A DNA stretch of 32,280 nucleotides, taken from Deltaproteobacteria bacterium. Its GTDB lineage: Bacteria > UBA10199 > SPLOWO2-01-44-7. The stretch is taken from assembly GCA_016213065.1 (NCBI GenBank), contig JACRBV010000025.1, forward strand, positions 1 through 32,280, given 5' to 3'. Each line of letters begins with the position of its first letter. The stretch's first letter is position 1. This document shows, one piece after another, positions 1 to 32,280 of this stretch. Made by a program: the position numbers and the translations under genes. The notes below the pieces were generated by a model. The model was not told the DNA's origin, did not search any database, and saw only the letters and a list, made by a program, of their open reading frames with translations.

Positions 1-110
1 AATGTGTTCAGGATTACATTGAACGGTTTTACAACAACTGGCGCAGGCATTCGGCACTTGATTATAAGTGTCCGACTCAGTATGAGCGGGATTGTCCCGT
101 TGCCGCCTAA
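1..110 (+). CDS. IS3-family transposase (OrfB), C-terminal end only
   Basis: In the frame starting at base 3 the DNA encodes CVQDYIERFYNNWRRHSALD followed by a short tail and a TAA stop at 108-110. The pattern YIxxFYNxxRxHSALxY is the classic C-terminal end of the DDE integrase core of IS3-family OrfB transposases. The gene enters from the left window edge, so only about 35 residues are visible and the catalytic DDE residues lie outside. A typical IS end follows directly. The longer open frame across 4-543 is a chance fusion of shadow frame, IS end and recombinase. Confidence 0.85.
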   Translation, partial: CVQDYIERFYNNWRRHSALDYKCPTQYERDCPVAA

Positions 111-115
111 AAAAC

Positions 116-140
116 TGTCCAGTAAACCGGGGTCAGATCA
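116..140. repeat. Terminal inverted repeat of the IS3-family element (right end)
   Basis: The sequence TGTCCAGTAAACCGGGGTCA continues to GATCA six bases after the transposase stop. It starts TGTCC and, read inward on the minus strand, begins TGATCTGACCCC, as in many IS3-family terminal repeats. The matching left end is outside the window, so target duplication and exact boundary cannot be confirmed. The reading frame of the interrupted recombinase resumes right after base 140. Confidence 0.7.
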
Positions 141-141
141 C

Positions 142-543
142 CTTCCTGATTATCGGGGTGGTCATAGTCAGGTCAGTCCTCGTTTGCCTCATCAAAAGGA
201 GTACATCTTTTGTCATCAAAACGGTCAGAATATCAAAAGTTTTAAAGGGACCATTCGTTTTATCATGAGAAGGAATGGAATAACGGATGTAACCGCCCAT
301 GGTTTGAGAAAGACCTTTTGTAGTCAGTTGGGACGCTCTGGTGTGCATCCCAAGGTGGCTCAGAGGCTCATGGGACATTCCGATATCCGTTTAACAATGG
401 ATGTTTACACGGAGATCGGTGATGAGGACTTAAGAAATGCCGTAAACGCATTGCCTAGTATTGTGGAAATGAGATGCTCTCAACTGACTGTCATTAATGG
501 TCAGAAGGAATGTGGGGGGAGAACAGGACGAGAAAAAGTATGA
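142..543 (+). pseudogene. Tyrosine recombinase/integrase, C-terminal catalytic part, interrupted by IS3 element
   Basis: The frame encodes the C-terminal half of a tyrosine recombinase. Visible are HGLRK (catalytic HxxR, His at 298-300), LMGHSDIRLTMDVY with the GH histidine at 376-378, and the putative nucleophilic Tyr at 406-408. The N-terminal part with the box I Arg is missing because the IS3 end abuts it, so the gene is broken or its 5' part lies left of the IS. The stop codon TGA (541-543) overlaps the 3' end of tRNA-Thr, a common layout for tRNA-integrating islands and phages: the integrase sits at the attachment site, with the element extending left. Function, if intact, would be site-specific integration and excision. 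Confidence 0.8.
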
Positions 544-615
544 GCCAACGGGGAGAATCGAACTCCCGACCTGCGGTTTACGATACCGCTGCTCTACCGG
601 CTGAGCTACGTTGGC
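543..615 (-). tRNA. tRNA-Thr (anticodon CGT)
   Basis: The minus strand folds as a full cloverleaf. The acceptor stem is GCCAACG/CGTTGGC with discriminator T. The D arm contains TAGCTCAG..GGTAGAGC. The anticodon stem GCGGT/ACCGC closes loop ATCGTAA, giving anticodon CGT. The T arm is CGGGAGTTCGATTCTCCCG-like. CCA is not encoded. Its 3' end coincides with the stop codon of the recombinase fragment, so it is a likely attachment site. Confidence 0.93.
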
Positions 616-715
616 TTGAATGTTGTGGCGATATTATGGCGACGGATAGAATCAAAAACCACTGCATTTTGCAACTATTTGATTTTACAAGTCCAATTGC
701 CACAGTTTTTTTGAC

Positions 716-763
716 GAGCTTTTCATTACGAATGAGCTGCTCTACCAACTGAGCTATGTTGGC
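716..763 (-). pseudogene. Truncated tRNA-Thr (5' half only)
   Basis: On the minus strand GCCAACATAGCTCAGTTGG and the following bases reproduce the acceptor 5' strand, D arm and anticodon region of a tRNA-Thr, again with TTCGTAA (anticodon CGT). The sequence then departs from tRNA: there is no T arm and no 3' acceptor strand, and an A-rich stretch follows. It lies about 100 bp upstream of the intact tRNA-Thr, just past the hppA stop codon. It could be a remnant of an integration or deletion at a tRNA-Thr tandem. The 616-715 spacer shows no gene. Confidence 0.7.
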
Positions 764-765
764 CT

Positions 766-3207
766 TTATGCCAGCAGTTTTGCTGTGCGGGCTTGTGTTG
801 TTATCGCATTTTCTGAGGCGTTTGATTTGATTCTCATTTTATAGAACGACCTCCAAACGAAGAAAGTGCCGATCAGGAAGAAAATTGTTCCCACCCAGTG
901 AACATATTGAGCGGCTCCTTCGGAAATCGCGATTTCAACAGCCAGCAATCCAAACAACGTTGTGAATTTGATAATCGGATTCAAAGCCACGGAAGACGTG
1001 TCCTTATAGGGATCTCCCACTGTGTCGCCCACAACCGTTGCGGCGTGAAGGGGAGTTCCTTTTTCTTTCATCTCCACTTCAACGAGCTTCTTGGCATTGT
1101 CCCAAGCGCCGCCGCCATTGGCCATGAAAATTGCTTGATAGAGTCCGAATACGGCGATCGAAATAAGATAACCGACAAAGAATGTGGGACTAAAGCACGC
1201 GAAGGCCAGTGTGAAACAGAAAATCACGCCGAAGATGTTGACCATTCCGGCTTGCGCATATTGCGTGCAAATTTTCACCACTTCTTTGGAATCATGAATG
1301 GAGGCTTTGGTGGCTCCTTCGAGACGGATATTTTTCTTGATATATTCCACCGCGCGATAAGCACCGGTTGTAACGGCTTGCATGGAAGCTCCGGTAAACC
1401 AGTAGATCACCGCACCACCCGTGATAATTCCCAACAAAACATGCGGATCGATAATAGAAAGTTCCGCACCAATTTTTTCCCAATGGAAATGTTCTTTCAA
1501 AAGTAGAATGAGGGAAAAAATCATCGTGGTGGCTCCGATAACCGCAGTGGCAATCAACACGGGCTTCGCCGTTGCTTTAAATGTGTTGCCGGCTCCGTCG
1601 TTTTCTTCAAGGAAATGTTTTCCTTTTACAAAGTTGGGTGTGAAGCCGAAATCTTTTTGAACTTCCTGATTGATATTTGGAACTTGTTCAATGAGGGATA
1701 ATTCAAAAACAGACTGGGCGTTGTCGGTCACGGGACCATAGCTATCAACCGCGATGGTGACAGGTCCCATTCCCAAAAGACCAAATGCGACCAGACCGAA
1801 AGCGAACACGGTAGGATAACCCATGTAGGTTTCAAGGCCGTACTGACTGGCCAGAAAGGCAACAAACATGAGGCCGATAATGGAGATGCCTTTCCAAAAA
1901 CAGCTGAAATTTCCCGCAACGAGTCCGGAGAGAATGACCAATGATGCTCCGCCTTCTTTCCCGGCGCTCACAATTTCCTGAACGTGTTTGGAATGACAGC
2001 TGGTAAAAACTTTTGTGAGCTCGGGGATAATGGCGGCGGCCAATGTTCCGCAACTGATGATGATGGAAAGTGTGAGCCAGAGACTGCCATAGTTTGCGTG
2101 CAACAAAAGATAGCTGACACCAAATGTAACGCCAATCGAAATTAGAGAAGTAAGCCAGACCAGTTCAGTCAACGGAGCTTCGAAATTGAATTTATCTTTT
2201 TCTTTGAGGCGAATGGCCGTGACCACACTGTTGAGTGCGTAAGCACCAATGGATGTCAGGATCATCAAAACGCGCATTGCAAAAATCCAGATGATGAAAT
2301 CGGATTTGAATTGAGGCAGGACCGCCAACACAATGAAGGTGATTAACGCAACGCCCGTTACGCCATAGGTTTCAAAACCGTCCGCGGTAGGACCAACGCT
2401 GTCTCCGGCGTTGTCACCAGTACAGTCAGCAATCACGCCCGGGTTTCTGGCGTCGTCTTCTTTAATATTGAAAACGATTTTCATGAGGTCGGAACCGATG
2501 TCGGCGATCTTTGTGAAAATACCACCACAGATTCTTAAGGCGGAAGCACCGAGTGATTCGCCGATGGCAAAACCAATGAAGCAAGAACCGGCCGCAGTTG
2601 GATTTACAAAAAGAAGAATGGTCAGCATCATGATCAACTCAATGCAAATCAAGAGAACGCCGATGCTGATTCCTGCGCGTAAGGGAATTTTACAGACCCA
2701 ATATGGCTTTCCGCGAAGCGAAGCAAAAGCGGTGCGACTGTTGGCAAGCGTGTTGATTCGGATTCCAAACCAGGCGACGGAGAAAGAGCCCAGAATACCA
2801 ATCACCGACCAGCCAAGGATTGTCAAAACGCGATCGAGCGGCATGCCCAGCAGAGAATAAAAATAGTAGAAAATGCAGGCACCGATGAAGAGTTCCAGAA
2901 CAATCAGAAGTTTGGCTTGCTGGAAAAGATAGGTTTTGCATGTTTCGTAAATGATATTGGAAACTTCCAACATAGATTTATGAGCGGGGAGTCGTTTGAC
3001 TTTGAGATATTCAAACAGACCAAAAAGCATTCCCAAAATGCAAACTCCCAAACCGCCATACATCAAATCTCTTCCAAAAAAAGTTTTCCCGAAGAGAACA
3101 AACTGAGATGTCAGTTTCGGCAAAACCAGACTCGCTTCCCCTGCCGCGTGGGCAAATTGAGGGGCGAGGATCGCGGCCACAAAGACCAGCCAAAATTTCT
3201 TTATCAT
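766..3207 (-). CDS. hppA: Membrane-bound proton-translocating pyrophosphatase, divergent type
   Basis: The 813-residue polytopic protein couples PPi hydrolysis to cation pumping across the inner membrane. Family motifs present are GGIFTKIADIGSDL, EDDARNPGVIAD, TGDNAGDSVG, and the C-terminal GDTVGDPYKDTSS. The N-terminus (about 21 residues ending AHA) looks like a cleavable signal peptide, as some family members have. The position that separates K+-dependent (Ala) from K+-independent (Lys) enzymes reads GNTFKA, so a K+-independent H+ pump is likely. It departs from the usual DVGADLVGKVE stretch (here DIGSDLMKIVFN) and is longer than the usual 650-770 residues. That suggests the evolutionarily divergent mPPase group rather than the standard form. 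ATG follows AGGAGG at 8 bp. Confidence 0.93.
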   Translation of the reverse strand: MIKKFWLVFVAAILAPQFAHAAGEASLVLPKLTSQFVLFGKTFFGRDLMYGGLGVCILGMLFGLFEYLKVKRLPAHKSMLEVSNIIYETCKTYLFQQAKLLIVLELFIGACIFYYFYSLLGMPLDRVLTILGWSVIGILGSFSVAWFGIRINTLANSRTAFASLRGKPYWVCKIPLRAGISIGVLLICIELIMMLTILLFVNPTAAGSCFIGFAIGESLGASALRICGGIFTKIADIGSDLMKIVFNIKEDDARNPGVIADCTGDNAGDSVGPTADGFETYGVTGVALITFIVLAVLPQFKSDFIIWIFAMRVLMILTSIGAYALNSVVTAIRLKEKDKFNFEAPLTELVWLTSLISIGVTFGVSYLLLHANYGSLWLTLSIIISCGTLAAAIIPELTKVFTSCHSKHVQEIVSAGKEGGASLVILSGLVAGNFSCFWKGISIIGLMFVAFLASQYGLETYMGYPTVFAFGLVAFGLLGMGPVTIAVDSYGPVTDNAQSVFELSLIEQVPNINQEVQKDFGFTPNFVKGKHFLEENDGAGNTFKATAKPVLIATAVIGATTMIFSLILLLKEHFHWEKIGAELSIIDPHVLLGIITGGAVIYWFTGASMQAVTTGAYRAVEYIKKNIRLEGATKASIHDSKEVVKICTQYAQAGMVNIFGVIFCFTLAFACFSPTFFVGYLISIAVFGLYQAIFMANGGGAWDNAKKLVEVEMKEKGTPLHAATVVGDTVGDPYKDTSSVALNPIIKFTTLFGLLAVEIAISEGAAQYVHWVGTIFFLIGTFFVWRSFYKMRIKSNASENAITTQARTAKLLA

Positions 3208-3293
3208 TATAATGCCTCCTGTTTTGTTGGATCGTTGAAAACCGGTAGAAGGAATAGAAATTTACAGATTTTGTCAACTGCATTATGGGGGAA

Positions 3294-3342
3294 GGACTAT
3301 GGACCAAGGACAAGGGACCATGGACTATGGACCAAGGACTTA
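3294..3342 (+). repeat. Family-1 heptamer array, direct units only (7 units)
   Basis: Seven contiguous 7-bp units of form GGACNNN (GGACTAT, GGACCAA, GGACAAG, GGACCAT, GGACTAT, GGACCAA, GGACTTA) end two bases before the coaB ATG. Unlike most arrays in this window there is no inverted arm. The last unit gives AAGGAC about 6 bases before the ATG, which could serve as the ribosome binding site. Confidence 0.9.
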
Positions 3343-3344
3343 AG

Positions 3345-3998
3345 ATGAAGAAAATTTTGATTACCTCCGGACCCACACGGATGTCTCTTGATGCGATGCG
3401 GTTTATCAGTAATCGCTCAACAGGCCGCTTCGGGACTTTGATGGCGGAAGAGGCTCTCAAAAAGGGTGCCCGTGTTACCTTTATATATGGTGTGGGGAGT
3501 GAGACTCCAAAACCGCATCCTCGTTTAAAATTAATTGAGATTGAGACGAATAGGGATGTGGCCGATGCTTTGAAGAGGGAGTTGCGTCATCATTATAATG
3601 TATGCATTCACGCCATGGCTGTTTTGGATTTTCAGCCGGTGCTTGTGCGCAAAGGAAAAACAAAAACGAAAAACGGAATTTGGAATTTATGTCTGGTACC
3701 CACCCCCAAAATCATTAACCAAATTAAAAAATGGTCTCCCAAAATTTTATTGGTAGGATTTAAACTGGAGGTGGGAGTGAGCCAGAGCACTCTTTTAAAA
3801 AGTGCCCGCAATTTGCTTCGCCAAACCAAAGCCGATCTGGTTCTGGCAAATCAGCTGACCGAGGGTAAAGATGCAAATCATCCGGGTTACCTCCTCGATT
3901 CAGAAGGTAGCATCCTCGCCCGAGCTCGGGGAAAACAAAATTTGGCAAGATTGATTATTAAAGTGATTAAAAAATCTGGTTTACATCATAAAGTTTGA
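3345..3998 (+). CDS. coaB: Phosphopantothenate-cysteine ligase (CoaB) domain protein, stand-alone
   Basis: The 217-residue protein matches the CoaB half (DFP family) of the bifunctional CoaBC enzyme. This half joins cysteine to 4'-phosphopantothenate in coenzyme A synthesis. The N-terminus ITSGPTRMSLDAMRFISNRS is the hallmark nucleotide-binding start, with STGRFG following. The VGFKLE and DLVLANQL segments also match the family. No CoaC flavoprotein domain is fused or adjacent, so decarboxylation must come from elsewhere, or the protein is a CoaB paralogue. The ATG at 3345 is preferred because the frame upstream (from 3285) is only translated heptamer repeat and the family starts at the MKKILIT strand. 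Confidence 0.8.
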   Translation: MKKILITSGPTRMSLDAMRFISNRSTGRFGTLMAEEALKKGARVTFIYGVGSETPKPHPRLKLIEIETNRDVADALKRELRHHYNVCIHAMAVLDFQPVLVRKGKTKTKNGIWNLCLVPTPKIINQIKKWSPKILLVGFKLEVGVSQSTLLKSARNLLRQTKADLVLANQLTEGKDANHPGYLLDSEGSILARARGKQNLARLIIKVIKKSGLHHKV

Positions 3999-4020
3999 AG
4001 GTTAAGGGGAATCGAAATTT

Positions 4021-4106
4021 GCCGAGGTGTTGGAATGGTATACAAGGTGGTCTCAAAAACCACTGGGCTCCGGCCCGTGCGGGTTCAACTCCCGCCCTCG
4101 GCACCA
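4021..4106 (+). tRNA. tRNA-Leu (anticodon CAA)
   Basis: This is a class II tRNA with acceptor stem GCCGAGG/CCTCGGC and encoded ACCA end. The anticodon stem GTGGT/ACCAC closes loop CTCAAAA (anticodon CAA). A long variable arm (GGGCTCCGGCCC) and T arm GCGGG/CCCGC follow. It decodes UUG. hicA starts 18 bp downstream. Confidence 0.95.
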
Positions 4107-4124
4107 ATTAAAAATGGAAGCTTT

Positions 4125-4280
4125 ATGAAAGTTCGTGATATTATCAAACTCGTTGAAAAGAATGGATGGTTTTTAGTCCGAACAAGAGGGAGTCATAGAC
4201 AATATAAACATCCGGAGAAAGACGGACTCGTTACTATTGCGGCTCATTCCATGAGCGATGATTTGGCGCATGGTACTTGA
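4125..4280 (+). CDS. hicA: HicA-family toxin, C-terminus lost by a one-base deletion
   Basis: MKVRDIIKLVEKNGWFLVRT followed by RGSHRQYKHP is a textbook HicA mRNA interferase, a double-stranded-RNA-binding fold with the catalytic His in GSHRQY. The frame ends early at TGA 4278-4280, after DDLAHGT, giving 51 residues. Reading from 4277 in another frame gives LNSVLKQAGLKEVKQK and a TGA at 4325-4327. That is exactly the expected HicA C-terminus, and its stop would overlap the hicB start as ATGA. One missing T near 4277 therefore truncates the toxin. It is either a real inactivation or a sequencing or assembly error. A GGAAG site lies before the ATG. Confidence 0.85.
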   Translation: MKVRDIIKLVEKNGWFLVRTRGSHRQYKHPEKDGLVTIAAHSMSDDLAHGT

Positions 4281-4323
4281 ATAGTGTTTTAAAACAGGCA
4301 GGTCTGAAGGAGGTGAAACAAAA

Positions 4324-4539
4324 ATGAATCGATTTTTAATGATTGTTGAAAAAGCAGGACAAAATTATTCCGCTTATTCTCCCGATATTCCCGGATGTGT
4401 AGCTACGGGGGCAACGAGGGAAGAAGCTGAAAAAAATATGCATGAGGCCATACTGTTACACATTCAGGGTTTGAAAGAGGAGCACCAGCCCATCCCGGAA
4501 TGCAATTCTTTTGCTGAATATATTATCATCGCGGCTTAG
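4324..4539 (+). CDS. hicB: HicB-family antitoxin
   Basis: The 71-residue protein has the HicB partial RNase H-like fold: FLMIVEKAGQNYSAYSPDIP, GCVATGATREEAEKNMHEAI and a hydrophobic end. It should bind and neutralise HicA. No C-terminal DNA-binding helix-turn-helix or ribbon-helix-helix is present, so it is the short HicB form. GGAGGTG lies about 9 bases before its ATG. The start would overlap the restored hicA stop, which supports translational coupling in the ancestral operon. Confidence 0.88.
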   Translation: MNRFLMIVEKAGQNYSAYSPDIPGCVATGATREEAEKNMHEAILLHIQGLKEEHQPIPECNSFAEYIIIAA

Positions 4540-4587
4540 TCTTCAGCAATAAAACGCAAAACGTATACTCGAAACGTTGCCTAGGAA

Positions 4588-4812
4588 TTACTTCCTCTTC
4601 TTTTTCTTGGTTGTTTCTTCTTCTTCCGTTGCTGTGACTTTTACCGTGCCGTCGGCAATTTCGCGGAGGGCTGTTACCACCTCTTTGTTTTTGCATTCAA
4701 GAGTGGCGGTGGCTCCCTTATAAAGCATTTTGGCCCGTTTAGCGGCGGCATGGACCAAGGCAAACCGGTTTTCAACTTTCGTTAAACAATCTTCGACAGT
4801 GACTCGTGCCAT
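4588..4812 (-). CDS. rpoZ: RNA polymerase omega subunit
   Basis: The 74-residue protein begins [20 protein letters not shown] and continues with AAAKRAK, the conserved omega core that folds around the beta' C-terminus. The later part ends in an acidic run followed by a very Lys-rich tail (TTKKKKRK). AGGAGG lies 7 bases before the ATG. It is transcribed away from the sensor kinase, with a heptamer hairpin array in the shared 140-bp upstream region. It is a single gene here, not followed by spoT/relA within the window. Confidence 0.92.
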
Positions 4813-4836
4813 GGAAACCTCCTTGATTGAAACGGT

Positions 4837-4908
4837 GGACTATGGACCATGGACCATGCACTTCGTCAATCAATAAATTGAAGGTCCATAGTCTACGGTC
4901 CATGGTCC
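4837..4908. repeat. Family-1 heptamer array, inverted pair
   Basis: Three direct units (GGACTAT, GGACCAT, GGACCAT; 4837-4857) are followed by 25 bp of linker and inverted units (GGTCCATAGTCTACGGTCCA, then TGGTCC; 4883-4908). The arms are complementary over at least 12 bases. The array sits in the divergent region between rpoZ and the histidine kinase. Confidence 0.88.
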
Positions 4909-4919
4909 GTTTTCAGGGC

Positions 4920-4939
4920 GTTTGACGGTCCGGTCAAAC
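4920..4939. repeat. Short inverted repeat upstream of the histidine kinase
   Basis: GTTTGAC and GTCAAAC form a perfect 7-bp stem around GGTCCG, 17 bp before the kinase ATG. It could be an operator or a hairpin in the 5' leader. No U-run follows, so a terminator role is unlikely. Confidence 0.5.
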
Positions 4940-4956
4940 TATGTTAACTCTGATTT

Positions 4957-6885
4957 ATGCCGATAAAACGCCTAGTTGACCTGACGTTACCTGAATACCG
5001 GAATCGTCATCTTTTTACTGCGCGTTTGAGGCTCGCCATTTTCGTCGGTTTTTGGATTTTTTATCTCTATTTTTTCCATCCCGTTCTGGATCAACTCAGA
5101 CCAGTCACCGCCATTGTCACGGCCTGTTTTGTTGTTACGACATTGGCCTATTTCTGCATTCTGAAAAACCGGTTTATCGGACTTTCTTTTATTTCTCACA
5201 TTCTTTCGGATTTGGTCACGATTACGGTCATTATCTATCTGACGGACGGACCCTATAGCGATTTTTTCACAATCTACCTTTTCTATGTTTTTATATGCGG
5301 TGTTTTTTACGACTATCTTTTAGCTCTTTTTGTTGCGTTGGGTTGCGGTATTTTTTACGGCGCCTTTCTTGCTCTCTGCCAGATGCAGGTGATTCCACCC
5401 CTTATTCTGGATTGGGGAAATCTCATCCCCGCTGAATCCCATTCTCCCCAGTATCATTATTTTTTCTGGGCTTCTTTTTCTCTGCTGACGGTTTATGGAG
5501 TCAAAGTGGCGAGTCATTTCGGCCAGCAGAGAGAGCGATCGTTGGAAGCGCGTAACAAAGAACTGACGGCGCTGGCGCATATGAGCTCTACGATCCGTTC
5601 CACCATTTCCGTTGAAAAAGTTTTGGAACAGATTTTGAAAGGGATTCAATCGGGACTCGATCTTAGTTTGTCGGTGCTTGTGTTGTTTGACCGACAGAAA
5701 AATCAGATCCGGTTTCTTCCGCCAAAAAATCATCCGGCCATCAAAAAAATTCTTCCTCTCTTGGGAGATAACAAAACAGATTTTGTTTTTCCGCTTGATG
5801 TGCCTGAAAATTCGGCACTGCAAGCTCTTTATCATCACCAAATTATTTTTCGAAAACAGTTGGAAGAGGTGCTCATTGGAATTCAGCCGCCTCTTGGCAA
5901 AGAGGTGATGCAACAGATACAAACAACGATCGGTTTTAAAAAAATTGTGGGAGTACCGCTGGTCGCGGAAAGTGAATTGCTGGGTGCGTTGATCGGTTGC
6001 ACGCCTTATGCGGTTGTCGATCCCCAAACAGTAACAACGCTGGAAGCTTTTGCCAATCAGGCGGCTTTGATTTTGGAAGCGGCTTTGTTGATTCAACGTC
6101 TTCGGGAAGCCAATACGAGTTTGAAAGAGGCAAACCGTGTGAAATCGGAATTTTTGGCTACGATGAGCCACGAGTTGCGCACTCCCTTGACTGCGATCAT
6201 CGGATTTTCGGAACTTTTGTTGGAGGGGGTGATGGGGCGTTTGACGCAGGAACAACAGGATAGTCTGCGCGAAGTTTTGAATAACGGTGCAACGTTGCTC
6301 GATCTAATCAACAATCTGCTCGATATGGCGAAGGTTGATGCCGGGAAAATGACCCTTGAAATACAGCCCTTTAATCTTCCCGAACTTTTACAGCGCCTGA
6401 CTCAAACTATCTCTTCTTTGATGCAAAGAAAAAATCTCACACTCAAACTTAATCTTCCAAAAGATGTGTCACCTTTTCGGGCGGACGAGAAAAAAATCCA
6501 GCAGGTCCTGTTAAATCTGCTTTCCAATGCCATCAAATTTACTCCCGAAGGGGGAATAATTGAAATCGATTTGAAATGTCATGGCGGTCCCAACTGGCTC
6601 GATGCAGTCCCGTGGAGTTCCAAAATAATAAAACAATCCCTTTTTGCCAATGGAGCTGTTGAGCTTTCCGTGGTAGACAATGGTATCGGTATCAAACAGG
6701 AAAATTTAACGAAAGTATTTGAAATGTTTTCACAGGGGGACAGTTCTGTAACAAGAAGTCATGGCGGAACAGGTTTGGGACTGACTTTGGCAAAACAGTT
6801 TGTGGAATTGCATAGGGGTGTGATTTGGGTGGAGAGCGAAGTGGGGAAGGGAACGAAATTCACAGTAATACTGCCAATCAGTTGA
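4957..6885 (+). CDS. Membrane-bound sensor histidine kinase with GAF-like domain
   Basis: The 642-residue protein has hydrophobic segments over about residues 25-185 that suggest five or six membrane helices. A GAF-like sensory region follows at about 205-380 and a short coiled linker. HisKA carries EFLATMSHELRTPLTAIIGF, with phospho-acceptor His405. The HATPase_c domain shows the N box (LNLLSNAIKF, Asn524), G1 (VDNGIGI) and G2 (GGTGLGLTLAKQF). It lacks a receiver or HPt domain, and no response regulator is next to it, so it is an orphan kinase whose partner is unknown. The ATG at 4957 lacks an obvious strong ribosome site. What it senses cannot be told from sequence. Confidence 0.9.
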   Translation: MPIKRLVDLTLPEYRNRHLFTARLRLAIFVGFWIFYLYFFHPVLDQLRPVTAIVTACFVVTTLAYFCILKNRFIGLSFISHILSDLVTITVIIYLTDGPYSDFFTIYLFYVFICGVFYDYLLALFVALGCGIFYGAFLALCQMQVIPPLILDWGNLIPAESHSPQYHYFFWASFSLLTVYGVKVASHFGQQRERSLEARNKELTALAHMSSTIRSTISVEKVLEQILKGIQSGLDLSLSVLVLFDRQKNQIRFLPPKNHPAIKKILPLLGDNKTDFVFPLDVPENSALQALYHHQIIFRKQLEEVLIGIQPPLGKEVMQQIQTTIGFKKIVGVPLVAESELLGALIGCTPYAVVDPQTVTTLEAFANQAALILEAALLIQRLREANTSLKEANRVKSEFLATMSHELRTPLTAIIGFSELLLEGVMGRLTQEQQDSLREVLNNGATLLDLINNLLDMAKVDAGKMTLEIQPFNLPELLQRLTQTISSLMQRKNLTLKLNLPKDVSPFRADEKKIQQVLLNLLSNAIKFTPEGGIIEIDLKCHGGPNWLDAVPWSSKIIKQSLFANGAVELSVVDNGIGIKQENLTKVFEMFSQGDSSVTRSHGGTGLGLTLAKQFVELHRGVIWVESEVGKGTKFTVILPIS

Positions 6886-6889
6886 TAAC

Positions 6890-7114
6890 GGGTGCCTCTA
6901 GAACCCCGATTGTCATCCTGAACACATTCGCTTCGCTCAGTGTAAACTCCGTGAAGGATCTACTTGATAACAAATTGGATTCTTCGCAGAGTTTACCCTG
7001 AGCCCGAGCAGATTCTTCGCAGAGTTTACCCTGAGCCCGAGCAGATTCTTCGCTCCGCTCAGAATGACAAAGCGAAGGGCTCAGAATGACAAAGCGAAGG
7101 GCTCAGAATGACAA
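6890..7114. repeat. MITE-like dispersed repeat, copy A (with internal tandem repeats)
   Basis: The stretch begins with a GGGTGCCTCTAGAACCCC-type end, then the dispersed-repeat core TGTCATCCTGAACACATTCG. Within it a 33-bp unit starting GATTCTTCGCAGAGTTTACC occurs twice, and a 22-bp unit starting GGGCTCAGAATGACAAAG occurs nearly three times. Its reverse complement is near-identical to 30978-31180. It fills the gene-less 240 bp between the kinase and gspC. No coding potential is seen. Confidence 0.85.
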
Positions 7115-7124
7115 ATAGAGTTTT

Positions 7125-8072
7125 ATGGGAAGTTTCTTAAAACAATATCTCTGGGTGCTGGATCTGCTCACCATTTTTTTGTGCGCCTTTTTTGGCGCCA
7201 AGTTGACTAATGTTTATCTGGGACAGTGGTTTGGTGCCGATCAGGAAGGACTAAAACCTCCCGCTATTGAGGAAACAACAAATCTGTCAGTAGTCGCCCC
7301 CCCTTTTTCTGATTATAAAATAATTGCGGAGCGAAATATTTTTGATTCCACCGAACTTCCTCCCGAAGAACCTCCTCCAGACCTCAACGCTACCGCTGTT
7401 CCAACCGGCGAGGCTGTTAAAACGGGTTTGACGATCAAGGTGGTTGGAGTTTTGGTGGTGGGAGCGGGGATGGATGACCGCTCTTCGGCAACTATTGCCG
7501 GTGGGGAAGGGGGCCAGACCGATACTTATGCCGTAGGGAGTGAAAATGGTTTTGCTCCCAGCACCAAATTGACTAAAGTCAAACCGGACCGGATCGAATT
7601 TGTTCACAGTGGACGTCTGGAATATGCCTTGATTGAAGAAAATGGTGTCGAAAGCATTTTTGGCCCTCCCCCCTCTTTGACGGCCTCTTCCCCGACAGTA
7701 CCCCAAGCGTCGAAAGAACCTGTTCCCGCCGGGCAGGGGATTAAAAAATCAGGTGAAAATAAGTTTGTTATCGACCATAAGGAAGTTCAAAACGCTCTTT
7801 CGAATATGGAACAACTCTACACCGACATTCGAGCGGTACCAAACTTTGCTGGAGGAAAAGTTTTGGGTATGAAGATTTTATCGGTGAAGCAAGGTTCTAT
7901 TTTTGATAAGCTGGGCCTCCAGCGCGGAGATATTTTGGAGAGGATCAATAATCAGGAACTGGATGTGAAGAGGGGGTTTGAGATTTTCAACCAGTTGAAA
8001 GATGAAAAACGGCTCGTTTTGGATGTGGTGCGACAGGGAGCCAATCAAACAGTGGAATATGAAATTCGGTAG
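7125..8072 (+). CDS. gspC: Type II secretion system protein GspC
   Basis: The 315-residue protein has one N-terminal membrane helix (about residues 10-30) and a GspC homology region with the signature YKIIAERNIFDS (about 65-76). A Pro-rich linker follows. The C-terminal PDZ domain runs from about 240 to 310 (SIFDKLGLQRGDILERINNQ). GspC links the inner-membrane platform to the secretin and helps select substrates. It is the first gene of the gsp operon. The stop codon overlaps the proposed gspD start by 14 bases, so translation is probably coupled. No strong ribosome site is visible before the ATG, which follows directly on the repeat block. Confidence 0.9.
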   Translation: MGSFLKQYLWVLDLLTIFLCAFFGAKLTNVYLGQWFGADQEGLKPPAIEETTNLSVVAPPFSDYKIIAERNIFDSTELPPEEPPPDLNATAVPTGEAVKTGLTIKVVGVLVVGAGMDDRSSATIAGGEGGQTDTYAVGSENGFAPSTKLTKVKPDRIEFVHSGRLEYALIEENGVESIFGPPPSLTASSPTVPQASKEPVPAGQGIKKSGENKFVIDHKEVQNALSNMEQLYTDIRAVPNFAGGKVLGMKILSVKQGSIFDKLGLQRGDILERINNQELDVKRGFEIFNQLKDEKRLVLDVVRQGANQTVEYEIR

Positions 8073-10710
8073 AAAAGGACAATGGACCATGGACCATGGA
8101 CTAGAGACCTTTAGGGGGAGGGGGGTTTTTCTTTTATTGCTGGTCCTTGGTCTATGGTCCTTGGTCTATAGTCCTTCCTTCGCCCAACTTCCTGAAGGGT
8201 CGGCTACTTTGCCGGGTGCGGAGGAGGGAGCTCCACCGGGAGAAATGCCTTCATCACCTGATGTTCCGGAGAGTGCACCCCCGAATGGAGTACCGGAAAA
8301 ACCGGAGGAGGAAGCCGCTGTCAACCCCAGTGATGAAAAAGTTTATCTCAATGTGCAAGATCAAGACATCAAAGAAGTGATTAAACAAATCAGCAAAGCC
8401 ACGGGGCGTAATTTTATTATCGACAGCAAAGTCTCCGGCAAAGTGACCATCCTTTCCAATAAAATGATGACGAAAGAAGAAGCCTATCAGGCTTTTTTGT
8501 CCGCCTTGCAGGTCGCCGGTTTTACAACCGTTTCGGGGCCCGGAGGAATTTTGAAAATTATTCCCCTGAGAGACGCCAAAAATTTTCCGATTCCAACCCA
8601 CATTGACACGACACCTTATACCGACAGCTACATCACCCGTCTTATCAAGATGGAAAATATCAGCGCTAATGACATGGCCGAAGCGATCAAGGGTTTGATT
8701 TCAAAAGACGGAAATTTGTTTGCCTATCCCGAAACAAACACGCTGGTGCTGACGGATTCGGGCACCAATATCGACCGGTTGATGAAGATTATTAAGGAGC
8801 TGGATCAGGAAGGCCCGCAACAGGTTGTCGAAATTATTCCGCTACACTATGCCGGTGCCAAAGAAATGGCCGGTATTATTCTCAATTTATTTGAAGAACA
8901 AAAGAAGCAAGGGGGTGGTGGTGCCAGACCCGGCGGTGGGGGTGGTTCTCTGGAAGAGATTGCACAGGTTTCCAAAATTATTGCCGATGAAAGAACCAAT
9001 TCTCTTATCGTGTTGGCAAGCAAGCGGGCCATTGAGAAAGTCAGAGACATGATCAGCCGCCTTGATTCCAAATTGGAAGAAGGGGCAGAGGGGAAAATTC
9101 ATGTCTATTATTTGAAATATGCAAAAGCCAAAGATTTGGTCACGGTTCTGCAGGGGCTTGCGGGACAAGCGGCCAAGGCGCCGGGGGCCGGTGGAGCGGT
9201 AGCTCAGGGGGCGGTCATTGCTGATTTGGAAGAATTTAAAATCGGTTCCGATGATGCCACCAATTCTCTTCTGATTACTTCGAATCTGAAAACGTTCAAT
9301 ACATTGATCGACAAGGTAATCAGCAAACTCGATATCCCCAGAAAACAGGTTTATCTGGAAGCTATGGTCATTGAATTTTCCTTAACGACCGACAAAAGAG
9401 CGGGAGTTTCTTGGACCGCCGGTGTTGCAGGGGGATCGACCGTCGGATTTGGAGAGGCGTTTAACCAGTTGGCCGGTTTGATTGATCCTTTCAATCCGGC
9501 AAATAAAGCCTCCGCTCTCCTGAATGCCCCCGGTCTTTTAGGCGGGGTTTTGAGCACCAGAACGGTGGCCGTCGAAGTGATCGGTGCCGACGGAGCAAAA
9601 AAGACGGTTAATATGCCAGCCTTCTCCGCTTTTTTAAATGCCCTTTCCGTTTTTGGAAACACCAATGTGATTGCCAGCCCCAATCTGATGGCCTTGGATA
9701 ATGAAGAAGCAACGATCGAGATTATTCGGAAAGAACCGGAACCGGGAAGTAATATTCTTGGACCAAGTGGTCTTGTTTCACAGGGAAGTCCCGTACGTGT
9801 TGACGCGGGTTTAACCTTAAAGCTAACACCGCAAATTACCGAAAAAGGCTCAGTCCGAATGAAAATCGACCAGAAATATTCTTCTTTCACCACGGCCGCA
9901 AATCCCGGTTTGGGAACCCAAGCTATTGTGGAAAGAAAAGTAACCACTTCTGTTATCACGAATGATGCACAGACGGTGGTCATCGGCGGATTGATGGAAG
10001 ATGATGTGACAACAACACGGACCAAGCTTCCGGTTTTGGGTGACATCCCTCTTTTGGGATATTTATTTCAGAAAAAGGAGTCCAACTCACGGAAGAAGAA
10101 TCTTCTTTTGTTTGTAACTCCTTATGTGGTTCGCGATACCGATGACTTCAACCGGGTATTGGCCAAAAAACTGGGGCAACAGGAGGACTTCCTGAATACC
10201 ACTATGAAAAAGAAAGAAAAATCAACCGTGGATAAGTTAATCAAGACACACGATTTTGATCTGCTCGATATTTTGGCGAAGAAACCGGGCCCTGTCACAT
10301 CGGAACGAGCGGTTGTTCTTCCGGGCGGTGTTTATTCCACATCCAATAGCGCGCCGATTATTACGGCAAAACCGGAAGAGGAAAATCATGTAACCATTGT
10401 ATTGCCTCCCCTGCCTCCCCCCGCAGAATCCGTCGATCAGAAACAAAAATCTGTTATTCCAACAACTACAATTCAGACTCAAACTCAAACTCAAACTCAA
10501 ACTCAAACAACAACCCCGCCACCCGTGCAAATTATTCCCCCAAAAAAGAAACCCGCCAATCAGGTAAAAGCGGGGCCCGTCCCAGCAACAACAAAACCAA
10601 AAACCACTACGACAACGACCACCACCACAACAACAACCACCAAAACCCCCATAAAACGTCCCGCAGTAATTACCCTCCCCCCCGGCACCACCCCCGACAT
10701 TGGTGAGTAA
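8059..10710 (+). CDS. gspD: Type II secretion outer-membrane secretin GspD
   Basis: The 883-residue secretin starts with a signal peptide ending YSPSFA^Q. The N0 domain follows (VYLNVQDQDIKEVIKQISKA, about residues 92-165), then N1-N3 modules. The secretin channel domain peaks around residue 640 (IGGLMEDD, LPVLGDIPLLGYLF) and ends near residue 690 (VRDTDDF). It forms the outer-membrane pore. A long Pro/Thr-rich tail of about 190 residues follows, with TQTQTQ and poly-Thr runs, unusual for GspD. The start at ATG 8059 overlaps gspC. ATG 8089 (after AAAAGGAC) is an alternative. The signal peptide core LVLGLWSLVYSP is translated from heptamer repeats. Confidence 0.93.
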   Translation: MKFGRKGQWTMDHGLETFRGRGVFLLLLVLGLWSLVYSPSFAQLPEGSATLPGAEEGAPPGEMPSSPDVPESAPPNGVPEKPEEEAAVNPSDEKVYLNVQDQDIKEVIKQISKATGRNFIIDSKVSGKVTILSNKMMTKEEAYQAFLSALQVAGFTTVSGPGGILKIIPLRDAKNFPIPTHIDTTPYTDSYITRLIKMENISANDMAEAIKGLISKDGNLFAYPETNTLVLTDSGTNIDRLMKIIKELDQEGPQQVVEIIPLHYAGAKEMAGIILNLFEEQKKQGGGGARPGGGGGSLEEIAQVSKIIADERTNSLIVLASKRAIEKVRDMISRLDSKLEEGAEGKIHVYYLKYAKAKDLVTVLQGLAGQAAKAPGAGGAVAQGAVIADLEEFKIGSDDATNSLLITSNLKTFNTLIDKVISKLDIPRKQVYLEAMVIEFSLTTDKRAGVSWTAGVAGGSTVGFGEAFNQLAGLIDPFNPANKASALLNAPGLLGGVLSTRTVAVEVIGADGAKKTVNMPAFSAFLNALSVFGNTNVIASPNLMALDNEEATIEIIRKEPEPGSNILGPSGLVSQGSPVRVDAGLTLKLTPQITEKGSVRMKIDQKYSSFTTAANPGLGTQAIVERKVTTSVITNDAQTVVIGGLMEDDVTTTRTKLPVLGDIPLLGYLFQKKESNSRKKNLLLFVTPYVVRDTDDFNRVLAKKLGQQEDFLNTTMKKKEKSTVDKLIKTHDFDLLDILAKKPGPVTSERAVVLPGGVYSTSNSAPIITAKPEEENHVTIVLPPLPPPAESVDQKQKSVIPTTTIQTQTQTQTQTQTTTPPPVQIIPPKKKPANQVKAGPVPATTKPKTTTTTTTTTTTTTKTPIKRPAVITLPPGTTPDIGE
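8077..8174. repeat. Family-1 heptamer array, inverted pair, inside the gspD signal sequence
   Basis: Direct units GGACAAT, GGACCAT, GGACCAT, GGACTAG (8077-8104) and inverted units beginning GGTCCTTGGTCTATGGTCC (8142-8174) flank a G-rich linker. The whole array lies inside the gspD reading frame and encodes most of the signal peptide. Confidence 0.9.
10477..10506. repeat. Hexamer tandem repeat (ACTCAA)5 in the gspD tail
   Basis: Five exact copies of ACTCAA encode alternating Thr-Gln in the C-terminal extension of GspD. About 100 bp further on, ACN codons encode a poly-Thr run. Hexamer slippage would keep frame and only change tail length. Confidence 0.9.
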
Positions 10711-10718
10711 TTTAACCA

Positions 10719-10751
10719 AGTTACATATAGTACCTGGTACCATATGTAACT
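10719..10751. repeat. Near-perfect 33-bp palindrome between gspD and gspE
   Basis: AGTTACATATAGTACC and GGTACCATATGTAACT are reverse complements with one mismatch and a single central T. No T-run follows, so it does not look like an intrinsic terminator. It may be an operator or an RNA-processing hairpin that separates gspCD from gspE. Confidence 0.8.
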
Positions 10752-10772
10752 CCCGATATTAATAATGCTTTA

Positions 10773-10801
10773 TGGACCAACAGGGTGTTGAATGATATAA
10801 T
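10773..10801 (+). promoter_or_regulatory. Candidate sigma-70 promoter upstream of gspE
   Basis: TGGACC (10773-10778) and a perfect TATAAT (10796-10801) are 17 bp apart, 45 bp before the gspE start. The -35 matches consensus at 4 of 6 positions and overlaps a lone heptamer-like TGGACCAA. It could allow gspE onward to be transcribed separately from gspCD. Confidence 0.5.
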
Positions 10802-10846
10802 CTTTGCTGTAGTAAATCTTAGGGAAATCAATAATATAGGGGATAT

Positions 10847-12547
10847 ATGGAAGAAAGAAGTTTAGGGGCGATCCTTTTGGAGACGAGTTCATTGACGGAA
10901 GATCAGCTCCAACAAGGGTTAGCCGTTCAACGTGAAAAGGGGATTAAGCTGGGGGAAGCCCTCGTTCAGCTTAAATTTTTGCGCACGGAAGATATTCTCA
11001 AGGCTCTCTCTATTCAATTGGGTTTTCCCTATGAAAGCCGTATCGAAGTCGAATCAATTGATCCGGCGCTGGTGGAGCACCTACCCATTAACTATGCGAA
11101 AGATAATGAGGTTTTGCCGTTAAAGAAAGAAGATGGGTCTATCATTATAGCGATGGCCGATCCCAGCAATTTTAATGCTCTGGATGACCTGCGCCTCCTT
11201 TTTAATTCCGATGTCAAACCCGTCATTGCCGGTTCTTATGAAATCGTGAACGCGATTAACGCGGTCTACAACCGGACGACCGACAAGAGTGAACAGGTGA
11301 TGAGTGAGTTGGATGAACAGATGGAAGAAATTGCGGAAGATTTCAACGAACCCGTCGATTTGCTCGACACCTCCGATGAAGCCCCAATTATTCGCCTCGT
11401 CAACTCTTTGATGTTTCGCGCTGTCAAACAGAAGGCCAGTGATATTCACATCGAACCTTTTGAAAAGGACCTTGCGGTTCGCTTCCGAATTGACGGTGTG
11501 CTCTACGATGTCATGCACCCACCCAAAAGGGCGCAGAACTCGATCATCTCTCGCGTAAAAATTATGGCGGGCTTGAACATTGCCGAAAAGAGAATTCCTC
11601 AAGATGGACGCATTCGAATCAAAATCGCCGGAAAAGATATCGATATTCGTGTGTCGACGATTCCAACCGCTTTTGGCGAAAGTGTTGTCATGCGTCTTTT
11701 GGATAAGACATCGGTGCTCATTGATGTTGAGACGCTGGGATTCATCGGGAAAAATCTGGAATATATACGGAGTGTCATCAACAAAGATCACGGAATTATT
11801 TTGGTGACGGGACCGACCGGTTCCGGAAAAACCACAACGCTTTATTCGTGTCTCTCTAAAATCAATTCTACGGAATTGAAAATCATTACGGTTGAAGACC
11901 CTGTTGAATACCAATTGCCCGGCATCAACCAAATGCAGGTTAATCCCAAAATTGATCTGACATTTGCGACGGGACTTCGTGCCTTTTTGCGCCAAGACCC
12001 CGATGTGATTATGGTGGGAGAAATTCGTGACCGGGAAACTGCGGAAATTGCGATTCAAGCGTCCTTAACCGGTCACTTGGTTTTGTCCACCATCCATACA
12101 AACGATGCGGCCGCAACGGTAACCCGTTTGATTGATATGGGCGTGGAACCCTTTTTGGTTTCGTCCTCCGTCATTTGTATTATTGCACAACGACTGATTC
12201 GAAGTGTTTGCAAAGATTGTGCGAGAAAATACACCCCTGAAGAAGTGGAATTAAAAAAAATTGGTTTGACACTGGAAGATCTTAAAGGCCGTCAATTCTA
12301 CCGACCGGTTGGTTGTCCCAATTGTCTTGAAACCGGATATTCCGGACGTACTGGCATTCACGAAGTCATGATGATTGATGACGCCATTCGTGCAGAAATT
12401 GTGAAAGGGTCCGACGCTTCCTCCATCAAAAAAGTGGCTCAGGCACAGGGAATGAAAACAATCAGAGAAGATGCCGCGCAAAAAGTGTTGATGGGTTGGA
12501 CAACCGTCGAAGAAATCATGCGCGCAACACAAGAAGATGCGGATTAA
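10847..12547 (+). CDS. gspE: Type II secretion system ATPase GspE
   Basis: The 566-residue cytoplasmic ATPase powers pseudopilus assembly. The N-terminal MshEN-type domain (about residues 1-150) binds the platform. Walker A is GPTGSGKTT with Lys328. The Asp and His boxes follow (EDPVEYQLPGINQMQVN, STIHTNDAA), with Walker B at DPDVIMVGEIRDRETAEIA. A tetra-cysteine zinc module is present (Cys455, Cys458, Cys490, Cys493 in CKDC and CPNC), as typical of GspE. AGGGG lies about 6 bases upstream of the ATG. Length is normal for the family. A gspF partner follows after an AT-rich heptamer spacer. Confidence 0.95.
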   Translation: MEERSLGAILLETSSLTEDQLQQGLAVQREKGIKLGEALVQLKFLRTEDILKALSIQLGFPYESRIEVESIDPALVEHLPINYAKDNEVLPLKKEDGSIIIAMADPSNFNALDDLRLLFNSDVKPVIAGSYEIVNAINAVYNRTTDKSEQVMSELDEQMEEIAEDFNEPVDLLDTSDEAPIIRLVNSLMFRAVKQKASDIHIEPFEKDLAVRFRIDGVLYDVMHPPKRAQNSIISRVKIMAGLNIAEKRIPQDGRIRIKIAGKDIDIRVSTIPTAFGESVVMRLLDKTSVLIDVETLGFIGKNLEYIRSVINKDHGIILVTGPTGSGKTTTLYSCLSKINSTELKIITVEDPVEYQLPGINQMQVNPKIDLTFATGLRAFLRQDPDVIMVGEIRDRETAEIAIQASLTGHLVLSTIHTNDAAATVTRLIDMGVEPFLVSSSVICIIAQRLIRSVCKDCARKYTPEEVELKKIGLTLEDLKGRQFYRPVGCPNCLETGYSGRTGIHEVMMIDDAIRAEIVKGSDASSIKKVAQAQGMKTIREDAAQKVLMGWTTVEEIMRATQEDAD

Positions 12548-12550
12548 CAA

Positions 12551-12637
12551 AATGCAAAAATCAAAAATAAAAAATCAAAAATGAAAAACACATATTAAAA
12601 ATTTAAAAATTTTTAATTTTTGCTTTTTAATTTTTAC
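12551..12637. repeat. Family-3 AT-rich heptamer array, inverted pair (gspE-gspF junction)
   Basis: Units related to CAAAAAT (CAAAAAT, AAAAAAT, CAAAAAT, GAAAAAC) are followed by a self-complementary AAAATTTAAAAATTTT centre and inverted TTTTTGC/TTTTTAC units. It fills the gspE-gspF spacer and ends a few bases before the gspF ATG. It has the same direct-then-inverted layout as the GC-richer family 1. Confidence 0.75.
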
Positions 12638-12641
12638 TCTT

Positions 12642-13877
12642 ATGCCCGTTTTTGAATACACAGGGATTAATCAACAACGTAAGAAAGCTTCCGGTATCAT
12701 TGAGGCCGAGAGTGACAAAGCGGCCCGGATGAAGCTTAGAAAAATGGGAATTTTTCCGCAGATTTTGACTCTTGAAGGTGGGGCCAAGAAAAAATTCTCT
12801 CTAAATACCAACGTTGATTTCAGTAAATGGGGAAATCGAATCAAAGTTCAGGATATTGCTAGCATGACAAGACAGATGGCAACCCTTGTCAATGCGGGAA
12901 TTCCGCTGGTGGATTCTTTGACAGCTCTTGTCGAGCAGGTTGAAAACCCAAAACTCAGAAAAGTTCTGACTCAGATCAAAGAAAAAGTGACGGAAGGTCA
13001 AAAACTTTCCGACGCGATGCGTGCCCATCCCAAAATTTTTACCGATCTCTATGTTAACATGGTGAACGCCGGTGAAAACAGCGGCGCGCTGGATGTTGTG
13101 TTGATCAGGCTCGCCGATTTTACGGAAGGTCAGGCACGCCTCAAAAGCAAAGTAATCGGAGCGATGATTTATCCCGCCATCATGTCGATTGTCGGTGTTG
13201 CTTTGATGATTATGCTCGTTGTGTTTGTGGTTCCTCAAATCACGCAGATTTTTTTGGATGTCAAAGCAACCCTTCCCCTGCCGACGCGTATTTTGATGTT
13301 TGTCAGCAATGCGCTGACCACGGGCTGGATTGTGTTTTTGCTTTTACTCCTGTTTGGCTTGAGTGGGTTCCTGTTAAAAAAATGGTTCAAGACTCCAAAG
13401 GGACGGGAATTTTTGGATAAATGGATGCTAAAGTTGCCGTTGTTTGGAAAATTAAACCGGATGATTGCTATTTCCCGTTTTGCGAGAACGCTCTCGACTC
13501 TCTTAAATAGCGGCGTTCCTCTTTTAAATGCCCTCGACATTGTGAGTCATATTGTGACGAACACAGTTATACGCCGCGCTATTGAAGAAACAAAGAAAAG
13601 CGTACAAGAAGGAGCTTCCGTTTCAGATCCTTTAAAAAGAAGCGGACAATTTCCTCCGATTGTAACGCACATGATTGCCATCGGAGAAAAAACGGGGGAT
13701 ATGGAAAAAATGTTGGAGCGCGTCGCGGAAGCTTACGACACGCAGGTGGACAACACTGTTTCCACTTTGACAACACTTTTGGAGCCGATCATGATTTTAG
13801 TTATGGCAGGGGTGGTCTCTTTTATAGTAATGTCCATCCTGTTGCCAATTTTACAATTGAACCAACTAGGAGGATAA
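12642..13877 (+). CDS. gspF: Type II secretion inner-membrane platform protein GspF
   Basis: The 411-residue protein starts with the typical MPVFEYTGINQQRKKASGII and contains two T2SSF domains (about residues 75-195 and 280-400). Three hydrophobic membrane segments are seen, near residues 178-200, 220-245 and 380-403. Family motifs include LVNAGIPLVDSL and the repeated LNSGVPLLNALD. GspF anchors GspE and GspL at the membrane. Length and ending (LLPILQLNQLGG) are normal. There is no clear Shine-Dalgarno: the ATG follows an AT-rich repeat, so translation initiation may depend on the unstructured or folded state of that spacer. Confidence 0.94.
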   Translation: MPVFEYTGINQQRKKASGIIEAESDKAARMKLRKMGIFPQILTLEGGAKKKFSLNTNVDFSKWGNRIKVQDIASMTRQMATLVNAGIPLVDSLTALVEQVENPKLRKVLTQIKEKVTEGQKLSDAMRAHPKIFTDLYVNMVNAGENSGALDVVLIRLADFTEGQARLKSKVIGAMIYPAIMSIVGVALMIMLVVFVVPQITQIFLDVKATLPLPTRILMFVSNALTTGWIVFLLLLLFGLSGFLLKKWFKTPKGREFLDKWMLKLPLFGKLNRMIAISRFARTLSTLLNSGVPLLNALDIVSHIVTNTVIRRAIEETKKSVQEGASVSDPLKRSGQFPPIVTHMIAIGEKTGDMEKMLERVAEAYDTQVDNTVSTLTTLLEPIMILVMAGVVSFIVMSILLPILQLNQLGG

Positions 13878-13878
13878 A

Positions 13879-13980
13879 AAGATCAAAAATAAAAAAGCAA
13901 AAAGCAAAAATAAAAAATATAAATAAAAAAATAAGGATTTTTGGTTTTTAATATGTGTTTTTGATTTTTTATTTTTAATT
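13879..13980. repeat. Family-3 AT-rich heptamer array, inverted pair (gspF-gspG junction)
   Basis: Direct units such as TCAAAAA, TAAAAAA, GCAAAAA and GCAAAAA are followed by inverted T-rich units (ATTTTTG, GTTTTTA, GTTTTTG). The layout matches the gspE-gspF and gspM-gspN spacers. Confidence 0.7.
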
Positions 13981-13981
13981 T

Positions 13982-13999
13982 AAAAAAAAAGGGGGGGGG
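13982..13999 (+). promoter_or_regulatory. A9-G9 homopolymer run at the gspG ribosome binding site
   Basis: Nine A then nine G, followed by AGAT and the gspG ATG at 14004. The G-run with GGAGAT forms the Shine-Dalgarno. Homopolymers of this length are prone to slippage, which would change spacing and strength of the gspG ribosome site. Confidence 0.65.
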
Positions 14000-14003
14000 A
14001 GAT

Positions 14004-14429
14004 ATGAAGAGATTACTTGGAGCCAATAGAGGTATGACACTCATTGAAATCATGGTGGTCATTACCATTTTGGGATTGATCGCCGCCATGGTGACCGTCA
14101 ACGTGATGGGGCGTTTGGAAAAAGCAAAGGCGGATACCGCCAGAACACAGATCAAATCGATCGAACAAGCTATGGAACAATATCGTTTGGACAGTGGCAA
14201 TTATCCTACCACAGAACAGGGACTCAAAGCCCTTGTCGAAGCTCCCGCGGATTCAAAACGTTTTCAACCGGGTGGTTATCTGAAGGGGGGCAAGGTTCCT
14301 CTTGACCCTTGGAGACATGATTTTTCCTACGTCAGCCCGGGCACCCAGGGACATCCGTATGAAATCACCTCAAGCGGTCCCGATGGCCAAGAGGGAACGG
14401 ATGATGACATCAAGAGCTCGGAAGAGTAG
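14004..14429 (+). CDS. gspG: Type II secretion major pseudopilin GspG
   Basis: The 141-residue protein begins with a short prepilin leader MKRLLGANRG, then MTLIEIMVV with Glu at +5, cut by prepilin peptidase after Gly10. The mature part has the N-terminal helix, then the C-terminal GspG signature: NYPTTEQGLKALV, PLDPWRHDFSY, and the calcium-binding SGPDGQEGTDDDI loop. It is the main subunit of the pseudopilus. Unlike GspH-K, its leader is short and free of heptamer repeats. The ATG is set by the G-rich ribosome site. Confidence 0.96.
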   Translation: MKRLLGANRGMTLIEIMVVITILGLIAAMVTVNVMGRLEKAKADTARTQIKSIEQAMEQYRLDSGNYPTTEQGLKALVEAPADSKRFQPGGYLKGGKVPLDPWRHDFSYVSPGTQGHPYEITSSGPDGQEGTDDDIKSSEE

Positions 14430-14430
14430 G

Positions 14431-14539
14431 GGACGGACCATGGACAATGGACTATGGACCAAAAACAAAAAAAAAGAGTGTAGTTAGTCCATGGTCCATA
14501 GTCCATGGTCCACGGTCCATGGACTATGGTCCACGGTCT
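14431..14539. repeat. Family-1 heptamer array, inverted pair, spanning gspH leader
   Basis: Direct units GGACCAT, GGACAAT, GGACTAT, GGACCAA (14435-14462) are followed by an A-rich linker (CCAAAAACAAAAAAAA, then GAGTGTAGTTAG) and inverted units from GTCCATGGTCCATAGTCC (14487-14539). The orientation flips once more near 14517. The linker is nearly identical to that in the gspH-gspI array, so the array and linker appear to be one copied unit. Confidence 0.92.
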
Positions 14540-15136
14540 TCTTCTGGATTTACCCTCATTGAACTGATGGTAACTCTTGTGATCGTGGGGCTTATTATGG
14601 GCCTTGCGATAGGGCAAGTGGGTAAAACACTTGCTTGGGATTTTAAATCAACCACGCGGCGACTGTCTTCCACCATCCGTTATCTTTATAACAAATCTGC
14701 CACCGAAGGGGTGACTCTGCGACTTGTTTTTGATCTCGATGAACCAAGTTTCTGGGTGGAAGGAACTTCTGACAGTTTTACATTAACGAGAGAAGAGGAA
14801 GAGGCATTTCAGAAAAAGAAGACAGAAGACAGAGGACAGAAAACAGAAGAAACAGAGAAAAAAGAAACCACATTTAGCCCTCAGGAATCTTCGTTAACAA
14901 AACCCTACAATCTTCCCAAAGGAGTTTATTTTAAAGATATTTATGCTGAGCACCAAATTGCTCCTGTTGATTCGGGCAAAGCGTATATTTATTTTTTCCC
15001 TCAAGGGTATGTAGAGCGTTCCGTGATTAACTTGCGAGATAAAGATGATGAAGTTCATTATGGATTAAAGGTAAATCCAATTTCGGGGGTAAGCAAAATC
15101 GAGGCAGATTATATTCAGGCGGAGGTGGAAAGATGA
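14447..15136 (+). CDS. gspH: Type II secretion minor pseudopilin GspH
   Basis: The pseudopilin has SSSG^FTLIELMVTLVIVGLI, with Glu at +5 and a hydrophobic helix. From ATG 14447 the leader is 34 residues, translated from heptamer repeats (SPWSIVHGPRSMDYGP). From ATG 14519 it would be 10 residues, closer to a usual leader, but no ribosome site precedes that ATG. The mature part has a GspH-like beta region and an unusual charged linker KKTEDRGQKTEETEKKE made by a second heptamer family (14817-14851). The stop overlaps the gspI start. Length, 229 residues, is somewhat long for GspH. Sequence identity beyond the helix is weak, so H is assigned largely by order. Confidence 0.8.
   Translation: MDYGPKTKKKSVVSPWSIVHGPRSMDYGPRSSSGFTLIELMVTLVIVGLIMGLAIGQVGKTLAWDFKSTTRRLSSTIRYLYNKSATEGVTLRLVFDLDEPSFWVEGTSDSFTLTREEEEAFQKKKTEDRGQKTEETEKKETTFSPQESSLTKPYNLPKGVYFKDIYAEHQIAPVDSGKAYIYFFPQGYVERSVINLRDKDDEVHYGLKVNPISGVSKIEADYIQAEVER
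14817..14851. repeat. Family-2 heptamer array inside gspH (5 units)
   Basis: AGAAGAC, AGAAGAC, AGAGGAC, AGAAAAC, AGAAGAA in tandem, in frame within gspH, encode a Lys/Glu/Thr-rich linker in the mature pseudopilin. The unit type matches the array between gspI and gspJ. There is no inverted arm. Confidence 0.85.
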
Positions 15137-15690
15137 TGGGGAAGGACTATGGACAAGGGACAATGGACAAAGGACCAAAAACAAAAAAAAGAGGTGTAGT
15201 CAGTCCATGGTCCATGGTCCATAGTCCCTTGTCCCCAAAAGGATTTTCCCTTCTTGAAGTCATGGTTGCACTTGCCATTTTGGCTGTAGCGCTTTTGGCT
15301 CTCGTTAATTTTCAGGGGCAATCCATGATAATTTATGGGCGCGCCGAAAAACTAAGTCTTGCCACTTTTTTGGCCAGAGAAAAAATGGCCGATATTTTAT
15401 TGCAACTCGACAAGGAACAATTTCAGCAGGGAAGTTTTCCGGAGGATAAAAGCGAAAACGGTGTTTTTGAAAAACCATATGAAGCATACAAATGGGAATA
15501 TAAAATGCGCAAGGTGGAGATCCCCGCGCCGGAAGGATCCAGTGCCCAGCAAGATCCTATGATAGCTATCGTGCATGTGGTGACGGATCAAATCAAGGAA
15601 ATGGTTCGTGAAGTTAAATTGACCGTTTCATGGGAAGAATTGGGGAAGGAGCAGAGCTTTGATATTGTCACGCATATTTCTAAACTGTAG
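15133..15690 (+). CDS. gspI: Type II secretion minor pseudopilin GspI
   Basis: The 185-residue protein has LSPKG^FSLLEVMVALAILAV with Glu at +5, then a short soluble part with the GspI-like features (LAREKMADILLQL, and EVKLTVSWEE near the end). The leader is 37 residues and is read through heptamer repeats (MDKGPKTKKR, SPWSMVHSPLS). The ATG at 15133 overlaps the gspH stop as ATGA, with GGAGG 8 bases upstream, so this long leader is really the expected translation product. GspI joins GspJ and GspK in the pseudopilus tip. The gspJ start and its ribosome site lie inside its 3' end. Confidence 0.88.
   Translation: MMGKDYGQGTMDKGPKTKKRGVVSPWSMVHSPLSPKGFSLLEVMVALAILAVALLALVNFQGQSMIIYGRAEKLSLATFLAREKMADILLQLDKEQFQQGSFPEDKSENGVFEKPYEAYKWEYKMRKVEIPAPEGSSAQQDPMIAIVHVVTDQIKEMVREVKLTVSWEELGKEQSFDIVTHISKL
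15144..15236. repeat. Family-1 heptamer array, inverted pair, spanning gspI leader
   Basis: Direct units GGACTAT, GGACAAG, GGACAAT, GGACAAA, GGACCAA (15144-15178), an A-rich linker like that in gspH, then inverted units from GTCCATGGTCCATGGTCC (15203-15236). The whole array is within the gspI leader-coding part. Confidence 0.92.
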
Positions 15691-16435
15691 AAGAAAACAG
15701 AAGTCAGATGACGGAAGTCAGAAAAATAGGAGTCAGAAAAATGATTTTCTGTCTTCTGTCTTCTGTCGTCTGTCTTCTGGATTCACACTCATTGAAGTGC
15801 TCGTCTCCGTATCTTTGGTCTCTGTTATTATGCTGATGATCTGGCAGACGACGGCGCAGACCATCAATGCGAGACAGAGAATCGACAAGCGAAACGAGGT
15901 TTATCATAACGCCCGTGTGTCAGCCGAAAAAATGGTGCAGGACATTTCAATGGCTTTTTTGCTGGCCAATACGCCTGCAGAGCAGGGTCAGCGTCAAGGC
16001 TCTCCCCAAATTAAAACAGCCTTCAAGGGAGATTCCGAGACTCTGCAATTCTCGTCTTTGGCGCATTTGCGGCTTTTTAAAAATGCGCGGGAGTCGGATA
16101 GTTGCAATATCGGTTACAAACTGGAGTCCGATCCGGACAATCGCGATTTGCTGATTTTGATGCGCCGCGAATCAAAATGGCTCACCGATAAACCCGATGA
16201 AGGGGGAATATGGATTCCCCTTGCGGAAAAAGTGAAGAAAATAAAATTTGAATATTATGATGGCAGAAAATACGAATGGCAAAGCAGTTGGAACACCGAA
16301 AGTGATACAATGTCCAGACTTCCTCGCGCCGTGAAAGTGACATTCGATTTTGAAAATCCCGACAACAAGGATGAGGATATTTCATTGGCCACGGTGGCTT
16401 GGATTGGAATGTACAGCAATGCGATTGATTTCTAG
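15659..16435 (+). CDS. gspJ: Type II secretion minor pseudopilin GspJ
   Basis: The 258-residue protein has RLSSG^FTLIEVLVSVSLVSV with Glu at +5, and a C-terminal part fitting GspJ (LPRAVKVTFDFENP). No in-frame ATG precedes the cleavage site. A TTG at 15659, 7 bases after a near-consensus AAGGAG (15646-15651) inside gspI, is the best start and gives a 41-residue leader. That leader is translated from family-2 heptamers (KSDDGSQKNRSQKND, FLSSVFCRLSS). It overlaps gspI by 32 bases, so coupling is likely. GspJ is a pseudopilus tip subunit. Confidence 0.87.
   Translation: MILSRIFLNCRRKQKSDDGSQKNRSQKNDFLSSVFCRLSSGFTLIEVLVSVSLVSVIMLMIWQTTAQTINARQRIDKRNEVYHNARVSAEKMVQDISMAFLLANTPAEQGQRQGSPQIKTAFKGDSETLQFSSLAHLRLFKNARESDSCNIGYKLESDPDNRDLLILMRRESKWLTDKPDEGGIWIPLAEKVKKIKFEYYDGRKYEWQSSWNTESDTMSRLPRAVKVTFDFENPDNKDEDISLATVAWIGMYSNAIDF
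15692..15779. repeat. Family-2 heptamer array, inverted pair, in the gspJ leader
   Basis: Direct units AGAAAAC, AGAAGTC, AGATGAC, GGAAGTC (from 15692) are followed by a perfect small hairpin CAGAAAA-ATGA-TTTTCTG (15734-15751) and inverted units TCTGTCT, TCTGTCT, TCTGTCG, TCTGTCT. The layout is the same as family 1 with a different unit sequence. Confidence 0.88.
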
Positions 16436-16439
16436 AAAA

Positions 16440-16547
16440 GGACCATAGACTATGGACAATGGACAAAAGACTAAAAAATGGTCCATGGTCCATGGTCCAT
16501 GGTCCATAGTCCACAGTCCATGGTCTATAGTCCATGGTCCACAGTCC
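16440..16547. repeat. Family-1 heptamer array, inverted pair, spanning gspK leader
   Basis: Direct units (GGACCATAGACTATGGACAA, then TGGACAA; 16440-16472) are followed by a short A-rich linker and the longest inverted arm in the window (16480-16547, about ten units of GTCCATG/GTCCATA type). It covers the gspJ-gspK junction and the gspK leader. Confidence 0.92.
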
Positions 16548-17855
16548 AAAAGAGGCATTGCCCTGCTTTTGGTGTTGGGTGCTATTGTCATGCTCACCAT
16601 GCTGGCAGTTGCGTTTGCCTATGATTCCCAGATTGAATACCATCAGTCGATTCGCCAAAAAGAACGCTTGCAGGCTTATTATCTGGCCAGCTCCGCCTAC
16701 AATTTGGTTCGTCTTGAATTGAAAATCGGGAATTCCATTCAATCGCAAATTAATGCCAGCGCCGCTTCTGCCGGCATGCAACTGCCCATGGATCTTTCAA
16801 ATCCCCTTTGCAAACAGTTTCCGATGAAAACGGCCCTCTTCAGACTCTTTTTGTCCGGTGAGAGTCCCGAAGAACCGAAAAAGGAAGGCGAAGAAGGAGA
16901 AGAAAAAACCCCCAAAGAAAAAGAGGAAGCATCCCAAATGATGGCCGGATTTGCGCTTGCCGGTGTGGAAGAATTTTTGAAATTTGAGGGAGATTTTGAC
17001 GGAGAATGCACCGATGAAAATTCCAAGATTGATTTAAATTATATTTATTCGCAAGATCCCCTCAAAAAAGAATTGCAGGGTGAAAATGGTTATGATGCCT
17101 ACAAACATTTTTTGATGAGTGTGCTTTCACAAAGTGCTGATCTTTTTAAAAATGAGGATTTGAAAATTGTTGATGTGGTGAGAAATATCGCCGATTGGGT
17201 TGATTCCAATGAAGTGGTCAATGATTTTGGCGGGTCTGAAGCGGGTAGTGAAGATTCGATTTATCGCAACCGTCTTCCGGGCCAGATGGCGACTAAAAAT
17301 GGGAAATTTTCCCTTCCGGCCGATATTTTTTTGGTGGAAGGAGTGCGTGATAGCTGGTGGGGTGCTGTGTCCGATCTTTTTACAATTTATGGGGCGACAA
17401 GTTCTGCCGGAAAACCACAAATAAATGCTTGCCGCGCCCCAAACGAGGTCGTCAAGTCTTTGATCTTAAGATATACTGAGACCCGCACGGATTTGCCGCC
17501 GATTAAACCGACGGACGAAGAAATTTTGGATCAGCTTGTTCAGGCTGTTAAAGAAGGATGTACGGGGGCTGTGCCGGATAAAAACAAAATCGCCCAGTCT
17601 TTGGACGCAAAATTGTTGGAGGTCCTGAAAGCGGCGCCGGCCCCGCAGACGCCGTCTCCTGCGGGGACGGGGGGATATGCACCGCAACCTTTGGTTTTTG
17701 CCGACTGGATTGCAACACAGAGCCGTTTTTTTAGTTTGAAATTGACAGGACAAGTGAACGATACCGTGATAAAAATCAATACGGTGATTGATCTGGGACA
17801 AGGCGGGGGATCCGATACAACAAAGTGGAAAACGCTTTATTGGAAAGTGGAGTAA
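16452..17855 (+). CDS. gspK: Type II secretion minor pseudopilin GspK
   Basis: The 467-residue protein has SKRG^IALLLVLGAIVMLTM. The +5 residue is Leu rather than Glu, the known GspK peculiarity that places it at the pseudopilus tip. A large soluble domain follows, with the GspK features KIDLNY and IADWVDSN. An acidic/Lys insert lies near residue 140, and a Pro-rich stretch near 395-410. The 35-residue leader ([20 protein letters not shown]) is translated from heptamers. AAAAGGA lies about 10 bases before ATG 16452. Length is above the usual 300-350 residues. Confidence 0.9.
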   Translation: MDNGQKTKKWSMVHGPWSIVHSPWSIVHGPQSKRGIALLLVLGAIVMLTMLAVAFAYDSQIEYHQSIRQKERLQAYYLASSAYNLVRLELKIGNSIQSQINASAASAGMQLPMDLSNPLCKQFPMKTALFRLFLSGESPEEPKKEGEEGEEKTPKEKEEASQMMAGFALAGVEEFLKFEGDFDGECTDENSKIDLNYIYSQDPLKKELQGENGYDAYKHFLMSVLSQSADLFKNEDLKIVDVVRNIADWVDSNEVVNDFGGSEAGSEDSIYRNRLPGQMATKNGKFSLPADIFLVEGVRDSWWGAVSDLFTIYGATSSAGKPQINACRAPNEVVKSLILRYTETRTDLPPIKPTDEEILDQLVQAVKEGCTGAVPDKNKIAQSLDAKLLEVLKAAPAPQTPSPAGTGGYAPQPLVFADWIATQSRFFSLKLTGQVNDTVIKINTVIDLGQGGGSDTTKWKTLYWKVE

Positions 17856-17860
17856 TGAAA

Positions 17861-17944
17861 GGACTATGGACCATGGACAATAGACTACAGACCGGAAACA
17901 AAAAGCAGTTGGTCCATAGACCATGGTCCATAGTCCATGGTCTG
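17861..17944. repeat. Family-1 heptamer array, inverted pair (gspK-gspL junction)
   Basis: Direct units from GGACTATGGACCATGGACAA (17861-17893) and inverted units from GGTCCATAGACCATGGTCCA (17911-17944) flank an A-rich linker. Here the array is intergenic and ends 11 bp before the gspL ATG. Confidence 0.92.
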
Positions 17945-17955
17945 TTATAAATTTT

Positions 17956-19572
17956 ATGCCTCAAACAATTATTGGTATTGATATTGGGACCTATTCGATC
18001 AAGATTGCCAAGATCGAACGCTCGTTTAAAAGTTTTGAGTTTGTCAATTTTTTTGAACGCAAAATCCAATACAATGAAATTTTAAAACCGGAAGAGTCGA
18101 TTTCCGTCACACTTCAAGGGATGATCGACGACTTTGGCATCAAATGGGATCAGGTCATTTGCGGTTATCCCGGCCAGAAAGTTTCTTCACGCGTGGTGAC
18201 GCTTCCTTTCGGAAGTCTCAAAAAAATTGACCAGACTCTTGAGTTTGAGTTGGAAGCCTATATCCCCTTCGACCTCACAAATCTCATCGTTGATTATTAT
18301 GTTTTGACGAGTTCCAAAGAATCGTCTGATGTTTTAACTCTCTATACACTCCGCGATGAGTTTGCGCGGTGGTTTAACATGTTGCAAAACTGCCGTGTTG
18401 ATCCCAAAATAATTACAGTCGAAGAGGTGGAATATTTGAATCTTGTCTCCCTTGGCATGGTGCCGCCGGAGGGACCTTACGCCATTCTTGATATCGGACA
18501 CACCAAAACCAATTTGGTGTTGTGTAAGGGGAAAAAACTTTCTTTTGTGCGTTCTGTTTCGGTTGCGGGAAAACAGATTACCGAAACAATCCAGAAAAAA
18601 CTGAACGTTCCCCATGAAGAAGCCGAACGCATGAAAATTGAGATGGGTGGCATTCCCCAAGAGGGAGATGTGCTCGATGATTTGTCCCGTCAAGTCGGGG
18701 AGGCGATGAAGGAAGCGATAGACGAATTGATTTTAAATATTCGTCAGGCATTTTTTGCTTTTCAGAACAAGGAAGGCGTGGCTGTTGAGGGAATCTATCT
18801 TTGCGGCGGCACGTCCCGCATTCCAACACTCGATCGCTATCTTTCAATGCGTTTAAAGCAGAATGTGACCTACATTGATTGCACCTCTTTTCATTTCAGC
18901 AAACTGGGAAAAATAGCCACACACCGGGCCATGATGACGCAAGGTCTGGCTCTGGCATTGCGTGGTGTTGCGGCGGGCGGCATGCCCTCCATTAATTTTC
19001 GCATCGGAGATTTTGCGTACAAGGGGGACGTTGAAAAGCTGGGAGGAACACTTCGCCATGTAGGAATTGCGGTCGGCCTGATTTTTTTTCTGGGACTCAC
19101 CCATTTTAGCGTGAAATATTATCTTCTCTCCAAACATCTCAATGCGTTGAACAGTCGCGTGACGGGTATGGTACAGAAAGTGCTTACCACCGCGACAAAA
19201 AAACAACTCTCTTCGCCCGGAGCGGCGCTTAAATTTTTGCAAAGCGATGAGGCGCGTATTCAGGATCGGGCTTCAAAATTATCGGACATCAAGGGACTTC
19301 CGGTTTTGGATGTTATCAAGGAAATCTCATCAAAGATTCCCGGCAGAAAAGATATCCAGCTTGATGTGGAAGATCTCAATATCAAGGGAGATAAGATGAG
19401 TCTGGCCGGCAGGGTTGATTCGTTTATCGCGGTTGATAAAATAAAGGCGGCTCTTGAGGCGTCTCCATATTTCAAAAAAGTGACTCCGGGCAATGTTGGA
19501 AAGGGCATCAAAGAGGGAGAAGTGAAGTTTGAAATGACAATGGAGTTATCTCCCAAAGAGGAAAAACCATAA
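17956..19572 (+). CDS. gspL: Type II secretion protein GspL (PilM-like plus periplasmic part)
   Basis: The 538-residue protein has an actin-like cytoplasmic domain with IGIDIGTYSIKIAKIE (phosphate 1), AILDIGHTKTNLVL (phosphate 2) and IYLCGGTSRIPTLDRYL. A single membrane helix lies at about residues 368-388 (AVGLIFFLGL), followed by a periplasmic ferredoxin-like part. GspL recruits GspE to the membrane and pairs with GspM. The cytoplasmic domain is close to the type IV pilus PilM form, as in deltaproteobacterial GspL. The ATG at 17956 is preferred: it starts the conserved beta strand, and the upstream frame from 17923 is translated repeat. Confidence 0.88.
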   Translation: MPQTIIGIDIGTYSIKIAKIERSFKSFEFVNFFERKIQYNEILKPEESISVTLQGMIDDFGIKWDQVICGYPGQKVSSRVVTLPFGSLKKIDQTLEFELEAYIPFDLTNLIVDYYVLTSSKESSDVLTLYTLRDEFARWFNMLQNCRVDPKIITVEEVEYLNLVSLGMVPPEGPYAILDIGHTKTNLVLCKGKKLSFVRSVSVAGKQITETIQKKLNVPHEEAERMKIEMGGIPQEGDVLDDLSRQVGEAMKEAIDELILNIRQAFFAFQNKEGVAVEGIYLCGGTSRIPTLDRYLSMRLKQNVTYIDCTSFHFSKLGKIATHRAMMTQGLALALRGVAAGGMPSINFRIGDFAYKGDVEKLGGTLRHVGIAVGLIFFLGLTHFSVKYYLLSKHLNALNSRVTGMVQKVLTTATKKQLSSPGAALKFLQSDEARIQDRASKLSDIKGLPVLDVIKEISSKIPGRKDIQLDVEDLNIKGDKMSLAGRVDSFIAVDKIKAALEASPYFKKVTPGNVGKGIKEGEVKFEMTMELSPKEEKP

Positions 19573-19574
19573 AA

Positions 19575-20165
19575 ATGGCGATCAATCTACAACATTTTCG
19601 GCGATTCAATTTTGAGGCTCTCTATAATACTTTTTTGGGTTTGCAACCGCGTGAACAGATCTATGCGTTGATCGGTGCAGGGGTTGCTGTTTTGTTCATT
19701 CTGGGTTTGCCGCTTTCTCTGGCTTCAAGCAAACTGGGAAGTCTTGAAACGCAGATTACACAAGGTCAGGACAAAGAGAGACAAATCGTTCGTGAGTTGG
19801 AGCGGTATCAGCAATTACAGCAACAACTCAAAGCAACCGAATCACAAATTACCAAGGGCTTTGATTCCACGATTACAACGACGATGGAAACTCTTGCCGA
19901 CAAAAGCGGAATTAAAGACCGGATTGAAAATATCAAAGAGAGGGGCTCCACCCCTTCTGAATTATTTGATGAAGTTTCTGTGGATGTGCGCATCACCCGT
20001 GTGACGGTGCCTCAGTTGATCGATTATCTTTATAATATCGAACATCATCCCCAGCTCTTTTTGAAAGTCAAACAGATCCAGATCAAAAGACGTTTCGACA
20101 ACAAACAACTCTTCGATGTCTCTTTTCAGGCAGGTACTTATCGTCTGCAAGGAGCGGGTGGATAA
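19575..20165 (+). CDS. gspM: Type II secretion protein GspM
   Basis: The 196-residue bitopic protein has a single membrane helix at about residues 30-50 (ALIGAGVAVLFILGLPLSLA). A coiled-coil region follows (about 55-90: LETQITQGQDKERQIVRELE), then a ferredoxin-like C-terminal part. Size, topology and position two bases after gspL identify GspM, the partner that stabilises GspL. No diagnostic motif exists, so the call leans on context. Confidence 0.82.
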   Translation: MAINLQHFRRFNFEALYNTFLGLQPREQIYALIGAGVAVLFILGLPLSLASSKLGSLETQITQGQDKERQIVRELERYQQLQQQLKATESQITKGFDSTITTTMETLADKSGIKDRIENIKERGSTPSELFDEVSVDVRITRVTVPQLIDYLYNIEHHPQLFLKVKQIQIKRRFDNKQLFDVSFQAGTYRLQGAGG

Positions 20166-20172
20166 GGGAAGA

Positions 20173-20270
20173 TGCAAAAACCAAAATGCAAAAATCAAAA
20201 ATCAAGATTGCAATGCAAAATTTAAAATTTTGATTTGCAATTTTTGATTTTTAAATTTTGATTTTTTAAT
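20173..20270. repeat. Family-3 AT-rich heptamer array, inverted pair (gspM-gspN junction)
   Basis: Direct CAAAAAT/CAAAATG-type units are followed by a TTTAAAATTTTGATTTG centre and inverted ATTTTTG/ATTTTGA units, filling the gspM-gspN spacer up to the gspN ATG. Same layout as the other two AT-rich spacers. Confidence 0.75.
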
Positions 20271-20271
20271 T

Positions 20272-21213
20272 ATGCCACGGGGTCTTAAATATATTTTCTA
20301 CGTCGGTCTGTTTATTTTTAGTTTTATTTTTCTGACGTATTGGATGTTTCCGATGGATGCAGTCAAGGGGCGCATTATCGGGTCGATCGAAAAAGCGCTG
20401 GGGCCGGGTTATGTGGTGCAGATAGAAGATATCGGTACGTATTGGTTTAGCGGGGCGCGTCTCAAAAATCTCAAAATCAGCCATTTAAAACAGGGAAAAG
20501 AGGATAAGGTGTTGGAAGCCGAACGCATGACAGCCCGCGCCGGACTTTTTTCGCTTTTGTTTGGGGGGCCCAGAATCAGTTTCGATCTGAGAATGGGAAA
20601 AATGGAAGTGGAAGGATCTCTGCATAATTCCGATCAGGGATGGGAGCTCGTTTGCTCTCTTTACAATGTTGACGTGAGCCAGATTCCTTTGTTTCAGCAG
20701 AAGATCGGATTGCAACTTTCTTCTTCTGTCGATGGCGATATCCGAATTAACTACGATGCCAAACAACCTTTGAGAACGACCGGCGAAATAGAACTGACGT
20801 TCGACAAACTTTTTCTGAAGGGAGGGGACCTGCCTTTGGGTGAAATGGGGACGTTCCCCCTTCCCGATCTTTCGTTGGCCGACAAAGGCTCCCAGATAAA
20901 AGGGGCCATTGACAGGGGAGCCATCAATTTGGAGTCATTGCGTTTCAAGGGAGAAGATCTCAATCTGGACCTCTCCGGAAAGATTTTTTTGAGCCCGACC
21001 TTGGACCGGTATCGCATGAATCTTCAGGGTAAAATTCAGTTTTCTCCCAAAGTTTGGAAATCGGTTGATCCGATTCTTCCCGAGAAGTGGCTTGTCGAAT
21101 TGAGAAAACAGAAAACACCCGATGATACTTTTCCATTAAGCATCTCCGGTCAGTTCTCAGCCCCGCAAGTTTATTCCGGTACAATGCCCGTTGTCCCTTT
21201 CAAGCCGTTTTAA
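20272..21213 (+). CDS. gspN: Type II secretion protein GspN
   Basis: The 313-residue protein has an N-terminal membrane helix (about residues 7-27, FYVGLFIFSFIFLTYWMF) followed by a mostly beta periplasmic part with AsmA-like features (VVQIEDIGTYWFSGARLKNL, and repeated LxLSGK strands). Size and position after gspM fit the GspN family found in delta- and some gammaproteobacterial systems. Its exact role is not settled; it is dispensable in several species. It is the last gene of the operon. No prepilin peptidase gene (gspO/pilD) is in the window. Confidence 0.82.
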   Translation: MPRGLKYIFYVGLFIFSFIFLTYWMFPMDAVKGRIIGSIEKALGPGYVVQIEDIGTYWFSGARLKNLKISHLKQGKEDKVLEAERMTARAGLFSLLFGGPRISFDLRMGKMEVEGSLHNSDQGWELVCSLYNVDVSQIPLFQQKIGLQLSSSVDGDIRINYDAKQPLRTTGEIELTFDKLFLKGGDLPLGEMGTFPLPDLSLADKGSQIKGAIDRGAINLESLRFKGEDLNLDLSGKIFLSPTLDRYRMNLQGKIQFSPKVWKSVDPILPEKWLVELRKQKTPDDTFPLSISGQFSAPQVYSGTMPVVPFKPF

Positions 21214-21273
21214 AATCTACGGAAATATTTTCTACTATTGAAACCGAATGATAAGTTTTGTAGGTCTTCCTTC

Positions 21274-21654
21274 GTGGACAAAAAAACTCGAACATGGCTG
21301 GAAACCGCCCAAAATGATATTGAATTTGCGGGGCAGATTTTAGTCAATAAACAACGCCCTTTTTATGCCCTCCATTTTTGTCATCAAGCCATTGAAAAAA
21401 TTTTGAAAGCCGCCATACAACATCAGACGGATACAATTCCTCCGCGAACACACAGTCTTGAAAAACTGCTTCGTCTTGCAAAAAAAGAGCTTCCCCCTGA
21501 AATGCTGGAAACTCTTCTAAATCTTTCTCCTCATTATTTAAGTACAAAATACCTAGAAGATGTAGCTGAAATGCAACAACAATATTCCGAAAAATTTGTT
21601 CAATCTCTTTTAAAACCAACACGGGAGCTATTTCAATGGGTCAAAAAAAACTGA
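21274..21654 (+). CDS. HEPN-domain protein, probable toxin of a HEPN/nucleotidyltransferase pair
   Basis: The all-helical protein of 126 residues has the HEPN signature TWLETAQNDIEFAGQILVN and FYALHFCHQAIEKILKA, then RTHSLEKLL. The next gene encodes a minimal nucleotidyltransferase and overlaps by 19 bases, the classic HEPN-MNT arrangement. No clear Rx4-6H RNase motif is seen, as in the COG2250-type HEPN branch, so nuclease activity is uncertain. The GTG at 21274 is chosen because the family starts near here. A TTG at 21238 is possible and adds 12 unconserved residues. Confidence 0.8.
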   Translation: MDKKTRTWLETAQNDIEFAGQILVNKQRPFYALHFCHQAIEKILKAAIQHQTDTIPPRTHSLEKLLRLAKKELPPEMLETLLNLSPHYLSTKYLEDVAEMQQQYSEKFVQSLLKPTRELFQWVKKN

Positions 21655-21977
21655 CTGATCTAGATTCAGTCATCGATATTTTTGTTGCCGAATTGAAGAA
21701 GCGGGGCATTCACCCTCAAGAAGTGCTTTTGTATGGCTCGTATGCAAAAGGGACAGCCGATGAATGGAGCGACATTGATATGGTAGTGATTTCCAAAGAT
21801 TTCGAATCCATCCCCCCCATTGAAAGGCCGGCAATCCTCTCTCATGCGGCGTGGCCGACACAACAAACTGTTGAGGCGTTGGGATACACTCCAAAAGAAA
21901 TCGCCAAAAATGGGAAAGACAGTATTCTTTGGGAAGAAATCGAAAAAAACCACAGAGTTTTGTACAAGGCGGCCTAA
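21636..21977 (+). CDS. Minimal nucleotidyltransferase, probable antitoxin partner
   Basis: The 113-residue protein has the nucleotidyltransferase motif LLYGSYAKGTADEWSDIDMV, with the GS and DxD (SDID) catalytic residues, placing it in the MNT group. In studied HEPN-MNT systems the partner AMPylates the HEPN toxin and silences it. That role is inferred here from the pairing and the 19-base overlap. The third carboxylate cannot be placed with confidence. The ATG at 21636 gives the usual length. Confidence 0.85.
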   Translation: MGQKKLTDLDSVIDIFVAELKKRGIHPQEVLLYGSYAKGTADEWSDIDMVVISKDFESIPPIERPAILSHAAWPTQQTVEALGYTPKEIAKNGKDSILWEEIEKNHRVLYKAA

Positions 21978-22072
21978 GAAGCTCTGAAAAATTTATCCTC
22001 GTGTAACTTCTTCTCAAAGATACCCTCTTTTTTTCCGTGTCAGACAAGTCAAAGAGTGTTAAGCCTTGCCGC

Positions 22073-22738
22073 ATGTCTCAGAATCTTCAAGGTCTTTATA
22101 CCATCGCCGATAATCAATTTCGGCCGGACAAATCTCATGTGCAATTGGCGGAAGCCTTTTTGCGAGGCGGCGCCAAAATTGTTCAATTGAGAATGAAGAA
22201 GGACCATGGACTATGGACCATGGACTGTGGACCAGAAACAATTGCTAGGAATATAATGATGCTGAAAAAAAAATATGATTTTACATTTATCGTGAATGAT
22301 TTTGTTGACGTGGCTCTGGAGGTTGGGGCCGACGGGATTCATGTGGGAGCGAATGATATGCCTGTTCAAGAGGTGCGTCGAAAAGTGGGCTCCAAAATGT
22401 TGATCGGATATTCTTCGCATTCTTTGGCAGAGGCTTTGGTCGCTGAAAAAGCGGGCGCCGATTACGTTGCCTTTGGCGCCATTTTCCCAACCAAAACAAA
22501 AGGTCCCGGGCACCCCGTGCAAAGTCTCGAAAAATTGCGAAAAGTGGTCGAAACTTTGAAAGTGCCCGTCGTGGCCATCGGCGGAATCGGCCGCAAAAAT
22601 TTCAATCAAGTTCTGGAAACAGGCGTTGCTTCTGTCGCAATGATCACCGCACTTACAGGAGCCCCAGACATCGCTGAAGTAACCCGATATTTTGCAAAAA
22701 GGACCATCATAGACTATGGACCAAGGACTATGGACTAA
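22073..22738 (+). CDS. thiE: Thiamine-phosphate synthase (thiamine monophosphate synthase)
   Basis: The 221-residue TIM barrel joins HMP-PP and HET-P. Motifs are LYTIADNQF, KIVQLRMK, FIVNDFVDVALEVGADGIHV, GYSSHSLAEA, VAFGAIFPTKTKG and VPVVAIGGIG. Between residues 43 and 55 the protein contains DHGLWTMDCGPE, translated from heptamer repeats. It falls in the loop after QLR, where HMP-PP phosphates bind in the family, so it may alter or abolish activity. The last residues (IDYGPRTMD) are repeat-derived too. The ATG at 22073 is preferred; the frame from 22037 adds 12 residues. No TPP riboswitch is seen upstream. thiD follows. Confidence 0.9.
   Translation: MSQNLQGLYTIADNQFRPDKSHVQLAEAFLRGGAKIVQLRMKKDHGLWTMDCGPETIARNIMMLKKKYDFTFIVNDFVDVALEVGADGIHVGANDMPVQEVRRKVGSKMLIGYSSHSLAEALVAEKAGADYVAFGAIFPTKTKGPGHPVQSLEKLRKVVETLKVPVVAIGGIGRKNFNQVLETGVASVAMITALTGAPDIAEVTRYFAKRTIIDYGPRTMD
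22201..22234. repeat. Family-1 heptamers inside thiE (direct units only)
   Basis: GGACCAT, GGACTAT, GGACCAT, GGACTGT and a partial GGACCA follow one another in the thiE frame. They encode an in-frame peptide within the protein. There is no inverted arm next to it. Confidence 0.92.
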
Positions 22739-22786
22739 ACGCCTTTTTATTTTTGGTCCATAGTCCTTGGTCTATTGTCCGTGGTC
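22701..22786. repeat. Family-1 heptamer array, inverted pair (thiE-thiD junction)
   Basis: Direct units from GGACCATCATAGACTATGGA (22701-22737) encode the last residues of ThiE. Inverted units from GGTCCATAGTCCTTGGTC (22755-22786) lie in the spacer, 6 bp before thiD. A T-rich linker separates them. Confidence 0.9.
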
Positions 22787-22792
22787 TTTTTT

Positions 22793-23581
22793 ATGAAACA
22801 CGTTCTTGTTATTGCAGGGTCTGATCCTTCCGGTGGCGCGGGTGTGCAGGCCGATTTGACCACCCTCAAAGATTTCGGCGTTCCCTCTATTTTTGCTATC
22901 ACTGCATTGACCGCGCAAAATGATCAGCGCGTTTTGCAAATCCATCCAACTCCGGCCGATATTTTAACCCAGCAACTATCGGCGGCCTGTGATGGGCGTT
23001 TCGTTGGTGCCGTCAAGATTGGTATGGTGGCGGAAGGTTCCATTGTCATGGCTCTTGTCTGGTTTTTGAACGCAAGACACTTTCCCAATATTGTCATCGA
23101 CCCGATTTTGCATTCTTCAAGCGGCACACCGCTTTTGGAAAAGAGGGCCTACACTCATTTACGCCAACAACTTCTTCCGCTGGCGACTGTAATTACGCCG
23201 AATCTCGAGGAAGCGGGAACCTTTGCGGGATTGAATATCTATAATGAAGAGACGCAAATCAAGGCGGCCAAGCGGATTTATGATGATGTCAAAATATTGC
23301 GCGCGGGACGTTTCCCTGAAAAACCATTGGCAATTATTGTGAAGGGGGGACATCTGGAAGGAGAAGCGATTGATGTTTTTTACGATGGAAAAGATGTGAA
23401 AGTTTTTCGCGCCGCCAGAATTCCGGGCCCATCTCCCAGAGGAACCGGTTGCCGCTTTTCTTCCGCTATCGCCGCAGGCCTTTCAAAAGGTTCCTCTTTG
23501 CCCGATGCCGTCAAAGCCGCAAAAGACTACCTCACCCAATACATCCAGCAACATATGAAAACTGCATTTGTTCCGCGATAG
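22793..23581 (+). CDS. thiD: Hydroxymethylpyrimidine/phosphomethylpyrimidine kinase
   Basis: The 262-residue PfkB/ribokinase-fold enzyme phosphorylates HMP and HMP-P for thiamine synthesis. Motifs are LVIAGSDPSGGAGVQADLTT, ALTAQNDQRV, DPILHSSSGTPLLE, VITPNLEEAGTFAGL, IIVKGGH, and the anion-hole/catalytic GTGCRFSSAIAAG. Normal THID has GTGCTLSSA, so Arg-Phe here is a mild variation. The ATG at 22793 is chosen because MKHVLVIAGSD is the family start. It lies 54 bp after thiE and probably shares its transcript. Length is normal. Confidence 0.93.
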   Translation: MKHVLVIAGSDPSGGAGVQADLTTLKDFGVPSIFAITALTAQNDQRVLQIHPTPADILTQQLSAACDGRFVGAVKIGMVAEGSIVMALVWFLNARHFPNIVIDPILHSSSGTPLLEKRAYTHLRQQLLPLATVITPNLEEAGTFAGLNIYNEETQIKAAKRIYDDVKILRAGRFPEKPLAIIVKGGHLEGEAIDVFYDGKDVKVFRAARIPGPSPRGTGCRFSSAIAAGLSKGSSLPDAVKAAKDYLTQYIQQHMKTAFVPR

Positions 23582-23609
23582 GAATTGAGACGGCGTTTAG
23601 ATCGAAGAA

Positions 23610-23648
23610 TTGACATAATTCGAAATTGGTATATAATACATACCAATT
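23610..23648 (+). promoter_or_regulatory. Sigma-70 promoter with overlapping palindromic operator, near-leaderless start
   Basis: Perfect TTGACA (23610-23615) and TATAAT (23632-23637) are 16 bp apart. A perfect inverted repeat AATTGGTAT (23624-23632) and ATACCAATT (23640-23648) spans the -10 and ends on the base before the ATG at 23649. Transcription would start about 5 bases before the ATG, so the mRNA would be almost leaderless. A protein binding the palindrome would block the promoter. Confidence 0.82.
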
Positions 23649-24293
23649 ATGAATCAAGTCGATAAACTCAAAACATTATCTCCTTTAAGCTATTTTGATA
23701 AAAACGCCTTTTTGCAGGTGATGGAACTCTCCGAAAACAGTCTCTATGCGGATGTCAAACGGTGGCTGAAGAAAGGCCTGATTGTTCAGCTTAAAAAGGG
23801 TTTTTACGTCACGGGCGCATACTATGAAAAAACAGCAAGTGTGGAGGCTTATCCTGAATTTATCGCCAATAAACTTTGCGAGCCTTCCTATCTAAGCACC
23901 GAATATGTGCTTCAGAAGCATGGTGTACTTACGGAGGCCGTCTATGCTTTTACTTCCGTGACGTTGAAAACGAAGAGATCCTTTGCAAACAAGCTGGGGC
24001 GGTTTATTTATCAAAATATCAAGGAAGGGTTATTTGACGGTTATGAAATTCTGGATAAAAACGGTTTTCAGATAAAAATGGCGGTGAAACCCAAGGCCTT
24101 GTTTGATTATCTTTACCTGAAATTATTCAGGACGGTATTTTTTGACGAAAAACTTATCGAATCGTTGAGGTTGAATCTGGATTCCTTTTCCAGAAAGGAT
24201 TTTTCCGAGTTTGCGGGATATTGTGAAAAAACGGAAATCGCAAAGTTTCTGGAACTCCCCAAGCTTTTGAGGAGTCAAGGTGGCAAACGATAG
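23649..24293 (+). CDS. AbiEi-like regulator/antitoxin with N-terminal winged helix
   Basis: The 214-residue protein has a winged-helix-like N-terminus (about residues 10-60: SLYADVKRWLKKGLIVQLKK, GFYVTGAYY), as in AbiEi-family antitoxins and related transcriptional regulators. The C-terminal half (LSTEYVLQKHGV, KLFRTVFFDEKL) fits that group. AbiEi proteins repress their own operon by binding inverted repeats, and a palindrome overlaps the promoter here. The next gene starts inside its 3' end, as in the abiE operon, but it does not look like the AbiEii nucleotidyltransferase. Its start is fixed by the promoter. Confidence 0.7.
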   Translation: MNQVDKLKTLSPLSYFDKNAFLQVMELSENSLYADVKRWLKKGLIVQLKKGFYVTGAYYEKTASVEAYPEFIANKLCEPSYLSTEYVLQKHGVLTEAVYAFTSVTLKTKRSFANKLGRFIYQNIKEGLFDGYEILDKNGFQIKMAVKPKALFDYLYLKLFRTVFFDEKLIESLRLNLDSFSRKDFSEFAGYCEKTEIAKFLELPKLLRSQGGKR

Positions 24294-24525
24294 CCCTTTG
24301 GCTATCGGCAAACGCCGCGACAGCTATTCGGACATGCTTGGGAAAAGGATTTCCGCTGAGGAAGTAAAAAGAGAACTGGACAAAAAGGTGAAAAATCTTG
24401 ACCGGTTTTCGAACGATTATACAGCGGATATTGAACCGCTCGTAAAGAATCCGGAGTCAGTGAAACTCTATATCCATAATTATGCGGAAGAATACCGCCG
24501 CAACCCTCTTGAAACGCCGGTTTAA
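24280..24525 (+). CDS. Small protein of unknown function, operonic with the AbiEi-like gene
   Basis: The 81-residue, highly charged, mostly helical protein contains RISAEEVKRELDKKVKNLDR and SVKLYIHNYAEEYRR. It begins at GTG 24280, overlapping the upstream gene by 14 bases and preceded by AGGAG in TTGAGGAGTC (24268-24277). I do not recognise it: there is no nucleotidyltransferase motif, so it is not AbiEii. By position it could be a toxin, a toxin remnant or an accessory factor. Its stop overlaps the end of the minus-strand aminotransferase. Confidence 0.6.
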   Translation: MANDSPLAIGKRRDSYSDMLGKRISAEEVKRELDKKVKNLDRFSNDYTADIEPLVKNPESVKLYIHNYAEEYRRNPLETPV

Positions 24526-25331
24526 ATTTTCTTCAGATATTCTTTTCTTAGTTGTCTGGCGAGAGATGTTGGTGTCGCTTCTTTTCTCCACACCCCCAGC
24601 ACTTCATAAACTGGCATGACTTCGCTGGTGGAACCGGTCAGGAAAATTTCCTCTGCGTTTTGAATCATTTCGGTGGTGATGTGATCTTCTTTGTGCGGAA
24701 TTTTTTGCTCCTTCAAAATTTCCAAAACCATTTCGCGTGTGATGCCCGGCAAAAGTCCGTCTGACAAGGGTGCGGTGACTACTTCACCTTCTGATACAAT
24801 AAAAAAATTCGTCCGGTTTCCTTCAACCCAATATCCTTTTTCATTTCTAAGAATTGTTTCATAGACACCGTCCTTTGCAGCCTGAGTTCTGGCCAGCATT
24901 TTGGTGATGTAACTTGTTGATTTGATGCCGGCGGTAGCGATGGGATCATTTGTGAAAGTGATGAGAAGTTCCACTTTGACTCCGGTTTCAAAAAATTTCG
25001 GATTGATTGTGATGGGACTTGCAAAAATGGTGATATTGGAAGAAGCGCCAACCGTGCTCACCGTAATGCGGATCGCCGCTTCACTTAAGCCGTTGGCTTT
25101 GATGACATCCATCAATCCCTTCGCAAATTCTTTTTCTGAAAAGGGTAGGGGAATATTTAATTTTTCGCAATTAGATCGAAGACGAAAATAATGTCTCTCC
25201 ATAAACGCCGGTTTCCCCGCATAAGTTTTAAGCGTTTCAAAAACTCCTTCGCCATAAAGATAAGCCCGATCAAAAAGAGAAATGCGAGCCTCATTTTCCT
25301 CCACCAATTGTCCATTGATCCAAACTTGCAT
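24522..25331 (-). CDS. Class IV PLP aminotransferase, probable aminodeoxychorismate lyase (PabC-like)
   Basis: The 269-residue fold-type IV protein carries FDRAYLYGEGVFETLKTY, the PLP Lys137 in TAGIKSTSY, WVEGNRTNFFIV, GLLPGITREMVLE and ITTEMIQNAEEIFLTGSTSE. This family covers branched-chain and D-amino acid transaminases and 4-amino-4-deoxychorismate lyase. A pabB gene lies about 3.7 kb further on, on the same strand, which favours the lyase in folate synthesis. Sequence alone does not separate these activities. Length matches PabC. No strong Shine-Dalgarno is seen before its ATG. Confidence 0.8.
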   Translation of the reverse strand: MQVWINGQLVEENEARISLFDRAYLYGEGVFETLKTYAGKPAFMERHYFRLRSNCEKLNIPLPFSEKEFAKGLMDVIKANGLSEAAIRITVSTVGASSNITIFASPITINPKFFETGVKVELLITFTNDPIATAGIKSTSYITKMLARTQAAKDGVYETILRNEKGYWVEGNRTNFFIVSEGEVVTAPLSDGLLPGITREMVLEILKEQKIPHKEDHITTEMIQNAEEIFLTGSTSEVMPVYEVLGVWRKEATPTSLARQLRKEYLKKI

Positions 25332-25431
25332 ACATCACAATTAACCACTTCCCCCCGCATAAGCAATCAAGATTTTCTCTCCGCCTCTAATTGCGCTGAC
25401 GCAAGTGCGTGCGTGTTTAAGGGGACGTGGG

Positions 25432-25637
25432 TTGTTTTTGCGGGGAGGAGGCGTTTCTGTTTCTGCGCCTTCCCTCCGGCTTCTCCTCCCGAAATTTTGG
25501 CAGATTCCGAGAATGAATTTAGAAGATTTCCTTCGTCATCTTCTAAATTCAGGAATCTGTCAAAATTTCACTCGTCGTACGCCTCCGGTCAAAACGGCGC
25601 TTTACGAAACAGAAACGCCTCCTCCCCGCAAAAACAA
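25432..25637. repeat. 206-nt giant hairpin (two nested stems)
   Basis: A perfect 32-bp inverted repeat (25432-25463 with 25606-25637; left arm starts TTGTTTTTGCGGGGAGGAGG) encloses a second long stem. That stem pairs GAAATTTTGGCAGATTCC (25491-25508) and GAATTTAGAAGA (25515-25526) with 25539-25569, around a 12-nt loop (25527-25538). The region has no gene. The small open frames drawn through it differ on each strand and resemble nothing. It could be a foldback element or a structured RNA. Confidence 0.85.
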
Positions 25638-25649
25638 TCACATAGGGGT

Positions 25650-25869
25650 CAAAGGGGTGGGCGCAAGTAGTTCTTGGGGTTTATCTATTTGACTCCGCAA
25701 AGTCTAACGACTTTGCTGCGCGGACTGGCAAAGCCAGCCTTTGCTGGCGATAGGCGGATTTGTCAAGACCCAGCTTTGCTGGGTTGCGAAGCAAACTCGA
25801 AGAGTTTGCGGAGTATAACCGACCCGTCGGGAACCGCGGCCCCAAGAACTGCTGGCGCTCACCCCTTTG
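25650..25869. repeat. 220-nt second giant hairpin with four small TTTGC hairpins inside
   Basis: Arms 25650-25679 and 25840-25869 are complementary at 27 of 30 positions (left arm starts CAAAGGGGTGGGCGC). Inside, ACTCCGCAAA (25692-25701) pairs with TTTGCGGAGT (25805-25814). Small perfect hairpins occur at GCAAAGTC-TAAC-GACTTTGC (25697-25716), GCCAGC-CTTT-GCTGGC, ACCCAGC-TTT-GCTGGGT (25768-25784) and GCAAACTC-GAA-GAGTTTGC (25791-25809). Together with the previous hairpin it fills the 25332-25942 gene-less stretch. Confidence 0.85.
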
Positions 25870-25942
25870 CATATGGGGCGGAGGAGGTTTTGCGTTGACA
25901 CTCCTGACTGGCTTTGGTCTATGGGGCTTGGATTTCCCGTGT

Positions 25943-27616
25943 ATGTTAAAGTTCTTTTTTCCCATCTTTGCGGCTCTTCTTTTTTTGTCGTCGTGTGGAT
26001 ACACCACTTCTATTTCTGATGCGGGGAATTCTTCTACGCCTATTCAAAATATTTCACCGCCTGCCCCTTCTGTCTTGGATGCTTCATCGTCTCCCGCTTT
26101 GAGTGTGGTTTCTGTAAGCATCGCGAAGAATTCCCCCCTGATTGTGGAAGCGAATCATTCGGTACAACTTGGACTTGATGTGCTTTTGTCCGATGAAAGA
26201 AAAATTAATAATGCTTATCGTGGAACGGATGATTTTCCCGATTCTATTTTATGGTTTTCACAAAATAGTTCGGTGACAATGATTTCTCAATCGGGAACGT
26301 TGCAGGCTTTGACAACCGGTCAGACAACGATCCGCGCTTCTATGTTAAATCAGTCCGCTTTTCTCGATGTGATTGTTGTGCCGGAAATTATTTCGTTGAC
26401 CCAACTGATTTTTCATCAAAATGCGATCAATGTAGTTGGTCCCAACAATTTTCAAACTACTTTGGATGCCGTTTTTTCAAATGGTTCTCTTGTGACAAAT
26501 TCTTTTCCCGATTCACTTCGTTCTTCTCTCCTGTGTGATCTCCATTTTTCCTCTTCGAATGCAAACGTCGCTGTAGTGACGCAGTCTGGACTTGTCACGC
26601 CCTTGAATAATGGTTCCGCGCAAATCGGTGTGCAGTGCGGTCTTGTCAGTCATTTTATTTCCGTGAATATTTCCGGAATTTCTCCGCCGCAAATTGTGCC
26701 CGCTCCCGAAGTGCTTCAGTCCATTACCTTTATTTCGGATGCTTCTCCGTGGCTGGTGGGGGAGACCAAAACTCTTTCGTGCGATTTGCAATTTGATTCC
26801 GGTTTGGTTCACGCGGTTTCAAATGATTTTATAACACCTCTGGGAAATCGGGGGATATTGAGTTGGAGCAGTTCCGATGCGTCGCTTGTTTCTATTCAGC
26901 AGGGCATTGCTACTTTAAGAGGTTATGGAAGTGTGACCCTCACCGCTTCGTTTCAGGGACTTTCTTCCCCTCTTCAAAAATTTATTAAAATGCAAAGAAC
27001 AACTCCCAATCCGTCGTCCGAGGCGTTTGTCGGTTCGGATGATGTGGCGACAATCACGTATGGAATCAACTCCGGTTATGGGGCTAATCTTTTTCCAAAC
27101 ATTATTTATGGGCCTCCACGTATAAATGGAACCAACGTTGTTTCTTTGGGAGGTGGCGGAAAAATTCTTATTGAGTTCAGAGGATATCGTCCTGTGGATG
27201 GTCCGGGTTCCGATTTCACTATTTTCGAAAATCCGATTTTTGATTCTTCTTATTATGGTCTCTTCGCAGAGCGCGCCCAAGTTTCTGTGAGTCAGGATGG
27301 AGTTCATTTTTATACTTATCCTTGCAATGCTTTTGATTCCCAGCATATTTATGCCGGTTGCGCTGGAACGCATGTTGTGAATGCCACAGCCAATCCGTTG
27401 GACCCAAATGTTTCCGGCGGCGATTCTTATGATTTGGAAGAAACGGGTTTTAGTTCGGTTCGTTTTATAAAAATTCAGGATAGGAATACATGTGTGCCGG
27501 GAGATCCAACTTACACGACAAGCGCTACAGACGGTTCCCCGCTTTGCACCACCAGTGGAGAACAGGGTTTTGATTTGGACGCGATTTCAATTATTAACGG
27601 AAACAGTGAATACTGA
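25943..27616 (+). CDS. Surface lipoprotein with Big2-like Ig domains
   Basis: The 557-residue protein starts MLKFFFPIFAALLFLSSC, a lipoprotein signal with lipobox LSSC. Three bacterial Ig-like (Big2) segments follow, marked by SGTLQALTTGQTTIRAS, SGLVTPLNNGSAQIGV and SIQQGIATLRGYGSVTL. The C-terminal 200 residues (PGSDFTIFENPIF, VSVSQDGVHFYTYPCN, CAGTHVV, SGGDSYDLEETGFSSVRFIK) match a cell-surface domain seen in deltaproteobacterial and other surface proteins. An adhesion-type role is inferred. A TTG at 25895, 7 bases after GGAGGAGG, is an alternative start adding 16 residues. The same spot also reads TTGACA, a possible -35. Confidence 0.8.
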   Translation: MLKFFFPIFAALLFLSSCGYTTSISDAGNSSTPIQNISPPAPSVLDASSSPALSVVSVSIAKNSPLIVEANHSVQLGLDVLLSDERKINNAYRGTDDFPDSILWFSQNSSVTMISQSGTLQALTTGQTTIRASMLNQSAFLDVIVVPEIISLTQLIFHQNAINVVGPNNFQTTLDAVFSNGSLVTNSFPDSLRSSLLCDLHFSSSNANVAVVTQSGLVTPLNNGSAQIGVQCGLVSHFISVNISGISPPQIVPAPEVLQSITFISDASPWLVGETKTLSCDLQFDSGLVHAVSNDFITPLGNRGILSWSSSDASLVSIQQGIATLRGYGSVTLTASFQGLSSPLQKFIKMQRTTPNPSSEAFVGSDDVATITYGINSGYGANLFPNIIYGPPRINGTNVVSLGGGGKILIEFRGYRPVDGPGSDFTIFENPIFDSSYYGLFAERAQVSVSQDGVHFYTYPCNAFDSQHIYAGCAGTHVVNATANPLDPNVSGGDSYDLEETGFSSVRFIKIQDRNTCVPGDPTYTTSATDGSPLCTTSGEQGFDLDAISIINGNSEY

Positions 27617-27703
27617 CTATGGACCATAGACCATAGACTAAAAACTTAATTAGGAAAGAAACTGGTCCATAGTCCATAGTCCATGGTCCATAGTCCATAG
27701 TCC
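27615..27703. repeat. Family-1 heptamer array, inverted pair (between two surface-protein genes)
   Basis: Direct units from GACTATGGACCATAGACCAT (27615-27640) begin at the lipoprotein stop codon. After a 23-bp linker, inverted units from GGTCCATAGTCCATAGTCCA (27664-27703) run up to the AAGGAGG ribosome site of the next gene. Confidence 0.92.
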
Positions 27704-27720
27704 TTTCCAAGGAGGAGTTT

Positions 27721-28929
27721 ATGACAAGAATTGTTTTAGCCGCAGGTTGTGCCGCAGATCCGGTAACACCCAGAGAACCCCAACCCCATGAAGTGTTGCA
27801 AGACAAGGGATTCCCCGCATTGAAAAAAGTTTTCGAAGCGTATGTTGATGGAGATGTTCAAACATTAATTCCGGGTCAGGATGGCGAAACCCTTTTTGTG
27901 GTCCGGTCTCGTACCACGGACCAAGGTAATAATGAGTCAAACTATACGACCGATTTGGTTGGAGTTCCTATCAACAGAAATCCGTCGCCATCAACAGCGG
28001 AACCCGATTTTCCTTTCAGCCTTTCTCTTTCCGATGATTCGAAGCGTTTTTATTCTTGGGGAGCGGTGGGGCCCTACATCGGTGTTATGTACACCGGGAG
28101 TAACGGACTGCATGGCGGCGTTTCTTTTATCGATCCCAAAAAAGGAAGTAATCAAGTTCCTCTCGACTGTCCCATTCTGGATGCGGACACATCAACTCCC
28201 ACTGCTATTTTGGCGGGGGCGCAAATCTATTATGTTTTGGGAAAAAATGATCTGACGCACTCCACTGCGGGTGCACTTGGAAAATTTGATAGTAGCAAAT
28301 TAACCAACTGCCAATTTGATGTTTTAAAAAGACTCCCTCTTGCAAACCCCGCGGCACTTGCTTTTGCGGGCGGTTATTTGCTGATTGGAGATGCCGGAAA
28401 TCCTTGGGCACCTCAAAGTTTGGGAAATGGACGTTTGCTTTATTTGGATCCGGCAAATTATCAGATCAAAAGTGATGTAAGAAATATTCCGGACGGTTTT
28501 GCACTGAATGGTCCCGCTCCAGTGAGTGGGGATGGAACTGTTTTATTCACGGGCAATTCGGCGGAAGGTAACTCTTTGACATTGGCGGGTGCGCAATCTG
28601 ACGTGAAACGCGTTCGCATTGCCAAAGTCACCAATCAATATGTTTCCGGAGGCACTTTTGTGGGTTCCAGCCGTTTTGTTATTTATAATGCACAAAATGT
28701 GATGACTGATGACACAACCCAACAGAGACAAAAAGTAACGGAATCCTATGTTGCCAATACGCAAACGGGAGAACCCGTTCTTTTGCAAAGAGCCGCTTCA
28801 TTCTACGCCGTTCCGTTTGTTCAAGTTGGGGCTCACACGTATTGCCAAGGCGCTGTTGGCGCCGCATTAGATGAAACAGGTGGTGATCGGACACTGGTTA
28901 CTTGTTGGGAAGAAATTTCAGATAAGTGA
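27721..28929 (+). CDS. Probable surface/periplasmic protein of unknown function
   Basis: The 402-residue protein has a strong AAGGAGG 5 bases before ATG. It begins MTRIVLAAGC, which looks like a lipobox (LAAGC) but leaves only 9 residues before Cys, too short for a normal lipoprotein signal. All upstream codons in frame lead to stops in the heptamer array. The body is Gly/Asn-rich with repeated beta-like segments (e.g. LLIGDAGNPWAPQSLGNGRL, RLLYLDPANYQIKSD) that suggest a beta-propeller-type fold. I do not recognise the family. Pairing with the upstream lipoprotein suggests a joint cell-surface role. Confidence 0.7.
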   Translation: MTRIVLAAGCAADPVTPREPQPHEVLQDKGFPALKKVFEAYVDGDVQTLIPGQDGETLFVVRSRTTDQGNNESNYTTDLVGVPINRNPSPSTAEPDFPFSLSLSDDSKRFYSWGAVGPYIGVMYTGSNGLHGGVSFIDPKKGSNQVPLDCPILDADTSTPTAILAGAQIYYVLGKNDLTHSTAGALGKFDSSKLTNCQFDVLKRLPLANPAALAFAGGYLLIGDAGNPWAPQSLGNGRLLYLDPANYQIKSDVRNIPDGFALNGPAPVSGDGTVLFTGNSAEGNSLTLAGAQSDVKRVRIAKVTNQYVSGGTFVGSSRFVIYNAQNVMTDDTTQQRQKVTESYVANTQTGEPVLLQRAASFYAVPFVQVGAHTYCQGAVGAALDETGGDRTLVTCWEEISDK

Positions 28930-28959
28930 GAAGCGAGCAGAGCGAGCGAGAGGGGGAGG

Positions 28960-28982
28960 CTCCAACGGCTTTGCCGTTGGAG
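28960..28982. repeat. Strong stem-loop between converging genes
   Basis: CTCCAACGGC-TTT-GCCGTTGGAG is a perfect 10-bp stem in the 69-bp gap between the converging surface-protein and pabB genes. A weaker GGGGC/GCCCC stem follows. There is no T-run on either side, so it is at best a non-canonical bidirectional terminator. Confidence 0.6.
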
Positions 28983-28998
28983 GGGGCGACGTGAGCCC

Positions 28999-30414
28999 CT
29001 ATGATAGAGATTGAAGGATACCGCCTGCTTTGGCGAGGGTCTCTTCATATTCCTGCAGGGGATCAGAATCGATAACAATGCCACCGCCTGCGTGAAAGTA
29101 GGCGGTGGCATCTTTCAGAATGAGCGTGCGTATCGCGATGTTGAAGTGGGCCGTGTTTGCAGGACCAATATATCCGATCGATCCGGTATAGATTCCCCGC
29201 TTCACGGGTTCCAGTTCTTCAATAATTTGCATCGAGCGAATTTTTGGTGCGCCCGTGATGGAACCTCCGGGCGAACAAGCGGCGAGGCAATCAATAATAT
29301 TCAAATCTTCCCGTTTTTTTCCGGTGATCGTGGATAAAAGATGATGCACTTGCGCAAAACTTTCCACAGCGCGAAGTTGCGGCACCTCCACCGTTCCCGG
29401 TTTGCAAATTTTTCCGAAATCGTTTCGTTCCAGATCAGTAATCATCAGCAGTTCCGCTTTATCTTTGTGACTCTCTTCCAGTTCTGTGCGGAGTCGGCGG
29501 TCTTCGTCGGGCGTTGCACCGCGTTTTCTGGTGCCTTTGATTGGGCGCGTAAGAAGAGTTCCATCTTCTTTGGCGTGCAGAAAACATTCGGGAGAAGAAG
29601 AGAGAATCTGGAAGAGACCCGTGTTGATGTAGGCGGCATAAGGTGCCGGCGAGGCGTTCCTTAATTTTAAATATTGCTCCCACGGTGAGAGACTAACCGA
29701 AGCCATAAAGCGCTGGGAGAGATTGACCTGATAACAATCTCCGGCTTTCAAATAATTCAACACCTTTTCCACCGCGTGCAAATAATTTTCTACACTCTTG
29801 CTGTCATTACCGCGGAGCTTGTCCCTGTAGGTAGTAGGCAGGGAGCGGGAATCCAGTGGATCCCTGCCTTCGCAGGGATGACAATTTTCGGATATGTCCT
29901 CTTTTATTTTCCGATTGCGAATAATTTGTTCTGCCAATCTTTCCGCTTTTTCTTGTGACTCCAATGATGCAATCCACGCCGTTTTCTCCAGATGATCGTA
30001 ACCTACCACCGTGTCGTAAAATCCAAACCAACTATCGGGAAGCGAAAGATATTCTTTGCCGGAGGCGGTATCGATATTTTCAAGAGAGGCTCCCCATTCA
30101 TAACCCAGAAAACCAACGAGTCCGCCGCAAAACGGAAAGTAGGGATCAAACGGAAGATTTAAAATTTTTTCCTGATACCACTCCTGAAGCGCGCTGACGG
30201 GAGAGGTAATAGTGGTATGCCCTTCCCGCGTGATAAACCCTCCGCTGGATTCAAACTGTGTTTGCGGGTTGAAACCCCAAAAAGAAAATCGCCCTTGCTT
30301 GTGGTGAATCAGTGAAGAATCGAGAAAAAAACTGCCGGAGGTTCCTGCACAAGGAGCGAAATCATTTGCCGCGTCACTGTAAGGAATATCTACCGTGAAG
30401 GGTGGGGGGGACAT
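28999..30414 (-). CDS. pabB: Aminodeoxychorismate synthase component I
   Basis: The 471-residue chorismate-binding enzyme aminates chorismate to ADC in folate synthesis. The PIKGT motif, with the Lys that marks PabB (anthranilate synthases have PIAGT), is present. So are ELLMITDLERNDFGKICKPG, FAQVHHLLSTITG, CSPGGSITGAPKIRSMQIIE and FHAGGGIVIDSDP. Around CHPCEGRDPLDSRSLPTTYR the frame runs through an 83-bp palindromic repeat that inserts about 27 residues between the N- and C-terminal parts. ATG 30414 is preferred over TTG 30447. A glutaminase partner (pabA) is not seen in the window. Confidence 0.9.
   Translation of the reverse strand: MSPPPFTVDIPYSDAANDFAPCAGTSGSFFLDSSLIHHKQGRFSFWGFNPQTQFESSGGFITREGHTTITSPVSALQEWYQEKILNLPFDPYFPFCGGLVGFLGYEWGASLENIDTASGKEYLSLPDSWFGFYDTVVGYDHLEKTAWIASLESQEKAERLAEQIIRNRKIKEDISENCHPCEGRDPLDSRSLPTTYRDKLRGNDSKSVENYLHAVEKVLNYLKAGDCYQVNLSQRFMASVSLSPWEQYLKLRNASPAPYAAYINTGLFQILSSSPECFLHAKEDGTLLTRPIKGTRKRGATPDEDRRLRTELEESHKDKAELLMITDLERNDFGKICKPGTVEVPQLRAVESFAQVHHLLSTITGKKREDLNIIDCLAACSPGGSITGAPKIRSMQIIEELEPVKRGIYTGSIGYIGPANTAHFNIAIRTLILKDATAYFHAGGGIVIDSDPLQEYEETLAKAGGILQSLS
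29802..29884. repeat. Palindromic dispersed element inserted in frame into pabB
   Basis: The element starts GTCATTACCGCGGAGC and ends CGCAGGGATGACA, so its ends are inverted (GTCAT/ATGAC), and it contains GGATCC- and GGGATCC-type pairing. The sequence resembles widely dispersed intergenic repeats (TCATCCCTGCGAAGGCAGGG type). Read on the minus strand it stays open and adds a peptide to PabB, like Rickettsia palindromic elements. Confidence 0.85.
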
Positions 30415-30513
30415 CTGGACAAGCCTTAAAATGGATTGAGGCTCCAAGTCAAGTTTTTGGTTGTTTCGGCAGTCAACCCATGCCAGAAAGTAGCGGCACC
30501 ATTCTGGTCATTT

Positions 30514-30999
30514 ATGCGTGAACACGAACATTATATGGAGGAGGCACTCAAGGAGGCTTTGTCCGCGGCTTCCATGGGAGAAGTGCCGATCGGCGCCGTG
30601 GCGGTGATGGAGGGTGAGGTGATAGCCCGCGTTCACAATATGCGCGAGACAACCCAAGACCCGCTGGGTCATGCCGAGATACTGTTGCTTAAAAAATTGA
30701 TCGGTTCTCAGGTAAGCTGGCGTCTGGAGGGTGTAACGGTTTACGTGACGTGCGAACCGTGTCTCATGTGTATGGGTGCCTTCATTCACGCCCGCATCCC
30801 ACGCGTGGTTTTCGGTTGTATGGAACCCAAAATGGGGGCGTGCGGTTCTCTTTATGATTTCAGCACCGACAAAAGACTGCATCATAAGATTGAAATTTTT
30901 CCTCATGTATTGCATGAAAAGTGCGCCGGCGTGCTAAAGGGATTTTTTAAAAATTTACGCAAAGGTGTTGAAGTTGAGGGCATCTCTAAAAACCTATGA
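30514..30999 (+). CDS. tadA: tRNA-specific adenosine deaminase
   Basis: The 161-residue CDA-fold enzyme converts A34 to inosine in tRNA-Arg(ACG). The zinc and catalytic motifs are HAE (His53, Glu55) and CEPCLMCMGA (Cys83, Cys86), with VPIGAVAV upstream. The ATG at 30514 starts the conserved MREHEHYMEEAL segment; the upstream frame is pabB promoter-region shadow. The last codons (GISKNL and stop) are part of the TIR of a dispersed repeat. It is divergent from pabB. tRNA-Ser lies about 215 bp downstream. Confidence 0.95.
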   Translation: MREHEHYMEEALKEALSAASMGEVPIGAVAVMEGEVIARVHNMRETTQDPLGHAEILLLKKLIGSQVSWRLEGVTVYVTCEPCLMCMGAFIHARIPRVVFGCMEPKMGACGSLYDFSTDKRLHHKIEIFPHVLHEKCAGVLKGFFKNLRKGVEVEGISKNL

Positions 31000-31180
31000 A
31001 AACCACAATTTGTCATTCTGAGCCCTTCGCTTTGTCATTCTGAGCGAAGCGAAGAATCTGCTCGGGCTCAGGGTAAACTCCGCGAAGAATCCACTTTGTT
31101 ATCAAGCAGATCCTTCACGGAGTTTACACTGAGCGTAGCGAATGTGTTCAGGATGACAAGCGGGGTTTTTAGAGATGTCC
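30978..31180. repeat. MITE-like dispersed repeat, copy B, with terminal inverted repeats
   Basis: The ends GGGCATCTCTAAAAACC (30978-30994) and GGTTTTTAGAGATGTCC (31164-31180) are inverted. The core between (TGTCATTCTGAGCCCTTCGC ... AGGATGACA) is near-identical to the reverse complement of copy A at 6890-7114. The left end overlaps the tadA stop region and codes its last residues. No coding capacity; non-autonomous. Confidence 0.88.
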
Positions 31181-31213
31181 TTGAAATGAAAATTTAATTT
31201 TGTTCGTTTTCCC

Positions 31214-31301
31214 GGAGAGGTACGAAAGTGGCTGAACCGGCACGCTTGGAAAGCGTGTAACCCGAAAGGGTTCGTGGGTTCGAATCCCACCCTCTCCGCC
31301 A
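31214..31301 (+). tRNA. tRNA-Ser (anticodon GGA)
   Basis: This is a class II tRNA with acceptor GGAGAGG/CCTCTCC, discriminator G and encoded CCA. The anticodon stem CACGC/GCGTG closes loop TTGGAAA (anticodon GGA). A long variable arm (AACCCGAAAGGGTT) and T arm GTGGGTTCGAATCCCAC follow. The rhuM ATG lies two bases after the CCA. Confidence 0.95.
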
Positions 31302-31303
31302 AA

Positions 31304-32280
31304 ATGTCGCAAACACGATACACCAAAACCAGACCAGCCAACAACTCCTTCACCGAGTTCATGCTTTACAAAACACCTGACGGGCAAGTGAAAGTTGAGA
31401 TTTATTTGCGGGATGAAAACATTTGGCTCACACAGGGTAAAATAGCCCAATTATTTAGCGTGCAAAGACCTGCCATTACCAAACATCTGAAAAACATTTT
31501 TGAAAGCATGGAATTACAGGAAGAGTCAGTTAGTTCCATTTTGGAACATACTGCCGATGACGGTAAAACCTACAAGACCAAGTTTTATAATCTCGATGCC
31601 ATTATTGCCGTGGGATATCGTGTCAACTCCAAGAAGGCCACCCACTTTCGGATATGGGCAACGCAAATCCTCAAAGAGTATATCATCAAAGGATTTGCCA
31701 TGAATGATGAGCGACTGAAAGATCCGAGGCAAATTTTTGGTAAAGACTATTTTGAAGAGCAACTTGCCAGAATTCGTGATATTCGCTCCAGCGAGCGGCG
31801 ATTTTATCAGAAGATCACTGACATTTATGCCCAATGCAGTGCCGACTATGATCCAAACGAGGAAATCACAAAACAATTTTTCGCTACCGTACAAAATAAA
31901 TTGCACTTCGCCATCACCGGCCAAACAGCGGCGGAGATTATTCATTCACGCGCGGACAGCGAAAAGTCTAATATGGGCCTGACCACATGGAAGAATGCTT
32001 CCAAGGGTCCAATCCGAAAAACAGATGTGGGCATCGCCAAGAATTATTTGAATGAAAAAGAACTGGATCACCTCAACCATATTGTCACGATGTATCTGGA
32101 TTTTGCAGAGTTACAAGCAAATGCCGGACGGGTTATGGTCATGCAAGATTGGGTCAAAAAACTCGATGCCTTTTTGCAATTTAATGAGCGAGAAATACTG
32201 AAAAATTCAGGGAAAGTATCTCATGAGGTTGCCTCGGCGCTGGCTGAAAGAGAATTTGAAAAGTTTTCAAGAGTACAGGA
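31304..32280 (+). CDS. rhuM: RhuM-family protein (partial, runs off the right edge)
   Basis: An open frame of at least 325 residues runs from ATG 31304 to the window end with no stop. The RhuM core is seen: EIYLRDENIWLTQGKIAQLF (a winged-helix-like region), then FYNLDAIIAVGYRVNSKKAT, HFRIWATQILKEYIIKGF and NDERLKD. These are the standard signature of the RhuM/virulence-associated family in pathogenicity islands and other mobile regions. Molecular function is not established. There is no Shine-Dalgarno, and the ATG sits two bases after tRNA-Ser, so its 5' end may come from tRNA processing. C-terminus not visible. Confidence 0.9.
   Translation, partial: MSQTRYTKTRPANNSFTEFMLYKTPDGQVKVEIYLRDENIWLTQGKIAQLFSVQRPAITKHLKNIFESMELQEESVSSILEHTADDGKTYKTKFYNLDAIIAVGYRVNSKKATHFRIWATQILKEYIIKGFAMNDERLKDPRQIFGKDYFEEQLARIRDIRSSERRFYQKITDIYAQCSADYDPNEEITKQFFATVQNKLHFAITGQTAAEIIHSRADSEKSNMGLTTWKNASKGPIRKTDVGIAKNYLNEKELDHLNHIVTMYLDFAELQANAGRVMVMQDWVKKLDAFLQFNEREILKNSGKVSHEVASALAEREFEKFSRVQ

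Follow-up and report, generated by a model that had tools for sequence, protein, structure and literature searches.

Heptamer arrays at the start of gspD

We analysed contig C25, a window of 32,280 nucleotides in a 1.8 Mb draft genome (G000). Two of its genes, gspC and gspD, are confirmed by Pfam, and a paired array of 7-base units lies just inside the start of gspD. The features of this region are:

7125–8072: gspC
8059–10710, + strand: gspD, the type II secretion secretin (Pfam N0, Secretin_N, Secretin); its ATG at 8059 overlaps the 3' end of gspC (EYEIR*)
8074–8103, + strand: first arm of the gspD paired element, GGACCAT-type heptamers (Tandem Repeats Finder and template scan), read in the n-region as KGQWTMDHGL
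8089–8091, + strand: in-frame ATG within the first arm, preceded by AAAGGA (about 9 nt upstream); as an alternative start it would give a 12-residue n-region
8104–8140, + strand: spacer or loop of the element, holding the codons for VFLLL (8125–8139), the upstream part of the h-region
8141–8176, − strand: second arm, inverted heptamers; its + strand reading in the gspD frame is LVLGLWSLVYSP (codons 8140–8175)
8176–8187, + strand: SFA-Q; signal peptidase I is predicted to cut after A (8184), with small −3/−1 residues (S, A) by inspection; AFAQ is kept in the related genomes G001 and G005

Tandem Repeats Finder located a direct array at 8077–8101 and an inverted array at 8141–8176, and a periodic-template scan placed the two arms at 8074–8103 (+) and 8141–8176 (−). 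The second arm consists of ATGGTCC and TTGGTCC units, its partner of GGACCAT, and the whole element folds as a hairpin (−59.9 kcal/mol, z −5.5). In the gspD frame the order is VFLLL, then LVLGLWSLVYSP, then S-F-A-Q. The original prediction had placed inverted heptamers at 8142–8174 and had them encode a signal-peptide core ending in SFA^Q; both programs and the codons at 8140–8175 agree with this to within two bases. Its description of the heptamers as the hydrophobic core of the GspD signal peptide holds for the C-terminal h-region and the c-region and fails for VFLLL. The codons for these five residues are T-rich and free of heptamers, so of the hydrophobic stretch the array gives only the C-terminal part, together with the c-region, and not the whole core.

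By sequence, the GspD N-terminus divides into MKFGRKGQWTMDHGLETFRGRG, the hydrophobic VFLLLLVLGLWSLVY (mean Kyte-Doolittle 2.57) and SPSFA^Q, with the secretin domains following. It thus has a positively charged n-region, an uncharged hydrophobic core and small residues at −3 and −1, in front of an exported protein, as expected of a Sec signal peptide. Since a type II secretin must cross the inner membrane, the GspD signal has to work, and we infer that the array-encoded peptide serves as its cleaved Sec signal peptide. Translation may start at 8089 instead of 8059, and the second arm is included whichever of the two is used. A compositional gene caller, led by the odd composition of the array, set the gspD start further down, at 8209; the array would then be an untranslated leader. 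However, the ATG upstream of the array is conserved in all relatives, and in every one of them a signal peptide lies between this ATG and the mature domain. Initiation beyond the array, a difficulty that the original prediction had raised itself, would remove the whole signal peptide, and we reject it as very improbable given the class-wide conserved ATG that overlaps gspC.

Abundance and distribution of the repeat

The heptamers are far from a chance feature of the window: 21 of its segments score at least 16 on the periodic template, versus one segment in 30 trinucleotide-Markov copies of it (968 kb). With up to one mismatch, the pattern GGACYATGGACYATGGAC has 332 matches in the genome and its reversed control has none. 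A survey of 60 genomes gave 332 array matches in G000, 205 in G005, 51 in G001, 15 in G003, 2 in G004 and 0 in G002, all of one taxonomic family, to which the repeat is essentially limited; outside it, a single mismatched match was found, in G011. With its tandem 7-base units at many loci and its absence from most relatives, the family has these traits of a lineage-specific heptameric tandem repeat (STRR-like). The congeners G004 and G005 differ about a hundredfold in pattern matches (2 versus 205), which points to fast gain or loss of arrays.

Because the draft metagenome genome is fragmented (155 contigs), the arrays could be suspected of being an assembly artefact. They are, however, only about 30–110 bp long and the same architecture returns in separately held genomes, and we consider an artefact extremely improbable. 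Matches to the Y1 transposase family (Y1_Tnp, PF01797) number 2, 1, 0, 6, 5 and 7 in G000 to G005, respectively. This count does not track the number of arrays across the six family genomes, and no clear link to a RAYT as the mover of the arrays emerged. With regard to a possible MITE, inverted arms are present; the loops are too variable between orthologs for target-site duplications to be read.

Structure and placement of the elements

The sampled stretches total 436 kb (G000), 262 kb (G005) and 100 kb (G001). Where two arrays lie at most 80 bp apart, the + array precedes the − array in 57 of 62 cases and follows it in one. Such + then − pairs fold as hairpins, with z −5 to −9 in six elements of the window. 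Paired elements span 70–180 bp, and single arrays are mostly 33–38 bp long (about five units). Home-made compositional gene calls place the 55 elements that were sampled first in G000 as follows: 27 at gene 5' ends, 17 inside genes, 9 at gene 3' ends and 2 clear of any gene. With 17 of 55 inside genes and many within N-termini, the repeat is not mostly intergenic, as STRR-like repeats are. Further elements in the window are:

3292–3340, + strand: single array at the start of the gene at 3327–3998 (Tandem Repeats Finder and template scan)
14435–14538, unstranded: paired element, N-terminal leader of a gspH-like prepilin gene
15142–15234, unstranded: paired element, leader of a gspI-like prepilin gene (MMGKDYGQGTMDKGPKTKKRGVVSPWSMVHSPLSPKG); its G002 and G003 orthologs start MKKGFSLLEV
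16437–16548, unstranded: paired element at the start of a gspK-like gene (16452–17855), assigned by position and N-terminus only, without a Pfam match
17858–17942, unstranded: paired element at the start of a gspL/PilM-like gene (17923–19572)
27615–27706, unstranded: paired element between two genes (hairpin z −5.9)

The arm order, the hairpin z values and the many elements at gene starts would fit an element kept for an RNA or DNA hairpin that acts in translation control, mRNA stability or protein binding, its coding being incidental. The TAACTGA heptamers of Beggiatoaceae, which often stand just upstream of start codons, have likewise been proposed as regulator sites (PMC4679880). This explanation is unlikely in our judgement, given that single arrays without a partner occur in signal peptides and genes, and that orientation tracks the encoded peptide (see below).

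Other repeats were seen in the same window. A second heptamer family, also inverted (CAGAAGT then TTCTGTC), forms the leader of a gspJ-like prepilin gene at 15698–15779 (SQKNRSQKNDFLSSVFCRLSSG-FTLIEV). Between operon genes lie A/T-rich 7-base arrays (12549–12636, 13874–13981 and 20172–20271; AAAATCA, ATAAAAA/GATTTTT and TTTTGAT), apparently of other heptamer families and some of them inverted pairs. Exact tandem repeats of a different type, GATTCTTCGCAGAGTTTACCCTGAGCCCGAGCA and GCTCAGAATGACAAAGCGAAGG, are located just 5' of gspC (6978–7115). Elsewhere, a PheS-like protein has a paired element at one and the same position in G000 (L112, 15134–15217) and G005 (L116, 4241–4319).

The gspD start in related genomes

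The overlapping gspC/gspD ATG is common to all five family relatives and to more distant class members. Four of the five relatives have a heptamer-free GspD signal peptide. These are short and ordinary in G004 (MKFAKFLIAVVVISVFSAQAQ), G002 (MIYDKILQIILAVFIFLSPVLSRAQ) and G001 (MKFASGLWLCVLMSGVAFAQ); in G003 a signal without heptamers is preceded by a different insertion. Only the gspD of G005 has the same heptamer architecture as the window (MKFGKTMDKGQRTMDQGPKTNSNWSMAFFLLLVLGPWSMVHGPAFAQ). With both the start and the signal ancestral in the relatives, the array came later and now occupies the signal core and tail: going by these comparisons, it entered a GspD signal that was already there and took the place of part of it.

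The claim that repeat DNA supplies the targeting signal of the secretin thus stands for the present h- and c-regions, which are repeat-encoded, and falls for the signal as such, which is older than the repeats. Heptamer-free signal peptides at the same place in relatives, which the original prediction had named as grounds for its refutation, refute an origin of the signal from the repeats; they leave intact that the repeats encode the present one.

The gspD architecture is common to G000 and G005, yet it is missing from G002 and from G004, the sister of G005 (84% identical, support 0.999). One common ancestral insertion may lie behind both arrays, on a tree with weak inner nodes and a mis-extracted G009 row. 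In G003, a different repeat encoding GLSLRVFVGAPNKTPQQTLR was observed in the signal region of two unrelated genes (L011 and L223), gspD and the ortholog of a gene on G000 contig C55, so that another repeat family has entered signal peptides as well.

Arrays in other export signals

An N-terminus scan of G000, G005 and G001 found 52 arrays in or beside strongly hydrophobic N-termini, 44 of them in (−) sense. We estimate that about 40 predicted export regions in three genera carry an inverted-sense array; the figure is an estimate, as the scan also took in a few pilin-type leaders and N-termini that do not serve export, and as a few genes have two arrays. The repeat-encoded predicted signal of GspD is confirmed as a feature of the sequence and is one of about 40 such N-termini, a recurrence that the original prediction had missed.

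The typical array-borne N-terminal peptide is LLLVLGPWSxVHGP-AFA. Aligned core cases read CTT TTG GTC CTY GGT CCA TGG TCC ATG GTC CAT GGT CCN GCY TTY GCC (LLVLGPWSMVHGPAFA), and this DNA is common to unrelated genes of the three genera. Several lipoproteins have the array directly before the lipobox, e.g. VHGPWSMVLLLLLAC. All 19 genes that were compared with array-free orthologs (in G002, G003 or G004) have a signal peptide or lipobox there too, and total signal length is often similar with and without the array, e.g. MKKKLILLLLVLCPWSIVHGPAFAQTRDGE versus MKRLLICLVFFLSLAQTVLAQTRDGE. On this comparison, the repeats take over the core of a signal and do not create secretion. A de novo origin of the signals from repeats is excluded by these 19 genes together with the gspD relatives.

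The signal-peptide arrays of unrelated genes agree in length, codon register and flanking codons, as they would if F/L codons, array and AFA codons had been copied between secretory genes as one module, about 45 bp long. A single one of the seven phases accounts for 20 of 28 signal-peptide arrays, and internal arrays spread over all phases, although this test is partly built into the choice of core cases. The n-regions, however, vary between genes, ordinary selection on signal peptides would also favour T-rich and AFA codons, and the ancestral signals pre-existed. We hold such copying to be rather improbable.

Separately, WIASSLALLAMT, FGLLAMT and RLLAMT in signal peptides of G004, G003 and G002 (L225, L226 and L231) look like another dispersed repeat read as hydrophobic core.

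Sense of reading in signal peptides and protein interiors

Read in (+) sense, the repeat gives an acidic cycle that carries Asp (TMDHGPW); in (−) sense it gives an uncharged one (MVHGPWS). Internal arrays mostly have the sense opposite to that of signal peptides (TMDHGPWT) and lie in variable loops, which differ in length between orthologs. As the (−) arm is always second in pairs, only single arrays were used to compare orientations. In signal peptides 19 are (−) and 2 (+), versus 7 (−) and 44 (+) in protein interiors (Fisher p 9e-10, with orthologous insertions counted as independent). An LVLG-like DNA pattern derived from these same signal peptides was used to fetch some of the stretches of G005, G001 and G000, a choice that biases frequencies and leaves the codon sense unaffected. 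In the G000 subset fetched with a neutral pattern, internal singles are 22 (+) and 4 (−), and signal peptides have just three single arrays, 2 (−) and 1 (+). Array orientation depends on context. We infer that purifying selection after broad insertion, not directed placement, made this pattern.

The proteins with loop arrays look like MetG, MurD, ValS and PrmC. The loop of the PrmC-like protein has the array in (+) sense in G000 and G003 and in (−) sense in G005, which means independent hits at some sites. A loop with GGACCAT arrays in one species can have peptides of other heptamer-like repeats in another, RGQESEVRGQRSEVRE and DSRLETRDSR, as seen in L296 (ValS-like, G000 contig C50) and L265 (MurD-like, G003). 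The GGACCAT consensus is open in both senses. That the arrays are open in all frames is no general rule: the GGACTAT variant gives TAG in (−) sense, and the gspD array has a stop codon in one of its reading frames.

Since it is signal peptides and loops that are permissive, arrays might simply persist there under neutral tolerance, with the peptide as a passenger. The often unchanged signal length argues against this, since the old core is then gone and the array must do its job. So does the first unit of the array, in which Leu stands for His in 22 of 28 signal-peptide arrays and 47 of 211 others, a difference biased by the LVLG-based sampling. Neutral persistence appears distinctly unlikely to us.

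Probable spread of the arrays and replacement of signal cores

The explanation that we prefer, and regard as very probable from the sequence comparisons, is that lineage-specific heptamer arrays spread, that the copy in gspD took the place of the ancestral Sec signal's core and tail, and that selection sorts the sense of the arrays. A short heptamer element would multiply to a few hundred places of the genome, singly (about five units, about 35 bp) or as inverted hairpin pairs. Insertion would be broad, with survivors at gene starts, flexible loops, termini and signal peptides. Of the two senses, the uncharged, hydrophobic one would survive in signal peptides; later changes would improve the array as a core and the old core would be lost. 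In gspD, a paired element would have entered just 3' of the conserved start, its second arm in frame as an uncharged hydrophobic peptide. Counting against this explanation, the n-region measured from 8059 has about 22 residues, which is unusually long.

A more far-reaching idea, possible and somewhat doubtful, is that the repeat is a portable signal-peptide core that has replaced the core and the cleavage-proximal region in dozens of unrelated secreted proteins, in parallel in several genera. If so, much of the secretome would share one repeat-derived signal, LLLVLGPWSxVHGP-AFA.

The takeover in GspD and in dozens of other predicted secreted proteins, in this uncultured bacterium and in two genera related to it, is a striking case of repetitive DNA overtaking an existing protein-sorting signal. 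It offers a natural test of the minimal sequence that a signal peptide requires, and of the way in which repeat insertions are selected according to their encoded peptides: as the repeat gives an acidic, hydrophilic peptide in one direction and an uncharged one in the other, survival can be counted by direction.

Comparison with known systems

A search of the open-access literature yielded no bacterial repeat family described as recurrently forming the cores of Sec and lipoprotein signal peptides, and nothing relevant on repeat-made signal peptides, on heptamers in metagenome genomes or on this lineage. Ordinary GspD Sec signals resemble the present one in position, length range, hydrophobic core and small residues before the cleavage site; here, in contrast, core and c-region come from a dispersed DNA repeat common to many unrelated genes.

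Dispersed inverted hairpin pairs are also known from REP/BIME sequences with their RAYT (Y1) transposases, and PF01797 is present in five of the six family genomes. The heptamer family differs in being built of tandem heptamers and in being frequently intragenic, and G004 has five PF01797 matches with two array matches.

In form, the nearest relatives are the heptamers of Beggiatoaceae, Xanthomonas and Nostoc. The STRRs of cyanobacteria, the GGGAATC-type repeats of Xanthomonas and Nostoc (PMC4692102) and the TAACTGA repeats are likewise short lineage-specific 7-base arrays scattered over one genome. They are mostly intergenic, and TAACTGA read forward gives stops, whereas the GGACCAT family is largely translated.

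In behaviour, the Rickettsia palindromic elements are nearest, intragenic MITE-like repeats that are dispersed as palindromes and lie in frame in unrelated and even essential genes (PMC10969869). The heptamer repeat is also palindromic and in frame in unrelated genes, with many of its intragenic copies being single arms. It differs in its tandem heptamers of variable number, and the takeover of signal-peptide cores has no mention in the review of these elements and MITEs (PMC10969869). In-frame palindromic repeats in Rickettsia and heptameric repeats in several bacteria are already known, and the recurrent takeover of signal cores appears to be new.

Follow-up and report, generated by a model that had tools for sequence, protein, structure and literature searches.

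Why are the starts of several neighbouring pseudopilin genes built from short tandem repeats, and how did the repeats get there? The question is raised by the gsp operon in a stretch of 32,280 nucleotides from an uncultured Deltaproteobacteria bacterium (contig JACRBV010000025.1; hereafter the window). A preliminary description had seen heptamer hairpin arrays here that encode the cleaved leaders of four pseudopilins, and had proposed that the repeat spreads by targeting, or by surviving in, positions where the peptide is later removed by prepilin peptidase.

Heptamer arrays in the gsp operon

The order gspG-K was assigned from matches to the GspG-K families and from a prepilin motif of the type G, cleavage site, FxxxE. 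Re-reading the sequence confirmed that GGACNAT arrays stand at the starts of gspH, gspI and gspK as direct units, linker and inverted units, and that gspJ has an identical hairpin layout made from another heptamer (GAAGTCA... / TTCTGTC). The linkers of gspH and gspI are indeed nearly the same, and linkers of this type (AAAAAC...AGTT) are found genome-wide. The Met-to-Gly leader lengths were also upheld, with 34 residues in GspH, 37 in GspI and 35 in GspK versus 10 in GspG, counted from start codons that are uncertain. The features of this part of the window are:

14435-14461, plus strand: direct GGACNAT arm of the gspH element, with ATGs at 14440, 14447 and 14454 in three frames
14462-14486, plus strand: A-rich linker of the gspH element, AAAAACAAAAAAAAAGAGTGTAGTT
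14487-14538, minus strand: inverted GTCCATG arm of the gspH element, in which one flipped unit gives the in-frame ATG 14519
14447-14548, plus strand: GspH leader, MDYGPKTKKKSVVSPWSIVHGPRSMDYGPRSSSG, 34 aa from ATG 14447 or 10 aa from ATG 14519
14810-14868, plus strand: AGAAGAC-type heptamer tract in the variable linker of mature GspH
15133-15243, plus strand: GspI leader, 37 aa
15142-15177, plus strand: direct arm of the gspI element
15203-15234, minus strand: inverted arm of the gspI element
15692-15781, plus strand: gspJ element with the different heptamer, encoding a peptide that ends in FLSSVFCRLSSG, followed by the cleavage site and FTLIE
16440-16548, plus strand: gspK element, direct arm 16440-16471 and inverted arm 16478-16548
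16452-16556: GspK leader, 35 aa
17861-17943, plus strand: intergenic element between gspK and a pilM/gspL-like gene (start 17956), no leader

Among the array-bearing pseudopilin genes, gspI alone has a good Shine-Dalgarno start outside its array: ATG 15133/15136 overlaps the gspH stop and is preceded by GGAGGT. A second in-frame ATG lies at 15214. In gspH the ancestral ATG 14401 is now out of frame and the array ATG 14447 is in frame. gspJ has no in-frame ATG, and its candidate starts are TTG 15659, with AAGGAG upstream, and TTG 15665.

The view that the arrays act as leaders across positions 14431-17944 holds for the starts of gspH-K but not for the last array, which is intergenic. The arrays do encode pseudopilin leaders; however, the tract in mature GspH and the gspD signal peptide show that they are not restricted to them. 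The remaining elements of the window are:

3294-3335, plus strand: direct-arm-only array immediately 5' of the start ATG of the next gene
4837-4908, plus strand: direct-inverted element, intergenic
8077-8176, plus strand: gspD element with direct arm (ATG 8089), G/T-rich linker and inverted arm, encoding the predicted Sec signal peptide MDHGLETFRGRGVFLLLLVLGLWSLVYSPSFA, cleaved before QLP
22201-22235, plus strand: in-frame internal array in thiamine monophosphate synthase (TMP-TENI)
22711-22787, plus strand: element at a two-gene junction
27621-27703, plus strand: direct-inverted element, intergenic

The consensus element consists of (GGACNAT)n, an A-rich linker (GGACY-AAAAAC...AGTT-RGTCC) and (ATNGTCC)n, together one long hairpin. 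Folding is far stronger than in shuffled sequences (gspH, -55.9 kcal/mol, z -7.2; gspK, z -8.5; gspJ, z -9.1). Each unit contains an ATG that falls one frame on from the preceding one and has a GGA resembling a Shine-Dalgarno motif about 9 nt before it; the inverted arm encodes a PWSIVHGP-like peptide. In the GGAC orientation an array has stop codons in none of the three frames, and these frames are all equivalent because 7 is coprime to 3. Further heptamers occur with the hairpin layout in one genome (AAAAATC, AGAAGAC, GGTTGAC and others).

Distribution in the genome and in its relatives

The genome-wide search proposed in the preliminary description gave 431 matches to the array core GGACNATGGACNATGGAC, with at most one mismatch, in the 1.8-Mb genome (G000), versus 0 for the reversed control. 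Period 7 dominates the tandem repeats (198 tracts versus 14 in shuffled sequence), and tandem 7-nt units occur at hundreds of places. Chance or an assembly artefact was rejected on account of the empty control and of the same sites being filled in an independently binned genome.

A census covering 0.867 Mb of this genome, read as stretches, contained 66 elements, namely 21 intergenic, 20 internal, 22 N-terminal and 3 C-terminal, and about half of them are in frame within genes. The direct-linker-inverted layout, and with it the terminal inverted repeats typical of MITEs, is present in 26 of the 66; the remainder are mostly single arms, and lengths range from about 20 to 115 nt. Direct-then-inverted polarity outnumbers the reverse 26 to 3. 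The linker is mostly sense with respect to transcription, intergenic copies included, and 18 of the 20 internal arrays are in the GGAC sense.

Predicted cleavable leaders hold 12 of the elements (those of GspD, GspH, GspI and GspK, and a further eight). Predicted Sec or lipoprotein signal peptides are encoded by arrays in GspD, a PilQ-like secretin, LolA, CtpA, a TolA-binding/TPR protein and a subtilase. Element density in the 0.867 Mb is 1.10/kb in leaders, 0.146/kb in other non-core sequence and 0.036/kb in core coding sequence; the gene and leader calls behind these figures are crude, made with our own ORF caller and a rule based on hydrophobicity, and some leaders were called partly owing to the array sequence in them. 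The leader excess (p=7e-7 against other non-core, p=3e-13 against core coding) persists when the gsp operon is left out (p=4e-4 and p=3e-8), and this test led us to discard the view that leaders do not stand out. The converse idea of arrays confined to leaders was abandoned when inserts were found inside mature proteins. In-frame internal arrays occur in Tgt, GltX, CarB, PurH, MetRS, PDH E2, PrmC, ThiE and MeaB. The inserts in Tgt, PurH, MetRS, CarB and E2 were placed by alignment to solved structures, and that in Tgt is a clean insert of 10 aa relative to the structure. Proteins with internal arrays are mostly soluble enzymes.

Comparison of orthologous gspH-K starts showed short leaders in array-free relatives, against the reservation that the starts might lack heptamers with no change in length. 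The gspI leader has 4 aa (MKKG) in G002 and G003, where arrays are absent, and the gspH leader has 11-13 aa in G001-G004, without arrays at the tested start sites. Because the relatives' leaders are short, the arrays are, judged from these comparisons, truly inserted within the leader-coding stretch. G005, which is not a sister genome of G000, likewise has arrays, of its own, at each of the four gspH-K starts; five of its prepilin leaders are built on arrays, and it has signal peptides of the VLGPWSIVHGPAFA type. Inserts differ by genus at GltX, PurH, CarB, the GspH linker and the gspI and gspK leaders; the variable GspH linker has GGAC-type peptides in G001 and G005 and the AGAAGAC-type tract in G000. 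Within the same family, the gspI leader of G004 holds a 194-nt inverted-repeat insert unrelated to the heptamer arrays, and gspD and PilQ of G003 hold a different insert at the same leader sites. At some internal sites the relatives' loop has equal length and other sequence, so that replacement of a loop, and not insertion, may account for some of the arrays. No obvious target-site duplication was seen at gspI and gspK-pilM in comparison with the empty sites of relatives, which are too diverged for a firm negative. Across the array-bearing genomes of the class the unit differs from genome to genome and GAC alone is conserved (NGACNNN). Unrelated phyla have GGACYAT arrays as well, for example in Anabaena/Nostoc contigs.

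Origin and retention of the arrays

Taken together, the sequence comparisons suggest that each array is probably a copy of a short, non-autonomous repeat dispersed through the genome, and that selection after its spread left copies in gaps, leaders and flexible loops. Copies would disperse to many places by some copying process and would survive where extra peptide is harmless, that is in operon gaps, in leaders cut by signal peptidase or prepilin peptidase and in flexible loops. The stop-free GGAC orientation and the equivalence of frames would make genes tolerant of arrays. At a gene start the ladder of ATGs could provide initiation in any frame needed, as in gspH, and a PWSIVHGP-like peptide after a hydrophobic stretch would be a plausible signal-peptide end (closing with VLGPWSIVHGPAFA at the cleavage site). 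Among Y1_Tnp and RVT_1 candidates no copying enzyme was found in G000. It has two Y1_Tnp genes (C60:7776, C56:3799) versus five in array-free G004; in the sampled contigs, C60 carries no called array and the one closest to the C56 gene lies about 5 kb away. RAYT/Y1_Tnp was rejected as the copier since its counts do not follow array load and adjoining arrays are absent; a reverse transcriptase was rejected with the absence of RVT_1 from G000.

The earlier proposal of survival where the peptide is removed stands as a strong tendency, leaders being the densest location, but not as an exclusive rule, since about one third of the elements are internal to mature proteins and about one third are intergenic. 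The same figures bear on its other half, spread by targeting. A dedicated mobility system that recognises leader-coding or translation-start DNA, with a repeat specialised for cleavage, would account for the density in leaders and for arrays at gspH-K in two non-sister genomes. Insertion preference and selection are inseparable in these data; the internal and intergenic copies nevertheless speak against targeting, and unrelated inserts in the same leaders (G004 gspI; G003 gspD and PilQ) argue for permissive sites under selection and against a leader-recognising element. We therefore do not retain targeting and regard it as quite improbable. A local origin of each array, with short GGAC/GTCC seeds extended on the spot by slippage during replication or by template switching at hairpins and with no dispersal between sites, also seems unlikely. 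A general period-7 process would be expected to yield several hairpin heptamers in one genome and separate units in related genomes, both of which are seen, but slippage predicts no genome-wide common unit or linker, and a linker that recurs with a single family of units at tens of loci requires copying from locus to locus.

The high stability of the hairpins and the mostly sense linker, also in intergenic copies, could point to an RNA or DNA element with a function of its own, retained for its effect on mRNA stability, on termination or on the control of translation, the overlap with coding sequence being incidental. We consider this very unlikely: many copies lie in the coding sequence of unrelated enzymes, some are single arms that cannot form a hairpin, orthologous sites are empty in relatives, and the Rfam matches in the window were three tRNAs alone, none to the arrays. 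Telomerase-like addition of NGACNNN to DNA ends or gaps, with the extended ends meeting as GGAC...GTCC, would fit the 26:3 polarity, the genome-specific units that keep GAC alone and the occurrence of GGACYAT in unrelated phyla. However, G000 lacks a reverse transcriptase, any inverted-repeat element would show such polarity, and copying of whole elements explains the common linker better, so that we give a writer of this kind hardly any credence. It is likewise doubtful that a dedicated activity in the class, and patchily in other phyla, writes NGACNNN heptamer hairpins which cells made into start-codon-plus-leader cassettes, with a sizeable share of the secretome exported by simple-repeat signal peptides.

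If a dispersed repeat filtered by selection is the correct reading, small selfish repeats would find a safe refuge in leader peptides that are cleaved off, and in at least two genera of a single family simple heptamers would have been recruited to serve as functional leaders of the Sec, lipoprotein and prepilin kinds. The arrays would then be a natural, quantifiable experiment on leader-sequence constraint and on insert-tolerant loops in essential enzymes. The question raised is why related genomes differ in the 7-nt unit and yet keep the GAC core, and what copies it.

Relation to known dispersed repeats

REP/REPIN sequences, associated with RAYT (Y1_Tnp), are short palindromic dispersed repeats with a fixed palindrome of 20-40 bp. 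The present arrays share the short, palindromic and dispersed character, and Y1_Tnp genes occur in several of the genomes studied here, but RAYT is flanked by its repeat, whereas in the sampled contigs the heptamer arrays have no adjoining Y1_Tnp. The cyanobacterial STRR heptanucleotide repeats are tandem heptamers dispersed in the genome. These and the TAACTGA repeats are direct repeats and essentially intergenic; the present arrays are hairpins and about half are in frame in genes. The TAACTGA heptamers of Beggiatoaceae, Cyanobacteria and Bacteroidetes, with one inverted repeat in 170 sets (MacGregor 2015, PMC4679880), resemble ours in being heptamer arrays that number in the hundreds in a genome, frequently lie at gene starts, are scattered patchily over distant phyla and vary in length by 7 nt; they differ in their unit and do not encode leader peptides, as the present arrays do. 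Enterobacterial RU/ERIC elements may contain ORFs, and the pestis gene YPO1552 has been named as a case (Delihas 2007, PMC2759123). There a 168-bp MITE-like unit makes an isolated case; here roughly twelve leaders are involved in the half of the genome that was sampled, and a second genus shows the pattern again.

The closest parallel is with the Rickettsia palindromic elements, which are described as families of about 150 bp, every family having a conserved consensus and peptide of its own (Ogata et al. 2000, 2002, summarised in PMC10969869). Compared by description, both are small hairpin repeats that are translated in frame in unrelated genes, metabolic ones included. Unlike the Rickettsia elements, the present arrays have heptamer arms of variable length, often only one arm, and a strong excess in cleaved leaders. 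By analogy, the heptamer repeat is an element that works like the Rickettsia palindromic elements but is differently built. Literature matches to the GGACNAT-type heptamer itself were unrelated primers and sequences. Among sampled cyanobacterial GGACYAT copies, 15 of 16 lie outside long ORFs, and what may be leader cases similar to those described here were seen in Omnitrophota contigs.

Arrays at the starts of the pseudopilin genes

The window is contig C25, one of the 155 contigs of a 1.8 Mb genome, and holds a type II secretion operon in the order gspC-like, gspD, gspE, gspF, gspG, gspH, gspI, gspJ, gspK and a pilM/gspL-like gene. In gspH, gspI and gspK a GGACNAT run is followed by an A-rich linker and an ATNGTCC run, all 5' of the prepilin cleavage site; the same layout recurs in gspJ, built from another heptamer (GAAGTCA/TTCTGTC). 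Read through the arrays, the leaders comprise 34 (GspH), 37 (GspI) and 35 (GspK) residues, against 10 in GspG. The preliminary description had claimed both this layout and the long leaders, and both are borne out. Folding marks these as strong hairpins, with −55.9 kcal/mol (z −7.2) for gspH and z scores of −8.5 and −9.1 for gspK and gspJ.

Features of the window (forward strand)
14401: ATG at the gspH start position of five same-family genomes (G001 to G005), where it sits within the end of gspG; retained here, but out of frame and running to a stop in the linker
14447 or 14519: ATG within the gspH array
14810-14868: AGAAGAC tract in mature GspH, within a linker that carries GGAC-type peptides in G001 and G005
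15133/15136: ATG of gspI, behind GGAGGT and overlapping the gspH stop; the array lies between start and Gly
15659 or 15665: TTG, candidate starts of gspJ, which is without an in-frame ATG; AAGGAG lies upstream of 15659

Since the ATG at 14401 is out of frame and meets the linker stop, one of the two ATGs within the array must start gspH. In gspK and gspD the natural in-frame ATG lies inside the direct arm, and G005 has a GTG at the position of the gspI start. As read from the sequence, each direct-arm unit contains an ATG shifted by one frame from the preceding unit, and a GGA precedes the following ATG by about 9 nt; the direct arm is thus a start-codon ladder that covers every reading frame.

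Other repeats and small ORFs were seen in the same window.

Side observations in the window (forward strand)
4100-4540: two small neighbouring ORFs, by eye a candidate HicA/HicB-like pair
6978-7115: tandem 33-mer and 22-mer (GCTCAGAATGACAAAGCGAAGG) repeats, immediately 5' of the gspC-like gene
12549-12636: AT-rich heptamer hairpin (AAAATCA/AATTTTT type; same layout, other unit), gspE-gspF gap
13874-13981: hairpin of the same type, gspF-gspG gap
20172-20271: hairpin of the same type, further downstream

Gaps, leaders and loops across the genome

The array core has 431 matches in the genome and none for the reversed control. We sampled 0.867 Mb, about half of the genome (contigs C1-C83, C92 and C93, first 20 kb each, and the window), where 198 period-7 tandem tracts were found against 14 in shuffled sequence. 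The sample holds 66 elements (26 direct-inverted, 18 direct only, 16 inverted only, 6 other; reversed control 0), which the script placed in intergenic (21), gene-internal (20), N-terminal (22) and C-terminal (3) positions. Inspection moves three N-terminal elements (ThiE-like, RNA methyltransferase, exonuclease VII) to the internal class, which then counts 23.

Twelve elements lie in frame within cleavable leaders. Those of type II secretion are GspD, GspH, GspI and GspK; the others are a CtpA-type S41 protease (MDKKKKSENLKSVLYFLVLVLGLWSIVHSPAFA; intergenic in the script classification, a leader on later inspection), LolA, a TolA-binding/TPR protein, a PilQ-like secretin, a DUF3047 protein, a TPR protein, a subtilase and an LppC/Peripla_BP lipoprotein with an LTAC lipobox. 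The array-encoded leaders of GspD and CtpA are probably functional, as neither sequence shows another apparent signal peptide. In a thirteenth case, RNase Y, the array forms the membrane anchor at the N-terminus.

Element density is 1.10 per kb in leaders, 0.146 in other non-core sequence and 0.036 in core coding sequence, with gene calls and leader calls (121 of 620 genes with an N-terminal hydrophobic leader) both crude and the array peptide itself feeding into some of the latter. The leader excess is significant against other non-core (p=7e-7) and core coding sequence (p=3e-13), also without the gsp operon (p=4e-4 and 3e-8), and stays at p=0.003 when longer leaders are assumed.

Arrays also occur in frame inside mature proteins: two each in MetRS and CarB, two whole hairpins in the E2 subunit, and others in Tgt, PurH, GltX, DnaG, PrmC, thiamine monophosphate synthase, MeaB and further proteins. 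In Tgt the array is a clean 10-residue insert relative to a solved structure, and the loop differs in nearly every copy. The GltX site reads GGACCAT here, CCTCGAA in G003 and GGAC units in G005; the PurH site has GACCGAA in G005, and the CarB site of G005 has an array in opposite orientation. At some sites an array-free relative has a loop of equal length, so that some arrays possibly overwrote a loop rather than being inserted. GGAC lies on the sense strand in 18 internal arrays against 2; the opposite orientation of a GGACTAT unit contains TAG.

Unit and linker recur at many loci, which means copying between loci, and the positions of the elements in gaps, removable leaders and flexible loops mean that a filter acts on them. 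It had been proposed that the repeat spreads by targeting, or by surviving in, positions whose peptide is later removed. Survival is supported by the leader excess, although leaders are only part of the picture; targeting need not be invoked. As candidate copying enzymes, Y1_Tnp and RVT_1 were both rejected, because neither follows array load.

Relatives and wider distribution

Among the five same-family genomes, G002, G003 and G004 have no arrays at the sites readable. The GspI leader is MKKG in G002 and G003, and the GspH leaders are MTSRAVNSRRG (G002), MMMLRAGKNNRG or shorter (G003) and 11 residues (G004). 

In G001 gspH is array-free (MTLRVGKSRNSG), and gspI and gspK have short GTCCACG arms. 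In G005 arrays stand at each of the four starts and 3' of gspK, and both their unit spellings and their linker are peculiar to that genome. The 49 elements in the G005 contigs examined include about 11 Sec or lipoprotein signal peptides, typically ending in VLGPWSIVHGPAFA, and five prepilin leaders; the contigs were picked for holding arrays, so that the pattern is usable and the frequencies are not.

In the tree G004 and G005 are sisters (support 100) and the genome holding the window lies elsewhere in the family, with weak deeper nodes (42-47). Genome-wide, G004 has 2 array matches against 302 in G005. Given this placement and the difference between the sisters, the simplest reading is that the arrays of G005 and of the genome studied here expanded independently into the same sites; repeated loss may account for the distribution instead.

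Other sequences occupy the same sites in relatives. The gspI leader of the array-poor G004 (L282/L283) carries an insert, 194 nt long and bounded by the terminal inverted repeats TTTTCGAATGGCAAAAAA; gspK has a 385-nt gap at the leader site in G003 and a GTCCGAC array in G002, and the leader-coding regions of gspD and PilQ in G003 (L200; C8 near 178 kb) share an insert of another repeat family (GGGGCCTGTCCCTCCGTGTTTTGTGGGGGCCCC...). In the PilQ leader region of G005 (L329, 17.9-18.2 kb) a TTCTGTT-type heptamer run adjoins a VTPAKAGVQ-type repeat and seemingly encodes the hydrophobic core of a signal peptide.

Across the class, array-bearing genomes (G001, G026, G028, G029, G031, G037, G040, G041) mostly have their own heptamer dialect with GAC alone conserved, under a search pattern that imposed GAC every 7 nt and to which GAC-less units are invisible. 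Units include TGACTCG (G031), AGACCTT (G040), CGACGAA (G026), GGACCGT and GGACCAC (G001), and GGACTTA. GGACYAT arrays were also found in Bacteroidota, Cyanobacteria, Lentisphaeria, Omnitrophota, Gemmatimonadota and others, and two Omnitrophota contigs (L075, L088) encode array-type signal peptides like those of G005. In Mucilaginibacter straminoryzae (L097), from another phylum, an in-frame GGACYAT-type array lies inside an apparent TruA pseudouridine synthase.
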